Origin: a virus
Length of the DNA: 58,370 nt
IMG/VR virus record: IMGVR_UViG_3300042691_048764
Coordinates: 1-58,370 of that record
Reading direction: 5' to 3' (one strand)
How positions within the stretch are numbered: the stretch's first letter is position 1; the number at the start of each line of letters is the position of its first letter. Positions 1 through 58,370 of this stretch are shown here, in pieces. A program made the translations under genes and the position numbers. Under the pieces are notes generated by a model. The model was not told the origin of the DNA, searched no databases, and worked only from the letters and a program-made list of their open reading frames with translations.

Positions 1-35
1 TTCTGGTATATATTTATTGATTTTTCAGATTTTAT

Positions 36-45
36 GGATATATAA
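36..45 (+). promoter_or_regulatory. late-type promoter motif
   Basis: GGATATATAA lies 17 bp upstream of the ATG at 63. The same core (GATATATA plus A or G) recurs before most virion-type genes in this window, on both strands. The role as a phage late promoter is inferred from recurrence and from analogy with the T4 late element TATAAATA. Confidence 0.55.
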
Positions 46-62
46 CACAACATAAAAAAATT

Positions 63-902
63 ATGATTCAAGTAAACTACGGCCCCGAAATATCAGATGT
101 TAGCAGACTTATAGATGTCCTTTCTATTCATAAAAAAGTAACATTCGTAACAACATCCTCCAGAAGTGAATACATTTTAAAGAAAGGAGAAACCGCTAAA
201 TCATCACAGTTGGCTAATACTATAGCAGAGACTCTTAGAAAAAAAGGAGTAGATGTTAACGTAATAGATGCCACAAAATTGAAAATTTACAACTGTTTAG
301 GTTGTGTTAGTGAGCAGCACGGTAATCATTGTGGTGCAAAAGAGGCTAACGTTAAGGATGATGAAAAAAACCCAAATGGATTGTTAAGATGTTGGGCTTC
401 TCATGATTACAAGGACGATGAACTTTGGAAGATTTCAAAGTCAATTTACGAAAGCCAAGCAGTTATATTTTTTGGATCTCAAAGGTGGGGAAGCGTTAAT
501 GCAATGTACCAGAAGATAATAGAGAGACTTGATTGGATGGAGAATATGCACACTACTTTAGGAGAGAAGAACTCTATAGAAAATATACAGGCGGGTTTGG
601 TTTTAATAGGCCAAAATTGGAGAGTTAGTGAAAGCCTAGAGCTACAGAAAAAAGTTCTAGAGTTTTTTGGGTTTAATATGAATGACGATCTTTTTATTGG
701 CTGGCAGTACACCAGGGACAAAATGGACGAATCCAAAAACTCTTATAAAAATGCAACGGAAACATTCGAAACTGCATTTAACGTTAGACTTTATCACTGG
801 ACTAAGAAGGAAAAAGAAAAATTAAGTTCGGAGACAGTGTCAGAATCTCATAAGCACCTCGATTCATTTGAATCTTTCCTCGAAAAAATAAGATCTCTTT
901 AA
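63..902 (+). CDS. flavodoxin-fold NAD(P)H-dependent FMN reductase-like protein
   Basis: 279 aa. The protein has the layout of NADPH-dependent FMN reductases and WrbA-like proteins. An early strand is followed by TSSRSE and a helix with SSQLANTI (the phosphate-binding area). Next come a Cys-rich stretch (NCLGCVSEQHGNHCG, about residues 78-92) and FFGSQRWGSVNAMYQKIIERLDW (about 138-160), which corresponds to the family's active-site strand and dimer helix. Such proteins bind FMN and pass electrons from NAD(P)H to quinones or other acceptors; the substrate here cannot be read from sequence. It follows a late-type motif and ends at a shared bidirectional terminator facing a minus-strand virion gene. 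A flavodoxin-fold protein expressed late is unexpected for a T4-like phage. The fold call is fairly sure, the reaction is not. Confidence 0.7.
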   Translation: MIQVNYGPEISDVSRLIDVLSIHKKVTFVTTSSRSEYILKKGETAKSSQLANTIAETLRKKGVDVNVIDATKLKIYNCLGCVSEQHGNHCGAKEANVKDDEKNPNGLLRCWASHDYKDDELWKISKSIYESQAVIFFGSQRWGSVNAMYQKIIERLDWMENMHTTLGEKNSIENIQAGLVLIGQNWRVSESLELQKKVLEFFGFNMNDDLFIGWQYTRDKMDESKNSYKNATETFETAFNVRLYHWTKKEKEKLSSETVSESHKHLDSFESFLEKIRSL

Positions 903-916
903 TCACAACACAATAA

Positions 917-943
917 AAAAAGTCCAGAATTTCTGGACTTTTT
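917..943. terminator. bidirectional intrinsic terminator
   Basis: A 13-bp perfect stem (core AGTCCAGAA / TTCTGGACT) is flanked by an A run on the left and a T run on the right, so it can stop transcription from both sides. It sits between two convergent genes. Confidence 0.85.
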
Positions 944-962
944 AATTTTCAAAATTCTCAAT

Positions 963-3107
963 TTATCTTCTTGCTGTAAGGTTTGGATTAATAGCTTTTC
1001 CTTTAGTTGTTGGGGTAGTACCTGTTCTGGGCGGAACGGCAGGTTTAGCTGCTGTTGCTGCAGGTTTAGCTGGTGCTGCTCCTGGCTTAGCTGGTGCTGC
1101 TCCTGGCTTAGCTGGTGCTCCGGGTTTAGCTGCTGGTGCTCCAGGTTTAGCTGCTGGTGCTCCAGGTTTTCCCCCTGTTAATTCTGTCCATTTAACCAAG
1201 TCATTAAGATAATTGGTGGTAGCTTTAATAGATGCAGCTACCCCGGCTTTAGGTCCTGGTCCAAAATTAGAAACAACCTTTAGTGCTGCTTGTGCACCTT
1301 TAGTTGAGTTACTTTGAACTAATTTGTGATTCTTAACTACCTGAACTAAAATATCTTTAGTGGCTGTCTTTTTCTTAGCGTTCAAAGCCTTGTTTGCGGC
1401 TATTTTAGCTTCAGCTGTATTTTTAGCATTCTGCCAATTTAGACCTAGTGATTTTCCGTAAGGCTTAAAGATAGGCATTGCCAAACTAGCAGGTGCACCA
1501 CCTTCTTTTCCCATAGGTGCTAAGGAAGCTCTCATTGCACAAAGAAGTGCATACATTCCCGCTGCCGATGCTTTTAGTGATTGTGTGCATGAAGTAACAT
1601 AACCAGTCCAAAGATTTCCTGCATTTAGATTACCTGCAGAAAGCTTTTTAGAAACTCCACCCAAAGTATTCCATTTTTGAACCTGAGCAAGTCCATGGAC
1701 CATGCTAGACAGGGCTGACATAGTTCCAGCTTTAGCATATTTTGAAGAGGTAATAGCCATGTTGTTCATAGCATTTGCTGTTGGAAGTGTTGATATTGCT
1801 GTACCTTCTGTCGTGTAGATCAAAGCTTTTCCTGCAGCTTTTTCTACTAACATTAACCAACCAAATCTTTTTACAAAATCCTTTGTTTTTTTCAACGGTG
1901 CAAGTTTAGCTGATGCATCCTTTGTTGGTATTGCAACAACATACTGAGATCCGTTTATAGTTATAATTGTCATCGAACTAAATAGGCCATATAAAGATCC
2001 ACTTTTTGCGATATCTCCACTAGGTACAGGTGCTCCTGGTTTAGCTGCCCCTTTAGCTGCTCCTTTTTTATCTGCTGGTTTTGCACCAGGTTTAGCAGCA
2101 GATGCACCAAGTAGCTTTGTAAACTCTGCCATCATCCTTTTTAATCTACTTCTTTTTATTCCCTTAGCAGATAACATTTTTTGATAATCAGCTACACCAA
2201 CTGTGCCATCAACTTTTTTATACTTTTCATCCTTCTTAAAATCAATTACCTCCTCCTCTGTTGCTTTATCAAAAGTTCCAGATTGACTAATATCTAAAGC
2301 AGATTGAACTCTTTTAACCGCGTCACCCTTAGAGTTAAGTTTTAGTACACTAGGACCTCCGGCTTTAGCAGCGGCTGCTGGTTTTTTAGGGTTTCTGATA
2401 TTACCAGCTGCACTCATAAACTCAGCTAGTGCTTTTCTCATTCTGCTTCTTTTTATGCCCTTTGACATAAGCATTTTTCTATAAGCAAAATCTCCAACTA
2501 CTCCGTCAACTTTTGGAAATTTCTCATCTTTTTTAAACTCTATAACCTCTTGTTCTAGTTCTCTGTCAAAAACGTCTGTTTTTGAATCTAGATCAAGAAG
2601 ATCTTTTACTTTTTTAACAATTGGGCCTTTATCGTTTAATTTTAAATAAACATTTGACGGCTTCTTAGAGTCTTTTTCTTCTAAGAGATCGTATCCAAAA
2701 TACTCGTAATCCTCGTCGATATCATCTTCGTCTTCGTCGTCATCATCGTACCCATAATCCAAGTTTTCAGATTCTTCAAAATCTTCCGACTCATACATTT
2801 CATAGTCATAATCATATTCCTCGAAATCATACTCGTCATACCCCTCTTCAAGGACCTTTGACTTTGCTGCTGGTTTTGCTCCGGCTTTTGGTTTTACCTC
2901 TCCTTTTGACTTGGCTGCTTCTTTCTTTTTAGGTCCTCCAAATACTGCTAACATGTTAGTAATCATTTGAGAGGCTTGTCCAGTTTTAAGATTAACCACG
3001 GAATCCTGTGGTTTTGTTGGCTTTGGTACTATCGAACTCGCTTCAAATACGAATCCGTAATCTTCGTACATCCTTTCGAAGCCTGAGAATTTTAAGATTT
3101 TTTCCAT
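963..3107 (-). CDS. virion-type protein with two peptidoglycan-binding-like domains and capsid-targeting-like leader
   Basis: 714 aa. The N-terminus (MEKILKFSGF then VFE|A at residues 20-23) resembles a T4 capsid-targeting leader with a gp21-type cleavage site. Residues about 60-85 are Lys/Ala rich, and 87-145 are extremely acidic (Asp/Glu/Tyr). Two PG_binding_1-like repeats follow at about 155-215 and 254-315. Both contain KxDGxVG and end in KGIKRSRxxxxxAEF. A large uncharacterised middle domain (about 370-640) leads to an Ala-Pro-Lys repeat tail. Family knowledge says PG_binding_1 modules bind cell-wall peptidoglycan. Packaging in the head is inferred from the leader only. The start is supported by a late-type motif 25-36 bp upstream. 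No catalytic domain was recognised. Confidence 0.75.
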   Translation of the reverse strand: MEKILKFSGFERMYEDYGFVFEASSIVPKPTKPQDSVVNLKTGQASQMITNMLAVFGGPKKKEAAKSKGEVKPKAGAKPAAKSKVLEEGYDEYDFEEYDYDYEMYESEDFEESENLDYGYDDDDEDEDDIDEDYEYFGYDLLEEKDSKKPSNVYLKLNDKGPIVKKVKDLLDLDSKTDVFDRELEQEVIEFKKDEKFPKVDGVVGDFAYRKMLMSKGIKRSRMRKALAEFMSAAGNIRNPKKPAAAAKAGGPSVLKLNSKGDAVKRVQSALDISQSGTFDKATEEEVIDFKKDEKYKKVDGTVGVADYQKMLSAKGIKRSRLKRMMAEFTKLLGASAAKPGAKPADKKGAAKGAAKPGAPVPSGDIAKSGSLYGLFSSMTIITINGSQYVVAIPTKDASAKLAPLKKTKDFVKRFGWLMLVEKAAGKALIYTTEGTAISTLPTANAMNNMAITSSKYAKAGTMSALSSMVHGLAQVQKWNTLGGVSKKLSAGNLNAGNLWTGYVTSCTQSLKASAAGMYALLCAMRASLAPMGKEGGAPASLAMPIFKPYGKSLGLNWQNAKNTAEAKIAANKALNAKKKTATKDILVQVVKNHKLVQSNSTKGAQAALKVVSNFGPGPKAGVAASIKATTNYLNDLVKWTELTGGKPGAPAAKPGAPAAKPGAPAKPGAAPAKPGAAPAKPAATAAKPAVPPRTGTTPTTKGKAINPNLTARR

Positions 3108-3131
3108 ACTATGTGGGATTTTTAGTTTTTT

Positions 3132-3143
3132 TTATATATTCTT
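3132..3143 (-). promoter_or_regulatory. late-type promoter motif
   Basis: On the minus strand this reads AGAATATATAAA, about 25 bp before the start codon at 3107. It matches the recurrent late-type core with one change (AATATATAA). Confidence 0.45.
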
Positions 3144-3179
3144 ATTTCTTCGGAATTTTTTTAAGATCCCTACAAATAT

Positions 3180-3656
3180 CTATTTTAAGGTTAGAAGGTA
3201 TTTATTCTTCTCCACTAATGCTGATATCTCATCTACTATATTAATTAACTCAGGATCTTTGTCCTTGTCAAAAATAGATTTGCAATCAGTTGAATAACAT
3301 TTAGCTAAATGCTCACCGAATTTGCTTAGATCCCCTTCAGCTGGATTTTCGTAATTTTGGATGCATAACATAAGCTCGTCTTTGTCCAAAACGGGTCTTC
3401 CGTATTTTCCCATTATAGCTTCTGCCAATTTATCACCTAAATCTAGGAATTCCTCAAAGAATTTATCCAAAGCATCATGTTGGCCCTTTAAGCAAGACTG
3501 CCAATGAAGAAGCTTCATCTGTGCACTGTTTTGCAAAACCATTTTAAATATAGGAGCATATTTGTTACCTCCGCTAGTGGATCTTATTCCACCTTTTAGC
3601 GATTTAGATCTTGGTATAACATCACCGAATGCGCTAAGACTTAGTATTCTATCCAT
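3180..3656 (-). CDS. ferritin/Dps-like (DUF5856-type) protein
   Basis: 158 aa. The region FKMVLQNSAQMKLLHWQ followed by GQHDALDKFFEEFLDLGDKLAEA resembles the first helices of Dps and ferritin-like proteins, where W and H/D/E residues sit near the dimer interface. This matches my recollection of a phage family labelled DUF5856. Dps proteins form shells, bind DNA and oxidise iron; whether this one does is not visible. The N-terminus MDRILSLSAF fits the I-x-x-F/L-x-x-F pattern of the other leader-bearing proteins in the window but lacks an obvious cleavage glutamate. It has its own late-type motif upstream, so it is probably a virion component or late protein. Confidence 0.6.
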   Translation of the reverse strand: MDRILSLSAFGDVIPRSKSLKGGIRSTSGGNKYAPIFKMVLQNSAQMKLLHWQSCLKGQHDALDKFFEEFLDLGDKLAEAIMGKYGRPVLDKDELMLCIQNYENPAEGDLSKFGEHLAKCYSTDCKSIFDKDKDPELINIVDEISALVEKNKYLLTLK

Positions 3657-3676
3657 TTGTGAAAAAATTCATTTCT

Positions 3677-3686
3677 CTATATATCG
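3677..3686 (-). promoter_or_regulatory. late-type promoter motif
   Basis: On the minus strand this reads CGATATATAG, about 21 bp before the start codon at 3656. It matches the window-wide motif. Confidence 0.55.
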
Positions 3687-3727
3687 GATAGATTTTTGCT
3701 AAATTTAGGTTTATTGAGGGTTTATGG

Positions 3728-3737
3728 GGATATATAA
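3728..3737 (+). promoter_or_regulatory. late-type promoter motif
   Basis: GGATATATAA lies 80 bp upstream of the lipoprotein gene at 3817, giving a longer leader than at other late-type sites. It is divergent from the motif at 3677-3686. Confidence 0.5.
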
Positions 3738-3816
3738 TAAAAATAAAAAATTCGCAGCGGGTCGAAACCTAAAAGCGGATTTATACTAAAAAAACCAAAT
3801 TAAAATTAAAAGAAAC

Positions 3817-4011
3817 ATGAAAAAAGCATTGACATTGATTAGCTTTGCAGCTACATTGGGTATCATCTCTTGTAACACTGGTTCAACATCTACCTCAGGT
3901 TCTGAAGGATGCGACAGTACTTGCGTAAGTGCAGACTCAGTTAAGTGTGTAGTTGATAGCACAAAGACTGACAGCACAGTCGTTGTAGCGGACAGCACAG
4001 CTAAGAACTAA
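3817..4011 (+). CDS. small phage lipoprotein
   Basis: 64 aa. The N-terminus is a classic lipoprotein signal: basic MKK, a hydrophobic core, and lipobox GIIS|C with Cys19 as the lipidated residue. The mature part is only about 46 residues, rich in Ser, Thr and Asp, with three more Cys and a repeated DST/DS pattern (VVDSTKTDSTVVVADST). It would be anchored in the host envelope. Small phage lipoproteins in other systems block receptors and exclude superinfecting phage; that role is a guess here. The gene is a single unit between a late-type motif and a strong terminator. Confidence 0.75.
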   Translation: MKKALTLISFAATLGIISCNTGSTSTSGSEGCDSTCVSADSVKCVVDSTKTDSTVVVADSTAKN

Positions 4012-4030
4012 TCTCAAAACAAAGAGGTTT

Positions 4031-4058
4031 AAAAAGCTTAGATTCTTCTAAGCTTTTT
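4031..4058 (+). terminator. intrinsic terminator
   Basis: Stem AAAAAGCTTAGA / TCTAAGCTTTTT with a 4-nt loop and a long T run ending near 4062. It closes the lipoprotein gene. Confidence 0.85.
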
Positions 4059-4064
4059 TTTTGC

Positions 4065-4085
4065 CCGAAATATTATATAAGTTTA
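4065..4085 (+). promoter_or_regulatory. early-type promoter (CCGAAA + TAnnTTTR)
   Basis: CCGAAA (4065-4070) is followed after 7 bp by TAAGTTTA (4078-4085), one mismatch from the Bacteroidota -7 element TAnnTTTG. The shared TGCCCGAAAT block also occurs before clpC at 9591-9600. It would drive the interrupted tRNA and the cREC gene. Confidence 0.4.
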
Positions 4086-4101
4086 TCAATAGAACAAAAA
4101 A

Positions 4102-4218
4102 GCAGGAGTGGTGAAAATGTCCCCAGTTAACGGGGGCCATAAGTTAGACACAGCCGGTTTCCGGAACCGGCCGGCACAGGGTAACCGAGTCTTGGAGGTG
4201 CGAGGCCTTCCTCCTGCA
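4102..4218 (+). tRNA. tRNA-like gene with a hairpin inserted in the D-loop
   Basis: A perfect 7-bp acceptor stem (4102-4108 with 4211-4217) is followed by T8 and a 3-bp D-stem GTG/CAC. An anticodon-type arm lies at 4153-4171, then a variable region of about 20 nt, and a T-arm GGAGG-TGCGAGG-CCTTC with discriminator A4218. It resembles type II (Leu-like) tRNAs. The D-loop is split: AAAATG and GTTAGA would join into a normal G18-G19 loop, but 23 nt (4120-4142) intervene and fold as CCCC/GGGG. The anticodon arm has a 19-nt span instead of 17. The best 7-nt loop is TTCCGGA with anticodon CCG (Arg), which does not suit a type II body. The T-loop is non-canonical. It may be a decayed, processed or regulatory tRNA-like RNA. 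No 3' CCA is encoded. Confidence 0.6.
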
Positions 4219-4233
4219 CAATTAATTTAAAGA

Positions 4234-4677
4234 ATGAACAGGATCTCAATATATCTTGATGACGTGAGAATACCGATCGAGCACCCCGAAGGTCAGACGT
4301 GGACCGTAGTTAGAAACTATGAAGACTTCGTCGAGATTGTGAGCTCAACAGGTCTAGATAGAATCGACCACATTTCTTTCGATCACGATTTAGATCGCTC
4401 CGCAACAGAGCACTTCATGCTGGAGACTCTAATAACTTATTCAATAGACTACTCTAAAATAAAAGAGAAAACAGGATTAGACGCCGCTAAGTGGTTAATC
4501 CTACACTCGATAGAAACGGGGAAGGACCTACCAAAGTGTTGGGTTCATTCTGCTAATCCAATAGGAACAGGACATATAATGGGTCACATTAACCTATACC
4601 TTAAAAAATGCAAGCTCCCCGAAAATTGCATAAGAGCTAAATGGAATCACACTAGATCCCAATCTACAAGTTTATGA
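4234..4677 (+). CDS. predicted cyclic-phosphate-processing receiver (cREC) domain protein
   Basis: 147 aa. YLDDVR (residues 7-12), SFDHDLD (48-54) and a late WVHSANPIGTGHI (103-115) are the pattern I associate with the inactive-receiver family named cyclic-phosphate processing receiver, predicted from comparative genomics to act in RNA repair on 2',3'-cyclic phosphate ends. The biochemical role of that family is a published prediction, recalled from memory. The gene starts 15 bp after the interrupted tRNA-like gene at 4102-4218 and overlaps the next ORF by ATGA. The position at the head of a tRNA island containing interrupted tRNAs makes a link to tRNA end processing attractive, but that is inference. 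Confidence 0.65.
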   Translation: MNRISIYLDDVRIPIEHPEGQTWTVVRNYEDFVEIVSSTGLDRIDHISFDHDLDRSATEHFMLETLITYSIDYSKIKEKTGLDAAKWLILHSIETGKDLPKCWVHSANPIGTGHIMGHINLYLKKCKLPENCIRAKWNHTRSQSTSL

Positions 4678-4862
4678 TATACGACCTTTATTATCCAGTC
4701 TACGACATTGGGGTTAATTCGGAGACAGGTGAAATTAAATTACCCATTTGCAAATGTAAAGAAAATGACATGTGCATCTTTTTAAGAAATTGGATCGAGG
4801 ATGGTAAGCCCACGCATCTTAAGCCGGAGGAACTTGAGATCTTAAAATCTAAACAATCTTAA
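4674..4862 (+). CDS. small hypothetical protein
   Basis: 62 aa, translationally coupled to the cREC gene through an ATGA overlap. It contains CKCKEND and a further Cys (residues about 26-34) in an otherwise mixed-charge protein. LRNWIEDGKPTHLKPEELEIL looks helical. I do not recognise the family. Coupling suggests that it works with, or is dosed with, the cREC protein. Confidence 0.6.
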   Translation: MIYDLYYPVYDIGVNSETGEIKLPICKCKENDMCIFLRNWIEDGKPTHLKPEELEILKSKQS

Positions 4863-4878
4863 CTGATATTTTTTTATT

Positions 4879-4900
4879 CCGAAAGGAAACATTACATTTG
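4879..4900 (+). promoter_or_regulatory. early-type promoter (CCGAAA + TAnnTTTG)
   Basis: CCGAAA at 4879-4884 is followed after 8 bp by TACATTTG (4893-4900), an exact match to TAnnTTTG. It lies 48 bp upstream of tRNA-Glu and would start the main tRNA transcript. Confidence 0.5.
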
Positions 4901-4947
4901 CTCTGTCAGTACAAAAACAAAGGTCTTTGACATATAGGGTAAAAAAT

Positions 4948-5022
4948 GCAGCGTTGGTCAAGGGGTTAAGACACCTCCCTTTCACGGAGGAATCACGGGT
5001 TCGAATCCCGTACGTTGTACCA
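4948..5022 (+). tRNA. tRNA-Glu(TTC)
   Basis: Cloverleaf with acceptor GCAGCGT/ACGTTGT (two G-U pairs). The anticodon stem CCTCC/GGAGG has loop CTTTCAC, giving anticodon TTC. The T-arm is ACGGG-TTCGAAT-CCCGT and the discriminator is A5019. CCA is encoded (5020-5022), unlike in the other tRNAs here. Confidence 0.93.
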
Positions 5023-5038
5023 CAATAAAACGATAAAC

Positions 5039-5362
5039 ATGACAAGTCTAGTTATTCTACAGCTTATCGTCTCGTTATCTGTCTTATGGGTTTGGCTCAT
5101 GAGACGTGAAGCGGTGATATCTGAATTCGAAAGGTTTGGATTATCCAAACAAACACTTACCACAGTTGGTGCAGCAAAGATACTTCTTTCTCTAATGATG
5201 ATGATTTCCATCTGGTTCCCAGTAATCTCAATTCCTTCCACTCTGGGTATGACGTATATGATGATTGCAGCTCAGTACTATCACATGCGTTTTGACTCTC
5301 CTCTAGATAAAAGATTACCTTCTTTGGTTCTCTTGCTAATGTGTATTTTAATTCTAGTGTAA
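5039..5362 (+). CDS. DoxX-like small membrane protein
   Basis: 107 aa. An upstream in-frame ATG at 5015 lies inside tRNA-Glu, so the ATG at 5039 is chosen. Four hydrophobic segments, at about residues 3-20, 43-62, 65-80 and 92-107, with GAAKILLSLMMMISIWFP and AAQYYHMRFDSPLDKRLPSLVLLL between them, fit the DoxX_2-like layout of four-helix inner-membrane proteins. In bacteria these are poorly understood and sometimes linked to redox or sulfur metabolism. It is wedged between tRNA-Glu and tRNA-Asp with almost no spacer, so it may be co-transcribed with the tRNAs. The role in the phage is unknown. Confidence 0.65.
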   Translation: MTSLVILQLIVSLSVLWVWLMRREAVISEFERFGLSKQTLTTVGAAKILLSLMMMISIWFPVISIPSTLGMTYMMIAAQYYHMRFDSPLDKRLPSLVLLLMCILILV

Positions 5363-5368
5363 TAAAAA

Positions 5369-5442
5369 GGATCGGTAGTTCAGTTGGTTAGAATGCTGCC
5401 CTGTCACGGCAGAGGTCGCGGGTTCGAGTCCCGTCCGGTCCG
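5369..5442 (+). tRNA. tRNA-Asp(GTC)
   Basis: Acceptor GGATCGG/CCGGTCC, anticodon stem CTGCC/GGCAG with loop CTGTCAC (anticodon GTC), T-loop TTCGAGT, discriminator G5442. No CCA is encoded. Confidence 0.93.
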
Positions 5443-5446
5443 CATA

Positions 5447-5546
5447 GGTGAGCGCGAAGACGAAAGGCAACACAGCGTGATTGTGCGCACAGTACGCTTA
5501 AGCACGAGTAGAAACAAGGGAGGATTAGCTACCCTCCCGCCTCACC
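5447..5546 (+). ncRNA. structured RNA candidate, tRNA-like outline
   Basis: The ends pair as GGTGAG/CTCACC and continue as GCG/CGC after one bulged C, giving a closing stem of 9 bp. A 6-bp stem GGGAGG/CCTCCC (5518-5523, 5533-5538) sits in the T-arm position, and GCGT/ACGC (5475-5478, 5494-5497) in the anticodon position. There is no TTCGA loop and no clear D-arm. It is GC-richer than the flanking genes. It could be a degenerate tRNA or a stable RNA like T4 species 1 and 2, which lie in the T4 tRNA cluster. Confidence 0.4.
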
Positions 5547-5555
5547 AAAAATAAA

Positions 5556-5689
5556 CCAGTCCGCAGGCCACTGGATCGAAACACAGAGAACGCCTCTCGG
5601 AATAGAGTTCACTCTTGCACAGGCGCACCAGTCTCTTCTCATCGTTTGGAGACAAAGTTGGCAACTCTTACATGTGGTTCAAAAGTTGC
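5556..5689 (+). other. non-coding stretch with four consecutive hairpins
   Basis: Four helices follow one another: CCAGT/ACTGG (5556-5574), CGCCT/AGGCG (5591-5625), GTCTC/GAGAC (5631-5653) and GCAACT/AGTTGC (5661-5689). No plus-strand ORF or standard tRNA was found. The density of hairpins suggests that the RNA itself matters, but I cannot name a family. Confidence 0.35.
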
Positions 5690-5694
5690 AAAAT

Positions 5695-5865
5695 AGTCAG
5701 GTGGCGAAAGGAGGGTGAAGTCCATCCTCGAGGTAGACGCAAATTGAGATAACAGAGCAGTGTGTCTGTCTTGGAGTGGACACATAATGCTACGCTGTGT
5801 TACACAGATTAACCAAGTGACGAGTGTATGCTCAATTTTTACAGGTTCGAATCCTGTCCTGGCTA
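5695..5865 (+). tRNA. tRNA-like gene with D-loop and anticodon-arm insertions
   Basis: 171 nt. Acceptor AGTCAGG (5695-5701) pairs fully with CCTGGCT (5858-5864) with one G-U pair. The T-arm ACAGG-TTCGAAT-CCTGT (5841-5857) is canonical and the discriminator is A5865. The D-stem is GCG (5704-5706) with CGC (5738-5740), and TGGCGAAAG plus GTAGACGC would make a normal Leu-like D-arm. About 22 nt (5711-5732, GAGG...CCTC hairpin) separate G18 from G19. The anticodon stem AAATTGAG/CTCAATTT (5741-5748, 5831-5838) encloses 82 nt with its own hairpins (TGTGTC/GACACA, CTGTG/CACAG). The anticodon cannot be assigned without knowing what is removed. Confidence 0.6.
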
Positions 5866-5991
5866 CTGAATCAGTTTGCCCGTGGGAACGGATACGTATC
5901 GGGGTTTTTGAACCCTGAGTATCTTCTGTAATCAAAATCCAATCACTGCTCACTGGTGTTTGGGCTAAATGTGAGAAAAAAACGGGAACAC
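5866..5991 (+). other. non-coding spacer with palindrome and hairpin
   Basis: This spacer holds the perfect palindrome GATACGTATC (5891-5900) and hairpin GGGTT/AACCC (5902-5906, 5911-5915). No gene was seen. The hexamer GATACG recurs in the structured segment at 6276-6281. Confidence 0.4.
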
Positions 5992-6062
5992 AGTGGCATG
6001 GTGTAACGGCAGCACTACAGATTTTGATTCTGTCTGTCCTGGTTCGAATCCAGGTGTCACGT
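5992..6062 (+). tRNA. tRNA-Gln(TTG)
   Basis: Anticodon stem ACAGA/TCTGT with loop TTTTGAT gives anticodon TTG. The D-stem is GTG/CAC, and the T-arm CCTGG-TTCGAAT-CCAGG is canonical. The acceptor pairs at positions 2-7, with an A-G mismatch at 1-72. A weak first pair is typical of tRNA-Gln, which supports the call. The expected discriminator G is not obvious (T6062). Confidence 0.85.
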
Positions 6063-6104
6063 CTAAATTTCTATTACCTAAAAATAGGTATATAGTCGGA
6101 AATT

Positions 6105-6178
6105 GGACCCTTAGCTCAGTTGGTTAGAGCATCTGACTCATAATCAGAGGGTCGCTGGTTCGAGCCCAGCAGGGTCCA
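6105..6178 (+). tRNA. tRNA with CAT anticodon (elongator Met or Ile2)
   Basis: Acceptor GGACCCT/AGGGTCC, anticodon stem TCTGA/TCAGA with loop CTCATAA, T-arm GCTGG/CCAGC, discriminator A6178. The body, especially the GGxCCCT acceptor and the GGTCGCTGG segment, looks closer to the Ile2 (AUA-reading, lysidine-modified) type than to E. coli elongator Met. Sequence alone does not settle this. Initiator features are absent. Confidence 0.9.
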
Positions 6179-6189
6179 CATCTTAAAAA

Positions 6190-6270
6190 GCGGAAGTAGC
6201 TCATTTGGTAGAGCGATAGCCTTCCAAGCTATAGGTGGCCGGTTCGAGCCCGGTCTTCCGGTCTTCCGCT
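6190..6270 (+). tRNA. tRNA-Gly(TCC) with duplicated 3' acceptor strand
   Basis: Acceptor 5' strand GCGGAAG, D-stem GCTC/GAGC, anticodon stem ATAGC/GCTAT with loop CTTCCAA (anticodon TCC), and T-arm GCCGG-TTCGAGC-CCGGT. The 3' acceptor strand occurs twice in tandem. CTTCCGG plus T (6255-6262) directly follows the T-stem but leaves G1 opposite G72. CTTCCGC plus T (6263-6270) pairs perfectly. Using the first copy, the tRNA ends at 6262. Confidence 0.88.
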
Positions 6271-6379
6271 CACCCGATACGTGAGTGAAAGCAAGCAGCG
6301 TATCTCTAGTTAGGGTCTTTCAGCCAGTGAACTAGGGTCCGAACGTCATTGTTCGGTGAGAGTACCAGGAAACCTCTCA
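6271..6379 (+). ncRNA. structured RNA candidate between tRNA-Gly and tRNA-Arg
   Basis: Perfect stems follow one another: GATACG/CGTATC (6276-6281, 6299-6304), CTAGTT/AACTAG (6306-6311, 6330-6335), CCGAAC/GTTCGG (6339-6344, 6351-6356) and TGAGAG/CTCTCA (6357-6362, 6374-6379). An alternative closing stem CTCACC/GGTGAG (6269-6274, 6355-6360) also exists. There is no ORF, and the stretch is GC-richer than the coding regions. The family was not recognised. Confidence 0.45.
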
Positions 6380-6383
6380 TTTT

Positions 6384-6482
6384 GGTCTCATAGTTCAATG
6401 GATAGAACGACTGCCTTCTCGGTCTATATTGAAAAGTATTACCGAGAAGCAGTGGATCCAAGTTCGATTCTTGGTGAGACTA
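6384..6482 (+). tRNA. tRNA-Arg with 27-nt insert in the anticodon loop
   Basis: Acceptor GGTCTCA/TGAGACT, D-arm GTTC/GAAC, anticodon stem ACTGC/GCAGT (6410-6414, 6449-6453), T-arm CCAAG-TTCGATT-CTTGG, discriminator A6482. The anticodon loop is 34 nt instead of 7. Removing 6420-6446 leaves CTTCTAA, the standard Arg(TCT) loop for AGA codons. Removing 6419-6445 leaves CTTCGAA, Arg(TCG). The insert plus neighbours forms a 7-bp perfect hairpin TCTCGGT/ACCGAGA. At 27 nt it is far too short for a group I or II intron. Confidence 0.85.
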
Positions 6483-6501
6483 CAAAAAAATAAAATAAAC
6501 C

Positions 6502-6576
6502 GCTCTCGTAGCCCAATTGGCAGGAGGCAATAGACTTAGGATCTATCCAGTGTCGGTTCGAATCCGACCGAGAGTA
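6502..6576 (+). tRNA. tRNA with TAG anticodon (Leu, short variable loop)
   Basis: Acceptor GCTCTCG/CGAGAGT, anticodon stem ATAGA/TCTAT with loop CTTAGGA (anticodon TAG, reading CUA), T-arm GTCGG-TTCGAAT-CCGAC, discriminator A6576. TAG and G37 fit Leu, but the variable loop is only 5 nt (CCAGT), whereas cellular bacterial tRNA-Leu has a long variable arm. Confidence 0.85.
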
Positions 6577-6594
6577 CAAAAATAAAAAAATCTT

Positions 6595-6837
6595 ATGAAC
6601 CAAAACGAACCAATTCAAATGAACCTTCAGTTGGAGCAAACAACTCCAATAGTTTGTGAAGAGTGCGGGAATGACGCATTCACCAGGGTGATGTTTCTTA
6701 GAAGAGCTAGTAAATTTCTAACAGGAGCTCCACAGGACACAGTTACACCAATTCCAACTTTTGCGTGTTCAAAGTGCCACCATATTAATTCGGAGTTCCA
6801 GCTCAAACTTGACGAGGTTGAGAGCGAGGAAGGATAA
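6595..6837 (+). CDS. small zinc-ribbon protein
   Basis: 80 aa. Two CxxC knuckles, CEEC (residues 21-24) and CSKC (58-61), about 33 residues apart, form a probable zinc ribbon. The middle (about 30-48) is basic. The family was not recognised beyond the fold. It follows the last tRNA by 18 bp and lies 16 bp before the RNase H-like gene, so the two may be one operon. Confidence 0.7.
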   Translation: MNQNEPIQMNLQLEQTTPIVCEECGNDAFTRVMFLRRASKFLTGAPQDTVTPIPTFACSKCHHINSEFQLKLDEVESEEG

Positions 6838-6853
6838 ATATAAACAAAGGTAC

Positions 6854-7312
6854 ATGGAAAAAACTTTTAAGACTTTAATCCGCTCAGAAGAGGTAGATCT
6901 TATACCCTATATTAAAGAGTATCTGGTAACCTATCCTGAAACTCAAATTCTTATTGGATGTGACTCTCAGAACCGCAGACATTATACAATATATGCGGTT
7001 GTGGTTGGTTTATATAGACCAGGTAAAGGAGCACACGTCCTTTATTCACGTTTTCACACAAATAGGGAGAAAGAGAATGTTGCTCGTTTAATCAACGAAG
7101 TCTGGCACTCCGTTGAAACTGCAGAGAGAATCAAAAGTGAGATTAACGTTAGAACAGAGTGGATTGATATTGATGTGAATCCAGATCCCAGATATGCCTC
7201 AAATCAGGCCTTGGCTTCTGCTGTTGGGATTGTAACTGGTATGGGATACAAGGTTAGACATAAGGGAGATTCTCCAGTTATGACCTATGCAGCTGATATG
7301 CTGGTGAAGTGA
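6854..7312 (+). CDS. YkuK-type RNase H-like protein
   Basis: 152 aa. The ATG at 6854 is chosen because the frame extended upstream overlaps the zinc-ribbon gene without support. ILIGCDSQ, TIYAVVVGLYRPGKGAHVLY, RFHTNREKENVARLINEVWHS and IDVNPDPRYASNQAL match the YkuK/DUF458 family, predicted to adopt an RNase H-like fold with acidic metal-binding residues (D in GCDSQ, E in NEVW, D in the IDVN region). The cellular function is not established. In a replication or RNA-processing setting it could act on RNA or hybrids. It sits directly after the tRNA island, which is suggestive but not proof of an RNA role. Confidence 0.75.
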   Translation: MEKTFKTLIRSEEVDLIPYIKEYLVTYPETQILIGCDSQNRRHYTIYAVVVGLYRPGKGAHVLYSRFHTNREKENVARLINEVWHSVETAERIKSEINVRTEWIDIDVNPDPRYASNQALASAVGIVTGMGYKVRHKGDSPVMTYAADMLVK

Positions 7313-7319
7313 TATATAG
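7311..7319 (+). promoter_or_regulatory. late-type promoter motif
   Basis: GATATATAG overlaps the stop codon of the YkuK-like gene and lies 26 bp upstream of the small membrane protein gene at 7346. Confidence 0.5.
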
Positions 7320-7345
7320 ACTACCATAAAAATAAAAATAAAATT

Positions 7346-7537
7346 ATGAAAAACATTACTCAAAGACAGTGGTTTATGATCACTTCAGCTTTTGCCTTCG
7401 CATCTGTGATTTCTTTTTTTAACATCAACAGCACTTGGGCAGACGAAAACGATTTTAACGGTTTATTAGGATTTGCCGGAACTGGAATTATATTTGGACT
7501 TCTTGCAGCTTACTCACTCTATAGAACCAAAAACTAA
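7346..7537 (+). CDS. small membrane protein
   Basis: 63 aa with two hydrophobic segments (about residues 9-24 and 40-57) separated by an acidic loop (STWADENDFN). It follows a late-type motif and is followed within 10 bp by another membrane-anchored small protein and a terminator, so the pair forms one late unit. A two-helix late protein could be a holin-type or envelope factor. No family was recognised. Confidence 0.65.
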   Translation: MKNITQRQWFMITSAFAFASVISFFNINSTWADENDFNGLLGFAGTGIIFGLLAAYSLYRTKN

Positions 7538-7546
7538 CAAATAGGT

Positions 7547-7795
7547 GTGGTCAAAAATATAGCCATTTTGGTTTTACTTTTTGTTGTTTTTTTATATTCT
7601 ATCAGATGCTCAGTTTTGATCGATGCTAATGAAGAGCTCAAGTTCAAATGTCGAAAAAATGCCAAAGTCATCGACAGCTTGAATTCTGAGATCTGGATTA
7701 AAGATGTTCAGATAGGTAGATGTGAGAATGTTTTAGACATTATAGAGGAAAAAAATCAAAGTCTCGTTGGAGAGGCTTTGTTACAAACAGAGTAA
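7547..7795 (+). CDS. small protein with N-terminal membrane anchor and coiled coil
   Basis: 82 aa from a GTG start. Residues 5-20 are a strong membrane anchor, and the rest is a charged helical segment (about 27-75) with three Cys. This is the size and layout of inner-membrane spanins such as Rz, which bridge to the outer membrane at lysis. That identity is only a possibility. Paired with the two-helix protein upstream, it may be part of a lysis set. No outer-membrane partner lipoprotein is adjacent, although one small lipoprotein lies at 3817-4011. Confidence 0.6.
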   Translation: MVKNIAILVLLFVVFLYSIRCSVLIDANEELKFKCRKNAKVIDSLNSEIWIKDVQIGRCENVLDIIEEKNQSLVGEALLQTE

Positions 7796-7821
7796 TTTTA
7801 CAAAAAAAAGAGAAACTATTG

Positions 7822-7847
7822 AAAGACGGATTTATCCGTCTTTTTTT
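7822..7847 (+). terminator. intrinsic terminator
   Basis: Stem AAAGACGGA / TCCGTCTTT with a TTTA loop and a T run. It ends the small membrane protein unit. Confidence 0.88.
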
Positions 7848-7860
7848 GTGGCCAAAGCTA

Positions 7861-7872
7861 GGGATATATACA
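7861..7872 (+). promoter_or_regulatory. late-type promoter motif
   Basis: GGGATATATACA lies 23-34 bp before the fibre-type gene at 7895. Confidence 0.5.
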
Positions 7873-7894
7873 AGGCAAAATAACATTTATAAGA

Positions 7895-8491
7895 ATGGCA
7901 TATAGACTACTTTTCAGAAGAGACACAGCAGCCAATTGGACCTCTAATAATCCTGTGCTGTCCGCAGGAGAACCTGGATTCGAAACGGATTCTGGAAAAT
8001 TAAAAATCGGAGATGGCACAACCACGTGGTCTAATTTAGATTACTATGGCGTGCAATTCACAACTCCGCAGGTTGAGCCTGCAATAGCAGGGTACACTGG
8101 AAGCACAAACAGCTCTAACTATCAAACACTTGCTATAGAGTTAGATCCCACTAATGATGTGATTTATATAGATACCACCGGATGGGACGGGAGCTCAAGC
8201 TATTTAAATTACTACTTGCCAGAATCTTCCATCGAAGGACATAAGATTGAGTTTGTTCTTAAAACTGGAGGAACGGGTCTTCCCTCTAATGCTAATAAAA
8301 TAAATGTTTGGTTAGACACTCTCAGGGATCCATCTAGATACGGGTCAACTGGTGCAACTGGCTCCACTGGAGCTAGCTCTGCCTGGTACCCATTCTCAAG
8401 ATTTGATAGCACCACCACATGGAGACCGGATAATCCTAAGGGAATCTGGCTGGATGGCTATTGGACCATAGACAATGGCCAATGGGGATAA
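7895..8491 (+). CDS. tail fibre-type protein with Mtd-like N-terminal domain
   Basis: 198 aa. Residues 1-52 ([40 protein letters not shown]) match the N-terminal domain first defined in the Bordetella phage major tropism determinant, a trimerisation and attachment module common at the start of tail fibres. A beta-rich part follows, then a short Gly-Ser-Thr linker (TGATGSTGASS, about 150-160) and a short C-terminal module rich in Trp. It probably sits at the tail tip or on the capsid surface. The next gene is a longer paralogue with the same N-terminus. Confidence 0.75.
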   Translation: MAYRLLFRRDTAANWTSNNPVLSAGEPGFETDSGKLKIGDGTTTWSNLDYYGVQFTTPQVEPAIAGYTGSTNSSNYQTLAIELDPTNDVIYIDTTGWDGSSSYLNYYLPESSIEGHKIEFVLKTGGTGLPSNANKINVWLDTLRDPSRYGSTGATGSTGASSAWYPFSRFDSTTTWRPDNPKGIWLDGYWTIDNGQWG

Positions 8492-8509
8492 TTAAAATAC
8501 TAAAAGCGA

Positions 8510-9538
8510 ATGCCACAAAGAATACTGCTAAGAAGAGACACCTCAATAAACTGGGAATACAATAATCCAGTTTTAATGCTAGGTGAACCTGGAGTTGAAA
8601 CCGATACCGGAAAGCTCAAAATCGGAGACGGGCAGTCTCCCTGGACAGATTTGTCTTATTTGGAAGGACCTGTAGGGGCTACCGGAGCAACTGGATCTGA
8701 TGGGATTTCTGTAACTGGACCAACAGGGAGTGCAGGACCCGCTGGTGCTACTGGTCCAACTGGATCCGGCTCTATAGGAGCTACCGGGCCAACAGGAAGT
8801 TCTGGACCCACTGGTGCTACTGGTCCAACTGGATCCGGCTCTATAGGAGCTACCGGGCCAACAGGAAGTTCTGGACCCACTGGTGCTACTGGAGAAAGAG
8901 GATCAACCGGAGCATCTGGGGGTTCGACCCTACCCGTTATAAACACGGCCGTTAATTTATCAGGGTCGAATCGACCCTTGCAGGGAGCAGGAATTTATAG
9001 GGTAACAGCATTTGGGAATTCTTTTGAATTTAATAAAACAGGTATAGCAAATGGCAGTAGGGTTATATTAATAAATAGCAACGTGTCTTATGTAGACACC
9101 GTGCCAGTTATTGGTGACGGGGTTTCTGTTTTGTATCAAGGAACCCAAGTGCCAGTAACACAAATACCTTCAGGAATGGCCTTTGATTTTATCTATACTA
9201 CAAATGAGGATACTTGGTATTGCTTAAATCCCCTACCTCAAATTTGTCCAGCAAAGATAGACTTAGATGTCTACAATGCTAATTATCTTATAAACACCCC
9301 AGGTTTATTTGCTTTTGAAAATAATAGTAATTCTTTTGAAATAATTTTGCCAGATCCCACTAAATTTAGGGGATTGCAGATAGTTATCTGGAATCAATAT
9401 TCTAGTTCTATTTCTTATGGATCGTCTTATGTCCCATTAAATCCCGACATTTCTAATAAAGGCTCCATCTTGGGTAGAAGCATCGACACACTTGTCTCTA
9501 TGGATGGTAACTGGACAGTTGTAAATAGTTATTCGTAA
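8510..9538 (+). CDS. collagen-like fibre protein with Mtd-like N-terminal domain
   Basis: 342 aa. Residues 1-50 repeat the Mtd-type module ([27 protein letters not shown]). Residues about 55-140 are Gly-X-Y collagen-like repeats ([13 protein letters not shown]), expected to form a trimeric stalk. The C-terminal 200 residues form a beta-rich, Asn/Ser-rich globular part, presumably the binding tip. Collagen-like stalks are widespread in phage fibres. The stalk DNA contains two exact 69-bp repeats, so length variation by recombination is likely. It is co-oriented with the shorter paralogue 18 bp upstream. Confidence 0.78.
8744..8881 (+). repeat. two identical 69-bp tandem repeats in the collagen-like stalk
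   Basis: Copies at 8744-8812 and 8813-8881 are identical base for base. A third copy starts at 8882 but diverges after about 13 bases. Each unit codes for 23 residues of Gly-X-Y type. Confidence 0.93.
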
Positions 9539-9593
9539 ATCTAATATGGGTGTTTAATTGGATTCATTAAATGTTCATTAATCCAGGATCTGC

Positions 9594-9615
9594 CCGAAAT
9601 TTTACCGTATATTTG
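9594..9615 (+). promoter_or_regulatory. early-type promoter (CCGAAA + TAnnTTTG)
   Basis: CCGAAA (9594-9599) is followed after 8 bp by TATATTTG (9608-9615), an exact TAnnTTTG match, 29 bp before the clpC start. The wider block TGCCCGAAAT is shared with the promoter at 4065. Confidence 0.55.
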
Positions 9616-9644
9616 TGTAAAATTATAAATTCAAAATTTAGCAC

Positions 9645-11699
9645 ATGGCAGCATTTGACGACGAAAAGGACGAAGATCTACCTAGTTATAAGGCCAATCC
9701 CGGAGCTAAGACTCCAGCACTGGATTCGTTTTCAAGGGATCTGACAGATATGGCGATTAAGGGAGAACTCGATCCCATTATAGGCAGAGAACCAGAGATT
9801 GAAAGGGTTTCTCAGATTCTTTCACGTAGAAAAAAGAACAATCCAGTTCTTATTGGTGAACCCGGTGTGGGTAAATCAGCTATTGCTGAAGGTCTTGCAC
9901 TGAGAATAGTTCAAAGGAAGGTTTCTCGAAATCTTCTTAATAAAAGGTTGCTAAGTCTGGATCTTGGATCCATGGTGGCTGGCACCAAATATAGGGGACA
10001 ATTCGAAGAAAGGGTTAAAGCCATTTTAGAGGAGCTCAGAGCCAATAAGAACATTATCATCTTTATCGATGAGCTTCACACTATAGTGGGAGCTGGGGGA
10101 GCATCGGGATCTATGGATGCCGCTAACCTATTTAAACCAGCCTTAGCTCGCGGCGAAATCCAATGCATAGGTGCAACAACCTTGAATGAATATCGTGAGA
10201 ATATAGAGAAAGATGGAGCTCTAGAGCGGAGATTTCAAAAGGTTATGGTGGATCCACCAGATTCAGAAACAACCCTTAGAATTCTAAATAATATCAGATC
10301 TAAGTACGAGGAGCATCACAATGTCAAGTATACAGATGATGCCATAGTGAACTGTGTGAAACTTACGGAGCGGTATATCACAGACCGTAATTTCCCGGAT
10401 AAGGCTTTGGATGCCTTAGACGAGGCTGGAAGCCGCACACAACTCACTGATGTTAAAGTTCCTGATGCCATCCAAACTCTCGAAAAGAACTTGGAAAAAA
10501 TTCAAGAAGAGAAGAAAGAATCGGTAAATAAACAAGACTACGAGGCCGCAGCTCGTCACAGAGACGCAGAGAGAAAAATTAAAATCTCTTTAGAGGTTGA
10601 GCTTGCAGAGTGGGAGAGAAAGTTGAAAGAGAAAAAGAAAGTTGTGGATGGCGAGAAAGTGGCAGAGGTTGTGTCCATGATGTCGGGAGTTCCTCTTAAA
10701 AAAGTGTCACAGTCCGAAAATGAAAAGCTGGCTAATATTGAAACAGATTTGAACGGCAGAGTGATCGGACAAGCTCACGCAATTGAGAAAATATCAAGAG
10801 CTATTCGAAGAAATCGAATGGGATTAAAAGACCCAAACAAACCCATAGGCTCTTTTATGTTCTTAGGACCCACTGGGGTTGGTAAAACCCAACTGGCCAA
10901 AGAGCTAGCCAAACTTATGTTTGGAGATCAAGATGCTATTATTCGTGTTGATATGAGCGAGTTTAGCGAGAAGTTTGACGTGACCAAATTAACAGGGGCA
11001 CCTCCAGGATATGTTGGACATGAGGATGGAGGTCAGCTAACTGAAAAGGTGAGAAGAAAACCCTATTCTATTGTTCTATTCGACGAGGTGGAAAAAGCTC
11101 ATCCTGAAATCTTCAATAGTCTGCTTCAGATTCTCGACGAGGGGCACATTACTGACGGGCTTGGTCGTAAGATCAACTTCAAAAACACACTCATTATTCT
11201 AACTTCAAACTTGGGACAGAGAAAGCTTCAGGAGTTCGGGGAGGGTGTCGGATTCGCCACCAAAGCTAGCGTGGATCGAAGAGAAGCAGAGAATGAAATT
11301 ATGCTTAAGAAGGAATTACAAAAGGGATTCTCTCCAGAATTTATTAACAGACTTGATGATATCATCTACTTTAAAAATCTGGTTAAAGAGGACGTTATGA
11401 AAATTCTGGACGTTGAATTAGGTAAAGTTATCCCGCGTTTAGAATCATTAGGTTATAAGATCAAAGTGTCACAGGATCTTAAAGAGAAAATCTCTGACGC
11501 CGGATTCGACCCTAAATATGGAGCTAGACCGATTAAAAGGATTATTCAAAAATATATAGAAGACACACTAGCTGATCTGATGATTGTGGGAAAGATAGAA
11601 GAGGGCAGCACTATTACACTCTCCTATGATAAAGAAAAGGACGAGAGCCTACAGACGCCAGTTAAATGCAAGATAACAAAGAAAAGAGGAAGCAAATGA
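9645..11699 (+). CDS. clpC: ClpC-like AAA+ unfoldase lacking the N-terminal domain
   Basis: 684 aa. Two AAA+ modules are present: Walker A GEPGVGKS (71-78) with FIDELH, and GPTGVGKT (408-415) with [13 protein letters not shown]-like coiled segment ([16 protein letters not shown], about 299-314) lies between them. The second module carries GYVGHEDGG and arginine-finger regions. A VGF tripeptide near residue 534 could be the ClpP-docking loop. The usual N-terminal adaptor domain is missing; the protein begins with about 25 acidic or unstructured residues. It would unfold proteins in the cytoplasm, alone or with host ClpP. It has its own early-type promoter, so it probably reshapes host proteostasis early. 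Coupled by ATGA to S21. Confidence 0.92.
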
Positions 11700-11893
11700 T
11701 TATAGTAGAACTTAACGGTAAAACGGGTATAGACTCAGCTCTTAAAACACTTAAGAATAAATTCATAAAGTGTAGGATCACCAAAGAGCTTAATGAGAGA
11801 AAAACATTCACTAAAAAAAGTGATAAGAGAAGAGCAGAAATTAAAAAAGCCAAGCACTTAGAAAAAATGAGGTCTGGGCGAGACTCCGATTAA
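11696..11893 (+). CDS. rpsU: ribosomal protein bS21
   Basis: 65 aa. [20 protein letters not shown], then RITKELNERKTFTKKSDKRRAEIKKA, matches bacterial S21, especially the Bacteroidota form with an N-terminal MIIV strand and a basic C-terminal helix. S21 binds the small subunit near the anti-Shine-Dalgarno region, and phage copies are known from metagenomes. The ATG at 11696 overlaps the clpC stop codon (ATGA), so translation is coupled. A phage S21 could exchange into host ribosomes and favour phage mRNAs; this is inference. The end overlaps the stop of the convergent gene. Confidence 0.9.
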   Translation: MIIVELNGKTGIDSALKTLKNKFIKCRITKELNERKTFTKKSDKRRAEIKKAKHLEKMRSGRDSD

Positions 11894-13020
11894 CTTAAGT
11901 ATTTTTTAAATCTTTTAAGTCTACCAAATATTCCTCCGGTTTCGGTCGAATCGGGCGTACCTAAATTTGATTTATCTCCAGAAGATTCCTCACTAGCTAC
12001 AGTTGATTTAATCCATAGGATTTTAATACTATTCATCTTACTAAATGGCGTTGAGTTCATGGTTTTATCAATGTTGTGGAAGATTATAGGCTCTCCATCC
12101 ACAATTGCTCCAACATATCCTAAGTGGGTATTAAATGTAAATCCACCTCCGCTTTTAAGGGTGTTTCCTGGTACGAATTCAATCTTTTTTTTGAGATCTT
12201 CCGGTGACCATTTTGCGTTATCTGAGGCTCTCCTAAAATAAGGCTGCGTTACCAATTCACCAGAGCCCATATCGGTTATTCCGCATCCTGCTTCAAAAAA
12301 AGCTTTAGTGAAATTATGCGATCCGTTATAATATAGTCCAACTATATCGTTCACTTTAAGCATAGATTTTAAAGGTGCTTGATTTGGAATAATTTTTTTA
12401 ACCAAATTGTGAACCTGAGATTCTGCACTACCTTCAGCTGGATTTGCATTTATCTGCGTAAAAATTTTGGTAATATCGTTTAGAACAGAAGGATTGAAAT
12501 TTTTGAATGCATTAAATTTAAGCATTTTCTCTTCGATAATCCTTGCAAACCAGGCGTGTCCTTGACGAGGAACCCCGAGAGGCATTAGTTTACTTGCTAC
12601 CCATTGGGAGCAACCTTCTTCCTTCACCTTGAGAGGTTTAGTCTCTTTTGCCGGGTCTAAAACTATTTTATCATTCTTAAGTGAATCTGAAATGAAAACC
12701 TGTTTATATTTACTGGTAGGGATCTCCGTCTTTTTACCTGTAGGATCCGAAGTCCCCGATAAATTTGTGCCAATAGACAAACCAAGAGCTTTAGCAGTTT
12801 CTGGACCGACTATGCCGTCAACCGATTTGAGCCTATTTTTTCTTTGAAATGCTCTTACGGCTTCTTTAGTTCTCCCTCCAAAATTTCCATCAGGCTCCGA
12901 GTCTTTTAAAAATCCAAGGTCAATAAGTTTTTGCTGTATTTGCTCAACCTCACTTCCGACATTTCCTACCGAAATTAGGCCCTCATTAATAAACTGATCA
13001 AATGATGATATTCTTCTCAT
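11890..13020 (-). CDS. virion-type peptidoglycan-binding protein with cysteine-peptidase-like domain and capsid-targeting-like leader
   Basis: 376 aa from the ATG at 13020. An upstream in-frame ATG at 13116 would add 32 residues that run through the promoter motif, so it is rejected. Leader MRRISSFDQF-INE|G closely mirrors the T4 internal-protein leader (MKTYQEF-IxE|A). A PG_binding_1 domain (about residues 23-75, ending DGIVGPETAKALGL) follows. A C-terminal region contains GCSQWVASKL, RQGHAWFAR, VNDIVGLYY and THLGYVGAIVDGEPIIFHNI. The order Cys-Trp near the start and His near the end is that of CHAP and NlpC/P60 cysteine peptidases. It may cut or bind cell wall on entry. The enzymatic call is tentative. 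Confidence 0.72.
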   Translation of the reverse strand: MRRISSFDQFINEGLISVGNVGSEVEQIQQKLIDLGFLKDSEPDGNFGGRTKEAVRAFQRKNRLKSVDGIVGPETAKALGLSIGTNLSGTSDPTGKKTEIPTSKYKQVFISDSLKNDKIVLDPAKETKPLKVKEEGCSQWVASKLMPLGVPRQGHAWFARIIEEKMLKFNAFKNFNPSVLNDITKIFTQINANPAEGSAESQVHNLVKKIIPNQAPLKSMLKVNDIVGLYYNGSHNFTKAFFEAGCGITDMGSGELVTQPYFRRASDNAKWSPEDLKKKIEFVPGNTLKSGGGFTFNTHLGYVGAIVDGEPIIFHNIDKTMNSTPFSKMNSIKILWIKSTVASEESSGDKSNLGTPDSTETGGIFGRLKRFKKYLS

Positions 13021-13049
13021 GGTGAATTTTTCTAAAATTTTAAGATATT

Positions 13050-13061
13050 GATTATATATCC
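13050..13061 (-). promoter_or_regulatory. late-type promoter motif
   Basis: On the minus strand this reads GGATATATAATC, 30-41 bp before the start at 13020. It rules out the longer reading of that gene. Confidence 0.6.
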
Positions 13062-13076
13062 TAAAAAAGAAAGGAA

Positions 13077-13286
13077 ATGAGAAGTCAAGAAAAAAAGGAG
13101 GATCAAGGTAAAGCACTTATTAAGGAAAATATACTCCTAAAAAGTAAGATAGCTTATTCCCTGGGGTCTCTAGAAACAGTGAATTATTTGCTTAAAAATG
13201 ACGATCCTCTAATGCTGCATAAAAACCTGGAACATTTAAGAAACACGGTAAACAGGGTCTTAGAGGATCTTAGAAAGGATATCTAG
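13077..13286 (+). CDS. small helical hypothetical protein
   Basis: 69 aa, charged at both ends, predicted to be nearly all helix (ENILLKSKIAYSLGSLETVNYLL, then EHLRNTVNRVLEDLRK). The start is preceded by AAAGGAAA. It ends one base before the convergent GT7 gene. No family was recognised. Confidence 0.55.
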   Translation: MRSQEKKEDQGKALIKENILLKSKIAYSLGSLETVNYLLKNDDPLMLHKNLEHLRNTVNRVLEDLRKDI

Positions 13287-13287
13287 G

Positions 13288-13947
13288 TTATATTTTAACC
13301 CGAATTATTTTGGATTTATCTGTTAACTTTTCTTCTCCGATTTTTTCGTACTGAAGGTTGCTTAACCCTTCTTTTTCAGATAGCCCTATTGAATTTTTAG
13401 AATTGGTAAAAATTCCAAGTTTAACAAGATTTTTGGTGTATAAAGATCGGTCTATTTCTCGATCATGATCCAATGATCTGTATCTGCACTGTTTTCTGTA
13501 AGTTTCTATTTCGTTAATAGCACATCTGCTGAGGACATCGTCGTCTTCTGCTCCCCATCCCCAGTACTCATTGGCGTATCCGTTGATCTTAACAAAGCTC
13601 TCTTTATCAAACAAGGTAACTCCTCCGAAATAGCCCTCATATGGAAGATTCCAATCGAACTGCTCAACTTCAGAAGCGAGATGTGTCGGTCCTTCAGGAT
13701 AGCTGTAGTCGGAGTCTATAGGAAGCATATCAACGTCGTGGAAAGCAAAGTAGTCAAAAGATTCCGTCTCTTTGAATCCAACATTTAGAAGCTTGGCCCG
13801 ATTAAATGGCTTATCGTCTGCTTGTTCTATAATAAAAATAGAGTAATCTATTCCCTCCCCGTCGAGATATTTTTCCATATATGGAATGAATTCTGAGAGA
13901 TGGGTTTCTCTGTTTCTATACGGAACTACTACCGAAAGCTTTTGCAT
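13288..13947 (-). CDS. GT7-type beta-1,4-galactosyltransferase-like enzyme
   Basis: 219 aa from the ATG at 13947; the longer frame from 14049 adds 34 residues without homology and overlaps the divergent gene. VVVPYRNRETHL, IIEQADDKPFNRAKLLNVGF, FHDVDMLP, PYEGYFGGVTLF and NGYANEYWGWGAEDDDVLSR are the family-7 hallmarks. FHDVD is the metal site, and WGWGAEDDD is the acceptor and catalytic region. Family members add galactose or a related sugar in beta-1,4 linkage. It is the only minus-strand member of the sugar cluster and is divergent from the fucosyltransferase gene. Confidence 0.88.
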   Translation of the reverse strand: MQKLSVVVPYRNRETHLSEFIPYMEKYLDGEGIDYSIFIIEQADDKPFNRAKLLNVGFKETESFDYFAFHDVDMLPIDSDYSYPEGPTHLASEVEQFDWNLPYEGYFGGVTLFDKESFVKINGYANEYWGWGAEDDDVLSRCAINEIETYRKQCRYRSLDHDREIDRSLYTKNLVKLGIFTNSKNSIGLSEKEGLSNLQYEKIGEEKLTDKSKIIRVKI

Positions 13948-13981
13948 AATTTCTTTTATTTTTTTATGCAGATAAATAAAA

Positions 13982-14007
13982 TTAGTTCCAATAATCCCTG
14001 GAACTAA
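13982..14007. promoter_or_regulatory. inverted repeat between divergent glycosyltransferase genes
   Basis: TTAGTTCCA and TGGAACTAA form a perfect 9-bp inverted repeat with an 8-bp spacer in the 84-bp gap between the GT7 and GT11 genes. It could be an operator for both or an RNA hairpin in one leader. Confidence 0.5.
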
Positions 14008-14031
14008 ATGTGAAATTAAAATAGAATAACC

Positions 14032-14883
14032 ATGGTCAGCTTTTGTCAAATAGGTTACTTAGGAAGGTTGGGGAATCAGATGTTTCAATTCGCATCTACA
14101 TTAGGGATAGCTCGGAAGTTGGGATTTGAAGCAAGGTTTCCTTCAGAAAATTTTACCACTTACGAAAAAGCAGGTCCCTTTGATTTTTCCACAAACTCTA
14201 ACTCTGAAATTAAGTGTGATCTTTTTGAGTGTTTTGAAATTTCTGAAGAATATAGAATACCAATCAGTGAAATAAGAAGGGATGCAGTTTACCGTGAGAT
14301 TGAATTTGGGTATAACAAAGAGACTGAGGGAATTCGGGATAACACGATCCTTTCAGGGTACTTCCAATCTGAAAAGTATTTCTCTCACTGCAGAGATCTA
14401 ATACTTTCCCAATTTTCTTTCCGGGAGGAGTATAAAGGTCCTGCTACCGAATATGTGGAGACTATAAAGAAATCAAACCCGGATAAGAAGTTAATTTCCA
14501 TGCATATCAGAAGAGGTGATTATGTATTGTTTCCTGATCATCATCCGGTCTGCTCGAGAGAATACTACACGTCATCCGAAGCCATAATTTCTAAAGATCC
14601 CCACGAATCCATCTTTATAGTTTTCTCAGATGACACCGATTGGTGTAAAACTGAATTTTCTGGATCTAGATATATTATTTGTGATCTTGGGAATCCTTAT
14701 GTAGAACTTTGCGCTATGACACTATGTGACCATCATATTATAGCCAATAGCTCGTTCAGTTGGTGGGGAGCTTGGTTAAATCGCAAAAAAGATAAAACTG
14801 TGATTGCTCCATCAAGATGGTTTGGATCAATGATCAATAAAGATACTTCTGATGTTTATTGTAAAAATTGGATAAAAAATTAA
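14032..14883 (+). CDS. GT11 alpha-1,2-fucosyltransferase
   Basis: 283 aa. GRLGNQMFQFASTLGIARKLG (residues about 10-30), SGYFQSEKYF, SMHIRRGDYV (the HxRRGDY nucleotide-binding motif), CSREYYTSSEAI, FIVFSDD and IIANSSFSWWGAWLN are all hallmarks of GT11. The length is normal. The enzyme moves L-fucose from GDP-fucose to a galactose acceptor in the host cytoplasm or inner-membrane face. GDP-fucose would come from Fcl and Gmd at the other end of the cluster. It is followed by a GT2 gene after 3 bp. Confidence 0.92.
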   Translation: MVSFCQIGYLGRLGNQMFQFASTLGIARKLGFEARFPSENFTTYEKAGPFDFSTNSNSEIKCDLFECFEISEEYRIPISEIRRDAVYREIEFGYNKETEGIRDNTILSGYFQSEKYFSHCRDLILSQFSFREEYKGPATEYVETIKKSNPDKKLISMHIRRGDYVLFPDHHPVCSREYYTSSEAIISKDPHESIFIVFSDDTDWCKTEFSGSRYIICDLGNPYVELCAMTLCDHHIIANSSFSWWGAWLNRKKDKTVIAPSRWFGSMINKDTSDVYCKNWIKN

Positions 14884-14886
14884 TAA

Positions 14887-15630
14887 ATGAGTACTTTTTT
14901 TAGTTTAACTATCAATACATTTAACCACTCAAATTGGATTGAAAAATGTCTAAGAAGCTGCGTAGAGCAAGATTACGACAATTTCGAGGTTATTGTTCTA
15001 GATGACATATCAAATGATGGAACCTATGAAATCTGTAAGCAAGTCGAATCGGAATATCCTGATAGACTTAGGGTTTTACAAAATAAGGAAAAGATCTATT
15101 CTCAGGTTAAAAATATACTTACATTAACTCAAGAGGCAAAAACAGGAGCTATTGTTATTTCTGTAGATGGAGATGATTGGTTAAAAGACAATCAGGTTCT
15201 TAAAGTTTTAGATACAGTATATAGAGGTGGTGATGTTTGGGTAACTTATGGCAGATACGAGGAATACCCGTACGGGGGAGTACCTAGATACTATCAATAC
15301 CCTGATAACGTTATTGCAGATAACGGTTTCAGGGGTCACGAGTGGTTGGCTTCACACCTCAAAACTTATAAGAGAGATTTATTTTTAATGATAAACGAAG
15401 AAGATCTTAAACTTCATAATGGTGAATGGCTAGATGTAACAGGTGATCAAGCTTTTATGCTACCCATGTTAGAGATGGCGGGGGAAAGGAGCCAGTTCGT
15501 AGACAAAATTCTCTACGTTTACAATGTTGCTAATCCAACGAGGGACGGAGCCACTAAGGCGGATCGACAAGAAGAAGTGGCAAGATATATTAGGGGAAAA
15601 CAAAAATATAATAGGATAGAATCTATATAA
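14887..15630 (+). CDS. GT2 family glycosyltransferase
   Basis: 247 aa. The GT-A fold start (FFSLTINTFNHSNWIEKCLRSCVEQDYDNFEVIVLDDISNDGT) and a later VDGDDW (the DxD-type metal site, about residue 97) are typical of GT2. The C-terminal part contains GDQAFMLPMLE, a usual acceptor-side motif. Donor and acceptor cannot be inferred. It abuts the next gene with no spacer (TAA then ATG), so the genes are read from one message. Confidence 0.85.
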   Translation: MSTFFSLTINTFNHSNWIEKCLRSCVEQDYDNFEVIVLDDISNDGTYEICKQVESEYPDRLRVLQNKEKIYSQVKNILTLTQEAKTGAIVISVDGDDWLKDNQVLKVLDTVYRGGDVWVTYGRYEEYPYGGVPRYYQYPDNVIADNGFRGHEWLASHLKTYKRDLFLMINEEDLKLHNGEWLDVTGDQAFMLPMLEMAGERSQFVDKILYVYNVANPTRDGATKADRQEEVARYIRGKQKYNRIESI

Positions 15631-16260
15631 ATGGAAGATAAATTTTTTATTGGGATTTTATCCCACGCTAAGAGTGAAAAAAGAAGCTCACAGAAAAAGA
15701 TCTGGGACAATCTCAACAGTCCAAATCTGATATACTACTACTTTATAGGGGATCCTAATATTGATAGCAATTATATTATTGACGAAGAGAACAAAGTCGT
15801 TACACTTAAAGTTCCGGATAATTACGAGTCTCTAGCTTTAAAAACAAAGGGTATAGTTGAATTTTATCTTGAAAACTACTCTCAAACAACAAAGGGTATG
15901 TTTAAAACCGACGATGACATCTCGGTAGACCCAGAATTAATATACGGAATGCTAAAGGAAAATTCAGAAGCTCCATATTTTGGACTCGAGGTTGATATAG
16001 TTAATCCTTACAACTCGACCTGGCATTGGGGTAAATGCGAATCTGCATATTGGAATTCTAAGCATGTCACAGTTTCACAATGTAAATATTGCGCAGGTGG
16101 TGGATATTATATTAAAAGTGACATTGCAATCTCTATGAAAGATAAGATAGACTTGTATAATGATTTTATATTTGAGGATGTTGCTACCGGAAACGTTTTA
16201 AATTCTTTAGGAATTTATCCAACTAATATAGACGTAAAAAACAATGGATTAAATTGGTAA
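15631..16260 (+). CDS. GT31-like beta-1,3-galactosyltransferase
   Basis: 209 aa. FIGILSHAKSEKR, YYYFIGDP, VPDNYESLALKTKGIVEF, FKTDDDISVD (the DDD metal site, about residue 91), CKYCAGGGYYIKSD and FEDVATGNVL line up with the eukaryote-like and bacterial GT31 family, which adds galactose or GlcNAc in beta-1,3 linkage. The protein is short for the family but has the core motifs. Next gene begins 2 bp later. Confidence 0.8.
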   Translation: MEDKFFIGILSHAKSEKRSSQKKIWDNLNSPNLIYYYFIGDPNIDSNYIIDEENKVVTLKVPDNYESLALKTKGIVEFYLENYSQTTKGMFKTDDDISVDPELIYGMLKENSEAPYFGLEVDIVNPYNSTWHWGKCESAYWNSKHVTVSQCKYCAGGGYYIKSDIAISMKDKIDLYNDFIFEDVATGNVLNSLGIYPTNIDVKNNGLNW

Positions 16261-16261
16261 A

Positions 16262-16969
16262 ATGAAAGTTTCAATCTGCATCCCTGCTTACGAAATGAAA
16301 GGAATGGGCTCCACCTTTCTTCATGTTAACTTAACTAAAATTTTTTCTCAGAGCTATAAAAATATAGAAGTAGTTGTATCTGATCATAGTTTAGATAACT
16401 CAATATTTTCAGTATGTGAAGGATTTTCAAAAAGGGGCATGGAAATTAATTATATCAAAAATAACGATATGGTAGGAAATTCTTCATCCAATTTGAACGT
16501 TGCAATTAAAAACTCAAAAGGGGATATAGTAAAAATTCTATTTCAGGATGATTTTTTATACCATGATGATAGCATTAAGGATATAATTGATGAATATACC
16601 AAAAATAAAGATTCGAAATGGATGGTAACATCGTGTTGTCACAGTAAAGATGGATCTGTTTATTATCAATACATGGATCCTAAATACACTGAAGATATAT
16701 TACTTGGAAATAATAAAATAAGTTCACCTAGCGTTTTATCTTTTGTTAATTCCGAGGATAATCTTCTTTTTGATCCCGAGTTTATCTGGCTTATGGATTG
16801 CGATTACTATTACAGAATGTATAAAAAATACGGCGATCCCATTTATCTCTATAAAACAAATGTTGTTAATAGAAGATGGGAAGGTCAATTAACAAATACA
16901 ATACCACAAAATGTAATGAACAAAGAACATCATTCAATAATAAAAAAACACAATTATGGAATTAATTAA
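16262..16969 (+). CDS. GT2 family glycosyltransferase
   Basis: 235 aa. VSICIPAYEM at the N-terminus, NIEVVVSDHSLDNS, and ILFQDDFLYHDDS (DD metal site, about residue 95) define a GT2 enzyme. WLMDCDYYYRMYKKYG toward the C-terminus corresponds to the catalytic-base region. The 3' end overlaps the next gene by 14 bp. The sugar is unknown. Confidence 0.83.
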   Translation: MKVSICIPAYEMKGMGSTFLHVNLTKIFSQSYKNIEVVVSDHSLDNSIFSVCEGFSKRGMEINYIKNNDMVGNSSSNLNVAIKNSKGDIVKILFQDDFLYHDDSIKDIIDEYTKNKDSKWMVTSCCHSKDGSVYYQYMDPKYTEDILLGNNKISSPSVLSFVNSEDNLLFDPEFIWLMDCDYYYRMYKKYGDPIYLYKTNVVNRRWEGQLTNTIPQNVMNKEHHSIIKKHNYGIN

Positions 16970-17522
16970 CCAAATTTACGAGGATAAGTGTAAAAAGCAT
17001 TCTGATATCCATGAACATCTTCCTGTTCTAAAAAAGTATGCCGAAGAGTGTGAGATTATCGTGGAGATGGGGGTTAGAAGTATAGTATCCACCTGGGCAT
17101 TTCTAGCAGCCAAACCTTCAAAGTTGATATCTATTGATATAGTACACCCGCTAGATTATATAAACCACGATCCGGCAGGATGTAATCTGCATTTAGTTGA
17201 AAGATTAGCTTCTGAAAACGGAATTAATTTTGAGTTTATATTAGGAAACAGCTTAACAATAAATCCCATCGAATGTGATCTATTGTTTATAGATACGTTA
17301 CACGATTATGAACAGTTAAAAGGAGAATTGAAAATACACTCCGATTTTTGCAGAAAATATATCATTTTACACGACACCACACATTTTGCAAATAAAGGGG
17401 AAACTGAGGGGAAGAAGGGTATATGGAGAGCTGTTCAGGAGTTTATAGAAAATAATAAAAATTGGGCAATAAGGGAAAGACTGACTAATAATAATGGATT
17501 AACTATATTAAACAGAATCTAG
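16956..17522 (+). CDS. class I SAM-dependent methyltransferase-like protein
   Basis: 188 aa. EIIVEMGVRSIVSTWAFL is a motif I (glycine-poor variant), KLISIDIVHPLDY is the acidic motif II position, and LLFIDTLHDYEQLKGEL followed by ILHDTTHF resembles the Methyltransf_24/CmcI group, in which the DxxHxY and HD residues bind metal. Such enzymes O-methylate sugars or small molecules. In this cluster a sugar methyl cap is the natural reading. It overlaps the GT2 gene by 14 bp. Confidence 0.7.
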   Translation: MELINQIYEDKCKKHSDIHEHLPVLKKYAEECEIIVEMGVRSIVSTWAFLAAKPSKLISIDIVHPLDYINHDPAGCNLHLVERLASENGINFEFILGNSLTINPIECDLLFIDTLHDYEQLKGELKIHSDFCRKYIILHDTTHFANKGETEGKKGIWRAVQEFIENNKNWAIRERLTNNNGLTILNRI

Positions 17523-17524
17523 AT

Positions 17525-18184
17525 ATGCTTGAATTAGAAAACGTAACCCTGGTCTCAATGTCTTCGGTTAATTTAGATCTTACTATTAAAGCCATTGAGA
17601 AATCATGCTCCGGAATAAAGTACGGGTCTGTGAAATTAATAACCCACGAAAAGCCAAAAAAATTACCAGATTTTATAGAGTTCTGTCAAATAGAAAAAAT
17701 AAATAGCGTTGATGAGTACAGTTATCATATGATATATGATCTGGGTAAATACATAGAAACTGATTTTGCTTTAGTAATACAATACGATGGCTATGTTATC
17801 AGTCCAGAATCCTGGCGAGAAGATTTTTTAAAGTATGACTATATAGGAGCTCCGTTCGATTTACCTAAAGATGACTTTTCTTACAGAGACGTCTATGGAA
17901 AAATTTTCAGGGTTGGTAATGGAGGATTTTCTATTAGAAGCAAAAAATTAATAGATCTTCCTAATGTTTTAAATCTCGAATGGAGATCTTTCCATGGATT
18001 CTATAACGAGGATGGATTTATATGCGCTATGTATAGACATATCTACGAAGAGAACGGATGCAAAATTGCACCTTTAGAGGTCGCTAAATACTTTTCGCAC
18101 GAAAATTACATACCGGAAATTTCAGGGATCATACCTTTCGGATTCCACGGAAAAAATTCAAAGTGGATTAATTATCAGTTTTAA
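17525..18184 (+). CDS. DUF5672-type glycosyltransferase-like protein
   Basis: 219 aa. VTLVSMSSVNLDLTIKAIE, YSYHMIYDLGKYIETDFALVIQYDGYV, SWREDFLKYDYIGAPF and VGNGGFSIRSKKLID match the DUF5672 family, often found next to bacterial and phage glycosyltransferases. The QYDGY and GNGGFS segments look like a GT-A metal site and acceptor loop. The biochemical role of the family is unproven as far as I know. Confidence 0.75.
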   Translation: MLELENVTLVSMSSVNLDLTIKAIEKSCSGIKYGSVKLITHEKPKKLPDFIEFCQIEKINSVDEYSYHMIYDLGKYIETDFALVIQYDGYVISPESWREDFLKYDYIGAPFDLPKDDFSYRDVYGKIFRVGNGGFSIRSKKLIDLPNVLNLEWRSFHGFYNEDGFICAMYRHIYEENGCKIAPLEVAKYFSHENYIPEISGIIPFGFHGKNSKWINYQF

Positions 18185-18206
18185 AATTATAAAAAAAATA
18201 TAAAAT

Positions 18207-18827
18207 ATGAATAAAATAGAAATTAAAAATTTAATTAGCAAAGAAAATCCAATAATTTTTGAAATCGGTTGTGCTGATGGCGGTGACACATTAGAATTTA
18301 TAAATACATTTAACGATTTAGAAATTCATTGTTTTGAGCCTGAACCTAAAAATATAAAACTTTTTAAAGAAAAAATAAACTATTCAAAACATTTTTTATT
18401 TGAAGGTGTAATATCAGATAAAAACAGTACATTAACATTTAATCGCTCAAGAACTGATAATCCAAACGATTTATCTTATTCTGGAAGTATTATAAAACCA
18501 AAAGAGCATCTGAACGAATGGCCTTTTATTAAATTCGATGAAGAAATTACTGTTGAGTCAATCACATTAGATACCTATTGCGATAAAAACGATGTCCATA
18601 TTATTGATTTTATTTGGGCTGATGTTCAGGGCGCTGAAGACTTAATGATTATTGGAGGTCAAGAATCTTTTAAAAATAAAGTTAGGTTTTTATATACTGA
18701 ATATTCAAATAAAGAATACTACGAAGGTCAACCAGATTTAAATAAAATTTTATCACTGCTAGGAGATAATTGGGAAGTTGTAAAAGATTATGGTAGTGAT
18801 GTCTTATTAAAAAATAAAATATTATGA
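18207..18827 (+). CDS. FkbM family methyltransferase
   Basis: 206 aa. IIFEIGCADGGDTLEF (motif I), IHCFEPEPKNIKLF (motif II) and IDFIWADVQGAEDLMIIGG (the DVxGxE motif of FkbM) place it firmly in the FkbM group of SAM-dependent O-methyltransferases. Many act on sugars in surface polysaccharides. Codon use is particularly AT-rich here. The stop overlaps the next start by 4 bp (ATGA). Confidence 0.85.
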   Translation: MNKIEIKNLISKENPIIFEIGCADGGDTLEFINTFNDLEIHCFEPEPKNIKLFKEKINYSKHFLFEGVISDKNSTLTFNRSRTDNPNDLSYSGSIIKPKEHLNEWPFIKFDEEITVESITLDTYCDKNDVHIIDFIWADVQGAEDLMIIGGQESFKNKVRFLYTEYSNKEYYEGQPDLNKILSLLGDNWEVVKDYGSDVLLKNKIL

Positions 18828-19609
18828 CGGAAAAAAATAAAGGCACTTTTGTTGTTCTACGTTCTGCTGGATTAGGTAATAGGTTAAAGTCCTACATATC
18901 ACATATGGCTAGATATGAAAATATTTTAGTCGAAAAACCAAGTGATGCAGTCCTTTTTAAGAATTTTAGATTGGCTTCTGCAGATGATATTGAAAAATAT
19001 CCGCACACTGCAAGTGTTTGGCGACTGCTAGTTGATGAGGAAGAAGAATCTTTTATACAAGACTATAAAACTATTGATTTCCTATATAATGATACTCCAA
19101 AATATTTTATAGATAAATATCTACCGATTTGGAAATTCCTTGAATTTAATGAAGATGTAACAAATAGGGTAAATGAGATATCAAAAACTTGGGATTTCGA
19201 TAATTTAATTGGATTAAATATTAGATATACCTGTCCATGTTTTGGAAGAGATAAATTTGTTGATTACGACGGGTTTGAAAAAGAAATAAATGATAAAAAT
19301 GATATTTTTTTTATCGCTTCGGATAGTTTAGCAATTAAAAATTACTATAAAGAAAAATATGGTGATAGATGCTTTATGTATGAAAGAAATGTAATAATCG
19401 ATAGCGGGGTTACTGATGACTACGAGCAAAATCTACAAGCGTTAGTAGAAATGATATTATTATCAAAATGTCGTAAAAAATTAGTCGCATCTCTTGGTAG
19501 CTCATTTTCAGAATGTGCTTGGTGGTTAGGAAACTGTGAAACAAAGGTTGTTTGTCCTGTTCATCAAATACCTGACGAATGGAGTAAGCTACACATGATA
19601 AAAAAATAA
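18824..19609 (+). CDS. fucosyltransferase-like protein (GT-B type)
   Basis: 261 aa. VVLRSAGLGNRLKSYISHMARY at the N-terminus, GLNIRYTCPC in the middle (HxR-like position), FFIASDSLAIKNYY and VASLGSSFSECAWWLG near the C-terminus mirror the GDP-fucose-binding layout of the GT11/GT23/NodZ/POFUT superfamily. The central His-x-Arg is replaced by Asn-x-Arg. The donor is probably GDP-fucose, but linkage cannot be told. Confidence 0.65.
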   Translation: MTEKNKGTFVVLRSAGLGNRLKSYISHMARYENILVEKPSDAVLFKNFRLASADDIEKYPHTASVWRLLVDEEEESFIQDYKTIDFLYNDTPKYFIDKYLPIWKFLEFNEDVTNRVNEISKTWDFDNLIGLNIRYTCPCFGRDKFVDYDGFEKEINDKNDIFFIASDSLAIKNYYKEKYGDRCFMYERNVIIDSGVTDDYEQNLQALVEMILLSKCRKKLVASLGSSFSECAWWLGNCETKVVCPVHQIPDEWSKLHMIKK

Positions 19610-19623
19610 TAAATACAATCTAA

Positions 19624-20565
19624 ATGATAGTAACTGAATTTTATAACGGACAAGGATTGGGAAATCAATTATGGAATTATTTTGTTACTAAAATAGTTGC
19701 ACACGAAAAGGGGTATACCCACAGTGTAATGTCGCCGGAAAAATTTAAGGGTAAAGAGTTTTTAGAAATCGATTTTGGTCACGAAGTTTTGGGTGGTAAT
19801 GGACCAGAGGGGGGTCCGCCTAATTCTTTGCCCTATGGGATATCACAATACTACAGAGAACTTAGGACTATCCACCCAAACGGTTTAGACATTTCAAAAG
19901 CTGATATGAATCTATTTAAAATTAGCGACAGCACCAAAATAGATGGAAATCTACAATCTTTTGAATACGTTAAAGATAGTAAAGAATTGATAAATTCCTG
20001 GTTTAAAATAAAAGATGGATTTTCTATCACTGGATATGATAAAGATGATATTTGCATTATACATGTAAGGGGTGGCGATTTTTCCGGAAGTACCGCTTTA
20101 CTGGAATCTGAATACTATTTAAGAGGAATAGAAAAAATGCTATTGCATAATAAAAACATGAGGTTCTATGTAATTACCGATGACGTAGAATACTCGAAAA
20201 GATTACTTCCTGATATAGAAATCATAGGAGGATCTTCCTCAGGTGGATATGATACTAATAAGGCTAATCATCATATAGGGGGTCCTATATGGATGGACTG
20301 GACCATACTGTACAATTGCAAAAATGCTATTATTTCTGCATCCAGCTTTAGTTTTTGGCCGGTGTGGTTAAATACAGGGATTCTTAGAGTTATTGCTCCT
20401 ATGTATTGGGCAGACTATAAAAAGAGCGACGGATATTGGTCATGCTGGGACTCTCTAATTCATGGATGGCAATATTTAGATAGAAATGGACTATTGCATG
20501 ATTACGAGCACTGTATAGAGGAAAGAAATAGATATGAAAGGAACAATCAACATTTTTGGAAATAA
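19624..20565 (+). CDS. GT11-like fucosyltransferase
   Basis: 313 aa. NGQGLGNQLWNYFVTK, CIIHVRGGDFSGS (HxRGGD version of the GT11 nucleotide site), YYLRGIEKM, RFYVITDDVEYSKRLLPDI and NAIISASSFSFWPVWLN are the GT11 signature blocks in order. It is longer than the GT11 enzyme at 14032 because of an insertion near residues 55-80 and a C-terminal tail. A second alpha-fucosyltransferase with a different linkage or acceptor is likely. Confidence 0.82.
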   Translation: MIVTEFYNGQGLGNQLWNYFVTKIVAHEKGYTHSVMSPEKFKGKEFLEIDFGHEVLGGNGPEGGPPNSLPYGISQYYRELRTIHPNGLDISKADMNLFKISDSTKIDGNLQSFEYVKDSKELINSWFKIKDGFSITGYDKDDICIIHVRGGDFSGSTALLESEYYLRGIEKMLLHNKNMRFYVITDDVEYSKRLLPDIEIIGGSSSGGYDTNKANHHIGGPIWMDWTILYNCKNAIISASSFSFWPVWLNTGILRVIAPMYWADYKKSDGYWSCWDSLIHGWQYLDRNGLLHDYEHCIEERNRYERNNQHFWK

Positions 20566-20576
20566 AAAATAAAAAC

Positions 20577-21185
20577 ATGAATCAATTTATCAATAACTAT
20601 TTTTCTAAATTTTCAGAAACACTTAATTCAATAGAGGTTACTGATTCTGAAAACAATCAGATATCATTAAACAATTCTATAAAAATTCTTCTTGAAAGAA
20701 TTAACGGCCTAGTGAAAAAAGAAGGAAAAATATTAATGGTGGGAAACGGTGGAAGCGCTGGTATTTGCGCTCATCAGACTACAGACTATTTAAAAAATGG
20801 AAAGATTAAATCGATAAACTTTAATGACTCTTCTTTGCTGACTTGCTTATCCAACGACTTCTCCTTCACAGAGGTCTTTTCTAAGCCAATAGAAATGTTT
20901 TCTGAAAAAATAGATATAGTCTATTGTTTTAGCAGTTCCGGAAATTCGCAAAACATATTAAATGCTGCGAATAGTGCAAAAAGTAAAGGATCTTTTGTTG
21001 TTACATTTTCAGGATTTGATAGCAATAATAAATTAAAAAAATTAGGGGACATAAATTATTATCTAAATTCATTCTCTTATGGGCATGTTGAAATTATACA
21101 CTTATTCATAAGTCATTTGATATTAGACTCTAAACTTTTCTTACAGGATAAAATCGACATCTTTAACAAAAATTTAAATTTATAA
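20577..21185 (+). CDS. gmhA: SIS-domain isomerase, phosphoheptose isomerase-like
   Basis: 202 aa from the ATG at 20577; a TTG at 20556 would overlap the preceding gene. KILMVGNGGSAGICAHQTTDYLKNG and CFSSSGNSQNILNAANSAKSKG are the two phosphate-binding SIS motifs, and HVEIIHLFISHLIL fits the C-terminal helix of GmhA. GmhA converts sedoheptulose 7-phosphate into D-glycero-D-manno-heptose 7-phosphate, the first step toward nucleotide-activated heptose. The HddA-like kinase and a nucleotidyltransferase lie just downstream, which supports the call. The gene symbol reflects family similarity. Confidence 0.78.
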   Translation: MNQFINNYFSKFSETLNSIEVTDSENNQISLNNSIKILLERINGLVKKEGKILMVGNGGSAGICAHQTTDYLKNGKIKSINFNDSSLLTCLSNDFSFTEVFSKPIEMFSEKIDIVYCFSSSGNSQNILNAANSAKSKGSFVVTFSGFDSNNKLKKLGDINYYLNSFSYGHVEIIHLFISHLILDSKLFLQDKIDIFNKNLNL

Positions 21186-21187
21186 GT

Positions 21188-22078
21188 ATGAAAATTTACG
21201 ACTGCTTTCCTTTCTTTTGTGAGCTCGATCTTCTCGAAATAAGACTAAATCTGTTAAATCCCTATGTAGATTACTTTGTAATTAGAGAATCCAATTTAGG
21301 ATTTGCTGGTAATAGTAAGAAATATTTTTTCGAAGAAAATAAGCATCTTTTTAAGGACTTTCTACATAAAATCATTTATCTGAAGGTTGACAACAATCCA
21401 GATGATTTTTACAATCTACCATATATTGAAAATCCACAAACTGAAGATGAACTGTGCATGAATAAAATCTATGATTTTGTTAAAAATTCAACAAATTGGG
21501 CTAAGCATGAAAAGCACTGGGGCAGAGAATTTTTTCAAAGGGAATCCATACACAGAGGACTTTTAAAATGTGAAGATGATGATCTTATTCTCTTCGGTGA
21601 TATGGACGAAATACCAAATCCAGAAATATTGGAAAATTTAATAAAAAATTATCAATACGATAAAACCTATGTTTTTGAACAAAAAATGTATTATTATTAC
21701 ATTGATCTTTTTAAAGAGGACAGATGGAGAGGAACTATATTAACATCATATAGATTCTTAAAGGACAAACCTCTTAACGATTTGAGACTACAAGGGAGAA
21801 ACTCAATATCAGGTATCTATCCTTTTGAAACGCTAGAAAATGCAGGATGGCACTTTAGCTATATGGGAGGAGCTGATAGGGTTATTTTTAAAATAGAGTC
21901 GGGGGGACACCAGGAATTAAACAATTTCCACATTAAGAGCAATGTAAGATCTAATATAGAAAATAAAAGAGATATATTTTTTAGAGGGTGCAATATGCAA
22001 AAAGTTGAGATTGATCAATCATACCCTAAGTGGATTTTGGATAACATACACAGATTTCCTCACCTGCTATCAAATTAA
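21188..22078 (+). CDS. GT17-like N-acetylglucosaminyltransferase
   Basis: 296 aa. KIYDCFPFFCELDLLEIRLNLLNPYVDYFVIRES, GREFFQRESIHRGLL, LILFGDMDEIPNPEIL (DxDE metal site, about residue 140) and GWHFSYMGG are diagnostic of GT17, whose eukaryotic member MGAT3 adds bisecting GlcNAc. Bacterial and phage members are uncharacterised as to product. It interrupts the otherwise contiguous heptose genes. Confidence 0.85.
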   Translation: MKIYDCFPFFCELDLLEIRLNLLNPYVDYFVIRESNLGFAGNSKKYFFEENKHLFKDFLHKIIYLKVDNNPDDFYNLPYIENPQTEDELCMNKIYDFVKNSTNWAKHEKHWGREFFQRESIHRGLLKCEDDDLILFGDMDEIPNPEILENLIKNYQYDKTYVFEQKMYYYYIDLFKEDRWRGTILTSYRFLKDKPLNDLRLQGRNSISGIYPFETLENAGWHFSYMGGADRVIFKIESGGHQELNNFHIKSNVRSNIENKRDIFFRGCNMQKVEIDQSYPKWILDNIHRFPHLLSN

Positions 22079-22081
22079 AAT

Positions 22082-23029
22082 ATGATAATAAGCTCCTGTC
22101 CTTTAAGGATCTCACTAGTTGGTGGATCTACTGACCATCCTCATTTTTTAAAAAAATATAAAAATGGATCTGTTATAAGCTTTGCTTCTAATCTAAAAGC
22201 TTATACAATAATTCACAGGGACGTTATCGGATATAATTCATTTCATAATAAGTACATTATAAACTATTCAGAAAAGGAATGTGTAAACAGAACATCGGAG
22301 ATTAAAAACGAGCTAGTAAGATATTGTTTCGAGGAGATGAATGTTAGCGAAATAAATTGCTATCTCACCTCTGACGTTTTTTCAACGGGGTCTGGTCTAG
22401 CATCATCCTCCTCCTATTTAATGTCTTTAATAAAATCAATATCCCATTTACAGGGAAACCATCTCGATCCACATTCTATTTGTCAACTCGCTAAAAAAAT
22501 AGAAAAAAAATTCAATCCCCTAGTGGGTGAACAAGATTTTTATGGAGGATCTTTTGGGGGATTTAAACTTATAAATTTTTATGAAAATGATTTACCATCT
22601 GTCGAATTATTAAGCGATGAAATATTTTCATGTTTCGACATTTATCTGTACTATACCGGGGTAATCAGGGAATCTACAAATATTTTAAAGACACTAGATG
22701 TTGATAAAAGTCTTCCTTTATTGGAGGAGGTTAAAAATTTACATTTAGCAATCAAAAGCATTAACCCAAAACTTTTTTTAGACACCATAAACAAATCATG
22801 GGAAATTAAGAAAGAACTTTCCCCTTTTATTTGTAAAGGTGATTTGGAGCTTATAGACAAATCGATAATCTCTGATAATAGAATATTGGCTCATAAATTG
22901 TGCGGGGCAGGTGGGGGAGGTTATTTTATACTATTTACTGCGAAAAAAGAAAACAATCTTGATAGAGACTATCCTGGGATTAAAAAAATAAATATATCAG
23001 AAGAAGGAATAATATGCAAAGAGATATAA
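22082..23029 (+). CDS. hddA: GHMP kinase, heptose 7-phosphate kinase-like
   Basis: 315 aa. PLRISLVGGSTDHPHF at the N-terminus, STGSGLASSSSYLMSLI (the GHMP P-loop, about residues 100-115), GEQDFYGGSFGGF and LCGAGGGGYFILF (motif 3) match HddA and related sugar kinases. HddA phosphorylates the anomeric position of D-glycero-D-manno-heptose 7-phosphate. The 3' end overlaps the next gene by 16 bp. A fucose or other sugar 1-kinase is the main alternative. Confidence 0.8.
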   Translation: MIISSCPLRISLVGGSTDHPHFLKKYKNGSVISFASNLKAYTIIHRDVIGYNSFHNKYIINYSEKECVNRTSEIKNELVRYCFEEMNVSEINCYLTSDVFSTGSGLASSSSYLMSLIKSISHLQGNHLDPHSICQLAKKIEKKFNPLVGEQDFYGGSFGGFKLINFYENDLPSVELLSDEIFSCFDIYLYYTGVIRESTNILKTLDVDKSLPLLEEVKNLHLAIKSINPKLFLDTINKSWEIKKELSPFICKGDLELIDKSIISDNRILAHKLCGAGGGGYFILFTAKKENNLDRDYPGIKKINISEEGIICKEI

Positions 23030-23460
23030 ACGTAAACCCTAATGAAAATAATATTGTCCAAAAAAGGGGGTTTATTGCTGGGATGTTCGACGTAATTCAT
23101 CCAGGATATGTTGATATGTTCGAATTAGCTAGCTCAAACTGCGAATATTTAGTAGTTGGACTCCACGAGAATCCAAAAATAGAGAGAGATTCAAAATTAG
23201 AACCTGTACTATCCGTATTGGATCGAGAAAAAATATTGAGGGCATTGAAATATGTAGACGATGTGGTAGTATATAAGACCGAAAATGACTTATTCAAGAT
23301 ATTGGAAAATGGAAATTTTAACGTAAGATTTCTAGGTGATGATTACAAAAATAAAAAATTCACGGGATATGAATTAGAAATACCTGTGATTTACATTGAC
23401 AGATCACATGGATGGTCTTCTACTAAATTTAAAGAAATTATAAGAAATAAAAATGGATAA
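23014..23460 (+). CDS. cytidylyltransferase-family nucleotidyltransferase
   Basis: 148 aa. GMFDVIHPGYVDMF is the N-terminal nucleotide-binding motif (usual form HxGH, here HPGY). The late HGWSSTKFKEI is the ISSTxI-type motif. LDREKILRALKYVDDVV is typical of TagD and HldE C-terminal domains. It would join a sugar or polyol phosphate to a nucleotide, most simply the heptose 1-phosphate made by its neighbours. No GmhB-type phosphatase is seen in the cluster, so the host may supply that step. Confidence 0.78.
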   Translation: MQRDINVNPNENNIVQKRGFIAGMFDVIHPGYVDMFELASSNCEYLVVGLHENPKIERDSKLEPVLSVLDREKILRALKYVDDVVVYKTENDLFKILENGNFNVRFLGDDYKNKKFTGYELEIPVIYIDRSHGWSSTKFKEIIRNKNG

Positions 23461-24340
23461 AGTTATTATTACTGGAGGGTGTGGTTTTATTGGAAGTCAT
23501 TTAGTAGATGAGCTTGTAAAAAAATATGATGTCCATGTAATTGATGATCTATCTGCAGTTTCGAATGAAAAATTTTATTTCAACGATAGTGCTAATTACT
23601 ATAAGATTTCGATACTTGATAAAAATGGGATTAATAAAATATTTAAAAATTGTAAATATGTTTTTCATCTTGCAGCTGAATCGCGTATACAAACAGCAAT
23701 AGAAAATCCGGGGTATGCCTATACAGTTAATGTTATAGGAACCCTAAATGTGTTAGAGGCATGTAAAGAATATGGAATAAAAAAAATAATTTTATCGTCT
23801 ACATCTTCCGTTTATGGGATGTCTGATAATCTTCCTACAGATGAGAATGAAAAATTAGACTGTTTAAATCCTTATTCTCTATCTAAATATTTCTCGGAAC
23901 AATTATGTAAACAATACTCGGAGAATTTCGATGTTGTGGTATTAAGATATTTTAATGTTTTCGGGGATAGAAGTCCAATTAAGGGTCAATACGCCCCTGT
24001 CATTGGTATATTTTTAAATCAATACACTAAAGGAGAACCCCTGACAGTTGTAGGAGATGGAAATCAGAAAAGAGATTTTATACATGTTTCAGAGATAGTA
24101 TCAGCTAATATTAAATCTGCAGAGTCTTCTGAAATTTTTAAAGGGGATATTTTTAATGTAGGCTCTGGTGTAAATTATTCAATAAACGAGATTGCTTCAT
24201 TTATAAGTAAAGATTTGAAGTATATCAAGCAAAGACCGGGGGAGGCAAGAAACACATTAGCGAATATAGAAAAAATTAAAAATTATATAGGATTTATTCC
24301 TTCGGATTGTTTAAAATCATACATCGAAAGTAAGAAATAA
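23453..24340 (+). CDS. NAD-dependent sugar epimerase/dehydratase (extended SDR)
   Basis: 295 aa. IITGGCGFIGSHL (Rossmann GxxGxxG), VFHLAAESRI, SSTSSVYG, and NPYSLSKYFSEQ (catalytic YxxxK) with LRYFNVFGDR are those of UDP-glucose 4-epimerase and relatives. The substrate cannot be fixed; next to the heptose genes it may epimerise or dehydrate an NDP-heptose, or an NDP-hexose. It overlaps the nucleotidyltransferase gene by 8 bp. Confidence 0.85.
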   Translation: MDKVIITGGCGFIGSHLVDELVKKYDVHVIDDLSAVSNEKFYFNDSANYYKISILDKNGINKIFKNCKYVFHLAAESRIQTAIENPGYAYTVNVIGTLNVLEACKEYGIKKIILSSTSSVYGMSDNLPTDENEKLDCLNPYSLSKYFSEQLCKQYSENFDVVVLRYFNVFGDRSPIKGQYAPVIGIFLNQYTKGEPLTVVGDGNQKRDFIHVSEIVSANIKSAESSEIFKGDIFNVGSGVNYSINEIASFISKDLKYIKQRPGEARNTLANIEKIKNYIGFIPSDCLKSYIESKK

Positions 24341-24344
24341 GATA

Positions 24345-25394
24345 ATGGTAACAATAATTGCAGCTTCTACATACAATAGACCAGACTTTATAAATATTCA
24401 ATATGAAAGTATAAAGAAACACGTTAAGTGCGATTTTAATTATATAGTAGTTAACAATGCCAAATTTTCTTCTATTGATAGAGATAAGCAAAGTGAAACC
24501 CTTTATCAACAGATAAAAGAAATATGCACTAGTCTAAATATAGATTACTACGAAGTTGACATATGTCAAAAAACTTCAAATAAAGCACAATCTGGATCTA
24601 TAATTAATGGAAAATACACATCAGATCCATATGCCTGCAATTATTCAATTCAGTGGACTTTTGAAAACATAGTTTCTAAAATAAACGGAAAGGTGTTTAT
24701 AATAGATTCTGATTTTTTCTTTATAGAAGACGTTAATCTTGATGATATCATGGATAATTATGAATGCGGATATATCCCACAATATAGGGGGCACAGAAAA
24801 AATCAAAATACCATAGATGCTTCAGTAAAATATATGTGGAATATGTTTTGTGCATTCGACACTAGTAAAAATGAAAATTTAAAAAATATAAATTGGCACA
24901 TGACCCCAATAAACGGAATCCCGTGTGATGTTGGTGCTCAAACACATTTTTTTATCGAGGAAAATATGGGAATGAAGGAATTGTTTTTTGAGGAGCATTC
25001 TATATACGAATTTAAAAGAATTGACGAAAATAGGATATTTGTACACTATTGTTTAAACGCTAATTCTAATTATCATTTAGTTTTGGACAGTTCTTATAAA
25101 TTATTAAATTTCACATGTTTAGAAAAATGCTGCGAAAATAAAACATTCGAGTACGAGATAGATCGGGAAGATTATCCCTCATATATCACTAGCGTTTTAA
25201 AAAATATAATTAATAAAATAGAAAAATATATTGATATCTTTCCGCCCCCATTAAGACTTGGATTTGTTAAAAAATTTGACGATTTTAATTTTTTTGGAAT
25301 CCACTACAGATCAGGTGCTAATTATCTTGACTACTCAACAGACTCATATAACCATAAAAAAACTTACGCTTTAAATAAAATATTAAATCTATGA
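24345..25394 (+). CDS. putative GT-A type glycosyltransferase
   Basis: 349 aa. The N-terminus VTIIAASTYNRPDFINIQYESI and a later GKVFIIDSDFFFIEDVNL (DSD metal-type motif, about residue 126) indicate a GT-A fold. The rest has many aromatic and Cys residues and is not recognised. The stop overlaps the next start. It probably acts within the same glycan pathway; the sugar is unknown. Confidence 0.6.
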   Translation: MVTIIAASTYNRPDFINIQYESIKKHVKCDFNYIVVNNAKFSSIDRDKQSETLYQQIKEICTSLNIDYYEVDICQKTSNKAQSGSIINGKYTSDPYACNYSIQWTFENIVSKINGKVFIIDSDFFFIEDVNLDDIMDNYECGYIPQYRGHRKNQNTIDASVKYMWNMFCAFDTSKNENLKNINWHMTPINGIPCDVGAQTHFFIEENMGMKELFFEEHSIYEFKRIDENRIFVHYCLNANSNYHLVLDSSYKLLNFTCLEKCCENKTFEYEIDREDYPSYITSVLKNIINKIEKYIDIFPPPLRLGFVKKFDDFNFFGIHYRSGANYLDYSTDSYNHKKTYALNKILNL

Positions 25395-26035
25395 AATATT
25401 TTTTAGATCTCGGAACGCATTTTTTCAATAAAGAAGAACCTGAAAATATCGGCAAAGGCGAGAATGGATTATTATATAACTTTTACGAAAATGGATACTT
25501 TGGTAATGATGATTGGACTGTTTTTACTTACGAGCCCTCTATTAGTATATACAATTCAAATTTAAAGTACATCTGTTCTTTAAAAGATAAATTTAAACAT
25601 TTTGATGCTTTCAATTTAGCAGTTAGCAACTATACTGGATTCATAGATTTCAATATGCATAATGGAAATCCAGCAGGATCTAACTGTATATCTGATCAAA
25701 TTTTCATGAAAGACTATGCAGATGAAAGCAGAAGGGATGATGTCGATAGGTACGAAGTAAAATGCATCGATATTTTTGAGATAATAAACAATATAGTCTT
25801 AAATGATAAAAATGCTCAAATCCACATAAAATGCGATATAGAGGGATCTGAATTTAAAGTCCTGCCAAGAATATTGCAATTTGAAAATTTGGAAAAGCAT
25901 TTAAAAGATATCTACGTCGAATGGCACGAAAGATTCTGGGAAAACCTTCCTAATTACGATGGCATTCTAAACACTAAGCAAGAAATAATAAACGGATTCC
26001 AAAAAATTAATATTACTTTAAAAAATCACGGCTAA
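25391..26035 (+). CDS. FkbM family methyltransferase
   Basis: 214 aa. YFLDLGTHFFN (motif I), VFTYEPSISIY (motif II) and IHIKCDIEGSEFKVLPRIL (DIEGSE motif) identify an FkbM enzyme, the second of the cluster. Its N-terminal insertion (KEEPENIGKGENGLLYNFYE) makes it different from the one at 18207. It probably O-methylates a sugar residue, which caps or decorates a chain. Confidence 0.8.
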   Translation: MKYFLDLGTHFFNKEEPENIGKGENGLLYNFYENGYFGNDDWTVFTYEPSISIYNSNLKYICSLKDKFKHFDAFNLAVSNYTGFIDFNMHNGNPAGSNCISDQIFMKDYADESRRDDVDRYEVKCIDIFEIINNIVLNDKNAQIHIKCDIEGSEFKVLPRILQFENLEKHLKDIYVEWHERFWENLPNYDGILNTKQEIINGFQKINITLKNHG

Positions 26036-26038
26036 GCG

Positions 26039-26770
26039 GTGGAATCTAATAAATTAATACTATCAACAACTTTATACGAAAAAAACTTTAGATCGGTTTT
26101 AAGTAAATCTCATTGGTTTTTTAATATCTCTAGTCCTAGTATTTTTAAAAAAGTATTAATTTTAAATAATATAAAAGAGGATTCGTTGGATGAACTTCAT
26201 AAGTTGATTAATTTATTTACTGACGATGATATTATTTTCGTTGACGGTAATGTTAGGAAGGATTCTCTCAAAATGTTTATGTGTGATTTAAAAGAGAGTG
26301 ATAAATCCTATTGGTATTCCATACAGTATTTTTGTCAAATGTACACTTCTGAAAAATTGAAATGCGATTATTTAATGAACGTTGGTGCGGATTGTGAAAT
26401 AAAGAGCGATTATATAGAAGATTTTATAGAAAATTCTATAAAAATATTAAATGAAAATGATAAGGTATTATTAACTACAATGCCATGGGCTCCGGGTGAT
26501 TTTTCAGATACTGGTATGCATGAACAGAATTTTTATAATATTGCAGAAAGAAGCGAAACTTTTTGGTTTTCTAAGGTGGTTAGCGATCAAGTTTTTATAG
26601 TGAAGCCAAAAAAATTAATGGGCGGAATATTTAATAACATCGAAAATTTACATCCCTTTCCTGGGTATGGAGGTGATTCGTTCGAGAAAAGATTCTGTAA
26701 TCATTTAATAAGAAATAATTACCTAAGAGCTATCTATAAAAAATATTACTACACTCATGTCTCATACTAA
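26039..26770 (+). CDS. unrecognised glycosyltransferase-like protein
   Basis: 243 aa from a GTG start 3 bp after the previous stop. The N-terminal LILSTTLYEKNF and the mid-protein YLMNVGADCEIKSDYIEDFIE could be strand plus metal site of a GT-A enzyme. PGYGGDSFEKRFCNHL resembles the ED-containing acceptor region. No family was firmly recognised; the assignment leans on context. Confidence 0.45.
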   Translation: MESNKLILSTTLYEKNFRSVLSKSHWFFNISSPSIFKKVLILNNIKEDSLDELHKLINLFTDDDIIFVDGNVRKDSLKMFMCDLKESDKSYWYSIQYFCQMYTSEKLKCDYLMNVGADCEIKSDYIEDFIENSIKILNENDKVLLTTMPWAPGDFSDTGMHEQNFYNIAERSETFWFSKVVSDQVFIVKPKKLMGGIFNNIENLHPFPGYGGDSFEKRFCNHLIRNNYLRAIYKKYYYTHVSY

Positions 26771-26779
26771 TAAAAAAAA

Positions 26780-27658
26780 ATGAAAAAAATTAAAGTAGCT
26801 TTTTCTGATTTTTGGTCTGGATTTGATTACAATCCGGCAGGAAAAAAAGGATATGACAACACTTTCTACCGTCTACTTTCGGAAAGATATGATATAGAAA
26901 TAGACAACGAATCACCAGATTTTCTTATTTTTAGTGTTTTTGGAAACTCTCACACTAATTTTAGAAACTGTAAAAAGATATTCTACACAGGTGAAAATAG
27001 AAGACCAGATTTTTCTATTTGTGATTATGCAATAACTTTTGACTATTTAGATCATCCTAACCATCACAGATTCCCACTCTCGGCGCTAATACTATCAGAA
27101 AAGGGAATAAAAGAATTTCCTAAAAATTTTGATCTAGATTCAATTAAAAAAAAGAAAACTAAGTTTTGTAATTTCGTATTTTCAAACTCTAATGCCCAGA
27201 AAAGGAATTATCTCTTCCAAGAACTTTCAAAGTATAAAAAAATTGATGCTGGGGGGATAGTTTTTAATAACATAGGACACACAGTAGGGGATAAACTAGA
27301 ATTTTTAGACCAATATAAATTTACTATAGCTTTCGAAAATAGCGAACATGAAGGATACACCACAGAGAAGATAGTACACCCTAAACTAGTAGATAGCATT
27401 CCGATATATTGGGGTAATCCCCTAGTTTCACTCGATTGGAATTCAAAGGCATTTATTAACTACTATGATCACAAGGATATTAAGTCTATGATAGATTTTG
27501 TTAAAGAGGTTGATAATAACGAAGCTCTTTATGATGAAATGCTACTCCAACCTCACTATAACGAACTAAATATACCAAAGGATCACGATTTACAAGGTCT
27601 TCTCTCGTTTCTAGATCGAATCCTAACCGGAGAAATGCAGTATAAACTTTTACAATAA
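26780..27658 (+). CDS. GT10 alpha-1,3/4-fucosyltransferase
   Basis: 292 aa. The C-terminal half holds the GT10 donor-binding core: FCNFVFSNSNAQKRNYLFQ, IDAGG, YKFTIAFENSEHEGYTTEKI, and IPIYWGNPL with FINYYDH. The N-terminal half (KIFYTGENRRPDF) is also typical. Length is normal. It transfers fucose from GDP-fucose to GlcNAc or glucose in alpha-1,3 or 1,4 linkage. It sits next to the two GDP-fucose genes. Confidence 0.93.
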   Translation: MKKIKVAFSDFWSGFDYNPAGKKGYDNTFYRLLSERYDIEIDNESPDFLIFSVFGNSHTNFRNCKKIFYTGENRRPDFSICDYAITFDYLDHPNHHRFPLSALILSEKGIKEFPKNFDLDSIKKKKTKFCNFVFSNSNAQKRNYLFQELSKYKKIDAGGIVFNNIGHTVGDKLEFLDQYKFTIAFENSEHEGYTTEKIVHPKLVDSIPIYWGNPLVSLDWNSKAFINYYDHKDIKSMIDFVKEVDNNEALYDEMLLQPHYNELNIPKDHDLQGLLSFLDRILTGEMQYKLLQ

Positions 27659-27664
27659 AACAAT

Positions 27665-28582
27665 ATGGAAAATAAAATATTAGTTACTGGGGGTACCGGA
27701 TTAATTGGAAGCTGCTTTCAAGATGAAAGATTTATAAGAACCCCATCAAGGGAAGCTATTAATCTACTAGACAGAGATTCCGTATCCGGATTAATGTCAG
27801 GAATTAGACCCGAAGGGGTTATACATCTTGCTGCCAAAGTTGGTGGGGTTAAAGGGAATATGACATATCCTGCAGATTTCACTTACCAGAATCTGATGAT
27901 GAACACTATAGTTATTGAGGAGTCTAGATTGGCAGGGGTTAAAAGATTGGTATTCTTTGCCTCTACCTGTGTGTTTCCTGATAAAATTGAATATCCTCTA
28001 ACGCCAGATAAGATTCATCAGGGTCCACCCCACAAGTCAAACTATGGATATGCCTACGCCAAAAGAATGGCAGATGTTCAAATACAGGCATACCGTGAAC
28101 AATATGGGGTTAATTACTTCTCAGTTATTCCTTGTAATGTTTACGGTCCTAACGACTGTTATAATATGGAAAACGGACACGTTATACCCTCTCTTATTCA
28201 TAAATTCTATCTAGCTAAAGAAAGGGGAGAGGATGTAACCATTTGGGGGTCAGGAGCACCACTAAGGGAGTTTATGTTTTCTCGAGACATAGCTAAATTA
28301 ACAGAGCTACTGTACGATAACTATAATGGAGGGGAAGCAGTTATTCTCTCCTCTGGCCAGGAGGTCTCTATAAAAAGTGTTGTTGAAATGATTGCAGATA
28401 TTTTCGAATTTAAGGGTAAAATCATATTTGATACTTCTAAACCAGAAGGACAGTTTAGAAAGCCAAGCGATAACTCTGTGATTAAGACCATGTTTCCGGA
28501 TTTTAAGTTTACGCCGATGGAAGAGGGACTTAGAGAATCTATAGAATGGTTTGTGGAAAATTACCCAAATGTTCGCCTATAA
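27665..28582 (+). CDS. fcl: GDP-L-fucose synthase
   Basis: 305 aa. ILVTGGTGLIGSCFQ, VIHLAAKVGGVKGNM, FASTCVFPD and NYGYAYAKRMADVQIQAYREQYG (catalytic Tyr and Lys) are hallmarks of Fcl/WcaG. It turns GDP-4-keto-6-deoxymannose into GDP-L-fucose with NADPH. It forms a pair with Gmd downstream (6 bp apart). Codons are less AT-rich than in the middle of the cluster. Confidence 0.93.
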   Translation: MENKILVTGGTGLIGSCFQDERFIRTPSREAINLLDRDSVSGLMSGIRPEGVIHLAAKVGGVKGNMTYPADFTYQNLMMNTIVIEESRLAGVKRLVFFASTCVFPDKIEYPLTPDKIHQGPPHKSNYGYAYAKRMADVQIQAYREQYGVNYFSVIPCNVYGPNDCYNMENGHVIPSLIHKFYLAKERGEDVTIWGSGAPLREFMFSRDIAKLTELLYDNYNGGEAVILSSGQEVSIKSVVEMIADIFEFKGKIIFDTSKPEGQFRKPSDNSVIKTMFPDFKFTPMEEGLRESIEWFVENYPNVRL

Positions 28583-28588
28583 TAATAT

Positions 28589-29563
28589 ATGAAAAAAGCA
28601 TTAATAACTGGCATTAACGGTCAAGATGGTTCTTACCTAGCTGAATTTCTTTTGGATAAAGGATATGAAGTTTTTGGGACAATTAAAAGAAATTCTGTCT
28701 CAGAAAATCAAACCTCTAGACTAAAAGGAATCTACGATAAGATTAAAGACAATCTAATTTACGCAGATCTCACAGATGTGCCCTCGCTAGTGCACGCTCT
28801 CAAGATATCAGATCCCCAGGAGGTTTATAATCTGGCTGCACAGTCTCACGTTAGAATATCTTTTGATCAACCTATCTACACCGCCCAGACAACAGGGCTT
28901 GGAACCCTTAATGTTCTAGAGTCCATTAGAATACACAATCCTGAAATCAAGCTATATCAGGCTTCCTCTTCAGAGATGTTTGGTAATTCTATAGATCCTG
29001 ACGGGTTCCAGCGGGAGACCACACCAATGACCCCAGTGTCCCCTTATGGATGCGCTAAAGTGTTCTCTTATAATATCTGCAGGAACTACCGTAACTCTTA
29101 CGGAATCTTTGCTTCTAATGGGATCCTTTTTAACCACGAATCTCCACGTAGGGGTGTTAATTTTGTCACTAATAAGGTTGTTAAGGTGGCAGTAGAGATT
29201 AAGATGGGTTTGGCTAAAGATCTTGTTTTAGGCAACTTAAAAGCCACTAGAGACTGGGGACACGCCAAGGATTACGTGAAGGCTATGTGGATGATACTCC
29301 AGCAGGATAAGCCAGATGACTTTGTTTGTGCAACCGGGATATCCCACTCGGTCCAAGATTTGGTCGAGTACGTTTTTGGTAAATTAGATCTAAACTGGAA
29401 AGAGTTCATTAAGACAGATAAGAGATTTTTAAGGCCAGAGGAACTTGAGAATCTTAAGGGTGATTCTACAAAACTAAGAAAGATCACAGGCTGGTCTCCC
29501 GATTATACATTTGAGAGCATGCTAGATGAAATGATAGAATACTGGCTAGATTTTTACCACTAA
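28589..29563 (+). CDS. gmd: GDP-mannose 4,6-dehydratase
   Basis: 324 aa. ALITGINGQDGSYLAEFLLDKGYEVFG, NLAAQSHVRISFDQPIYTA, SSSEMFG, PYGCAKVFSYNICRNYR (catalytic Tyr and Lys) and NHESPRRGVNFVTNKV are the full Gmd signature. It makes GDP-4-keto-6-deoxymannose from GDP-mannose, taken from the host pool. Related Gmd enzymes can also accept GDP-heptose, which matters given the heptose genes nearby. It is the last gene before a terminator. Confidence 0.94.
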   Translation: MKKALITGINGQDGSYLAEFLLDKGYEVFGTIKRNSVSENQTSRLKGIYDKIKDNLIYADLTDVPSLVHALKISDPQEVYNLAAQSHVRISFDQPIYTAQTTGLGTLNVLESIRIHNPEIKLYQASSSEMFGNSIDPDGFQRETTPMTPVSPYGCAKVFSYNICRNYRNSYGIFASNGILFNHESPRRGVNFVTNKVVKVAVEIKMGLAKDLVLGNLKATRDWGHAKDYVKAMWMILQQDKPDDFVCATGISHSVQDLVEYVFGKLDLNWKEFIKTDKRFLRPEELENLKGDSTKLRKITGWSPDYTFESMLDEMIEYWLDFYH

Positions 29564-29582
29564 TTTTCAACTTTAAATAATT

Positions 29583-29615
29583 AATCCCGTTTTCTTTGAA
29601 GACGGGATTTTTTTT
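29583..29615 (+). terminator. intrinsic terminator
   Basis: Stem AATCCCGT/ACGGGATT with an 11-nt loop and a T run, closing the sugar cluster. A late-type motif begins at once after the T run. Confidence 0.88.
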
Positions 29616-29627
29616 AGATATATAGAG
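29616..29627 (+). promoter_or_regulatory. late-type promoter motif
   Basis: AGATATATAGAG lies between the terminator of the sugar cluster and the virion-type gene at 29643 (15 bp before the ATG). Confidence 0.58.
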
Positions 29628-29642
29628 AAAAATAGTCTTTTT

Positions 29643-30908
29643 ATGAGCAAATTAAGGGTCTTAGACTTTAGAAGCTATCACGCAATAAACGAAGAGGATA
29701 GTTCACCGAATTCATCTAACGCAGTTAAAACAATTTTAGATCTTTTCTTCCAGGCATACGCAGCTTTATACGGTAAGGCAGAGGATTACAAGGACTCTGA
29801 TGTCAATAAAGATCTTTTGGCAATTAAGAATTCTCCAATGGACAAGAAGGGAGATGCTATGTTAAGTGCTCTCAGTAAGATAGCTCCAGAAGTAAGTACT
29901 GCTTATTTAGAAGCATCCGATAAAATGATAGACGCAGCTAAAGAGATTAAAAATGCTTACGATACTCTTATAACAACAGAGGAAGGTAAAAAGCAAATGG
30001 AATCCATAGATGCTGCAATTACCTCTAAATTATCCGAATTTGCCAAGGCTCTAAGGGCAACTAACGAATCACTAGAGTACACCAACGAGGATGAAGATTA
30101 CAGCGAATCTTTTCAGCTTTTCGAGAAAAACATTTATCCCAAAGCTAGAAAATCTGTTTTGGATACTATCGATCCCGTTATTGCCACTTTGATGAGCACA
30201 ATAAACGGACCCTCGTCCGAAGCTGTTAAAGCTAAAGCCCAAAATTCTCTAAACATTTTAAATAAATTAAAAGCAGAATTAGAGACCGACGGTGTTTGGG
30301 CAAAGATGTCAAAGAAAGAAAGAAAGGCTAGAATTCAAGAAATCCCTTTAGAGATACAAAAGATACAGCAGGAAATAATGCAGTATCAGGCAAAAGCAAT
30401 CGAGACTCAAGGATTTGATCAGAAGGTTTCTGCTATCATTAAAAAGGTTTCCGATTTAATTACTGCAGCCATACAAATTTTAGGAAAGGCAGAAGCTAAA
30501 GAAGTTGGGGAAATAGCAGACGAAGAAGGCGGCGGAACTGAATTAAAAGACGACGAAGAAGGAGGTGCAGATGATGAGGATATAGAAACAGAAGATACAA
30601 AAGGAAGTGCAGCGGATTTAAGCTCATTTAAAACCATTAAATTTGGTACAGAGGGAGATGAAGTTATGGACATACAGGTTAAAATAAACAAAATACTTCC
30701 AAAGGCTTCTAGGGTACAAGAAAACGGAAAATTTGATAGTAACACGCAGAAAGCAATTAAAAAAGTGGTAGCTGTATTTTCACACACAGCTCCTCCTTTA
30801 TTATCTAAAGTTGACGGAAAGACTATAACACCAGGTCTACAAGCTTTCTTAGAAAACCGTACTAGCAATAAGTCATATATAAAAGACGAAATTAGGTATA
30901 GAGCTTAA
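29643..30908 (+). CDS. virion-type protein with peptidoglycan-binding-like C-terminus and capsid-targeting-like leader
   Basis: 421 aa. Leader MSKLRVLDFRSYHA-INE|E has the aromatic pair and the I-x-E cleavage signature seen in other proteins of this window. A long helical region (about 25-280) is followed by an acidic linker (about 285-330). The C-terminal segment KFGTEGDEVMDIQVKINKIL, then GKFDSNTQKAIKKV, is a PG_binding_1-like repeat. It is followed 22 bp later by another leader-bearing protein, so both are probably made together and packaged. No enzyme domain was seen. Confidence 0.7.
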   Translation: MSKLRVLDFRSYHAINEEDSSPNSSNAVKTILDLFFQAYAALYGKAEDYKDSDVNKDLLAIKNSPMDKKGDAMLSALSKIAPEVSTAYLEASDKMIDAAKEIKNAYDTLITTEEGKKQMESIDAAITSKLSEFAKALRATNESLEYTNEDEDYSESFQLFEKNIYPKARKSVLDTIDPVIATLMSTINGPSSEAVKAKAQNSLNILNKLKAELETDGVWAKMSKKERKARIQEIPLEIQKIQQEIMQYQAKAIETQGFDQKVSAIIKKVSDLITAAIQILGKAEAKEVGEIADEEGGGTELKDDEEGGADDEDIETEDTKGSAADLSSFKTIKFGTEGDEVMDIQVKINKILPKASRVQENGKFDSNTQKAIKKVVAVFSHTAPPLLSKVDGKTITPGLQAFLENRTSNKSYIKDEIRYRA

Positions 30909-30930
30909 TTTTTCTAAAAACTTTTCAAAA

Positions 30931-33600
30931 ATGATAATTAAAAAATACACAGAATACCACGGATTACATTATTCAGTGGGATTAAATGAAAGCTTTACTT
31001 CTGAAAATAAGATTTTTGAAGCTTCTGAAAATCCAGTTGCTGTTCACTATACTCTTTTTACTGAAGCTATGAACGCTTTGGATATGCTTTTTTCTGTGGC
31101 AATCTCTGCAAATGATAAGGAATTAACAGAAATAAAATCCGAGTATAATGCATTTCTTGGAGATATTAAAACATCTAAGGATCTCAACAGTATCTGGGAT
31201 AGCTTAGAAAAAGCAGCCTCTGGTATTAAGAGCTATATAAGGGTTCCAAAGTCACCTGAGGTAGCAGGTTTGAAAAAAGAATTTGATGCGCTAAAAGCTA
31301 AATTCGAAAAGGGGGAAATATCAGATAAAGAATTTCAAGCTCAAAAATTCGATATTCAAAAAAAAGTAGTAAGTAACCTTTCAGACGTAGCAGAATCTGC
31401 CAGTTTGCCTATTTATCAAAAGATAGGTGAAAATGTTATAAATGCAATCTCTAACTTTAAAAAAGGTGCTCAACTACAAATTAAAAAAATAGAGGAGGCT
31501 GGTAAAACAGCTAGTGCAATTTCATCTATCGCAGGGGATATTAACGATAAGAAAGCATCTAATATAAAAGACACTAAAACTAAAGCGGAAGATAAGTTAG
31601 AGAAGGATAAGGAGGAGTGGAGAGGAAAAGATAAAGACGATAAGGATAAAGACGATAAAGATAAGAGCAAAATAAAAGACGATAGTGAAAGTAAAATAGC
31701 TAAAAAAACGAATGAGGGAGTAGGGAGTATTTTAAGTGGTATAGGATCCGCTCTTTTCGGAGGAGATAAAACTGGGACTTTGGGTGCAGTTAGTAAAAAC
31801 ACTTTAATTGCCAGAGCGTCTAATATACAAGCTGCCTTAATGGCAATGAAGAGGGAAATAGACAACGTTATAGCTTATGACGTTAATATGGGTAAAATGG
31901 ATCAAGGGTCAGCAGGATCTGCTAAAGATTCGGCATCGGCCTTGATATCTTTTTACGATCGTGCTTATGAGTATGTTGCTAAAATTAATGACGTAGTTGG
32001 AAAGAAAAGCGGGAGCGAATTAAAATCAGTAGGGAAACAATTAAATAAAATAGAGGACGATCTAAAAGAAAAGATTAAACCAGGGGGAGAATTAGAAAAG
32101 TGGAAAGACAGTGTTATCGGTAAAGCTGGTATAAATATTGCAGATGATGCTTATCTTTCTAAAGGTAAGGATTTGATGGGTCAAGCTAAAAAAGAGCTTG
32201 AAACAGCAGTAAACAGAAAATACGTGGAGGAAAGAATTAAAGAAAAAGAACCCTCTGGATTACTTACTAGCTTACTTGGAAAGAAGAAAAAGGGAGATAA
32301 AGGCGGATCTTCTAGATCAAAAGGTAAAGGAAAAAAATCAAAAACGACAAATAAAAAAAGAACTATGAAGAAATATAAAACATTTCCTCCAAATCCAACC
32401 GAAAGCGATAAAGAAGCTATAAGAGAGTACCAAAAAAGATTAGAGGTTTTAGGGTACTTAAAAAAGGGATCTTATAAAAATGGGGTTTATGATGAAGCAA
32501 CTAAAAAAGCAACAAAACTCGGAATGCATTGTATAGCGGTTTTAGCTGTTAAAAAATATACACCTAGCGCAGAGAAAGATTTTAGAGGATATCAATTAGA
32601 TTTGGCTACTTACGTTGATAATAGGGATAAAGTTGTTAAATATTTAGCAGGGGATAGCGCAGGGTCTGCGAGTTCTTATGAAGCACCAGAGGAGTTACAA
32701 GGAGACGATTCTAAAACTGAGGGTAAGGAGGGTAAACCGTATCCAGGTAAAACTTTCAAAAAGGGATCTAAAGGTGAGGATGTTAAAGAAATTCAACAGA
32801 AATTAATGGACTTGGGATTCTTAACGGGTATATCAAAACCAACAGGTAACTATCTAGATAAAACGGTAGCTGCGGTTAAGGCTTTTCAGAAAGATAAGGG
32901 AATAAAACCAGATGGTATAGTAGGTGCTAATACGTGGAAAATGTTAATGGGTGAAGACTCAGATAAATCTGATGCTAAGGAGGATACGGAAGAAACTATA
33001 GGTTCAGATTCTAGCACTAGTTCAGACAAGGAAGATAAATCAGATTCGAGCGAACCTAGCGGATCATCAGATTCTGGAGGGGATTCAGATTCTGGAGATG
33101 ATTCAGATTCTGACACTAAGAAATCTACAGATAGCAAAAAATCATCCACCACAAAAACTCTCAAAAGAGGATCTAAGGGAGAAGCTGTTAGAGAACTTCA
33201 GCAAAAACTAATTGGTCTTGGATATTTAAATCTATCTAAACCCACTGTAAATTATCTGGATAAAACTGTGGCTGCGGTTAAATCATTTCAAAAGGATAAC
33301 GGGATATCACCAGCTAACGGAATAGCTAATTCTGAAACAATAAATGCAATTGAAGGGGCTAAACCTAAAACTAAAACTTCATCAAAGAAATCTGGAGGTA
33401 AAACTTCAAAAGTAAATCAAGCGAATACACCTGCTGTAGTAAAATCTGCAAAAGCCAAGATAAAGAAGGGAGCGAAAATTGCAAAGACTTATGCAAAGAA
33501 AGCTGCAAATAAAGCTAATAGCGTTTTAAGCTTTGCTGCTAAGAAGCCAGCTGCTAAGAAGCCAGCTGCTAAGAAGCCAGTTGCTAAGAAGAAGAAATAA
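30931..33600 (+). CDS. large virion-type protein with peptidoglycan-binding repeats and histone-like tail
   Basis: 889 aa. Leader MIIKKYTEYHG has two possible cleavage sites, LNE|S (residues 18-20) and IFE|A (28-30). Coiled and Lys/Asp-rich regions occupy about 40-480. One weak and two clear PG_binding_1-like repeats follow, with cores at about 615-670 (KGSKGEDVKEIQQKLMDLGFL, then DGIVGANTWKML) and 750-805. They are separated by a Ser-Asp linker (about 675-735). The C-terminus is Lys-Ala rich and ends in tandem AAKKP repeats like histone H1 tails, which could bind packaged DNA. Role as an internal or ejected protein is inferred. Confidence 0.72.
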   Translation: MIIKKYTEYHGLHYSVGLNESFTSENKIFEASENPVAVHYTLFTEAMNALDMLFSVAISANDKELTEIKSEYNAFLGDIKTSKDLNSIWDSLEKAASGIKSYIRVPKSPEVAGLKKEFDALKAKFEKGEISDKEFQAQKFDIQKKVVSNLSDVAESASLPIYQKIGENVINAISNFKKGAQLQIKKIEEAGKTASAISSIAGDINDKKASNIKDTKTKAEDKLEKDKEEWRGKDKDDKDKDDKDKSKIKDDSESKIAKKTNEGVGSILSGIGSALFGGDKTGTLGAVSKNTLIARASNIQAALMAMKREIDNVIAYDVNMGKMDQGSAGSAKDSASALISFYDRAYEYVAKINDVVGKKSGSELKSVGKQLNKIEDDLKEKIKPGGELEKWKDSVIGKAGINIADDAYLSKGKDLMGQAKKELETAVNRKYVEERIKEKEPSGLLTSLLGKKKKGDKGGSSRSKGKGKKSKTTNKKRTMKKYKTFPPNPTESDKEAIREYQKRLEVLGYLKKGSYKNGVYDEATKKATKLGMHCIAVLAVKKYTPSAEKDFRGYQLDLATYVDNRDKVVKYLAGDSAGSASSYEAPEELQGDDSKTEGKEGKPYPGKTFKKGSKGEDVKEIQQKLMDLGFLTGISKPTGNYLDKTVAAVKAFQKDKGIKPDGIVGANTWKMLMGEDSDKSDAKEDTEETIGSDSSTSSDKEDKSDSSEPSGSSDSGGDSDSGDDSDSDTKKSTDSKKSSTTKTLKRGSKGEAVRELQQKLIGLGYLNLSKPTVNYLDKTVAAVKSFQKDNGISPANGIANSETINAIEGAKPKTKTSSKKSGGKTSKVNQANTPAVVKSAKAKIKKGAKIAKTYAKKAANKANSVLSFAAKKPAAKKPAAKKPVAKKKK

Positions 33601-33631
33601 TTTTCACAATAAAGAAACTTTTTACTAAATT

Positions 33632-33683
33632 AAGGCTAAGATGATTATCTAATCACCCCAGGGATTGATAATATCTTAGCCTT
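33632..33683. other. long stem-loop in the 177-bp gap before uvsX
   Basis: AAGGCTAAGAT (33632-33642) pairs with ATCTTAGCCTT (33673-33683). The helix continues after one bulged G with ATTATC/GATAAT and then AATC/GATT, for 21 pairs in total and an 8-nt loop. No T run follows, so it is not a standard terminator. It may be an RNA processing site or a protein-binding hairpin. Confidence 0.65.
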
Positions 33684-33776
33684 TACTTAGAGCCCAATCT
33701 TAACTAGCCCCAATTTTTATTACAAGAAACTAATCTTAAGTTTAGCAGTATGATTTATAAATAATCAAATCATATT

Positions 33777-34931
33777 ATGGCTAAAAAAGAGTTTTCGTTT
33801 TTAGAGCTAGACAAACAACTCTCTAAAATTGATGGGTTTGAAACAGGATCCATCTTAGAAACAAACGAGTTTTCCAAAACAACAGAATGGATTTCAACAG
33901 GTAACTATCTTCTAAACGCACAGTTATCAGGTAGTCTATTTGGAGGTATTGCAAATAACAGATCGATCGGTATTGCTGGTGATCCTTCCACAGGTAAAAC
34001 ATTCTTAGCAATGAATATCACCAGAGAGGCACAGAATCAGAATTATGATGTAATCTATTGTGACACCGAAGGTGCTATCGATAAAAACTCTGCTAAAAAA
34101 TTCGGGGTCGATCCTAAGAGAGTTAGATATCAACCAATTAAAACAATCAATGATTTTAAGATCTTCACTACTAATATCATTGAAAAAGTTAAGGAGGCTA
34201 GAAAAGATGGTGCTGAACCTAGGATTATGATCATTCTAGATTCTTTGGGTATGCTTAGTACTGACAAAGAGACAGGTGATGCTATCAAAGGTAAAAGTGC
34301 AATGGACATGGGTCTTAGATCTAAAGAAATGAGATCACTCTTCCGTGTAATCACCTTAGATTTAACGGGGGTTAGAATTCCACTCGTTTGTACTAACCAT
34401 ACTACAACCGGTGGTATTGGTGGATTTATGCCAACTAAAGAGGCTTCCGGTGGTGACGGTCCTATTTTCTCTATGAGTAATGTTGTTATGCTTTCTAAAG
34501 CTCAGTTAAAAGAGAATGACACAAAAACTGGTATTATTGTAACATCAACCCCAAAGAAAGCCAGATTCACTAGACCTTATCCTGTTAAGTTCCATATATC
34601 TTTTATGAATGGTATGAATCCTTATGTGGGATTACAAGATTTTGTAAACTGGGAAAACTGCGGCATACAAAGGGGTAAGCTTGAAGTTGATAAAAAAACA
34701 GGCGAAATGATTTTTACCCCTGGCGAATCTTCCCCGCGTTGGGCAGTTAGACATTTAGGTAAAACTGTTCCTTCTACCCAACTCTTCACATCTGAAGTTT
34801 TCACTGAGCAAGTTCTTAGAGATCTAGACGAAAAGATTATTAAGCCACACTTCCTACTTCCTGACCTTTTTGACGAGGAGCAGCTAGAAGAATTTACAAA
34901 CGAAGAAGAATCCGAGAATGAACAGGAATAA
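33777..34931 (+). CDS. uvsX: UvsX/RecA-like recombinase
   Basis: 384 aa. Walker A GDPSTGKT (68-75), a RecA-type Walker B (IMIILDSLGMLS, about 150-161), and TNHTTTGGIGGFMP (L2-like, about 205-218) fit the T4 UvsX branch of RecA. The acidic C-terminal tail (EEQLEEFTNEEESENEQE) is also as in UvsX. It forms filaments on single-stranded DNA and drives strand exchange and recombination-dependent replication. It overlaps the next ORF by 14 bp and heads the recombination block. Confidence 0.92.
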   Translation: MAKKEFSFLELDKQLSKIDGFETGSILETNEFSKTTEWISTGNYLLNAQLSGSLFGGIANNRSIGIAGDPSTGKTFLAMNITREAQNQNYDVIYCDTEGAIDKNSAKKFGVDPKRVRYQPIKTINDFKIFTTNIIEKVKEARKDGAEPRIMIILDSLGMLSTDKETGDAIKGKSAMDMGLRSKEMRSLFRVITLDLTGVRIPLVCTNHTTTGGIGGFMPTKEASGGDGPIFSMSNVVMLSKAQLKENDTKTGIIVTSTPKKARFTRPYPVKFHISFMNGMNPYVGLQDFVNWENCGIQRGKLEVDKKTGEMIFTPGESSPRWAVRHLGKTVPSTQLFTSEVFTEQVLRDLDEKIIKPHFLLPDLFDEEQLEEFTNEEESENEQE

Positions 34932-35214
34932 GATTAAAATTAAATACATCCTCGGTTTGTGGAAGCACTTAAACGAATATCCCACAAAAGAGGATGTCAT
35001 TTATGAGACAAGCCTTTTTTTAGCCAAAGACGGAAGACCGAATGGGGATTTCTCACCTCAAACATTCAAATCTATATTTGGATCCCAGTGGGAAAAGACC
35101 CACGGAGAAGTTATAAACGGTATGATAAATTCAGAAGATTTTGAGGAGTCTGAAAAAAGCAGCGAAACAAAAAAGTGGTATAGGATTAAAAATAACATAT
35201 ACTACACAAAATAA
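34918..35214 (+). CDS. hypothetical protein between uvsX and helicase
   Basis: 98 aa. Basic N-terminus (MNRNKIKIKYILGLWKHL), then a region with DGRPNGDFSPQTFKSIFG, and an acidic, charged end. It overlaps uvsX by 14 bp and lies 6 bp before the helicase gene, so it is in the replication operon. It is the right size for a small DNA-binding helper, but I recognise no family. Confidence 0.6.
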   Translation: MNRNKIKIKYILGLWKHLNEYPTKEDVIYETSLFLAKDGRPNGDFSPQTFKSIFGSQWEKTHGEVINGMINSEDFEESEKSSETKKWYRIKNNIYYTK

Positions 35215-35220
35215 TTACAC

Positions 35221-36519
35221 ATGGATTTAACCCACTCGGAGAATATAATTTTAAGGTATATCCTCAACTCGTCATCTTATTTGGATACATGTAAATCACA
35301 TTTTTTTAAAAACGAGTCATTAGGGGAAATCCTAACTGCTGTTAAAGAATTTTGGGATAAGTACCACGAGGTTCCAACAGCAGAGCAGCTTATAGAGGCT
35401 TTTAAGATACAGGGTAAAACGTCAATAAACAACGTCGAGATTCGATCTATTTACGAAATAGATTTAACCCAGTACGACGAGGATTGGTTAAAAGAGACTA
35501 CTGAATTTTTTATTGAGTATAAGAACTTAACTAAATCTGCAGTTGATGCAGTTAAGTATATCCAATCAACCCCAGTCACTTCAGAGAATATTAAATCTGT
35601 TATTGATACATTTAAAAATATAGTTATTGAGAGAAATAATATAGATTTCTCTTTCGATACTGGATTAGATTTCTTCAATCCTGAAAGTCATAAACAAATA
35701 ACGTCTAACACCTTTTCTAGTGGATATCCATTCATAGATACTGTGTTAGGTGGGGGATTTGCTTCTAAGTCACTATATGTTTTTATGGGAATGCCAAAGG
35801 TTGGTAAATCCCTTTGGCTCGGTAATATAGCAGCTCAAGCTGTTAAAAATGGACATAATGTTGCTGTTATCTCACTTGAGATGGGAGATAGAAAATATGT
35901 TAAAAGAATGGGAGCTAATATACTAGGGATACCCATTTCGGAGTATGGTGAAAGATCTAATGATGAGCATTTAATTAAGAAAAAACTAAGTTCTGTTACG
36001 TTTGATAATTTAAGAGTCCCTGGACATCTTTTAATTAAGGAGTTTCCAACTTCACAAGCATCAGTTAATGATATTGAAAGATATTTAAAGAAAGTTGAGG
36101 AAATTAGAGGGATAAAATTTAAGATAGTTATTGTTGATTATATTAATATTATGAAGAATTGGAGAAATCCGAATTCCGAGAACACCTACATGAAGATCAA
36201 GCAAATTGCAGAAGATTTAAGAGGATCTGCTATGATCAATAATTGGTCTATTATTACTGCCACACAAACTAAACAAACTGATTTTGACGCATCAGATTTA
36301 AGCATCGGATCAGCTTCTGAATCCTCTGGATTAGTTGCAACTGTTGATGGTATGTTTGGAATTATTCAAGACCCTATTATGTACGCTAATCGGGAGTACA
36401 AATTAAAAATCTTAGCAAATCGAGAAGACGGATATAAAAATGCACATAAAATATTTAATGTGGATTACCGATATATGAGAATTGCCGAGGACGCCAATGT
36501 TGCCATGCACGTTGAGTAG
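35221..36519 (+). CDS. 41: DnaB-like replicative helicase (gp41-like)
   Basis: 432 aa. Walker A GMPKVGKS (190-197), then VISLEMGDRKYVKRM (helicase motif H1a), FKIVIVDYINIM (Walker B), ATQTKQ (H3) and a late KILANREDGYKN (arginine-finger region) match DnaB-type helicases of the T4 gp41 branch. The N-terminal 160 residues form the usual helical hub. The hexamer would unwind the phage fork 5' to 3'. UvsX and gp46/47 neighbours fit. Confidence 0.9.
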   Translation: MDLTHSENIILRYILNSSSYLDTCKSHFFKNESLGEILTAVKEFWDKYHEVPTAEQLIEAFKIQGKTSINNVEIRSIYEIDLTQYDEDWLKETTEFFIEYKNLTKSAVDAVKYIQSTPVTSENIKSVIDTFKNIVIERNNIDFSFDTGLDFFNPESHKQITSNTFSSGYPFIDTVLGGGFASKSLYVFMGMPKVGKSLWLGNIAAQAVKNGHNVAVISLEMGDRKYVKRMGANILGIPISEYGERSNDEHLIKKKLSSVTFDNLRVPGHLLIKEFPTSQASVNDIERYLKKVEEIRGIKFKIVIVDYINIMKNWRNPNSENTYMKIKQIAEDLRGSAMINNWSIITATQTKQTDFDASDLSIGSASESSGLVATVDGMFGIIQDPIMYANREYKLKILANREDGYKNAHKIFNVDYRYMRIAEDANVAMHVE

Positions 36520-36539
36520 TAAAAAAATTAGCAGATCTC

Positions 36540-36995
36540 ATGTCCGAAAAAAAGGTTGAACAAAAAAAATTAGGGGATAAAATATTTGGAGCTCATAACA
36601 ATCCATCCAAAGAACAAGACTATAGTGAAAATTTTGAAATAGATCAAAATAATAAATTAGTAGAGGAACATTATGACGAGCAAGAGTACTTGAGAAGAAA
36701 AAGATTAGAAGAGCTTATTTATGAGGCTTTCCAAACATCTAGATGGTTTCCTCTTAGTTATAAGAAGAAAATTCCAAAGGATTTAGTTCCTCATATTTTT
36801 CAAGAGATCTTAGAAAAGATAGAGGATAAAGAGTACAGCTTTTCTGAAAAATTTGTATCTATATGTGATTATATACAAATTGCATACGCCAAAGCTTATG
36901 AGATAATACCTATAAGATACAAAGAGATTATTATAAACGAGCTTGAATCTAAATATCAGGTTCTTTCTAAAAAGAAAATAAAAAGACTTTTTTAA
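36540..36995 (+). CDS. hypothetical replication-operon protein
   Basis: 151 aa. Lys/Glu-rich N-terminus (residues 1-50), then a helical C-terminal half with EELIYEAFQTSRWFPLSYKKKIPKDLVPHIFQEI. It lies between the gp41-like and gp47-like genes. In T4-like phages helicase loaders and modulators occur around here, but nothing in the sequence proves such a role. Family not recognised. Confidence 0.6.
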   Translation: MSEKKVEQKKLGDKIFGAHNNPSKEQDYSENFEIDQNNKLVEEHYDEQEYLRRKRLEELIYEAFQTSRWFPLSYKKKIPKDLVPHIFQEILEKIEDKEYSFSEKFVSICDYIQIAYAKAYEIIPIRYKEIIINELESKYQVLSKKKIKRLF

Positions 36996-37006
36996 TAAAC
37001 TTGGAA

Positions 37007-38110
37007 ATGCCAACTAAGATATCTGGAAAAAGAATTTGGTTTATCACAGATACCCATTTAGGAGTTAGAAATAATTCAAACGAGTGGATAGAACTAATTA
37101 GGGATTATTTCTTTAATTGGTTTTTTCCTTTGGTTAAGAAAAATTATAGAGAGGGTGATATACTTATTCACCTCGGTGACTACTTTGACTCCCGTCAGAG
37201 TTTAAATCTCAAGGTTTTAAATTTGGGAATAGAAGTGGCAGAAGAGATGTCTGCTATATTTAAAGATGGGGTTTATATTATTGCTGGCAACCATGATATT
37301 TGGGGAAAAACAAGTAATGATGTTAATTCACTTAAATCTTTAAAGTGGATCCCTAATATCAGAATCTTAGAAGAACCAGAAAGTCTTAAGATATCAGATA
37401 GAACTTTTTTTCTTATGCCTTGGAGAAAGGATCACGAATCAGAAGGTGAAACATTAGATTCTGCAAGTGAACACGATGTTCTTTGTTGTCATACAGATAT
37501 TAGGGGTTTAAAGTTCAATAAGTATGTGAAAGTTGAAGAGGGATCTGAGATATCTAAATTTTCTAAATTTGGAAGGGTCTATTCTGGACATATTCATTAT
37601 GCACAGAAGATCGGAAATATCAATATGTTAGGATCTCCCTACGAACTAACAAGATCCGATATGGACAACCAAAAATCGATAACCTTACTTGATTTATCTG
37701 ACATGTCTGAACATGTTTTTGTTAACGATTTTTCTCCAAAATTTAAAAGAATTTATTTCGATCAAATTTTAGATTCCACCATAGAAGAAATGGAAGCTAT
37801 TTTTAGAAATAATTTCGTGGATATAATGATAGATCCAGTGATGGCATTAAAGGCACAACTAAGTTCTTTAAATGACATTTTAAATTCTCAGAGATCGTTG
37901 AATTTTCACCCGTATGATCCAAATCAAGCCACATCTCTATCACAGCAAATAATAGACACTGATGGCAGAAACTTTAATGTGATTGATTTTATAAGAGAAT
38001 ATGTAAATGAGATGGATGAGAGTGAAGAGACTAAATCTAAAATAGTTTCAAGTTTAAATAAGCTATATAAGATAATTTCCGAACAGAACCAAGACCAAAA
38101 GTTAGCATGA
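37007..38110 (+). CDS. 47: Mre11-like recombination nuclease subunit (gp47-like)
   Basis: 367 aa from the ATG at 37007 (a TTG at 37001 is the alternative). Phosphoesterase motifs run in order: FITDTHLGV, LIHLGDYFDSRQ, IIAGNHD, CCHTDIRG and SGHIHY, the Mre11/SbcD set that binds two metals. Together with gp46 it resects DNA ends for recombination-dependent replication. The stop overlaps the gp46 start by 4 bp, ensuring coupled synthesis. Confidence 0.92.
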   Translation: MPTKISGKRIWFITDTHLGVRNNSNEWIELIRDYFFNWFFPLVKKNYREGDILIHLGDYFDSRQSLNLKVLNLGIEVAEEMSAIFKDGVYIIAGNHDIWGKTSNDVNSLKSLKWIPNIRILEEPESLKISDRTFFLMPWRKDHESEGETLDSASEHDVLCCHTDIRGLKFNKYVKVEEGSEISKFSKFGRVYSGHIHYAQKIGNINMLGSPYELTRSDMDNQKSITLLDLSDMSEHVFVNDFSPKFKRIYFDQILDSTIEEMEAIFRNNFVDIMIDPVMALKAQLSSLNDILNSQRSLNFHPYDPNQATSLSQQIIDTDGRNFNVIDFIREYVNEMDESEETKSKIVSSLNKLYKIISEQNQDQKLA

Positions 38111-39771
38111 AAATAAAAAAGATAGAATGGAAGAATTTCGCTTCTTATGGAAATCGAAAACAAACTTTAGAGTTTCCTCAAGATGCTTGTCTTTTTCAGG
38201 TTGTTGGTAATAATGGGGTTGGTAAAACCACTATATCTCAAGTAATTTCTTTTTGTTTATATGGTAAGGTAGAGGGTAAGAAACTTGGGGATATCCCCAA
38301 TAGAATAAATGGTCACACCTGGACGAGAATAGAATTCGAGAGTGGGAATAAATCAATAGCTGTTGAAAGAGGACTAGATCCATCTATTTTCAATCTCTAC
38401 ATAGATGGTGTTTTATATGACCAGGCGGGGAATAGAAATATACAGGACTACTTATCTGATGATTTAATAGGTATACCTTATTACGTTTTTAATAACACCA
38501 TATCGCTATCTATTAATGATTTCAAGTCTTTTATTAAAATGAGCCCGCAAGATAAAAGAGCTATAGTTGATAAGATATTCGGGTTTCATATTTTAAATCA
38601 GATGAGAGAAGCTTTAAAATCTGAATCTAAAAAGATAAAAGAGGAGCTTGATATGCTAACGGGAGGTTTGGAATCAACTAAAAAAAGTATAGATAAATCT
38701 AATAGTGAAATAGAAAATCTATTAAGCCAAATAGAAAAGGAATCAAAGGATAAAATAAATGATCTAAATGAGGATTTAGAAAAATTTAAAAATTTAATGG
38801 GTCTACACTCTGAAAGGGTTAATGGATTTTTAAAAGAGGAAAGGGACCTTTTGAATTTAATAAGTTCTACAAACAGATCACTCATAGAAGCTAGAACAAA
38901 ATGCAGCGATCTTGAAAGAAGACTTAAACTCTATGAATCTGAAAAGTGTCCTACTTGCGAAAGCAGTCTTAAAACAGATTTTCATAATTCGATAAAAAGC
39001 GAATTACTTTCAGATAAAGAAAAGGAATCTAAAAACTTTAGTGAATTAGACGAGACCTTAAAAAAAATGAAAGAGAGTGAATCTGAGTTTTCAAGGACTA
39101 AATTTGATTTAAATTCGAAAGGGAATAAGATTCAGATGAAAATAAACGAGATAATTAGAGAAATAGAAAAAACCCAATCCAAAGATTCTGACTCCCAAAT
39201 ATCATCTTTAAAAAGAATTCTAGAAAATCTGAACAGTGATAAGGATAAAATGGAATCGGATGTTTTAAAAATCGAGGAGAAAAATTTATGGGTCAAAAAA
39301 TTGGATGATATTTTAGGAGAGAAGGGTGTTAAACAAATGGCAATAAAAACAATACTTCCCTCACTAAATTCTGAGATCATAAATCTCATGAGAGACATGA
39401 ACCTTGATTACCAGGTTGTTTTTGATGAGGAGTTTAAAGCCTCCCTTTATCATATGGGTGCAGAGATTCCAACAGCCACTTTAAGTACAGGCGAGATGAA
39501 AAAAGTTGATTTTGTAGTGCTTATATCTATTATGAAACTAATGAAACTTAAATTTAGCACTATAAATCTTCTATTCTTAGACGAGCTTTTCAGTTCAGTG
39601 GACCCAGAGGGTATCCATTTAATTCTCAAGATACTTAAGAAAAACTCGAAGGATATGGGACTAAATATATTTGTGATTAATCACGCCCCCATGCCGCACG
39701 AGATATTTGATTGGAGATTAGAGGTTTCTAAAACTAATAATTTTTCCACGATTTCGATAGAAAAATTCTAA
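38107..39771 (+). CDS. 46: Rad50/SbcC-like recombination ATPase (gp46-like)
   Basis: 554 aa, close to T4 gp46. Walker A GNNGVGKT (34-41), two coiled-coil arms around a zinc hook CPTC (281-284), ABC signature LSTGEMKK (about 459-466) and Walker B LLFLDELFSS (about 487-496) are all present. It pairs with the Mre11-like subunit. The arms are short, as in the phage branch of the family. Only 37 bp and a late-type motif separate it from the structural genes. Confidence 0.93.
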   Translation: MKIKKIEWKNFASYGNRKQTLEFPQDACLFQVVGNNGVGKTTISQVISFCLYGKVEGKKLGDIPNRINGHTWTRIEFESGNKSIAVERGLDPSIFNLYIDGVLYDQAGNRNIQDYLSDDLIGIPYYVFNNTISLSINDFKSFIKMSPQDKRAIVDKIFGFHILNQMREALKSESKKIKEELDMLTGGLESTKKSIDKSNSEIENLLSQIEKESKDKINDLNEDLEKFKNLMGLHSERVNGFLKEERDLLNLISSTNRSLIEARTKCSDLERRLKLYESEKCPTCESSLKTDFHNSIKSELLSDKEKESKNFSELDETLKKMKESESEFSRTKFDLNSKGNKIQMKINEIIREIEKTQSKDSDSQISSLKRILENLNSDKDKMESDVLKIEEKNLWVKKLDDILGEKGVKQMAIKTILPSLNSEIINLMRDMNLDYQVVFDEEFKASLYHMGAEIPTATLSTGEMKKVDFVVLISIMKLMKLKFSTINLLFLDELFSSVDPEGIHLILKILKKNSKDMGLNIFVINHAPMPHEIFDWRLEVSKTNNFSTISIEKF

Positions 39772-39784
39772 TTCTCCCTTTTCT

Positions 39785-39797
39785 AGATATATAAAAG
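39785..39797 (+). promoter_or_regulatory. late-type promoter motif
   Basis: AGATATATAAAAG lies 12 bp before the TTG start at 39809. It marks the switch from replication genes to structural genes. Confidence 0.57.
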
Positions 39798-39808
39798 AAA
39801 AGGAAATT

Positions 39809-41278
39809 TTGAGAAAAAGACAATCCCCGTTAGATCCTATTGTAGAGAGAGTTGATCAATCCCCAAGACAGAAAACTAGTGCTGTGAATTTAGCTAATAG
39901 CACCGTTCCTGGACTTCAAAATATACCAGCAAACTATTTTGAACCTAACACCATAGGCGCTGGTTTAAATGGAACAGGCCTACTCAAATCTAGACCTAAT
40001 ATCGTTCAAAATTACACAGGAGGTACCACATTTAAGGGTAATCCTCTTCTGGTAAATCCTCAAAGATTCTTTTATTTTTTTATAGAGTATAATAATTCAA
40101 ATGAGAAAGGAATAGGTAGTTTACTTAAATCTTTCTCTATAATTAAGATGCTGAATGATACAGATCTTAAAACATTTTCCGAACTCTTAGGTAGTGCTCC
40201 TAAAAGCATTACCCCTATATCAGAGGAAACGTATAATACCGGATCGTTCAGTCATCCAAAATATATCAACGATAACGGAACCCCTTTGGTCATAAAGTAC
40301 AAAGAAATCCAGTTAGTTAATCAGGTCACACCAGGAAGATTAGATGATGCTTATATAGGATATCCTGATTTTGGAAGAACCCCAGACACAGTTATAGGCA
40401 CTTTCAGTCCCTTACCAGGAGCACCATATACAACATTTACTGCCTTAGGTGCTACTGCTACCATTACAGTTTCTGCTGGTGGAACTGTTGCCTTTAAGGA
40501 TTTAACTCCTAAAACACCTTGGCAAACAGCTCCAACTGGTTGGAATTGGTCATTCGGGTCATTTGCAAGCCCCACGGGAAGCACTGCAGAAAATCCTATA
40601 ATTACTTATGGAGCTACTACCTCAATAATATGGGACGAATCACAGAATGTGACTTTAACTACTTCTAATAATTATGGCTCTACCTCTTTAACTAAAAGTA
40701 ATTTCGTAATAATCACTTCTAATAACTCAGTGACTATAGGAACACAAAAATGGTCACTTTATAATTTAGATGTAACTACTTATAGAAACGGAGACACTAT
40801 ACCTCAGGTAACAGACACTGCTGCTTGGGCGGGGTTAACCTCTGGTGCTTGGTGTTATTATAATAATGATTCGTCCAATGGGAACACGTACGGTAAGCTT
40901 TATAATTGGTTTGCTGTTAACGATTCACGGGGTTTAGCCCCTGAAGGATGGCACATACCGACGGACTCAGAATGGACAACTTTAATTACGTATCTAGGTG
41001 GAACTTCCGTTGCGGGTGGAGCAATAAAAACAACGACTGGATGGAATAGTCCAAATACCGGGGCAACTAATAGTAGTGGATTCACAGGTCTTCCTGGAGG
41101 GTATAGATTATTTGATGGATCTTTTCTTTCTATCCAATCTGCAGGAATATGGTGGGCATCAAATCAAAGCAGTTCTACTAATTCATATTTTGTCCAAGCA
41201 AGTTCAAGTAATGCTTCATTGTTATCGTCTAATTACGATAAAAACGGAGGATTATCTATTAGATTAATCAAAGACTAA
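39809..41278 (+). CDS. fibre-like protein with PKD-like and FISUMP domains
   Basis: 489 aa from a TTG start preceded by AAAGGAAA. Residues 1-190 are unrecognised and may attach it to the virion. About 210-305 is PKD-like (WNWSFGSF, ENPIITY, TLTTSNNYGS). About 310-489 is a FISUMP domain (GTQKWSLYNLDV, GKLYNWFAVND, GLAPEGWHIPTDSEWTTL, WWASNQ, GLSIRLIKD), a C-type-lectin-like fold common in Bacteroidota and Fibrobacter. It probably binds a surface glycan. It lies directly upstream of the gp15-like gene. Confidence 0.75.
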   Translation: MRKRQSPLDPIVERVDQSPRQKTSAVNLANSTVPGLQNIPANYFEPNTIGAGLNGTGLLKSRPNIVQNYTGGTTFKGNPLLVNPQRFFYFFIEYNNSNEKGIGSLLKSFSIIKMLNDTDLKTFSELLGSAPKSITPISEETYNTGSFSHPKYINDNGTPLVIKYKEIQLVNQVTPGRLDDAYIGYPDFGRTPDTVIGTFSPLPGAPYTTFTALGATATITVSAGGTVAFKDLTPKTPWQTAPTGWNWSFGSFASPTGSTAENPIITYGATTSIIWDESQNVTLTTSNNYGSTSLTKSNFVIITSNNSVTIGTQKWSLYNLDVTTYRNGDTIPQVTDTAAWAGLTSGAWCYYNNDSSNGNTYGKLYNWFAVNDSRGLAPEGWHIPTDSEWTTLITYLGGTSVAGGAIKTTTGWNSPNTGATNSSGFTGLPGGYRLFDGSFLSIQSAGIWWASNQSSSTNSYFVQASSSNASLLSSNYDKNGGLSIRLIKD

Positions 41279-41293
41279 TAAATAAATTAAAAT

Positions 41294-42043
41294 ATGTCAG
41301 GATTTTTAGAAAAATACAACACCGACGAGGTCTTTTTAAGAGGACTAATCGTTTCATTTCTTAGATCTCTTAATGAGAAGGTCAAGTATATTCAGGTCAA
41401 TGATCAACAGGATATGCTTGAGATTTTTATTCCCTTCTTTTACTCTATGTCAGGCGATGAGTCTTTTCTTCAAGATTTTTTCTTGAGCTATAGAAACTGT
41501 GCAACGGATCAGGTGTTAGCTGAGGGTAACTACGACGTCATACCCAGAGGCATAGTTATCATGCAATCTCCACAGATAGACACTCAGGGTTTAACTAACA
41601 AATACACCAGGATGTCATATACCAAGGAGACTGTGCAAGGTGAAATGAAAACACTCTCGTCTTTCACCAACTCTGTTCCCCTAACAGTACCATTCGAGGT
41701 CACTATCAAAGTGGACACCCTTCTTGATGCTTTTAAGGTTTTTCAAAGCGTGGTTCAAACTTTCTATAAGAGTTACGCTTTTAGCTTTGAGTATGAGGGA
41801 TTTAGAATTCCCTGCCAAGTTGGATTCCCTGAAAACTACGACCAATCTAAAATGACTGAATTTTCATATAATAACAATCCACAGTTTATAGATTTTAAAT
41901 TCAGTGTTAATATAGAAACTTACTTCCCTGAAAAGGATCTCACGACTGAAAAATTCAGGGGCAATTTAATGCAAGCTGGAATTAAAATGGAAAACATTGT
42001 TAATAGAAGAGGCATAGGACCAAGAGATACCGAGATTCTTTAA
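41294..42043 (+). CDS. 15: tail sheath stabiliser/completion protein (gp15-like)
   Basis: 249 aa. IQVNDQQDMLEIFIPFFY, PRGIVIMQSPQIDTQGLTNKY, VPFEVTIKVDTLLDAFKVFQSVVQTF and FIDFKFSVNIETYFP parallel the order of blocks in T4 gp15, which caps the tail at its junction with the neck. Similarity is by pattern, not high identity. The position upstream of gp16, gp17, gp18 and gp19 counterparts matches T4 order. Confidence 0.72.
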   Translation: MSGFLEKYNTDEVFLRGLIVSFLRSLNEKVKYIQVNDQQDMLEIFIPFFYSMSGDESFLQDFFLSYRNCATDQVLAEGNYDVIPRGIVIMQSPQIDTQGLTNKYTRMSYTKETVQGEMKTLSSFTNSVPLTVPFEVTIKVDTLLDAFKVFQSVVQTFYKSYAFSFEYEGFRIPCQVGFPENYDQSKMTEFSYNNNPQFIDFKFSVNIETYFPEKDLTTEKFRGNLMQAGIKMENIVNRRGIGPRDTEIL

Positions 42044-42054
42044 CACTTTCAGAA

Positions 42055-42064
42055 GATATATAAT
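42055..42064 (+). promoter_or_regulatory. late-type promoter motif very close to a start codon
   Basis: GATATATAAT ends 3 bp before the ATG at 42067. If used as elsewhere, transcription would begin at or just after the start codon. Confidence 0.45.
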
Positions 42065-42066
42065 TT

Positions 42067-42351
42067 ATGGCAGACCTTACAAATACGGACACATCTTCGA
42101 TATATTCGAGAATAATAGATGGCAGCACCAGTCAAACCAATGACCAGTTGTATTTTGTAGGAACGGGAAAAAACTACATTAAGAAATCAGATTCTGGCAG
42201 CTATATCACGGTTAACAAGTCTGGTAATTTTTCAGTTACCACAAATCCCGTTGGTAAAAACTTTTGTGATATTCTAGACGGAGGCGACTCAACAAACAGT
42301 GTTAAACAATTCATTTCACCAATAATAGGTGGAGAAAGCAAAATAATATAA
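42067..42351 (+). CDS. small hypothetical virion-type protein
   Basis: 94 aa, rich in Ser, Thr, Asn and Gly with short beta-strand-like runs (DQLYFVGTGKNYIKK). It lies 8 bp before the Mtd-like fibre gene. Unrecognised. It may be a fibre-associated or decoration protein. Note the unusually close late-type motif. Confidence 0.55.
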   Translation: MADLTNTDTSSIYSRIIDGSTSQTNDQLYFVGTGKNYIKKSDSGSYITVNKSGNFSVTTNPVGKNFCDILDGGDSTNSVKQFISPIIGGESKII

Positions 42352-42358
42352 ATAAGAA

Positions 42359-42835
42359 ATGGCTTTTAGAATACAAATAAGAAGAGACACAGCATCCAAA
42401 TGGTCTGTTAATAATCCAATACTATTGGAGGGTGAACTTGGTTATACTACAGACACAAAGTTGATGAAAGTAGGAGACGGAACAACTGAGTGGAACGATC
42501 TAGACTATTGGAACGGATCTGCTTATTCATCTTATGTTGCTCTTTTAACCCAAACAGGAACAAATGCTCCGGTAGCCACAATTTTAGAAAATGGTATAGG
42601 CGATCTAATTTGGACTAGAAGTGCTACTGGCTCTTATCGTGCAGGTCTAACTGGGGCTTTCACCTCAGGAAAAACAGCTTTATTTACTAGTAACACTGCA
42701 AACACTGTGAAGGGAGACGTTTACATTTATCCCACCGGAGATCAAAATTCAATCAGTATTCAAACCTGTGCTGCTGGGGTTACTGCAGATGGAGTTCTAG
42801 GAAGCACTGCTGTTGAAATAAGAGTTTATCTTTAA
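42359..42835 (+). CDS. short fibre-type protein with Mtd-like N-terminal domain
   Basis: 158 aa. IQIRRDTASKW, NNPILLEGELGYTTDTKLMKVGDGTTEWNDLDYW (residues 4-52) is the third Mtd-type N-terminal module in the window. The rest is a beta-rich, Gly/Thr/Ala-rich part that could be a small trimeric tip. It sits within the tail module rather than with the two other copies at 7.9-9.5 kb. Confidence 0.75.
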   Translation: MAFRIQIRRDTASKWSVNNPILLEGELGYTTDTKLMKVGDGTTEWNDLDYWNGSAYSSYVALLTQTGTNAPVATILENGIGDLIWTRSATGSYRAGLTGAFTSGKTALFTSNTANTVKGDVYIYPTGDQNSISIQTCAAGVTADGVLGSTAVEIRVYL

Positions 42836-42882
42836 TTGAAACAAATCCCCAAAAATTTTATATAATTTTTAAAAAATATAGA

Positions 42883-43155
42883 ATGGAAAATCAAATTCAA
42901 TTACCAAACGAATTAATGGATGAGCTTCAGAAATTACGTGACGAGTTAACTCAGAATGTTATAAAAATCGGAAGACTAAATGTTCAGCTTTCTTTTTACA
43001 AGAAAGATACGGAAATCATAGAAAGAGAGCTTCAAAATTTATATCAGGAAGCCGCAATGATTTCAGTAAAAGAAGATGAGTTACAGAACAAAGTAACTGG
43101 CGAGTATGGTAACGGTAAGCTCGATTTCGAAACCGGGGTTTTCACAAAAGATTAA
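42883..43155 (+). CDS. small coiled-coil protein
   Basis: 90 aa. A heptad-rich helix covers about residues 8-70 (ELMDELQKLRDELTQNVIKIGRL, then YKKDTEIIERELQNLYQEAA). The tail GNGKLDFETGVFTKD is polar. Unrecognised; possibly a structural or assembly factor. It is closed by a terminator. Confidence 0.6.
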   Translation: MENQIQLPNELMDELQKLRDELTQNVIKIGRLNVQLSFYKKDTEIIERELQNLYQEAAMISVKEDELQNKVTGEYGNGKLDFETGVFTKD

Positions 43156-43178
43156 CTTAAAAACAAACACCAACATAG

Positions 43179-43203
43179 AAGCAGGCTATCGCCTGCTTTT
43201 TTT
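43179..43203 (+). terminator. intrinsic terminator
   Basis: Stem AAGCAGGC/GCCTGCTT with a TATC loop and a run of T. Confidence 0.9.
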
Positions 43204-43223
43204 ATTTTCGGATGCTTTCATAA

Positions 43224-43234
43224 GGGATATATAG
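43224..43234 (+). promoter_or_regulatory. late-type promoter motif
   Basis: GGGATATATAG lies 15 bp before the ATG at 43250. Confidence 0.58.
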
Positions 43235-43249
43235 AATAAATTGGAATAG

Positions 43250-45739
43250 ATGAGCTTTTATCCAGAAAATAGATTTCCCAAAAACGGAACCCCTAATTAC
43301 AGCGGGAGCGGACAGCAGTATGAGATATCTGATCCAAGATTTAGATATCAGGACGGTCTTGAGAACACAAATAAAATAAAGGATTCAGCTTCTAATAATT
43401 TATTTTCAACCCAGGAAGCAGCGGAAGTCAGAGCCTCACAAATAGGTTGTGGAGGATATCACCAGGTTACTGTTGACGGAAAGATTTATTATAAACCTTG
43501 TGAGACCCCCGCTTATTACGATAAAAGAATAGAACAATTAGAGAGCGCACTTAATTTCACATATATTGGAAGTTATCGAGTTTTATCGTGGGATAAACCA
43601 TTTGAAAGAGTTACCACTTTTAAAGGATGGATAATAGATGCTTCGCATAGCAACAATTCAGGTCCAATCTTAGACGGTAACGATATTTCTATAGATTTTA
43701 GATACAGCATAGACGGTAAAACTTGGTCACTTTGGACTAATGTTGGAACAGCCCTTAATGGTCTAAGCAACAATACATCTGAGCTATTTCCTATAGCTTT
43801 AAATCCTAATAATAAATTCTATCCAGAGTTTAGATTTACCTCTGTTTTAGTTAACAACGACGGAACGATCATAATTCATCCTGACGAGCCAATAGACCCC
43901 AGCGTCGTGATTGCAGATTTTGCTATCGATTTAGATTATGCGGATCCCTTAGAATCACCTATTTCTAAACCAGCACCTCTCTGCTCCAACGAGATGTCTA
44001 ACAGACCGGTTATATTCAACGACTGTAAGTTCACCTTTAATCCTTATGCCGTTAATCGAGCTCTTAATCTCTATCAAGATTTAAGTTTGATTGTTAATAA
44101 GGTTTTTGGTCTTGATGCTAACTACTATTCAGTTCAGCCTCAGGGTAGGGGTAAGGATGTCATATTAAAAGAATATACACTTTTTAATGTGGTTTCAGAA
44201 AAGTGCGTTAAAATAATGGTTCCACAGAATCAGTTTCCTGATAATAAGATAAACTTCGATCCATTCGGTCTCCAATTCGAAGAACCACTAGAAATACAAA
44301 TAGATAAGAGATACTTTGAGAGTGTTTTTGGTAAAGGTTCACAACCCAGAAGGAGAGATATTATATTCTTCCCCCTAATCAATAGGATATACCAAATTAA
44401 CTCCACTTACCTTTTCAGGGATTTCATGCAATCCCCGGTCTATTTTAAAATTGAACTCAGAAAATACAATCCAAAGAGCAACACTTATTTTCAAGATCCA
44501 ACTTATAAAGAGGAATTGGAAGGTATAGGTCAAACAACAACAGAAGCTTTCGGTGAAGAAATAAAAGCGGAAGAATTAAAGATCGCTAAACCACAACAGT
44601 ATGCCACAACCATAAATCAGCTTTCTCAGGATCCTATTAGATCTTATGTTTACAAGGATTTGCCTATTATAGAATATGATTTAAACAACAACTGGACGAT
44701 AGTACTAAATCAATATTACGATCTGCAGGATGCCTTCATAGATTCTTCTGAATTTTCATCAGAACCAAGTAGATACAGGAATGCAGTTAGATATAAAATT
44801 TTACCCGAGCTATCTACTGATCAGGAATTATCTTTAACCTCTTGGTTCAGTATGAGAAACTTGTATGACAACACAAAGTTAACCAAGAGAGGATATCCAA
44901 TTCTCAATTTAACTGTGGATTCTTTTGACGATGAGACAATAACCTTTAGTTCTTATCCAAGTAGACACGAGCTAAGTCAATGGCAAGATTATTCAGATAA
45001 TCCCGAAGGATATGTTGCTATCAAGGGTGATGCTTTTCATTCTGGAGGGTATCAAGTTTTATCTGTTTTAGACTCGTATCTATTTAAAGTTAAAAATAGA
45101 TCTGTAGTTTTCTCAGAGGGAACTATAGATTGGAAAATGCAGAAAGCACAAAGTCGTAATCTTATAGACGGTCTCTATAAAAACGACCAGGACGTTTACG
45201 AAGGATTCAGAGTGGATATTATACATTCAGGAGTTCCTGACGATCTTTCCGAAACTTTTCTGGGCGAAGGCAGCATTTCTATTAGACTAAATGACACTAT
45301 AATAGATTCTAGATTAGAATTTATCCCAGAATATGGCAATTGGTACGGATTAGTTGTAAATGTTTCTAATAAATACAAACAGATATCATCTAATATCTGG
45401 GAATTAACTTACGATCCAGTTGATCCAAATCAACAGTCTTCTAAATTGAGAAATATTCAAAGCGATGCTAGAATGTTCAATTCCCCTATAATTTTTTCAG
45501 CACCTTCTGATATAGAGCAAAGTAAAGAAAGTCCATTTTATTTAACAGATAATAATTCATATAAAATTTTCACTAGTCCCATGTTTTTGAGTAATGTTAG
45601 ACTTTTCAAAAATATGATAGATATAGATAATCAGTCAACAGTTTTAAACCAAAATATAGTCAGAGACGAGCAACTGGCCCATATAATTGATAACGCAAAA
45701 CCTCTTTTGAATATTCCTAAGTTTGCTAGAAATAGATAA
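43250..45739 (+). CDS. large virion structural protein, family not recognised
   Basis: 829 aa. Beta-rich with many Asn, Tyr, Asp and Phe, and no signal peptide or transmembrane segment. FRYSIDGKTWSLWTNVGTALNG resembles a sandwich-type repeat. The block PRRRDIIFFPLINRIYQINSTYLFRD and a helical segment near the C-terminus look like baseplate or neck components. It sits between the gp15-like and gp16-like genes, where T4 has nothing, under its own late-type motif. It could be a baseplate wedge or neck protein. Confidence 0.65.
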   Translation: MSFYPENRFPKNGTPNYSGSGQQYEISDPRFRYQDGLENTNKIKDSASNNLFSTQEAAEVRASQIGCGGYHQVTVDGKIYYKPCETPAYYDKRIEQLESALNFTYIGSYRVLSWDKPFERVTTFKGWIIDASHSNNSGPILDGNDISIDFRYSIDGKTWSLWTNVGTALNGLSNNTSELFPIALNPNNKFYPEFRFTSVLVNNDGTIIIHPDEPIDPSVVIADFAIDLDYADPLESPISKPAPLCSNEMSNRPVIFNDCKFTFNPYAVNRALNLYQDLSLIVNKVFGLDANYYSVQPQGRGKDVILKEYTLFNVVSEKCVKIMVPQNQFPDNKINFDPFGLQFEEPLEIQIDKRYFESVFGKGSQPRRRDIIFFPLINRIYQINSTYLFRDFMQSPVYFKIELRKYNPKSNTYFQDPTYKEELEGIGQTTTEAFGEEIKAEELKIAKPQQYATTINQLSQDPIRSYVYKDLPIIEYDLNNNWTIVLNQYYDLQDAFIDSSEFSSEPSRYRNAVRYKILPELSTDQELSLTSWFSMRNLYDNTKLTKRGYPILNLTVDSFDDETITFSSYPSRHELSQWQDYSDNPEGYVAIKGDAFHSGGYQVLSVLDSYLFKVKNRSVVFSEGTIDWKMQKAQSRNLIDGLYKNDQDVYEGFRVDIIHSGVPDDLSETFLGEGSISIRLNDTIIDSRLEFIPEYGNWYGLVVNVSNKYKQISSNIWELTYDPVDPNQQSSKLRNIQSDARMFNSPIIFSAPSDIEQSKESPFYLTDNNSYKIFTSPMFLSNVRLFKNMIDIDNQSTVLNQNIVRDEQLAHIIDNAKPLLNIPKFARNR

Positions 45740-45742
45740 TTT

Positions 45743-46534
45743 ATGCCAAGAAGAAAACCAAAACCTGAAAAGGTTATCGAGGAAAAAATAAAAGAAAACC
45801 TCGATTCTATAATTATGCAGGAGTCACTAGATGACGTTTCTGTAAGTAGCCAAGATCTCCCGAGATTGAAAACTACAGAGCTAATGGATTTTGCGAAAGA
45901 GAAGATAGCTTCTTTATCTGATGCTCAGGCACTATTAGATTCGATAGCCAGTTTTTACGTGGATCCTAATCTATATGGATCTGCCGATCACATAGAGCTT
46001 AAAAAGAAAATAGACTCAATCAACCTTTCTGCCATGATGTTCCAGCTTAAATCTGCACAACATGCTATAACCAAACTTCTAGAGGAGATAGATCTTGGAA
46101 ATATGCATCCTAGAATTTTTGAGGTGTTAGCTCAGTTACAATCTCAGATTATGCAAATGCCTAAGGATTACCAGGCATATCTGGAAAAGATGGAGCAGAA
46201 TTACAAAAAAGCCAAAATGGAGATAGAGGATAAGAAAATATCAGGAGGTGTAATTATGGACCAGTCTTCAACGAACCCTGGTGAGTTTACCCCCAATTCA
46301 ACATCTATGATATCCTCAGGTGGTATAAAATCAAGGGGTACTAGAAGTATAATGGAAGGTCTTAGAGATATACTAGGCGGAGAAATTGTTGATGTGAAAC
46401 CTGTTGAGACATCACCTAACTCCATAGTTAATGCAAGGGTGAAAAGAGAAATAAGCTCACAAAATGAAAATTCCATAGACAATGATGATTCTATGGATTT
46501 AGGTTATATTATTGAAGACGATATCTTAGAATAA
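45743..46534 (+). CDS. 16: small terminase subunit (gp16-like)
   Basis: 263 aa. Central helices (LLDSIASFYVDPNLYGSADHIELKKKI, then MHPRIFEVLAQLQSQIMQMPKDYQAYLEKMEQ) correspond to the oligomerising hairpin of T4 gp16, in which HMEVFATLMGQM occurs. It has a longer charged N-terminus and an acidic C-terminal tail. Immediately upstream of the large terminase gene (2 bp). The subunit recognises DNA and stimulates gp17. Confidence 0.72.
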   Translation: MPRRKPKPEKVIEEKIKENLDSIIMQESLDDVSVSSQDLPRLKTTELMDFAKEKIASLSDAQALLDSIASFYVDPNLYGSADHIELKKKIDSINLSAMMFQLKSAQHAITKLLEEIDLGNMHPRIFEVLAQLQSQIMQMPKDYQAYLEKMEQNYKKAKMEIEDKKISGGVIMDQSSTNPGEFTPNSTSMISSGGIKSRGTRSIMEGLRDILGGEIVDVKPVETSPNSIVNARVKREISSQNENSIDNDDSMDLGYIIEDDILE

Positions 46535-46536
46535 TT

Positions 46537-48381
46537 ATGTCAAGTCAGGAAACATCACAAATACAAGAATCGGAAAGTAATTACTGGTCAACTGAAAGAA
46601 TAAACCTACTTTTAAGCAGGGTCGAAAACGAGGGACTAGATTACAAAAGTGTAGATAATCCATTTCATGACAATAACCCAGATTTAAAAAGGGCTAATGT
46701 TTTATGGGAGTATACACCAGAGGAAATAGTTGAGATGAAAAAATGCGCAACTGATGTGACGTATTTTGCTAAATATTGTCAGGTAATGACTGACGAGGGA
46801 CTGGCTTATATTAATCTCAGAGATTATCAGGAGTCAGTATTAAGGGAGTATCAGGCACATAGATTCAACGTCTTTCTGGCTCCAAGACAAGTAGGTAAGT
46901 CAATAACATCCTCTATTATATTGGTTTGGTATCTGCTTTTTAACCACGATAAAAATGCTATGATTTTAGCTAACGTCGGGGATACAGCAGAAGAGTTAAT
47001 GGACAAGATAAAGTCTATTATAAAAGGTCTTCCCTTTTTTCTTAAACCTGGAATGATGGTTAACAATGTGATGTCAATGAGATTTGATAACGGGTGCCGG
47101 ATCTTAGCCAAAACCACGACTAAAACTTCTGGTATAGGTTTCACCATTCATTTTCTTTACATGGATGAGTTTGCCCACATTAATCCAAATTTTATAGAGG
47201 CATTCTTCAGATCTACATATCCAACAGTTTCTTCTTCCAAAGTTTCTAGAATAATTGTAACCTCTACGCCCAATGGGATGAACAAATTCTATGAAATATA
47301 CCAGGGAGCTCTGACCGGAGATAATAGCTTTAATCCGATTAGAGTTGATTGGTGGCAAGTCCCAGGGAGGGATGAAGCTTGGAAGCAAAAAGAAATAGCG
47401 AATTTAGGCAGCGAAGAGCTTTTTAATCAGGAGTACGGTAACCAATTCTTAAGCTCGTCTTCTCTTCTTTTAAGCTCTGGTGAGCTGAAGAAAATAAAAG
47501 GCAACGAAGTGGAGTATACCTGGAAAGAGATAGACGATTTACATTACGACGACTCTGTTAGGTATGAGAACCTTTTATGGCACCCTAAATTTAATCTAGA
47601 TAACGCAAACTCACAGGGTAAAAAGTTTGTTTTATCTGTCGATCTGAGCGGGGGTGTTAAGGGTGATTTTACGGTGGTCAACATATTCAAGGTTACACCT
47701 TTACCAAAGGCTGTTATTTCTAAAATATCCGATTTTAATGATGAATCTGATTTTTTTGGCTTAGTGCAAATTGGAATTTTAAGAGATAATGAGATTAAAC
47801 TTGAGGAGGTTGTCAAAATAATAAAAGTTCTATCTAAAAAGATTTTCTCAGTCGATAGAGTTAAAATAGCTATAGAGATGAATTTTAAGGGGGAGCTATT
47901 ATATGACAAGCTCATCTCTGATGAAGATTTTTTTGACCAGATGTTCGTCTTTACTAAGCACTCAGATAGCGCTAAGATTCTAAAGCCGGGTATAAAATAC
48001 AACGAAAAAAACAAAATGAAGTATTGTGAGATGCTTCGCAGTCTAGTCAGAGAGGATAAAATACTCATAAATGAGAAAAAATGGACTATTCCAGAGCTTT
48101 TCACTTTCGGTTTAAATAATAGAGGCACTTACTCAAGCCAAAGCGGACACGATGATGTTGCAATGACTATAGTGAATCTGCCATCCTTATTTGAAGGTTT
48201 AGATTTCAATCAGCTTGTTGGGGAGGTTTTCGATGAGTTGGACAATGAATACAAAAACATAATAAATTTAAAGCTAGAGGGGACTAATCAGGGTTATAAC
48301 GGTGATGAATTTTTTATAAATATGAATTCTAACTCAACAAGGGACGGTCGCGCCTATGGTGATTTTAGCAAATTGATGTAG
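46537..48381 (+). CDS. 17: large terminase subunit (gp17-like)
   Basis: 614 aa, similar to T4 gp17 (610 aa). Walker A APRQVGKS (about 115-122), Walker B FLYMDEFAH (about 205-213), a coupling TSTPNG motif (about 245-250) and the RNase H-like nuclease start LSVDLSGGVKGDFTV (about 366-380) are visible. It pumps DNA into the head and cuts concatemers. Translational proximity to gp16 and gp18 downstream follows T4 order. Confidence 0.95.
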   Translation: MSSQETSQIQESESNYWSTERINLLLSRVENEGLDYKSVDNPFHDNNPDLKRANVLWEYTPEEIVEMKKCATDVTYFAKYCQVMTDEGLAYINLRDYQESVLREYQAHRFNVFLAPRQVGKSITSSIILVWYLLFNHDKNAMILANVGDTAEELMDKIKSIIKGLPFFLKPGMMVNNVMSMRFDNGCRILAKTTTKTSGIGFTIHFLYMDEFAHINPNFIEAFFRSTYPTVSSSKVSRIIVTSTPNGMNKFYEIYQGALTGDNSFNPIRVDWWQVPGRDEAWKQKEIANLGSEELFNQEYGNQFLSSSSLLLSSGELKKIKGNEVEYTWKEIDDLHYDDSVRYENLLWHPKFNLDNANSQGKKFVLSVDLSGGVKGDFTVVNIFKVTPLPKAVISKISDFNDESDFFGLVQIGILRDNEIKLEEVVKIIKVLSKKIFSVDRVKIAIEMNFKGELLYDKLISDEDFFDQMFVFTKHSDSAKILKPGIKYNEKNKMKYCEMLRSLVREDKILINEKKWTIPELFTFGLNNRGTYSSQSGHDDVAMTIVNLPSLFEGLDFNQLVGEVFDELDNEYKNIINLKLEGTNQGYNGDEFFINMNSNSTRDGRAYGDFSKLM

Positions 48382-48413
48382 AAAGTATGATCAAAGTATA
48401 CTGATGTCTTAAT

Positions 48414-48424
48414 CGATATATAAT
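48414..48424 (+). promoter_or_regulatory. late-type promoter motif
   Basis: CGATATATAAT is the first of two motifs in the 125-bp gap before the sheath gene. Confidence 0.52.
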
Positions 48425-48468
48425 AATAAATTAAAGGAATGTTTTGGCCAAATATTTACAATTGGCTT

Positions 48469-48478
48469 TGATATATAG
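48469..48478 (+). promoter_or_regulatory. late-type promoter motif
   Basis: TGATATATAG is the second motif, 28 bp before the sheath start at 48507. Two tandem sites suit a protein needed in many copies. Confidence 0.55.
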
Positions 48479-48506
48479 CATATAAGCAAAAAATATCTAA
48501 AAAATA

Positions 48507-51500
48507 ATGGCAAATAAGGTAAAAATCGATTACTCGCAATTTAGAGCATCTGGAGTCTACACACTGGAATTTGATGCTACCCAGAATGTAATATTGACCT
48601 CTCAGACTGTTAGATTAGTTGTGGGATTCTCAAATAAGGGACCGTTTAACACCCCAGTCTACATACCAGATGCAACTACTATGATCTCCATATTCGGAGA
48701 TATAGACAAATCTCTTGAAAATCAAGGATCTTTCTTTCATAGATCTATACTAACTTGCCTCAATGCTGGACCGGTCTTTGCTTTAAATCTTTTAAAGCTA
48801 AATGACGATGCGTCTAGCACAGATGCTGATCTTAATCCTTATAAAGCCTTCTCTCTTGATACAGAGGAAGATAATGGAGTTGTTACTGAAGTTTTATATT
48901 CAGCATACTATAATAAAGAAAGATTTTGGTATGCAGATCCTGCTTACTTCTTAGCTGCTTTAAGTACTGTTGACACTGGAAAACTTTTAAGTCTTACTAA
49001 CGTTGGTAAATCTCCAATGAGCTTAATTATTAGAAAATCTACAGATTCTTCTAAGCCACTAAAGGGATATGATATTTTTGCAATTGATTGGTATGGTGCT
49101 AACAACGTACCAACTTTTATGCATCCTTATGACTATATGTCAGATTATTTCATAGATGTAATTGCAGTTTCTGGGGATTGGACAAACTACTCAGCTCTCT
49201 CAGTAGATCCTAAGTGGGGATATAACGCCACAACAGGAGCTGGATATTTTACAGCAAATGGTTTTGTTAAGAGTAAAATAGATTCATTCTTATCTGATGC
49301 GGATATCAATATAGTTTCTTCTGTTACCGGATGTATCATACCTGATTTTATAGACTTGAATGGTATAAATCAATTCATACAAACTTTAATTAACAACGAT
49401 AGTCCGTCAACTGGTTTATTCTGTGCTATTGATTCAAAGGCTTTTGATAATATTTGCGCTAATGGATCTAAGATAGATTTAGTAGGAAATCACCTTATTG
49501 ATGAATTTGGTGTTAATAAAGATCTTGTAAATCCAACTATAAATTTCTTAAGCTACGATCAGGCACTACTTCAAGATTCTCTTTACACCAGATTGGTTAT
49601 TGGAGCAACCGGATACTCTGGTTTCTTAGATATAGGTACGACAGGAGCTCTTCAAGTTGGATCACTATTTTCACTTCACGGATCTGCTACCGGAGGAACT
49701 GCTGGTGTTATTGTTGGTTCTTTCGCTCCTTATAACTCTTCTCTAACTTATGGAGGATTACATTATCTTGAAACATTAGGTCTTACCGGAACAACTGGAG
49801 GATTCCAAACTGCAGCTCAAAAAACTGCTCTTAAGGATTTCTTAGCTGTGAGTAGCTCAAATGATCAAAAATTTATCATAGGAAGTGTTAGTGGTATAAC
49901 AGCGGGTACAACCGGGGATTTTATTAACCAATACACTCAGGGTACTACTAGCTTGGTTAGATTAAAGGTTACAGGAACAGCTGAAATCAGCGGGGAATTG
50001 AGAATTTCTTGGACCCATCCTTTAGACACCGCTTTCTATTCTTCACAGGGTATAACAGTAGCACCTACTCCTTACGTTAGTCTTTATGATGCAGGGGGTG
50101 GAACAAGACCTTTTTATACAGGAGGAACTGCTATAGGTGGATCCGGAGCTTATTTCTTCGGGGTAGCAGATTCTATTACAACAGTAACCGGAGTTGAAAC
50201 TCCTGGCGGAGTTACTGGACCAAATGCTCCGACTGGTACATCCACTGTAGTTAGGGGATATAACGGATCTTCACTTTTCCAAGACGTTAAATTTAACAGA
50301 TTAACTGACGGATCTACAGTTTGGTTAAACTCTGATGGATCTTCGATAAATTATTTAGCTTTTGAGGCAGGAGTTGATAGGGATCAATTTAATTTTGTTA
50401 ACGCTAGATCTTATACGAGTTCTTCATTAGCAGGAACAACCATAAACAATATAGTGGCTTTCACAGGCTCAGGAAACTTTGCTTCTAATAATATAGGATC
50501 TCCAGTATCTGCAGGTAAGTTTAATATAGTTTCACAAAATGGAAATATAAATTCTTTTGTAACTTGTACTAGAGTGGATTCAACATCATTTACAATTAGT
50601 CAAGATTCAAACGGTAATGCTCCGCTTGCAGTTGGTGATTTGGTTGTTTCCACTGATTTAGATATTTGCATTCCTGATTCGGGAAACAGACAGAGCAGAC
50701 TTACGAAGATCGTTTCGGTATCTTCCACAGCTACATCTGGTGTTTATACTGCAAAAGCAGCAAGACCGGTTCTTTACTACTCTGGAACTAATAACACAGT
50801 AAGAGTTCAGAAGTTTAAATCTATTGCTCAATTTACAACATCTTTTGAATTCACATACCTTAAAGGATTTACTCTAAAATCAACACATAGACCTAACGGA
50901 ACAGACGCTAGAACTAATGAGATCCTAGATGTCCTTTATAATACAAATTTGGCTAAAACACTTGCACAAAAACAAGTAATTTCTTATAGATACATTATTG
51001 ATACATTCAATGGAATAATAGGACCTGAATCTAAATCACAGTACAGTAGATTAGCTCAATTAAGAGGACAAGCTTTGGCTATTATCAATGCTCCTTCGCT
51101 AGAACAATTTAGAACTAGTACAAATCCAAGGTTTACCGATGCTCCTACTGCTACTAATCCTTATCCAATGGTGAAGGTACAATACATTACAACTGGGGGT
51201 AATCTATCTTTAAACCCTTCAGTTGTGTTCAGTTTACCGACAGAGGGAGATGGAGCTAAATACTCAGCTTATTATAGTCCTTATATTACGATCAGAGAGA
51301 ACAATAAAAACATAAGCGTGCCCCCAGCGGCTTTGGTTTCGAATAATTTTGTTAGAAAATTTGCTACAGGAGAACCTTATGCAATTGTGGCTGGCCAGAA
51401 GAGAGGAACACTTAGCGGTGGAAGTATAGTAGGTGTAGAGTATGACTTCACTGACGACGATAGAGGAGATTTAGAAGCCTTTGGTATAAATCCGATAGTT

Positions 51501-51905
51501 AAGAGAAGAGGTTCAGGAGTAGTTATTATGGGTAACCAAACAGCTTACCAGCAAGTAAACTCTGCATTTAATTTGGTTCACGTAAGAGATCTTTTAATAA
51601 GCATAGAAAGCGATGTTGAAGCCATCCTTTCGAATTATTTGTTTGATTTTAATGATGATTCTATTAGACTTGAAATAAAGACCCTAGTTGATAATTATCT
51701 TGACGGTGTTAGAGCAGGAGGTGGAATTTATGCATATCAAACTATTATGGATTCCTCTAATAACACACAAGCTATCATAGACATGAACATGGGTGTTATT
51801 GATATTATTCTTGAGCCTGCTAGAGGACTTCAGAAGTTTATTAACAGAATCACAGTTACTAAAATAGGAGGTATAGCTGCCGGTGGATTCACCCAGTTTG
51901 CTTAA
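48507..51905 (+). CDS. 18: tail sheath protein (gp18-like), enlarged
   Basis: 1132 aa versus 659 in T4. The N-terminus (SGVYTLEFDATQNV, RLVVGFSNKGPFNTPVYI, NAGPVFALNLLKL) and the C-terminal 230 residues (RRGSGVVIMGNQTAYQ, LVHVRDLLISIE, VDIILEPARGLQKFINRITVTKIGG-like end) are those of contractile sheath subunits. The middle (about 200-850) is a Gly/Thr/Ser-rich beta expansion, presumably decorating the tail exterior. Preceded by two late-type motifs, as expected for a highly expressed protein. Confidence 0.92.
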   Translation: MANKVKIDYSQFRASGVYTLEFDATQNVILTSQTVRLVVGFSNKGPFNTPVYIPDATTMISIFGDIDKSLENQGSFFHRSILTCLNAGPVFALNLLKLNDDASSTDADLNPYKAFSLDTEEDNGVVTEVLYSAYYNKERFWYADPAYFLAALSTVDTGKLLSLTNVGKSPMSLIIRKSTDSSKPLKGYDIFAIDWYGANNVPTFMHPYDYMSDYFIDVIAVSGDWTNYSALSVDPKWGYNATTGAGYFTANGFVKSKIDSFLSDADINIVSSVTGCIIPDFIDLNGINQFIQTLINNDSPSTGLFCAIDSKAFDNICANGSKIDLVGNHLIDEFGVNKDLVNPTINFLSYDQALLQDSLYTRLVIGATGYSGFLDIGTTGALQVGSLFSLHGSATGGTAGVIVGSFAPYNSSLTYGGLHYLETLGLTGTTGGFQTAAQKTALKDFLAVSSSNDQKFIIGSVSGITAGTTGDFINQYTQGTTSLVRLKVTGTAEISGELRISWTHPLDTAFYSSQGITVAPTPYVSLYDAGGGTRPFYTGGTAIGGSGAYFFGVADSITTVTGVETPGGVTGPNAPTGTSTVVRGYNGSSLFQDVKFNRLTDGSTVWLNSDGSSINYLAFEAGVDRDQFNFVNARSYTSSSLAGTTINNIVAFTGSGNFASNNIGSPVSAGKFNIVSQNGNINSFVTCTRVDSTSFTISQDSNGNAPLAVGDLVVSTDLDICIPDSGNRQSRLTKIVSVSSTATSGVYTAKAARPVLYYSGTNNTVRVQKFKSIAQFTTSFEFTYLKGFTLKSTHRPNGTDARTNEILDVLYNTNLAKTLAQKQVISYRYIIDTFNGIIGPESKSQYSRLAQLRGQALAIINAPSLEQFRTSTNPRFTDAPTATNPYPMVKVQYITTGGNLSLNPSVVFSLPTEGDGAKYSAYYSPYITIRENNKNISVPPAALVSNNFVRKFATGEPYAIVAGQKRGTLSGGSIVGVEYDFTDDDRGDLEAFGINPIVKRRGSGVVIMGNQTAYQQVNSAFNLVHVRDLLISIESDVEAILSNYLFDFNDDSIRLEIKTLVDNYLDGVRAGGGIYAYQTIMDSSNNTQAIIDMNMGVIDIILEPARGLQKFINRITVTKIGGIAAGGFTQFA

Positions 51906-51954
51906 TTTAAAGAATTAATCCTTTTTTAGGACACAAGATAAATATAAAAAAGAC

Positions 51955-52509
51955 ATGGCAGGATTATCACACTATCAGAATTCAATCTCGGCGATGAATA
52001 AATTCGAACCGGTATTTCTAAACCAGTTCGAAGTTAATATCATACCACCTTCCGCTATTCCTGGTGGAGAAATACTTCTTCAGCATGTTACCAAAGTTAG
52101 TGGTCTTGCTTTGAATAAAAATCCTGGTATAGTAACACAAAAGTATAAATTTGCTAAAAGAAACTATGCCGGAGCTAAACCCGATAACACATATATGGAT
52201 GTGAGCTTAAGCTTCACTGTAAACTTAAACGAATCTAATTCCATGTACGTTTTTAAAACATTGAGACAATGGAGTGATCTTATCTACAATCCATTAACTG
52301 GTGCACAGGGTCTAAAAAGTGACTATACAGGAACAATAGTGATTTCCATGTTTAATAAGGCAGGTGATGTGTATAGAAGGGTAACTTGTAAAGATTGCTT
52401 CCCATCTAAACCTTTAACTGCTATGAGCTTAAACTACACATCAACCGATATTTACAAGGTAAACGATATGGTTTGGGCAGTTGATTACTGGGAAGATCTA
52501 TTCCTATAA
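51955..52509 (+). CDS. 19: tail tube protein (gp19-like), first copy
   Basis: 184 aa. FEPVFLNQFEVNIIPP, VTKVSGLAL, RNYAGAKPDNTYMDVSLSFTVNLNESNSMYVFKTLRQWSDLIYNPLTG and the late VWAVDYWEDLFL match T4-like tube subunits. They polymerise inside the sheath to form the DNA conduit. A weak GATAAATATAAAA element lies 6-18 bp before the start. Confidence 0.92.
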   Translation: MAGLSHYQNSISAMNKFEPVFLNQFEVNIIPPSAIPGGEILLQHVTKVSGLALNKNPGIVTQKYKFAKRNYAGAKPDNTYMDVSLSFTVNLNESNSMYVFKTLRQWSDLIYNPLTGAQGLKSDYTGTIVISMFNKAGDVYRRVTCKDCFPSKPLTAMSLNYTSTDIYKVNDMVWAVDYWEDLFL

Positions 52510-52527
52510 AAATATCATAGAAAATAA

Positions 52528-53103
52528 ATGGCAGGCTTACCACATTTTACTAACTCCAGAGCGGCGATAAACAACTTCGAACCCGTATTTTTAAATCAGT
52601 TTGAGGTTTTAATAACACCTCCTGCTGGAATAATCGATGCAAATACAACATTCAAGGGGGAATCAATATTAACACAACAGGTTAAATCGATAAGTGGTTT
52701 AGCTGTAGATATACTCCCAGGAAACTCTGTTGAGCAGACGTATAAGTTTGCTACCCGCAGATACGCAGGAGGAGAGCCTTCAACCAGTGATATGACTTTA
52801 AGTATGGAATTTGAGGTTAACTTAAACAACCAAAATTCTATGACAGTCTATAAAATTTTAAGACAGTGGTCAGACCTCATATACAATCCTCTAACTGGAG
52901 CTATGGGAGTAAAATCTGATTATGTTGGTTCAATGGTAATCTCTATTTTCAACAAAAGAGGTGACGTTTTCAGAAGGATTAGAATGCCATCTTGCTTCTT
53001 GAACGATGCAATAAATACAATGGAACTTGACTACGAACAATCTGCTATATACACTTTAAGTGCTAGCTGGATCGTCGATTATTGGGAAGATCTTTTCATA
53101 TAG
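52528..53103 (+). CDS. 19: tail tube protein (gp19-like), second copy
   Basis: 191 aa. It is a diverged paralogue of the preceding gene with the same order of blocks (FEPVFLNQFEVLITPP, SGLAVDILPG, RRYAGGEPSTSDMTLSMEFEVNLNNQNSM, ILRQWSDLIYNPLTG, WIVDYWEDLFI). It has a few extra residues after the first strand. The start lies 18 bp after the first copy. It could form the tail end or terminator rings, or be mixed into the tube. Confidence 0.9.
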   Translation: MAGLPHFTNSRAAINNFEPVFLNQFEVLITPPAGIIDANTTFKGESILTQQVKSISGLAVDILPGNSVEQTYKFATRRYAGGEPSTSDMTLSMEFEVNLNNQNSMTVYKILRQWSDLIYNPLTGAMGVKSDYVGSMVISIFNKRGDVFRRIRMPSCFLNDAINTMELDYEQSAIYTLSASWIVDYWEDLFI

Positions 53104-53132
53104 TATTTTAATTTTATCGAGTTATAAAAAAT

Positions 53133-53157
53133 AGAGGTCATTTTGGCCTCTTTTTTT
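53133..53157 (+). terminator. intrinsic terminator
   Basis: Stem GAGGTC/GGCCTC with an ATTTT loop and 7 T. It ends the sheath-tube unit. Confidence 0.85.
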
Positions 53158-53164
53158 GTTTTTT

Positions 53165-53176
53165 GGTATATAATAG
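53165..53176 (+). promoter_or_regulatory. late-type promoter motif (variant)
   Basis: GGTATATAATAG lies 17 bp before the ATG at 53194 and right after the terminator. It is one base off the usual core (GGTATATAA for GATATATAA). Confidence 0.45.
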
Positions 53177-53193
53177 AGAAAATTTTTTATTTT

Positions 53194-54285
53194 ATGGATA
53201 TGATTAATTTATCTCCAGAGGAGATATTAAAAAAAAGAGAAGAACTCGGTGGACTGGTTTACGATGAGCCCGAATCCGATTCTCCTGAACCTACCCCAGA
53301 TCTTAGAAGCGATGAAATTCCTAAAATTGATGCACAAGATTCATCTGAATATTCGAATTCCCAAAGATCTTTTAATCCTGGTCAAGACCAAGATGATCAG
53401 GCTAAAACTTCTTTTGGCAAATCCCAAATTCATAAGCAAAACACTCTGTCTGAGAATGGGTGGAAAAACATACCAGTTGAGGCTTTACCAACCAGGGGTC
53501 AATACTATCCTTACGGAACAAGAATCTCTATTAGAGCAGCGGAAGTAAGGGAGATAAGACATTTTTCAACAATAGACGATGAGGATAGGATAGACATTGA
53601 GGAAAAATTAAGCTATGTTCTAGATAGATGTCTTAGAATGGAATTTCCTAATGAGGGATTAATTTCATATAAGGATCTAAAGCAAGAGGATAGATTTTAT
53701 TTAATATTATCTATTAGAGATCTGACTTTCGTAAAGGGAGAGAACTCCATATTATTAAAGACTAAAAATAAGTGTAAAGAAACTCCAGAGTGTCCATTCA
53801 ATAACGGAATAGAACTTAGAACAGGAGCATTAGATTCATATCGGATAGAGGAAAAAATCATAAAACATTATAACACTCAAACTGGATCCTTCGTTTTTAA
53901 CATCAAAAAGACCGGTAAAAAAGTGGAGATGTTTATTCCTAGTATAGGAGTAACCCAAGCAATATCATCTTACGTAAGCCAAGCCTCCAGAATGGGTATA
54001 ACGATAGACGAGGGATTTTTACAGATCTCCCCATTTTTATTTAATGACTGGAGGGATTTGAATTTTGATCTATACGTCAATAAAATGCGTGAGTGCGATT
54101 ATCTAACAAAAGAAGAATATAGCGTTTTGTTTGAGCTTTCTCGAAGAATTAAGGTTGGAACTAAGATGGAGGTTAAGCAAAATTGCCCAATTTGCGGTGG
54201 AATGGAGGTCACCGCTGATATAACATTTCCCCAAGGGCTACGATCTCTTTTCGTTGTTTCAGATATCTTTGGAGAACTACTTTGA
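53194..54285 (+). CDS. 26: gp26-like baseplate/tail chaperone protein
   Basis: 363 aa from the ATG at 53194; the upstream in-frame start at 53143 overlaps the terminator and is rejected. Residues 1-95 are acidic and disordered. IPVEALPTRGQYYPYGTRISIRAAEVRE, FYLILSIRDLTF, a Cys pair (CKETPEC), and the late NCPICGG with FPQGLRSLF follow the order of blocks in the T4 gp26 family (baseplate hub). Location between tube and tape-measure-like genes is the classic place of a tail assembly chaperone. It ends in CTT TGA, a +1 frameshift candidate into the next ORF. Confidence 0.72.
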   Translation: MDMINLSPEEILKKREELGGLVYDEPESDSPEPTPDLRSDEIPKIDAQDSSEYSNSQRSFNPGQDQDDQAKTSFGKSQIHKQNTLSENGWKNIPVEALPTRGQYYPYGTRISIRAAEVREIRHFSTIDDEDRIDIEEKLSYVLDRCLRMEFPNEGLISYKDLKQEDRFYLILSIRDLTFVKGENSILLKTKNKCKETPECPFNNGIELRTGALDSYRIEEKIIKHYNTQTGSFVFNIKKTGKKVEMFIPSIGVTQAISSYVSQASRMGITIDEGFLQISPFLFNDWRDLNFDLYVNKMRECDYLTKEEYSVLFELSRRIKVGTKMEVKQNCPICGGMEVTADITFPQGLRSLFVVSDIFGELL

Positions 54286-54457
54286 TCTTAAATTTAGGCT
54301 CTGGAAAGAGCACGGGCTAGATCCTAAATGGCTAGAGACTATCCCATTTTACGAGTACCAAATATGGGTTGACAAATTAAACGAACTTATTGAAAAACAA
54401 AATCAAGACACTATGGAGAGCGAGGGTAAAAAGCAGGTCTTTAGTTTTACAAAATGA
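54254..54457 (+). CDS. chaperone extension ORF in the +1 frame
   Basis: 67 aa as an independent ORF from a TTG. More likely it is a frameshift extension. YFDLKFRLWKEHGLDPKWLETIPFYEYQIWVDKLNELIEKQ looks like the short helical extension domains of tail assembly chaperones. It overlaps the gp26-like gene by 32 bp. A +1 slip at CTT TGA (54280-54285) would give a fusion of 363 plus 57 residues. T4 has a separate gp51 at the equivalent place in function. Confidence 0.6.
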   Translation: MFQISLENYFDLKFRLWKEHGLDPKWLETIPFYEYQIWVDKLNELIEKQNQDTMESEGKKQVFSFTK

Positions 54458-54465
54458 TCTGTTTA

Positions 54466-54477
54466 AATATATATAGG
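54466..54477 (+). promoter_or_regulatory. late-type promoter motif (variant)
   Basis: AATATATATAGG lies 26-37 bp before the GTG start at 54503. It matches the core loosely. Confidence 0.4.
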
Positions 54478-54502
54478 AAGCCCAAATATTTAGTATAGAT
54501 TA

Positions 54503-56329
54503 GTGATTCAAGAAAAAATTATATCCCAGTTATTAGACCCAAATAGAGGCATTTCTTCTGTTTTGGAATCACAAATCTCAGACAAAGGATCTGTTGATAA
54601 GTATAACGGTTCTTTTAATAAAATATCAGGGGCGTTTCAAATCGGGGGTATTCCAGGAAAAGATGGAAGATATTTGGTTGGTGAAAACGGGCCAGAAATA
54701 GTTAAATTACCTAAAGGGTCAGCAGTGATACCTTTAAATATTTCAGACCTGATAGATGGTCTCAAAAAATTTCCTGAATTATCAGATTATATAAAGGGAG
54801 AGGATCTAGAACTCTTTGCTGATCCTAATAATCCCTCTGTCTTAATGGATGGCAGGGGTAAAATATCTTTGAATGAGCTTCAAAGAAAATATGACGATAT
54901 GTCAAAGGAGCAGGGGGATTCTGGCATTTTGGATAAAAGAATCTCAGATCAGCTTAGTGAACAGGTGGATCTTTTGAAGGATCTTAAATCCTTGGCGCAA
55001 AAAAAAATAGCTGATTCTATTAAAACAATAGAAACAGAAAGAGATAGGGTTTTAAAGGACTATGGAGAGGATGACGCCGAGAGTTATCGTAGTTTGGCTT
55101 CCAAATTAATCGACGCCATTCCTAAAAACTATATTAATCCTTTAACCTCGGCTAAAATGGATTTAATTGCAGCTAAATCTATTTCTGCAGGTAAAGAATT
55201 AAAATCAAAAAACAAAGGTGAAGAAATAGTATCAGGTAAAAATCTCGGGGAAATTAAAAAACTGGGCGGTGAAAAAATCTTAAAACAATTAAGTAAGGAG
55301 GATCCTGAAATTTATCGTAGGGTTACTGAAATTGTAAATTCAAATTTAGACTCTTCGATAAAGGGGGGGAGACCAAATGAAGAAAAATCGGGAATTTCTG
55401 ATGTTTTAAATATAGCTAATGATTTAATCAGATCTATTAGAAAGAATCCCACCTTTGCTTCTGGAGAAACACAAGAAAAGTTTTTAAATAACGTAGAAAA
55501 GTACGAATCCACAAAACCTCAACTCGATATAATTAAATCCTCCCCCGAAATTCTAGGAAGCTTTATGACTGGGGGACTGGCAACATCTAGCGGTAACTAT
55601 TTGGTTGGTGAAAACGGACCAGAGCTTATAAAAAATGTACTGGATCCTTCGTCTTATCTTTCTGGGGATCCATCATATTTTTCAAAAATATCTAAATCCC
55701 CCTCAAGTCTTTCTTCTATACAAGGAAATCCTTTATCTTTTATAGAAAATCAAATTAGTGCAAATGCATTAAAGAGTGAATTGAATCCAGCGTTATCTAA
55801 TCAGCCTTCAGCCTCACTAAATAATTTTTCTTCTTATCTGACTAATCCCACACCTTCTGATATGTCTAAGGGTGTTTACAACAGCGGATCATCTATAGAT
55901 TCGCAAATTTATCCGTCTGCTACAGTGCTAAAAAATGAGGAGAATCCTTCAACACAGCCAGCGGTATTAAAAAACACAGTGACTCCTTTAACTGAGACTA
56001 AGAGAGAAACTAAGCCTTCAGTAAATGAGAGTATAGATAAATTAAAAACAGATCTCGTAGATGTCTTTAAGAAGAAGTCAGAAAATGAGATGTCTCCAAC
56101 GGTAAGTCAGGAATCTGATAAATCCCAGACTCCAATGGGAAGCGCCACAGCAACTTCAGAATCTCCGGCCCAGCAAGGACCCCCTGGTAAGAATGAGTTG
56201 TCCAAAGATCTCCAGAATGATTTAGCTGACATAAAATCTCTCCTTGGAAGGATATCTTCACTTTTAGAAGGTCCTTTAGAGTTCTCCGCTATAGAAAGTC
56301 CATTTAGACCTGATTCCAGAAAGGTGTAA
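54503..56329 (+). CDS. tape-measure-like tail protein
   Basis: 608 aa from a GTG start. GGIPGKDGRYLVGENGPEIV, ending KGSAVIPLNI (residues about 48-80), and a second GNYLVGENGPELI (about 363-375) are the GENGPE-type motif common near the ends of phage tape measure proteins. The remainder is helical and Ser/Lys/Asn-rich, with a long Pro-Ser-rich stretch (about 400-560). It lacks a long hydrophobic segment, so it may be a hub or tail lysozyme-linked protein instead. Gene order after the chaperone pair supports a tape measure role. Confidence 0.6.
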   Translation: MIQEKIISQLLDPNRGISSVLESQISDKGSVDKYNGSFNKISGAFQIGGIPGKDGRYLVGENGPEIVKLPKGSAVIPLNISDLIDGLKKFPELSDYIKGEDLELFADPNNPSVLMDGRGKISLNELQRKYDDMSKEQGDSGILDKRISDQLSEQVDLLKDLKSLAQKKIADSIKTIETERDRVLKDYGEDDAESYRSLASKLIDAIPKNYINPLTSAKMDLIAAKSISAGKELKSKNKGEEIVSGKNLGEIKKLGGEKILKQLSKEDPEIYRRVTEIVNSNLDSSIKGGRPNEEKSGISDVLNIANDLIRSIRKNPTFASGETQEKFLNNVEKYESTKPQLDIIKSSPEILGSFMTGGLATSSGNYLVGENGPELIKNVLDPSSYLSGDPSYFSKISKSPSSLSSIQGNPLSFIENQISANALKSELNPALSNQPSASLNNFSSYLTNPTPSDMSKGVYNSGSSIDSQIYPSATVLKNEENPSTQPAVLKNTVTPLTETKRETKPSVNESIDKLKTDLVDVFKKKSENEMSPTVSQESDKSQTPMGSATATSESPAQQGPPGKNELSKDLQNDLADIKSLLGRISSLLEGPLEFSAIESPFRPDSRKV

Positions 56330-56368
56330 ATATATCTCTAAATATTTTTTTATCTCGTTTTATTTCAT

Positions 56369-56376
56369 TATTTTTG
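56369..56376 (+). promoter_or_regulatory. TAnnTTTG -7 element
   Basis: TATTTTTG matches the Bacteroidota housekeeping -7 element and lies 14 bp before the ATG at 56391. No CCGAAA block is present upstream. Confidence 0.4.
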
Positions 56377-56390
56377 TAAAAAGTAAATGG

Positions 56391-56978
56391 ATGAGCATTG
56401 ATATCAGCGAATACCAAATAAAAAATTTAGACGATCAGAATTATTTTGGGGTAAAAAATTGGACAGCACTAAGAAGCCCATACGATTATCGTCAGATCCT
56501 TTTAAAAATGGACGATTCAGAATTTTTAGAAAAGACCCACTTGTCTATACATGGAGATTTCAAATTGTTAAAGATGGATTTGATCTATTTGAGAATGGCT
56601 AAGACGTGGGGAGAAAATTCACACTCTAAAAGAATGCAGGTCGGATGCCTTATGGTAAAAGACAAGTCAATAATATCCGATGGCTATAACGGGTCTCCAT
56701 CTGGATTTCCTAATGTTTGCGAGGACGAGAATATGGTAACCCTACCTTATGTCTTGCACGCCGAAGCTAATGCTATTACAAAACTAGCCAAGAGCACTCA
56801 GAGCTCTAATGGATCAACACTTTATGTAACACTCTCGCCCTGTTTCGAGTGCTCTAAACTAATAATACAGTCGGGAATAAAAAGAGTTGTTTTCTCGGAG
56901 GTTTACAGAAAACCAGAATCCCTCCCTTTTTTATTAGAGGCCGGAGTCGAACTTGTTAAAATAAGTAACCCTTATTAA
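56391..56978 (+). CDS. cd: dCMP deaminase
   Basis: 195 aa. The deaminase core has zinc ligands in HAEANAI (His123) and SPCFECSKLI (Cys151, Cys154), with Glu125 as the proton shuttle. Residues SKRMQVGCLMVKD and DGYNGSPSGFPN form the substrate-binding edge. It makes dUMP for thymidylate synthesis and so helps the phage nucleotide pool. There are about 55 extra N-terminal residues. A -7 type promoter element is directly upstream. Confidence 0.92.
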   Translation: MSIDISEYQIKNLDDQNYFGVKNWTALRSPYDYRQILLKMDDSEFLEKTHLSIHGDFKLLKMDLIYLRMAKTWGENSHSKRMQVGCLMVKDKSIISDGYNGSPSGFPNVCEDENMVTLPYVLHAEANAITKLAKSTQSSNGSTLYVTLSPCFECSKLIIQSGIKRVVFSEVYRKPESLPFLLEAGVELVKISNPY

Positions 56979-57014
56979 TTCTAAATCAATTTAAACCCTT
57001 ATACAATTTAATTT

Positions 57015-57626
57015 ATGCAAAAAACCAAAGAGAAGAACATCCAAAAGTTAGCAGAGGATTTTATAAAATCAAGGAATGATAAATCATTCAATGACCTTTT
57101 CGAGAGACTTAAGCCCGGCGTATCGAATCACTGTTTTCTTATCCTGAAAGACATCGAACTGGCAGAGGATGCTTTTCTAAACACAATGTCAAAAATATGG
57201 TCTAAAATTGATCAATATGACTTGGAGAGAGGTAATTTTTCCACTTGGTGTTATAATATTGCTAGAAACGAGTCACTGCTTTTAATGAAATCCAGAAAAA
57301 GATATTCTAACCACGAGGATTCTCAGTTGGAATACCTCTCTTCAAAAAATAGTTTAGGTGATCTTGGTGGTTTTTATCTAATCGAGGAAGATCCTGAATA
57401 TTGTTTTTATTCTGAGGAGAATGAAATAGATCTAGTTTATGAATCAGTTTTAGAAGAAATTAGAAAACTCCCCGAGCTTTATAGAGAAATTATGGTTGAC
57501 CGTGAAATAAACGGTATGAAATACAAGGACATTGCAGAAAAGTACAACATCAAGAAAAGATCAATTGCCACTAGAATAAGAAGGGCAAGAGCAAGAATTC
57601 GTAAAAAAATGGAAAAGAAACAATAA
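57015..57626 (+). CDS. phage sigma factor (ECF-like sigma-70 family)
   Basis: 203 aa. Region 2 (ELAEDAFLNTMSKIWSKIDQYDLERGNFSTWCYNIARNE, about residues 52-92) and region 4 with a helix-turn-helix (LPELYREIMVDREINGMKYKDIAEKYNIKKRSIATRIRRARARIRKK, about 155-200) are both clear. Regions 1.1 and 3 are absent. It is the prime candidate to recognise the GATATATA motif before the late genes, the job of gp55 in T4. Located between dCMP deaminase and a membrane protein gene. Confidence 0.88.
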   Translation: MQKTKEKNIQKLAEDFIKSRNDKSFNDLFERLKPGVSNHCFLILKDIELAEDAFLNTMSKIWSKIDQYDLERGNFSTWCYNIARNESLLLMKSRKRYSNHEDSQLEYLSSKNSLGDLGGFYLIEEDPEYCFYSEENEIDLVYESVLEEIRKLPELYREIMVDREINGMKYKDIAEKYNIKKRSIATRIRRARARIRKKMEKKQ

Positions 57627-57651
57627 CAATTACAAATAGTATAAATAATAA

Positions 57652-58068
57652 ATGAGGCTGTTTAAAGTCATAAGAGAGTTAAAAATCTATAGAGATTATT
57701 TAAAAATAATCAAAAAAGAATCTTTTGAGTCCCCGTTATGGGCTAGAAAAAATCTTAGAACTGATTGGGTTGGTCGAATTTACACTGTCGTAAATCTCCC
57801 ACCCCAGGTGATTTACTCGGTAGATCTTCCCAAAGAAGCTAGACCGTCTTTTGTTGCCAGTGAGATTAAACCTATTAACGGATATTTAAAAAATTTAAAC
57901 TTAGAGGAGATCTTAACGGTTTATATGCAACCTATAGAGGGAACTAATGATGAATCCTATCTAGTCGTATATCAATATGTTTTTAGATATTTCACTTGGC
58001 TTTGGATTCTTAGATTTTTTGCGCAGATTGCTTTAATTGTTTTTTTGTTATTTAAATTTTGTTTTTAA
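57652..58068 (+). CDS. small membrane-anchored protein
   Basis: 138 aa. Charged N-terminal domain (RELKIYRDYLKIIKKESFESPLWARKNLRTDWVGRIYTVVNLPP) and a C-terminal membrane segment (about 112-138, WLWILRFFAQIALIVFLLFK). Tail-anchored layout. No family recognised. It is 25 bp after the sigma gene and is probably co-transcribed. Confidence 0.65.
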   Translation: MRLFKVIRELKIYRDYLKIIKKESFESPLWARKNLRTDWVGRIYTVVNLPPQVIYSVDLPKEARPSFVASEIKPINGYLKNLNLEEILTVYMQPIEGTNDESYLVVYQYVFRYFTWLWILRFFAQIALIVFLLFKFCF

Positions 58069-58084
58069 ATTTAGAACTTAACCA

Positions 58085-58370
58085 ATGAATGAAAAATTAA
58101 TTCAATCTAAAATTGAGGTTGAAAAAAAACTAGAAGTGTTTAAGGATTCTAAATTTACTTTTGAAGAGTCTTCACATACTTATCGATACGACGGTACTAA
58201 ATTCGAATCGGTAACTACTTTTATTAAAAATTTCAAAATCCCATTTGATCGTGAGTATTGGTCAAAAAAGAAAGCTGAAGAAAGAGGAGTAGATCAATCG
58301 ATTATATTACAAGAATGGCAGCAAAAATCAAACAAGGCAACTGGGATAGGTACTAGGGTCCATAAATATA
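58085..58370 (+). CDS. PD-(D/E)XK/Cas4-like nuclease, 5' part only
   Basis: The gene starts with ATG at 58085 and runs off the window end after 95 codons. The translated part has SHTYRYDGTKFESVTTFIKNF and ends with KATGIGTRVHKY, which resembles the G-x-x-x-H motif that begins RecB/Cas4-type PD-(D/E)XK exonucleases. The metal-binding residues lie beyond the window, so this is a tentative call. Confidence 0.5.
   Translation, partial: MNEKLIQSKIEVEKKLEVFKDSKFTFEESSHTYRYDGTKFESVTTFIKNFKIPFDREYWSKKKAEERGVDQSIILQEWQQKSNKATGIGTRVHKY

Follow-up and report, generated by a model that had tools for sequence, protein, structure and literature searches.

A tRNA-derived, probably non-decoding RNA with a D-loop hairpin in a large T4-like phage

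Positions 4102-4217 (plus strand) of the 58,370-base virus record analysed here, which is called the window below, carry a tRNA-like RNA followed by A73 and C74 at positions 4218-4219, as can be read directly from the sequence. The element appears to encode a tRNA-derived and probably non-decoding structured RNA and to belong, by its architecture, to a large class of RNAs that phages build on a tRNA shell; on the comparison of sequences, the probability of this reading is about 0.65. The members of the class have their tRNA ends in common, namely the acceptor stem, a Leu-like D-arm, the T-arm and A73-C74, and these surround variable interiors. The near absence of anticodon arms across the class, together with the compensated hairpins and pairs, argues for a non-decoding structured RNA and not for a tRNA awaiting splicing.

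The phage to which the window belongs is large and T4-like. Many IMG/VR contigs, of up to 373 kb, encode terminases with 68-82% identity to its own; with the terminases of Tenacibaculum phages, Prevotella Lak phages and huge metagenomic phages it shares about 32-40% identity. The parts of the element are the following:

4102-4108 and 4211-4217, plus strand: acceptor stem, GCAGGAG/CTCCTGC, 7/7 pairs Watson-Crick
4111-4151, plus strand: Leu-like D-arm, a 35-nt loop on a GTG/CAC stem
4111-4113 and 4149-4151, plus strand: D-stem, GTG/CAC, 3 bp only
4117-4140, plus strand: D-loop hairpin, ATG-TCCCC-AGTTAAC-GGGGG-C-CAT, read directly and found by folding
4153-4171, plus strand: anticodon-like hairpin, GCCGGT-TTCCGGA-ACCGGC, with CCG as the apparent anticodon and a possible closure to 8 bp
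4172-4193, plus strand: variable region of 22 nt, in which a convincing long-arm stem is absent
4194-4210, plus strand: T-arm, GGAGG (4194-4198) and CCTTC (4206-4210) with one G-U pair, loop TGCGAGG

A sequence-only reading of the same DNA had proposed a tRNA-derived element with a hairpin inserted into the D-loop, and this description holds: the acceptor stem is perfect, as claimed, and the hairpin is both legible in the sequence and recovered on refolding. The CCCC/GGGG pairing lies, as described, within the 23-nt insert at 4120-4142 and may be extended outwards by ATG/CAT (4117-4119/4138-4140). The D-stem and the T-arm are likewise present, the former being short and the latter containing the G-U pair; the T-stem is paired at 5/5 positions and directly abuts the 7-bp acceptor stem. 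The proposed closeness to bacterial tRNA-Leu is true of the D-arm and of the D-arm only. The canonical tRNA T-loop is TTCRANY, and the T-loop of 4102 is indeed as unusual as had been noted, having G in place of U55. Folding recovers the acceptor stem, the D-loop hairpin, the anticodon-like hairpin and the T-arm; the z-score of the folding energy is only -1.6, so that the energy by itself is no proof.

The expected adjacent G18 and G19 are missing from 4102, where the insert separates the two guanines or else AG stands in their place. The first of these parses corresponds to the earlier claim that the insert stands exactly between the two guanines. In related elements the insert directly precedes an intact GG(T)TAGA; by homology, the preferable reading of 4102 would be the hairpin and then A-G, and the claim thus survives as one parse of two. 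The site of the hairpin matches that of hairpins in about 70 related elements.

At the anticodon position it is possible to draw a 6-bp stem and a 7-nt loop with U33, as would befit a decoding tRNA of an unusual kind that retains and tolerates its D-loop hairpin. Such a role is highly improbable. The anticodon loop is weak because its closure into an 8-bp hairpin is more stable by 2.1 kcal/mol, U55 is lost, and in the parse by homology A replaces G18. With a frequency of 0.66 per 1000, the apparent codon, CGG, ranks with the least used in the phage, making service as a tRNA-Arg unlikely.

The sequence-only reading had also suggested a search with and without the insert, and the outcome differed between the two forms. 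As encoded, 4102-4217 is called by neither ARAGORN nor Rfam (the latter also at E up to 5), and the other Rfam families have no match at the site either. When the 23-nt insert is removed in silico, ARAGORN calls a tRNA-Arg(ccg) of 95 nt at its default settings. The hairpin could thus be a short D-loop intron, the removal of which would give a working phage tRNA with the anticodon CCG. An insert also interrupts the anticodon loop of a tRNA-Arg(UCU)-like gene of this phage (6384-6482, listed below), and introns are reported from the tRNAs of Lak megaphages, where they are conserved and were called 'enigmatic' (Devoto et al. 2019, PMC6784885), and from 262 jumbo-phage genomes (PMC13037316). An intron is nevertheless unlikely at 4102. 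A canonical anticodon arm occurs in 0/56 complete D-insert elements among the matches listed, so that removal of the insert would yield no decoding tRNA in those relatives, and a hairpin that recurs where the anticodon arm is absent does not exist for the sake of being cut out of a decoding tRNA. The rarity of CGG, the T-loop without U55, and a variable region and D-arm unsuited to tRNA-Arg also count against it. Between the processed tRNA and the repurposed RNA that had been offered as alternatives, the relatives favour the latter, and the former retains the call of its spliced form.

The frequency of such scaffolds by chance was estimated from 60 dinucleotide-shuffled windows, in which tRNA-end scaffolds of 92-260 nt were counted. 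The shuffled windows contained 0.05 such scaffolds per window, none of them with a Leu-like D-arm. The real window contains three (4102, 5695 and 6384), with a Leu-like D-arm in 4102 and 5695. The other two are:

5695-5864, plus strand: second tRNA-like RNA, acceptor stem AGTCAGG/CCTGGCT, found by a structural scan
6384-6482, plus strand: tRNA-Arg(UCU)-like gene, its anticodon loop interrupted by a 27-nt hairpin insert

The element at 5695-5864, which the sequence-only reading had not listed, has the same design as 4102 and lies 1.5 kb away. Its D-arm reads GGCGAA-[hairpin]-GGTAGACGC, the hairpin being GAGGGTG-AAGTC-CATCCTC, and its 100-nt interior is without an anticodon arm. Folding predicts a tRNA shell that bears the D-loop hairpin and an 8-bp stem that leads to a multibranch at the site of the anticodon arm. 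Elements of this kind are carried by related phages. The D-loop hairpin recurs at 85-92% over 46-49 nt in several of them (e.g. L190, L305, L313 and L315), and the interior is unrelated to the interiors of phages with a similar hairpin. In 6384-6482, the insert pairs with the anticodon; ARAGORN, when introns are allowed, reports Leu(tag), and the body looks like that of tRNA-Arg. C74 is also carried by the tRNA genes of the window.

Some gene-free parts of the tRNA cluster deserve mention. The intergenic stretch 5555-5633 matches L233:994-1072 at 87% over 80 nt, directly 3' of a tRNA-like RNA there, and is matched in L172 beside another; judged from these alignments, it is probably another structured RNA. 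The stretches 5443-5550 and 6264-6383 are gene-free and look structured (e.g. GGTGAG...CTCACC).

Downstream of 4102, a cREC_REC gene (4234-4677, Pfam PF20274, predicted cyclic-phosphate processing) begins 17 bases past the tRNA-like RNA. The role proposed for the cREC domain is the processing of cyclic phosphates in RNA repair (PMC7824862). The cREC protein, used in a neighbour search, led to a single locus (L002), where no comparable element adjoins the gene, and consistent linkage between the gene and such elements was not found. The neighbour search with the DUF5856 protein gave no relative.

The class can be followed through viral contigs by its most common form, which combines an AGTCAGG-type acceptor with a CAGGTTCGANTCCTG T-arm. 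At least 353 scaffolds with acceptors of this type were found in 215 loci, seven of them within 5 kb of L140. The exact pattern for the T-arm and the 3' acceptor strand, CAGGTTCGANTCCTGYCCTGRCTA, occurs in at least 120 stretches of viral contigs, and the elements among the matches listed are mostly 68-190 nt long. In a bacterial and archaeal scan of one genome per species, the same pattern was present in only 8 contigs, 5/8 from Bacteroidota bins.

Sequence and covariation demonstrate that the predicted shell, comprising the acceptor stem, the D-stem, the T-arm and A73-C74, is under selection. When elements were sought by their D-arm and T-arm, without imposing acceptor pairing, all seven acceptor pairs were present in 66/71 elements, a set that includes 4102 and ordinary Leu tRNAs, and in none when the register was slid by 1-3. 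A search that did require acceptor pairing gave long elements with different, fully compensated acceptor stems, namely TGTAGAG/CTCTACA, ACTCAAG/CTTGAGT, GAGATAG/CTATCTC and TGACAGG/CCTGTCA, besides the GCAGGAG/CTCCTGC of 4102. A73 is kept in 236/250 and C74 in 247/250 cases, and positions 75-76 are variable.

The interior of these elements is, by the definition used (5 bp, a 7-nt loop and U33), demonstrably not an anticodon arm in most cases. The canonical arm is absent from 102/104 parsed AGTCAGG-type elements; it is present in 19/19 short elements with other acceptors, which are ordinary Leu tRNAs. The interiors are hypervariable, 136/189 having no relative in another locus in a set that includes some ordinary Leu tRNAs. 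Structure is retained in interiors that do have relatives. Subfamily A3, represented by five different sequences (L142, L172, L188, L233 and L449), has a hairpin of 5 bp with a 7-nt loop at the anticodon position. In its consensus fold 16/42 pairs are doubly changed and kept, and these compensated pairs span the acceptor stem, the hairpin at the anticodon position, a giant variable arm and the T-arm. For the anticodon position, a general stem closing off the interiors was found in 38% of cases vs 29% after shuffling; as this excess is barely above the shuffled level, such a stem is not claimed for the class.

Some loci hold further structures. A second, nested T-arm-like motif lies in the interiors of the tRNA-like RNAs at L123:2197-2315 (minus strand) and L120:12466-12579. 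The cultured Tenacibaculum phage pT24 (L259) has two near-identical stretches, 2290-2368 and 2657-2735, annotated as tRNA-Undet and having an odd anticodon hairpin.

In many members the predicted D-loop hairpin, too, is demonstrably a genuine element of the structure. The interrupted D-loop was sought in viral contigs as CAGGTGGCGRAAN{14,44}GGTAGACGC; there are at least 69 distinct inserts, with a mean folding energy of -9.5 vs -4.1 kcal/mol when shuffled. Ten distinct 8-bp hairpins are 100% paired, with double changes at 5/8 positions and a covariation of 0.689 vs 0.217; this subset was selected by folding, and the pairing figure is therefore inflated and partly true by construction, which does not apply to the diversity of sequence under the pairing.

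In the company of these elements, 4102 is a divergent member, recognised by the architecture of its sequence. With the class it shares the Leu-like D-arm, the paired acceptor stem abutting the T-arm, A73-C74, a length of >92 nt and a common genomic neighbourhood, and, as in the D-loop-hairpin subset, its hairpin lies 5' of the segment that corresponds to GGTAGAC. Unlike the main family it has a GCAGGAG acceptor and a GGAGGTGCGAGGCCTTC T-arm, and other long members likewise have different, fully paired acceptors. The class otherwise almost always lacks a canonical anticodon arm, and 4102, with its anticodon-like hairpin, is probably the single exception among the long elements with non-AGTCAGG acceptors.

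The comparison with homologous loci, which had been proposed as a check, was borne out in part: relatives have compensated D-loop hairpins, and a close homologue of 4102 was not found. BLAST against the collected related loci gave no match, and only short chance matches resulted from 4060-4260 against phage records and from 4102-4219 against 50 related records. The pattern GTGGTGAAAATGN{8,38}GKTAGACA had five matches in viral contigs, all chance coding sequence. Two patterns were fitted to the GTG/CAC D-stem; one, GTTAGACAC, had 17 matches and no real element, and the other, TGGTAGACAC, had 16 matches, including real D-insert elements in L449, L455, L456, L459 and L463, none of them close to 4102. 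With no close homologue and a divergent acceptor, T-loop and anticodon-like hairpin, 4102 belongs to the class by architecture only.

The same features could be those of a tRNA pseudogene that is in decay and has acquired a hairpin, for which the unusual T-loop, the weak anticodon loop and the failure to find a close homologue would be natural. Decay is, for all that, decidedly unlikely, as 4102 retains a perfect acceptor stem, a fully paired T-stem and A73-C74, and its insert occupies the site at which relatives have compensated hairpins.

If 4102 is the non-decoding structured RNA proposed here, it is possible to describe how such an RNA might work. The shell would direct tRNA-like processing, with cleavage by RNase P at the 5' end, trimming at the 3' end and CCA addition, and it would stabilise the transcript. 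The active part would then consist of the D-loop hairpin together with the variable interior. The most likely function is that of a tRNA mimic, which may occupy or mislead host factors that bind tRNA, for example the tRNA-cutting nucleases of defence systems. Nearly as likely, the shell may be a scaffold that presents diverse regulatory RNAs. A constant shell with a variable remainder fits the mimic, and the display platform fits nearly as well.

Several known RNAs invite comparison. Transfer RNA-Leu (RF00005) has the same D-arm, TGGYGRAA...GGTAGACRC, and the same geometry of acceptor stem and T-arm; the class differs in having no Leu anticodon and no regular long variable arm, and in its D-loop insert. 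Like these elements, tmRNA (RF00023) has tRNA-like ends and a non-tRNA interior, but the elements are much shorter and keep the D-stem, and the tmRNA model matches neither 4102 nor 5695. Rfam found one tmRNA in twelve related loci, at L142:1088-1533 (minus strand, 59 bits), where it adjoins a tRNA-like RNA. The bacterial Y RNA YrlA (RF02553) is a non-coding RNA with a tRNA-like module. Its layout is the reverse of that seen here, because the tRNA-like part of YrlA is internal and its ends form the Ro-binding stem, whereas the tRNA-like part of the class is terminal. RF02553 has no match at 4102 or 5695; its sole weak match in the region overlaps ordinary tRNAs, at 17.4 bits vs a cut-off of 69.

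The closest published precedent is the 'enigmatic introns' of the Lak tRNAs. The introns of Lak and jumbo phages resemble the present case in occurring in large phages, with a Bacteroidota host for Lak, and in over-long tRNA genes with conserved internal inserts. The Lak cases were described as decoding tRNAs with an intron, whereas here the insert is in the D-loop, the hairpins covary and the anticodon arm is usually missing. Lak-C1 itself carries long tRNA-scaffold elements (L414:1564-1721 and 2572-2674), as do metagenomic huge phages. The first of the Lak-C1 elements is tRNA-Gly(TCC)-like; its anticodon loop carries an insert of about 85 nt, and within this insert lies a T-arm-like motif.

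In the open-access papers searched, neither D-loop hairpins nor tRNA shells without an anticodon arm were found to be described. The class is apparently undescribed, and its novelty is provisional because open-access papers were what the search covered. Tentatively, at somewhat less than even odds, the observations may be combined into a broader proposal: large phages, mostly of Bacteroidota, would encode a diverse, undescribed class of non-decoding RNAs with a tRNA shell, a covarying hairpin at the D-loop (elbow) and hypervariable interiors, often several per genome, which would serve to display RNA effectors or, as decoys for tRNA, to counter host defence; 4102-4217 would be a divergent member.

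Phage tRNAs are usually explained as supplements for codon usage or as replacements for host tRNAs that have been cleaved. If hundreds of phage 'tRNA genes' cannot decode, the tRNA counts of large phages need revising. The class would also, if real, supply a great many compact, naturally occurring RNAs on a tRNA scaffold, the targets of which could be searched for directly, and the compensated D-loop hairpin offers a clear handle for annotation and experiment.

Follow-up and report, generated by a model that had tools for sequence, protein, structure and literature searches.

The window analysed here is the whole stretch of 58,370 nt that makes up positions 1–58,370 of IMG/VR virus record IMGVR_UViG_3300042691_048764. 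The record is that of a tailed phage, encoding a tail sheath, a terminase, a UvsX-like recombinase and a DnaB-like helicase. The 171-nt element under study lies within a tRNA array, with the following surroundings:

4102–4218 (plus strand): second tRNA-framed element, with acceptor GCAGGAG/CTCCTGC, D-stem GTG/CAC plus a D-loop hairpin, and T-loop TGCGAGG (sequence; fold z = −1.61)
4893–4900 (plus strand): TACATTTG, candidate Bacteroidota −7 promoter box upstream of the tRNA array, the sole TAnnTTTG match in 3841–6700
4948–6577 (plus strand): tRNA array holding the element, with Glu, Asp, Gln, Met, Gly, Arg (with an insert) and Leu (ARAGORN, Rfam)

TAnnTTTG is the −7 promoter motif of Bacteroidota. 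A cREC_REC gene (4234–4677; predicted cyclic-phosphate processing), with a relative in locus L017, adjoins the array, and an RNase H-like gene neighbouring the element had no homologues found. The tRNA-Arg (TCT) at 6384–6482 carries a 27-nt insert in its anticodon loop that is absent from the matching tRNA-Arg of L132 (6461–6533); because removal of the insert would leave a normal loop, this gene looks intron-like, unlike the element at 5695. The spacer at 5555–5633 has a conserved homologue in L200 (994–1072, 87.5% over 80 nt) with a covarying stem (CCAGT/ACTGG versus CCCA/TGGG), making it another small RNA candidate. For two further inter-tRNA spacers, 5447–5548 and 6268–6363, cloverleaf-like structures closed by GGTGAG/CTCACC and CTCACC/GGTGAG can be drawn by eye; the minimum-energy fold of the latter differs from such a drawing.

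The element itself is composed as follows:

5695–5865 (plus strand): whole tRNA-framed element, from the acceptor to position 73 (sequence, fold, family comparison)
5695–5701 (plus strand): acceptor 5′ strand AGTCAGG, partner 5858–5864; the T at position −1 is 5694
5704–5706 (plus strand): D-stem 5′ strand GCG, partner 5738–5740; pair type covaries (n = 348 elements)
5711–5729 (plus strand): D-loop hairpin GAGGGTG-AAGTC-CATCCTC, 19 nt (fold; same site in seven other elements)
5738–5740 (plus strand): D-stem 3′ strand CGC (covariation and fold)
5741–5748 (plus strand): 5′ strand of the cargo closing stem, AAATTGAG, which replaces the anticodon stem (fold; partner 5831–5838)
5749–5830 (plus strand): 82-nt cargo with two predicted hairpins, 5756–5791 and 5792–5827 (fold)
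5831–5838 (plus strand): 3′ strand of the cargo closing stem, CTCAATTT (fold)
5841–5857 (plus strand): T-arm ACAGG-TTCGAAT-CCTGT, near-invariant across 348 elements, a count biased by the search patterns
5858–5864 (plus strand): acceptor 3′ strand CCTGGCT; position 73 is A5865
5866 (plus strand): C at position 74, as after the real tRNAs of these phages

The acceptor strands, 156 nt apart, form six Watson–Crick pairs and one G–U pair; together with the 5-bp T-arm and its TTCRA loop, hallmarks of tRNA found both in the window and across the 348 elements, they bear out in sequence and fold what an earlier note on this DNA had described as a complementary 7-bp acceptor and a canonical T-arm. The 8-bp stem that it placed on the anticodon side (5741–5748/5831–5838), enclosing 82 nt with internal hairpins, was likewise recovered, the predicted hairpins numbering two. 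The D-loop hairpin reported there is also present, but not between G18 and G19 as proposed: alignment with relatives sets it before the conserved GG (5732–5733) of GGTAGACGC. The companion hairpin claimed for the D-loop of the gene at 4102 is predicted by its fold as well. The predicted folding energy of positions 5694–5866 (173 nt) is −54.4 kcal/mol (z = −2.32), a value reached by 5 of 200 dinucleotide shuffles; for the interior of the element by itself z is −1.67, with 12 of 200 shuffles doing as well. Since the cargo at 5749–5830 is a singleton with no homologue in the fetched loci, folding energy is all that backs its internal structure. At 5695–5865, ARAGORN made no call and Rfam at its gathering threshold, tRNA (RF00005) included, gave no match.

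Elements of the same build were found in more than 100 contigs of uncultivated phages. At least 119 IMG/VR contigs contain the 16-mer from the 5′ end of the element (acceptor and first part of the D-arm), and at least 120 contain the family's 3′ 26-mer; the two patterns are independent, and both counts are lower bounds on abundance. Across 2.37 Mb of fetched loci (given here as L numbers) there were 428 3′ anchors, comprising 385 with a 5′ partner within 320 nt, 34 without one and 9 that run off the contig end, and 348 distinct elements were collected. A 22-nt pattern was present in all 30 whole records, which had been picked because each held an element, at 1–14 copies per record and in a single orientation in 28 of the 30, with no hit for the reversed-pattern control; in a set chosen by protein homology (the window and eight relatives) the pattern occurred at up to three mismatches in 3 of 9 records, one of these matches (G002) being a real tRNA-Lys gene. 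Where a real tRNA lay within 3 kb, the nearest was on the same strand in 248 cases and on the opposite strand in none; 149 elements had no tRNA within that distance. Bacterial and archaeal genomes, 84,980 in all, gave only six contigs with the exact 3′ 25-mer, of which four belong to Bacteroidota MAGs; a 74-nt member, used to seek an isolated phage with the family, returned no two-ended match in 50,697 phage records. The nearest isolate is Tenacibaculum phage pT24, which shows only similar 'tRNA-Undet' genes; its deposited tRNA-Sup and two tRNA-Undet genes (L254 1021–1979) have an extended hairpin as anticodon arm.

The acceptor reads exactly AGTCAGG in 186 of 233 distinct elements defined by their D-arm. 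Acceptor and T-arm counts over all 348 elements are biased by the search patterns; because the loci had been fetched with AGTCAGG-containing sequence, we recounted on the 137 elements from which both retrieving patterns are absent, and in this unbiased set 92 were exactly AGTCAGG and 97 lay within one mismatch. The invariance of the frame is thus partly due to how the loci were fetched, and most of it is retained in the bias-free count. A scan that required nothing beyond a T-arm and complementary acceptor strands yielded 677 distinct tRNA-shaped elements (one match on reversed sequence), and 270 of the 327 tRNA-shaped elements that ARAGORN does not call tRNA carry the AGTCAGG acceptor. Real tRNAs in the same loci are far less uniform, with 24 different acceptors for 29 Leu-TAA genes, 43 for 59 Met genes and 19 for 23 Arg-TCT genes.

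A complementary 3-bp D-stem is present in 315 of the 348 elements (none was found in the other 33), most often as GCG/CGC (224), followed by GTG/CAC (13), GCA/TGC (8), GCT/AGC (7) and rarer complementary types; as read from these sequences, the changes are compensatory across the family and indicate selection at the RNA level. The D-loop hairpin recurs at the same site, with other covarying stem sequences, in at least seven elements (L070, L084, L122, L185, L176, L042 and L251), and D-loops of at least 21 nt were counted in 22 of 269 parsed elements, with 65 elements unparsed and about five of the 22 being parsing errors by eye. On the anticodon side, the insert is in every case flanked by the D-stem and the T-stem. 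That the inserts are not products of random decay, as had been argued from the window, is supported; the freely varying insert boundaries that had been named beforehand as contrary evidence were not observed in the family alignment.

The interiors of the elements gave no decoding signal above controls. Without introns, ARAGORN called 72 of 342 elements tRNA, with 51 different anticodons, against 60, 68 and 74 calls when the interiors were shuffled; with intron models it called 205, against 203, 200 and 203, and these calls comprised 72 different anticodons versus 68–74 for shuffled interiors. Hairpins with a 7-nt T33–R37 loop occurred in 9 of 266 cargoes (8–14 after shuffling). Neither an anticodon arm with a 7-nt loop and one consistent anticodon, nor an anticodon arm restored by insert removal, could be distinguished from what ARAGORN reports on the shuffled interiors. 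In the shortest members (71–73 nt) no more than a small hairpin separates the D-stem from the T-stem, and a normal anticodon arm would not fit. Among the phage records, RtcB ligase was found in none of 26 and T4-type RNA ligase 1 in 10 of them. Removable introns in the elements were rejected on the intron calls, and the suggestion that the inserts are spliced out or leave a circular RNA finds no support from these data or from the shortest members. As judged from sequence, the element neither decodes nor represents an intron-containing tRNA. To view it as one tRNA gene interrupted twice by introns is to start from the wrong frame; it is instead one member of a scaffold-plus-cargo family.

The cargoes of this family are structured and highly diverse. 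Interiors fold better than their shuffles (mean z −0.73, SE 0.07; 266 non-redundant interiors of at least 25 nt), and the 336 interiors that were 20 nt or longer comprised 205 without a relative in the set and 131 in small clusters; elements longer than 230 nt (6 of 348) were excluded from the cargo analyses. In a three-member cargo family (L153, L101 and L235) five pairs had changed on both sides, and another with compensatory changes (L067, L216 and L076) combines the same cargo with a D-loop insert in L076 and without one in L067 and L216. A pseudoknotted RNA, TGACACGCACGGC...TACCTCACTGTGCGTAGGTAA (L200 1511–1620), is free-standing in L200, L018, L172, L156, L048 and L030, and the same RNA is framed in L014, L098 and L090, the L090 acceptor being different (GGTTGGG/CCCAACT). 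In its structural model 98% of cells are paired, with a covariation of 0.370 against 0.128 for shuffled alignments (0 of 500); sliding the model brings the value to 0.090 or less. This covariation comes from the variable helix, the pseudoknot helix being invariant and neither supported nor refuted by it. Rfam did not report this RNA in the loci scanned and identified no known RNA family as cargo in seven loci, and complementarity of cargoes to their own locus or to phage tRNAs was the same as for shuffled sequence. Mimicry of a Cas12a handle, sought with one regular expression, was rejected (0 of 342 cargoes).

Comparison of related contigs showed these cargoes being replaced in place. L049 and L113 have tRNA blocks that are 94–99% identical, with differing elements between tRNA-Gln and tRNA-Ser; at one element the two sequences agree from the downstream spacer through the T-arm half, as far as the cargo. 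At a site shared by six contigs (L178, L194, L210, L216, L219 and L224), identity was 0.90 in both the upstream and the downstream flank, 1.00 in the T-arm half and 0.69 in the D-arm half, and the cargoes were unrelated (identity 0.34 versus 0.29 for shuffled sequence), with one pair (L194/L219) having a common cargo. In part, the D-arm half is exchanged there as well. Among 74 different-locus pairs with flank identity above 0.80, which are not independent of one another, cargo similarity was below 0.75 in 68 (random median 0.42, 99th percentile 0.64).

Sequences flanking the elements offer clues to expression and maturation. Of 340 AGTCAGG elements, 334 are followed by C74 and 9 have an encoded CCA; among real tRNAs all 280 have C74 and 21 encode CCA. 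The elements therefore share their 3′ context with the real tRNAs encoded by these phages. Upstream of the elements, a TAnnTTTG box ending 2–8 nt before the 5′ end was counted 14 times (2.1 expected), and none of 276 real tRNAs has one there. In the six-contig group the box ends 4 nt upstream of position 1, so that transcription could begin at the mature 5′ end. A homologue of the CCA-adding enzyme was detected in only 3 of 26 records, and 3′ maturation would therefore mostly rely on the host.

We propose, with a probability of about 0.6, that the family is a tRNA-framed carrier used by phages, in which a tRNA-matured scaffold bears an exchangeable structured RNA cargo, probably for phage–host or phage–phage conflict. 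Within this proposal, comparative sequence analysis establishes the constant tRNA frame, the covarying D-stem, the structured modular interiors and their in-place exchange; we infer tRNA-type maturation, high stability and homologous recombination between the constant ends. The chassis would be the near-constant top half of a tRNA (acceptor and T-arm) together with the D-arm, whose ends host RNase P, 3′-end processing and the CCA enzyme would mature as in a tRNA, giving a stable RNA. A phage-specific structured cargo would stand in for the anticodon arm and sometimes the D-loop, and the constant ends and flanks would permit it to be swapped at one genomic site, presumably by homologous recombination. 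Turnover of this kind typifies molecules engaged in conflict, and the cargoes therefore most likely bind or decoy fast-changing partners, for example rival phages or defence factors of the host; this turnover, together with the T4-type RNA ligase 1 in 10 of 26 records, is why we suggest a role in conflict. In effect the family looks like a natural RNA display frame, with tRNA ends near-unchanged and, where the decoding arm would be, a structured RNA that is another one in almost every phage. More tentatively, it may amount to an RNA arsenal of Bacteroidota phages organised like a variable-region system, one frozen tRNA frame on which many unrelated structured modules are swapped between phages at fixed sites, each directed against a different host defence or competitor.

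The constancy of the frame, far greater than that of real tRNAs, and the missing anticodon would also suit decoy tRNAs, whose top half absorbs defences that modify tRNA ends or bind tRNA and whose interior is filler that abolishes decoding. T4-type RNA ligase 1 is a known counter to anticodon nucleases, and its occurrence in 10 of 26 records points the same way. We nevertheless consider this reading unlikely, because filler needs neither structured interiors with compensatory changes in small cargo families nor a cargo that also exists as a free-standing RNA, and several different cargoes occur per genome. An element acting at the DNA level, its conserved ends serving as sites of recombination or integration through which sequence is shuttled between phages, and its RNA structure inherited from an ancestral tRNA, would account for constant ends and conserved flanks around an exchanged interior, and the window does encode a UvsX-like recombinase; such exchange may be real, yet not the sole role, as the covariation in D-stem and cargo, the tRNA-like 3′ context and the candidate promoters abutting the 5′ end indicate an RNA product, and we rate this explanation as quite improbable.

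Three further explanations appear more improbable still. YrlA and other Y RNAs are tRNA mimics that occur in phages, and TROVE proteins were found in 3 of 26 records, which recalls Y-RNA-like mimics of the YrlA type partnered with a Ro/Rsr protein; this is very hard to reconcile with the absence of any YrlA match on the elements (one sub-threshold match falls over ordinary tRNA genes of L113), with constant ends that are acceptor ends, and with the 23 of 26 phage records that have no TROVE match, where a host copy is possible. Barely credible is the reading as tRNA genes whose D-loop and anticodon arm contain introns or self-splicing inserts that are excised and perhaps circularised: fixed insert sites, the anticodon-loop insert of the neighbouring tRNA-Arg (6384–6482) that its L132 relative lacks, and RNA ligase 1 in 10 of 26 records speak for it, but intron and anticodon calls equal to those on shuffled interiors, shortest members too small for an anticodon arm, and RtcB in 0 of 26 records speak against it. 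We equally disfavour, as hardly conceivable, functionless pseudo-tRNA genes in decay or produced by recombination, for although tRNA arrays recombine and ARAGORN calls (72 of 342) match those on shuffled interiors (60, 68 and 74), the near-constant acceptor and T-arm, the covarying D-stem and the structured interiors are not those of decaying genes, and copies occur in 30 of 30 records.

The tRNA-framed carrier proposed here can be set beside several systems already described. Two stable RNAs of the T4 tRNA cluster, RNAs C and D (species 1 and 2), have a role that is still described as unknown (PMC12685909, PMC9697503, PMC3014915). Like the elements, they are small RNAs encoded next to phage tRNAs, and rnaC ends in a perfect T-arm (CCGGG-TTCGAAT-CCCGG); in our reading of its sequence, however, the acceptor pairing is imperfect and a D-arm was not seen, and the T4 RNAs are two single RNAs with no visible sequence relation to the elements, not a constant-frame family with exchanged cargo. 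The engineered tRNA scaffold (PMC3753655) retains the acceptor, T- and D-arms and carries a foreign structured RNA in place of the anticodon stem-loop; its architecture is the same but man-made, whereas the phage elements are natural and diversified. The Rfam tRNA family (RF00005) shares the acceptor, D- and T-arms, and some elements of our family exceed its 29-bit cut-off, but the elements are without an anticodon arm and 5695–5865 is not reported. YrlA (RF02553) differs in that no Rfam match falls on the elements (seven loci; window at the gathering threshold), TROVE proteins being confined to 3 of 26 records. tmRNA (RF00023) also has tRNA-like ends around a long non-tRNA interior, but the elements are much shorter and have no tmRNA match in the window or in seven loci, the method detecting tmRNA in L014. 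The tRNA-Lys (TTT) of a relative phage, L250, has a nearly identical acceptor (AGCCAGG) and likewise T-arm but is a true tRNA whose anticodon arm is normal; a tRNA-Lys of this type is a possible source of the frame.

Because membership of tRNA, intron-containing tRNA, YrlA and tmRNA fails on the features tested, we regard the family as probably new as a system. It is apparently undescribed: an open-access literature search, which took in PMC7824862, PMC9964418 and PMC2864571, showed no account of such a family. If our proposal is correct, nature has arrived at the laboratory tRNA-scaffold trick, with phages carrying fast-changing structured RNAs on a tRNA frame; the family would then open a route to RNA-based anti-defence factors and their targets, and allow the function of T4 RNAs C and D to be approached by comparison. 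At present, annotation pipelines scatter these genes among 'tRNA', 'tRNA-Undet' and nothing.

Other RNAs were encountered in the same loci. A second tRNA-framed family, with acceptors such as TGTAAGG or TGTAGAG and G at position 73, occurs in L052, L055, L063, L092, L150, L174 and L200; its 7-nt loop is by eye mostly T[TC]GTCT[AC], and an insert of about 80 nt with a GACCAC motif lies on the variable-arm side. L052 also holds, as a separate gene inside the phage tRNA array (8501–8562), a freshwater-1 RNA (RF02979) at 70 bits, just under the 72-bit cut-off. The L014 phage, which has framed elements, carries a GOLLD RNA and a tmRNA gene at 15608–16012 and 14867–15266, and at L251 1959–2033, in the same phage, ARAGORN calls a tRNA with anticodon TTA, corresponding to the stop codon TAA.

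Follow-up and report, generated by a model that had tools for sequence, protein, structure and literature searches.

A tRNA-Arg(UCU) gene of a T4-like phage carries a 27-nt hairpin in its anticodon loop, between nucleotides 36 and 37 of an otherwise intact tRNA. The reading that we favour, at a probability of about 35%, is that the hairpin was recently inserted into a working tRNA gene and acts as a small intervening sequence, which would be excised by an RNase and the exons sealed by a phage ligase. Small introns in tRNAs are seen as a feature of archaea and eukaryotes, with bacteria credited only with group I tRNA introns (PMC4090602), and a literature search, with subscription journals and most bioRxiv preprints outside its reach, yielded no description of short phage tRNA introns that are not self-splicing. 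The gene raises the possibility of small tRNA introns being spliced in phages without a known splicing enzyme. If true, either ordinary RNases would make up a splicing route together with a phage RNA ligase, or unspliced tRNAs would be put to a new use, and phage RNA ligases would gain a housekeeping role beyond damage repair.

An interrupted tRNA gene with intact arms

The gene (99 nt) lies at 6384–6482 on the plus strand of a 58,370-base IMG/VR virus record (35% G+C), the whole of which we refer to as the window; tail sheath, terminase and UvsX genes identify the phage as T4-like and contractile-tailed. It belongs to a tRNA array (4948–6577, plus strand) comprising Glu, Asp, Gln, Met, Gly, the interrupted Arg and Leu(TAG). 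ARAGORN recovered six of these from the window and made no call for the interrupted tRNA at 6384–6482, which was detected by Rfam only; standard tRNA finders miss such interrupted genes. The match to the Rfam tRNA model (RF00005) scores 56.2 bits (gathering score 29) and leaves 30 consecutive nt of the anticodon loop unaligned. A structural scan found all pairs formed in the acceptor (7/7), D (4/4), anticodon (5/5) and T (5/5) stems and an anticodon loop of 34 nt, in agreement with a preliminary description of this DNA that had reported intact arms and a loop of that length. The feature is confirmed as real, with exact coordinates.

The insert (CGGTCTATATTGAAAAGTATTACCGAG) occupies 6420–6446, and its removal leaves exactly CTTCTAA, the Arg(TCT) loop that the preliminary description had predicted from this deletion. 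Aligned to an uninterrupted gene in another phage record (L313, 11903–11974), the 5′ exon spans 6384–6419 (nucleotides 1–36) and ends with the anticodon TCT at 6417–6419, and the 3′ exon spans 6447–6482 (nucleotides 37–73: A37 and A38, anticodon stem, variable loop, T arm, acceptor and A73). An Rfam search of the window returned no intron match, group I included, and at 27 nt the insert is, as already proposed, too short for a self-splicing intron of that type. AGA was likewise rightly named as the favoured arginine codon, at 308 of 452 (68%) in 32 open reading frames of the window.

Uninterrupted counterparts and the age of the insert

A pattern scan of IMG/VR with the first part of this tRNA yielded 26 stretches, among which L307, L311, L313 and L323 (records of 33–181 kb) hold the same tRNA-Arg without the insert, identical at 70 of 72 bases outside it. 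The L313 gene lies, as in the window, directly upstream of a gene for an RNase H-like protein (PF04308, phrog_11311; window 6854–7312, plus strand, downstream of the array; L313 12005–12466), the two genes being about 67% identical and their products 65% identical in amino acids. Given this uninterrupted syntenic counterpart and its 70/72 identity, the 27-nt hairpin is an insertion that separates nucleotides 36 and 37 of a tRNA-Arg(UCU). The alignment permits only one junction (..CTTCT/AAGCAG..), and thus fixes the anticodon as TCT and excludes the register, shifted by one base, that would have given Arg(TCG). Both differences between the window and L313 genes fall at unpaired positions, so no arm has decayed; the base before ACTGC is G in the window phage and A in L313. 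Random decay in relatives, named beforehand as an observation that would count against a working gene, was unseen in these relatives, which carry uninterrupted, intact copies.

The window and L313 genes for tRNA-Arg are 97% identical, compared with 76–85% for their Glu, Gln and Met genes, 64–72% for the best matches of the window Asp, Gly and Leu tRNAs, and 55–78% between the window tRNA-Arg and the tRNA-Arg genes of the other phages compared. In L300, the RNase H-like gene is closer to that of the window (72% amino-acid identity), yet the tRNA-Arg is only 75% identical. As only the tRNA-Arg is so similar in the window–L313 pair, the gene was probably exchanged recently between phages, and the insert is probably younger still. 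For the same reason we dropped the 97% identity as proof of selection, and since the insertion looks recent, conservation of the arms is weak evidence of function and no proof of it.

A dead gene is therefore as likely an explanation as splicing. By this account a lytic phage rich in tRNAs recently acquired the hairpin by a mutational accident, the arms are perfect for want of time to decay, and the unspliced RNA is neither charged nor decoding. In addition to the identities above, this account is favoured by the frequency of decayed tRNA-like genes in related phages and by our finding no second phage with the same insert among the matches listed in the IMG/VR pattern scans. There, an Arg(TCT)-with-insert pattern gave 59 matches, none of them a tRNA, a tighter pattern gave three matches, all protein-coding, and the inverted-repeat pattern TTCTCGG..CCGAGAA gave chance matches only among those listed. 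With up to three mismatches allowed, 27 records of related phages contained neither the insert nor a repeat that could be its source. Across 84,980 species genomes, a stricter Arg(TCT) pattern failed to turn up a canonical tRNA-Arg(TCT) with an interruption. Alphaproteobacterial and other proteobacterial genomes did contain tRNA-like genes in which a TTTCTA loop is combined with a long insert (L468, L470, L476 and L471).

A hairpin in register with the anticodon

In the predicted fold of the anticodon arm, an 8-bp helix is formed by a 5′ arm at 6416–6423 (TTCTCGGT; U33, the anticodon and insert nucleotides 1–4) and a 3′ arm at 6441–6448 (ACCGAGAA; insert nucleotides 22–27, A37 and A38), both on the plus strand, and is topped by an apical 5-bp hairpin with a GAAA loop (ATATT-GAAA-AGTAT, 6426–6439, plus strand). 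The preliminary description had recognized the helix (TCTCGGT/ACCGAGA) and its pairing with the anticodon but gave its length as 7 bp. The whole extended stem is short, its 18 bp being broken by a bulge and an internal loop, which weighs against the excision that we favour. The cloverleaf with this extended arm folds at −37.3 kcal/mol, compared with a minimum of −37.7 (a gap of 0.4). At −20.6 kcal/mol, the insert-bearing arm was equalled by one of 3,000 shuffled inserts, and 218 of 20,000 shuffles paired over 8 bp or more at the junction. The hairpin in register with the anticodon is not due to chance, and the rarity of one this good among random 27-nt inserts argues against an accidental, dead gene.

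The two junctions are staggered: the last base pair of the tRNA body is U34–A37, and cuts at both junctions would leave 2-nt 3′ overhangs of C35 U36 on the body and AG on the insert. A 2-nt 3′ overhang is the geometry of RNase III products, and we estimate that this offset would occur by accident roughly one time in six. The stem is closed by flanking sequence, as in RNase III-type intervening sequences, with the 8-bp helix spanning both junctions; the offset fits the overhang of that type, and the tRNA-Arg(UCU) has all arms paired and, after excision, a normal loop, as a functional tRNA would require. A check for a bulge-helix-bulge, suggested in the preliminary description, found none, because both junctions sit within one continuous helix. 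The element is neither a bulge-helix-bulge nor a group I intron, and would work like a tRNA intervening sequence should excision occur.

The insert might instead be retained in the mature RNA, the tRNA then serving as a scaffold for display of the hairpin or, with its anticodon hidden from anticodon nucleases, as a decoy or store; we consider this improbable. The anticodon is indeed fully base-paired in the precursor fold, and phage tRNAs are thought to evolve nuclease-insensitive anticodon loops (PMC10264068), but the cases of nuclease evasion described there are base substitutions, with no mention of an insertion or intron. Many phage tRNA-like RNAs also have a replaced anticodon arm (at least 6 of 7 acceptor pairs in 88 of 125 among the matches listed). 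YrlA Y RNAs and other tRNA-like phage RNAs similarly combine a tRNA body with a foreign anticodon arm. Unlike in these RNAs, the anticodon stem and loop ends of the window gene are canonical and excision gives an exactly normal loop, and the window contains no YrlA match.

Interrupted tRNAs in other phages

Among the matches listed in an IMG/VR scan for type-I tRNAs with 44–74 nt between the D and T arms, and in related contigs, a strict scanner found at least 13 tRNAs, that of the window included, with a whole cloverleaf and an insert in the anticodon loop. Arm pairs were formed at 271 of 273 positions across 13 interrupted tRNAs, compared with 1,811 of 1,848 in normal tRNAs of the same contigs, and the same scan of shuffled sequence yielded no interrupted tRNA; the apparent intactness is biased upward, since an anticodon stem was a search requirement, as were, in part, the acceptor, D and T arms. 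The loops begin with CT in all 13 and end with AA or AAAT in 12. Acceptor pairing was 90 of 91, under a scan that required at least 6 of 7 pairs, and, with that bias, the recurrence of such genes in unrelated phages weighs against a dead gene in the window. Because interrupted phage tRNAs with intact arms recur, special biology is more plausible than a one-off accident.

The inserts were of several kinds. Simple hairpins occur in the window tRNA-Arg and in a tRNA-Lys(UUU) of L382, which is the best analogue; its offset at the same junction would be 3 nt, so the RNase III geometry does not generalize. Acceptor/T-arm minihelices interrupt a tRNA-Ile(GAU) in L381 and a tRNA in L345, the loop of which reads Ile(UAU) once an element ending in TCCA is removed. 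In L381 the same minihelix is present in two tRNA genes about 1 kb apart (7011–7132 and about 6100–6240, minus strand), the second copy being in a degenerate tRNA at 87% identity with a paired change in the T stem. A GIY-YIG homing endonuclease gene lies between these two insert-bearing tRNAs and two further homing endonucleases are nearby. Complete tRNAs can also serve as inserts: a tRNA-Gly(UCC) with its CCA lies inside the anticodon loop of a tRNA-Asn (CTGT/..TCCA/TAA; L392 2123–2272, L460 2733–2882), and a 76-nt tRNA-Phe inside that of a tRNA-Arg(UCU) (CTT/../CTAA; L344 4972–5123). Whole-tRNA or minihelix inserts in L392, L344, L345 and L459 have CCA at the exon border. The tRNA-Gly(UCC) inside tRNA-Asn is the sole tRNA-Gly found in the L392 stretch.

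One 236-kb phage (L355/L458) contains four interrupted tRNAs with inserts of about 78–84 nt (L458 518–680, 2165–2319, 3299–3453 and 8813–8964). The 33/34 position of the insert in its Arg gene follows from comparison with uninterrupted homologues of a 635-kb phage and of Sinorhizobium phage ort11; beyond this gene and that of the window, junctions were inferred from normal loops only. The array of this phage otherwise lacks Thr, Lys and Arg, and also holds genes for an RNA ligase, an HNH endonuclease and an IS605 TnpB-like protein. Two sets of candidates were rejected: L410, which is actually two tandem normal tRNAs, and over-long matches in G034 and G022, which are tRNA-like or degenerate genes and not clean inserts.

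An artefact of assembly or amplification, in which a chimeric hairpin was joined into the contig, is very improbable for the window gene: the insert is known from a single metagenomic contig and no second assembly with it was found, but such hairpins are copied from adjacent sequence, 23 of the 27 inserted bases do not represent an inverted copy of the flank, and comparable inserts occur in contigs of other metagenomes.

Ligases, nucleases and a model of excision

Related phages were collected via their AAA protease and terminase. Of 15 records, from related phages or included for comparison, 8 encode a T4 Rnl1-type RNA ligase (PF09511), a raw count. It is present in the 181-kb record that carries the uninterrupted tRNA-Arg and in a 348-kb record with a 79%-identical protease, where the ligase gene (protein L333, motif KMDG) stands beside a metallophosphoesterase gene. 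None was seen within the 58-kb window, which is an incomplete phage; we infer that this phage has one. Another ligase family, PF09414, also matches in Escherichia coli and Bacillus subtilis. Among the records with interrupted tRNAs, an ATP-grasp RNA ligase is encoded in four of the larger ones (L355, where it lies within the tRNA array, L392, L432 and L393), again a raw count, and was not seen in four shorter records (10–59 kb); RtcB was found in none of them and was absent from all 15 related or comparison records. In 11 related phages, neither a tRNA splicing endonuclease (tRNA_int_endo, best score 11.8 bits) nor a PNKP-type HAD domain (HAD_PNKP) scored above cut-off, so that the premise of a missing splicing endonuclease, made at the outset, holds for these relatives. 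A protein-spliced intron of the archaeal and eukaryotic type, with a bulge-helix-bulge and a tRNA endonuclease, is thus the most remote explanation: the insert adjoins the anticodon and is of similar size, but the hallmark bulge-helix-bulge and usual 37/38 position of archaeal introns (PMC4090602) contrast with a 36/37 junction and one bulge-free helix holding both junctions, and in the related phages searched the endonuclease matches are below cut-off and RtcB is absent.

RNase III and RNase P leave 5′-phosphate and 3′-OH ends. These are the ends that ATP-grasp RNA ligases require (PMC7824862), and which anticodon nucleases such as PrrC do not leave (PMC3400036). In the excision and ligation that we favour, the insert and anticodon of the transcript would form one long stem under the GAAA loop, which a double-strand RNase of the housekeeping kind, most probably RNase III of the host, would cut at both junctions. 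The body would keep C35 U36 and the excised hairpin AG, with 3′-OH and 5′-phosphate ends that a T4-type (ATP-grasp) ligase of the phage could join directly, restoring the loop CUUCUAA and an AGA-reading tRNA. The joined exons of this phage would read ..GAACGACTGCCTTCTAAGCAGTGG... RNase III is known to excise stem-loop intervening sequences from 23S rRNA (PMC4990558), and phage ligases to rejoin broken anticodon loops (PMC3400036); that the two combine as tRNA splicing is our proposal. The three readings offered in the preliminary description (small-intron splicing, a shield against nucleases, or a dead gene) are partly supported: their premises hold and decay in relatives was unseen, and there is no bulge-helix-bulge.

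For tRNA-like inserts, RNase P and 3′ processing could perform the excision with the same end chemistry. A phage class of small tRNA introns, comprising hairpins, acceptor/T-arm minihelices and complete tRNAs that housekeeping RNases (RNase III, RNase P and 3′-end nucleases) would cut out and a phage RNA ligase would seal, is a tentative and on balance unlikely generalization. Such inserts may go back to anticodon loops that anticodon nucleases had broken and into which this ligase joined foreign RNA, the product then being reverse-transcribed. This route of intron gain has been discussed for eukaryotes (PMC4090602), and, if it holds here, would become directly testable in phages.

Comparison with known systems

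Several known systems resemble the window gene in part. Like protein-spliced tRNA introns of archaea and eukaryotes, it has a short insert by the anticodon, which pairs with it, in an otherwise intact tRNA; unlike them, it is interrupted at 36/37 with no bulge-helix-bulge, and it belongs to a bacterial phage, with no endonuclease found in 11 relatives. Group I introns of bacterial tRNAs share the anticodon-loop site and the bacterial setting, whereas the phage insert, at 27 nt and with no Rfam intron match, lacks a catalytic core (about 200 nt or more). The 23S rRNA intervening sequences excised by RNase III are likewise stem-loops inserted sporadically in a structured RNA, and a cut by RNase III is what we propose here. 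However, rRNA fragments work unjoined (PMC4990558) whereas a tRNA needs ligation, and the phage insert is much smaller, its cleavage being predicted. In the repair of tRNA-Lys by T4 Rnl1 (with Pnkp), a phage ligase rejoins an anticodon loop, and relatives of the window phage encode a ligase of this type; T4, in contrast, mends a cut made by host PrrC in a host tRNA with no intron, and here the ligase would finish an excision.

Other RNAs and genes

Several further features were observed. Families of tRNA-like RNAs in which the acceptor, D and T arms are intact and the anticodon arm is replaced were seen in L335–L454, with recurring motifs that include ACAGCAA and CTCAAGGTGAAGGGCC. A tRNA-like RNA whose unusual body (TATACCCTYCGCCTGATACGCG..) is conserved and whose acceptor covaries is shared by two related phages (L288 7049–7125 and L293 8895–8971). 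L293 also has a predicted ochre suppressor-type tRNA with anticodon TTA (8773–8846), and in another related phage a GOLLD RNA adjoins a tmRNA (L008 14867–16012). The window itself has a possible 170-nt tRNA-like RNA at 5695–5870, with paired ends (AGTCAGG/CCTGGCT), a T arm and an overall fold z-score of only −1.5; similar ends are found in L289 and L290. Three window proteins (7895–8491, 8510–9538 and 42359–42835) have a tail-fibre domain in common at their N terminus, with an Mtd_N match in the first. Lastly, a Fib_succ_major domain at 39809–41278 hints at a host from the Bacteroidota or Fibrobacterota.

Follow-up and report, generated by a model that had tools for sequence, protein, structure and literature searches.

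Organization of the locus

The window, by which we mean the whole 58,370-base stretch analysed (positions 1 to 58,370 of IMG/VR record IMGVR_UViG_3300042691_048764), is probably a fragment of a virus genome, and the virus is probably a large phage of Bacteroidota bacteria; the named phages matched in the analysis have mostly Bacteroidota hosts. The region under study comprises a gp26-like gene and an overlapping +1-frame extension, preceded by a gene for the sheath and a tandem pair of tail-tube-like genes, with the following features:

51955-52509: tail-tube-like gene 1 (phrog_32623 and phrog_45)
52528-53103: tail-tube-like gene 2, similar to gene 1 (phrog_32623 and phrog_45)
53194..54285, + strand: gp26-like tail assembly chaperone, short form, 363 aa (PF12322, phrog_150, AlphaFold match)
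54194..54215, + strand: hairpin GCGGUG[GAAUGGAGGU]CACCGC, 10 nt 5' of the slip site (pairing, stability, compensatory stems)
54204..54209, + strand: SD-like GGAGGU in the hairpin loop, of presumed function (GAG in 54/54, then G/A-T-C)
54226..54232, + strand: putative +1 slip site UUU CCC C, UUU to UUC and CCC to CCC (TTTCCC invariance, wobble frame change)
54232..54285, + strand: short-form tail, 17 codons plus stop, overlapping the +1 frame (both frames read)
54233..54457, + strand: +1-frame extension of the predicted long form, 74 codons plus stop, with a gp51-like domain (phrog_634, profile-profile alignment across the junction)
54280..54285, + strand: CTT TGA, previously proposed as an RF2-like site; a by-product of dual coding, not conserved independently of the +1 frame
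54503..56329, + strand: next gene, possible tape measure protein (weak phrog tape-measure matches)

The start of the short form is placed at ATG 53194, from which the N-terminus is conserved in relatives; a TTG at 53143 would lengthen the reading frame. The gene order may be that of a G/GT-type pair, with tail tube genes on the 5' side and a weakly tape-measure-like gene on the 3' side. The first-pass annotation had placed the tape measure gene directly next to the pair; the 608-aa open reading frame found there shows weak phrog matches to tape-measure profiles and is a possible tape measure gene. Elsewhere in the window (4948-6577), six tRNA genes are encoded, for Glu, Asp, Gln(UUG), Met, Gly and Leu(UAG), with none for Pro or Phe among them.

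Homology of the short and long forms

The short form matches PF12322 with an E-value of 0.001, which lies below the curated cut-off, and phrog_150 (gp26) with an E-value of 4e-4. Among PDB entries, its AlphaFold model (mean pLDDT 77) is best matched by 2OB9, a tail assembly chaperone of HK97, with a middling Z of 5.7, the PDB comparison rows spanning mainly model residues 247-321, so that the rest of the model is little tested; the viral matches of the model include T4-like baseplate hub assembly proteins. The extension matches phrog_634 ('baseplate hub assembly catalyst', gp51) with an E-value of 1.6e-4 and, judged from this match and from its retention in close relatives, is real coding sequence.

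The profile of the window-family fusion aligns with that of cyanophage gp26/gp51 fusions over 266 columns (E 2.8e-9), crossing the junction, and these cyanophage fusions themselves match T4 gp26 and gp51. Both T4 proteins belong to PF12322 (8.8e-64 for gp26 and 3.9e-52 for gp51), gp51 carrying the phrog_634 domain in addition. By these profile comparisons, the short form is homologous to the T4 gp26/gp51 family (PF12322), and the gp26-like gene together with the +1 reading frame to 54457 appears to specify a tail assembly chaperone in two forms, one short and one long; a chaperone function in the window phage is presumed. In two relatives, L090 and L256, additional residues separate the slip site from the conserved domain of the extension.

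The putative slip site and the place of the frame change

Two families of junctions were compared, including (i) the close family, for which 80 relatives were fetched, giving 54 distinct junctions with the window included, and (ii) a second family of relatives of the uncultured-phage record LR745206, with 43 distinct junctions. Throughout the close family, variation falls on third positions of frame 0 as far as the last codon ahead of TTT, and from 54232 mainly on third positions of the +1 frame, continuing past the stop into the extension; the 50-odd nt from TTT CCC to TGA are read in both frames. The TTTCCC is invariant in 54/54 and 43/43 junctions of the two families; CCC accounts for 17% of the Pro codons and TTT for 73% of the Phe codons in close-family genes. 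Every second-family junction keeps TTT CCC and the extension, with frame 0 ending GAA TAA (once AAA TAA).

Beyond these families, TTT CCC is also found in PAU, pT24, LR756501 and LR756502, and the junctions without CCC read TTT CAA in the Lak phages and LR756500, TTT CGA in MaF61 and TTT CCT in L233 and L236. The widest common element across relatives is TTT-C, which fits a tRNA-Phe slipping from UUU to UUC. No TTT-C occurs at the junctions of MA9V-1, MA9V-2 and PTm1, so these phages would use another way; a search with MA9V-1 as query found no relatives.

The DNA signature alone picks out this chaperone gene. GAGGTC-N15-TTTCCC occurs once in the window against 0.01 expected, and a scan of IMG/VR for GGAGGTC-N15-TTTCCC-N3-GG, made without protein information, returned at least 120 stretches. 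Among the matches listed, 117 of the 119 scored are the chaperone junction, the extension motif being matched automatically in 116; L256 was included on inspection for its resemblance to L090, which has an insertion after the site, and L253 and L301 are chance matches.

An upstream hairpin with an SD-like loop

The codons TGC GGT ... GAG GTC ACC GC on the 5' side of the slip site are nearly frozen, and all 43 relatives that share the window's spacing form the six hairpin pairs. Compared with random synonymous recodings, the segment has the higher stability (p<0.05) in 20/22 thinned lineages and in 12/14 of the second family, a control segment giving 4 and 5, respectively; with GAG GTC held fixed, stability is individually significant in 13/28 lineages of the scan-derived set. 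Other lineages display alternative stems with matching arms, including GTGTGG/CCACAC, GTGCGG/CCGCAC, GCTGTGA/TCACAGC, GACAAGG/CCTTGTC, ACGAGGG/TCCTCGT and GCGGAGG/TCTCCGC. For two of the pairing registers, with 73 and 68 sequences, none of 500 shuffles and no slid register reaches the observed double-change cells and covariation scores, a comparison in which kinship among the sequences can also push scores above shuffles; a third register (18 sequences) contributes little. As the register was picked for each sequence by its best stem, the percentages paired lean towards structure. Folding of single distant genomes (PAU, Lak, MA9V and LR756500, with candidates chosen by eye) gave no convincing hairpin.

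A stimulatory role of the hairpin and its GGAGGU loop in the shift is probable: the RNA could refold once the ribosome has passed, pair with the 16S anti-SD, or do both. Known SD stimulators lie closer to the P site, at 3 nt in prfB and at about 10 nt for -1 sites; the GGAGGU of the loop is farther away. On 70S ribosomes, hairpins placed upstream act like SD duplexes and promote +1 shifting, as assayed at CUUUGA without RF2 (PMC6321510). The anti-SD is sequestered in Bacteroidia, which makes pairing of the loop with it uncertain; F. johnsoniae, with a sequestered anti-SD, nevertheless keeps the prfB frameshift with an SD-like sequence, and the Weeksellaceae, with an altered anti-SD, are without this prfB feature (PMC8710568).

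The Chryseobacterium phages MA9V-1 and MA9V-2 (L082 and L246), which form one lineage, have a junction with neither TTT-C nor GGAGG, and their host family reportedly carries an altered anti-SD (PMC8710568). The absence of the signal together with the altered host anti-SD would fit a stimulator that acts through the anti-SD, but comes from a single lineage.

As for other structures, a GAGGUC/GAUCUC stem around the slip site, spotted by eye, was dropped because several relatives, namely L078 and the AAATCTC group, disrupt it, and RNAalifold applied to the 3' side of the site yielded nothing beyond weak stems.

Mechanism and alternative explanations

The comparative evidence makes it very probable that a programmed +1 frameshift at TTT CCC produces a minor long form of a gp26/gp51-type chaperone. 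Most ribosomes would stay in frame 0 and stop at 54285, giving the short form, whereas some would slip one base forward at UUU CCC (54226-54231), the P-site tRNA-Phe exchanging UUU for UUC while CCC occupies the A site; translation would then continue in the +1 frame as far as 54457, appending the 74-residue gp51-like domain and giving a presumably minor long form. The hairpin 10 nt upstream, with its GGAGGU loop, would stimulate the shift. Since CCC also becomes CCN, tRNA-Pro could re-pair as well, with the same product.

The first-pass annotation had instead proposed an RF2-like +1 slip at CTT TGA, stimulated by a GGAG 5 nt upstream. Its reading of the letters is accurate: the gp26-like reading frame ends CTA CTT TGA (54277-54285), the +1 frame at this point continues as GAT CTT AAA TTT for 57 codons to the TGA at 54455-54457, the sole listed start of the downstream reading frame is TTG 54254, inside the first gene, and the GGAG lies where it was said to lie. 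The +1 direction and the G/GT-type fusion of chaperone and extension also stand, whereas the site and the mechanism do not, the frame change falling ~54 nt upstream and involving no competition with a stop codon. CTT TGA is intact in 47/54 close relatives; it is altered in the other seven (ATT TGA, TTT TGA or, in L037 and L042, no stop there) and absent from all 43 second-family members, which bear the same extension. The GGAG is AGAG in 36/54 close relatives, about two thirds, and a slip at CTT TGA would leave unexplained the +1 wobble that already prevails 50 nt upstream. The window has a slip codon plus UGA, but not one conserved as in RF2-type CUU UGA sites, and its variable GGAG lies farther off than their SD-like element at ~3 nt; the preservation of most of CTT TGA is attributed to the reading of the overlap in both frames, the +1 peptide there being [FY]-F-D. 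An RF2-like slip at 54280-54285 is almost certainly not the source of the extension. Very improbable, too, is a separate protein translated from a non-canonical or rare start within the first gene, perhaps aided by the GGAGGU, which as an SD-like element upstream of the extension would suit such a start, as would the TTG codons at 54254 and 54269 of the window. In PAU (L081), a +1-frame ATG 6 nt after GGGAGG, shortly before TTT CCC, is well placed and could start the extension independently; the second family has an in-frame ATG a few codons into the extension. Independent starts in relatives, together with an unconserved slip site, had been named beforehand as what would speak against the frameshift: CTT TGA is not the conserved element, but none of the 54 close-family junctions has an ATG, GTG or TTG among the first nine +1-frame codons counted from the slip site, 22/54 have a +1-frame stop directly before TTT, and TTG 54254 is TTA in 52/54. 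A separate start would moreover sit poorly with a TTTCCC frozen at the codon level and with a fusion homologous across its junction to T4 gp51, a single chain. Judged across the relatives, a canonical independent start does not explain the extension.

With the +1 slip at TTT CCC preferred, the identity of the slipping tRNA has to be weighed. A slip of tRNA-Pro on CCC, of the kind described for SPP1 and PSA, would leave site and product identical; CCC is invariant in the two main families in spite of being a minor codon, slips at CCC are known (PMC6316719; PMC5009743), and in Salmonella mutants tRNA-Pro brings about a +1 shift on CCC-CAA, which is also the context in the window (PMC3617221). 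In those mutants UUU-CAA shifts +1 as well, P-site tRNA-Phe or tRNA-Pro slipping where the A-site tRNA is limiting (PMC3617221). Distant relatives replace CCC by CAA, CCT or CGA while TTT-C stays, and a +1 slip of tRNA-Phe from UUU to UUC is therefore most likely, tRNA-Pro being an unlikely yet serious candidate. Two further mechanisms were set aside: transcriptional slippage, as the site has no homopolymer longer than 4, and -2 slippage, for which no re-pairing partner was seen.

Relation to known systems

The proteins are homologous to those of the T4-like gp26/gp51 system, which likewise has two forms, the longer of them bearing a gp51-like domain; the signals differ, with poly-T -1 sites there and a +1 site at UUU CCC N with an upstream hairpin here. 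In T4 itself, gp26 and gp51 are two genes on opposite strands. At the junction, most T4-like relatives examined have a -1 extension and the sequence T TTT TTC, or T TTT TTT in phiN3; the junctions concerned comprise L093-L096, L097-L149, L237-L239, L241, L243 and L245, from T4-like cyano-, pelagi-, vibrio- and other phages, and the cyanophage -1 junctions often show GAGGG about 10 nt upstream. PhaxI (L242, G ATT TTC) and Vibrio phage D492 (L244, A CTT TTC) have a -1 extension and no standard slippery heptamer. The work of Vladimirov, Gautam and Davidson (2022, doi 10.1016/j.virol.2021.11.003) reportedly deals with the gp26/gp51 tail assembly chaperones of T4-like phages. Since passages of the PRFect paper (PMC10885494) and of PMC12846349 cite Vladimirov et al. 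2022 on T4-like chaperone genes and poly-T -1 signals, the -1 signal and the T4-like chaperone forms are, as far as these passages go, already known.

Lambda G/GT likewise produces a long form by a frameshift near the end of the chaperone gene, but in the -1 direction and with another signal. SPP1 gene 17.1 and Listeria phage PSA share the re-pairing of CCC as CCN in phage structural genes; those shifts take place in tail tube or capsid genes and either coincide with a stop codon or precede a pseudoknot, whereas the more widely shared element here is UUU-C, with the presumed stimulator upstream. RF2 (prfB) shares the +1 direction and an upstream SD-like element. A +1 signal of this kind was not described in the literature searched, which left out Vladimirov et al. 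2022; the kind of frameshift is known, and this +1 signal, whose SD-loop hairpin lies on the 5' side, appears to be a new version of it. Whether the signal amounts to a new type of +1 stimulator, comprising a hairpin ~10 nt behind the slip codon, a loop that binds the anti-SD, Bacteroidota ribosomes with a sequestered anti-SD and a UUU CCC N that re-pairs both P- and A-site tRNAs, is a more tentative matter, to which we give slightly less than an even chance.

Significance

The finding would extend the frameshifting of tail chaperones in the T4 lineage to a +1 mechanism and to jumbo and freshwater phages, probably of Bacteroidota, and would point to a compact signal (SD-loop hairpin, 10-nt spacer and UUU CCC N) for ribosomes with a sequestered anti-SD. 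The +1 junction signature would also explain the truncated 'baseplate hub assembly catalyst' or hypothetical reading frames annotated downstream of these genes.
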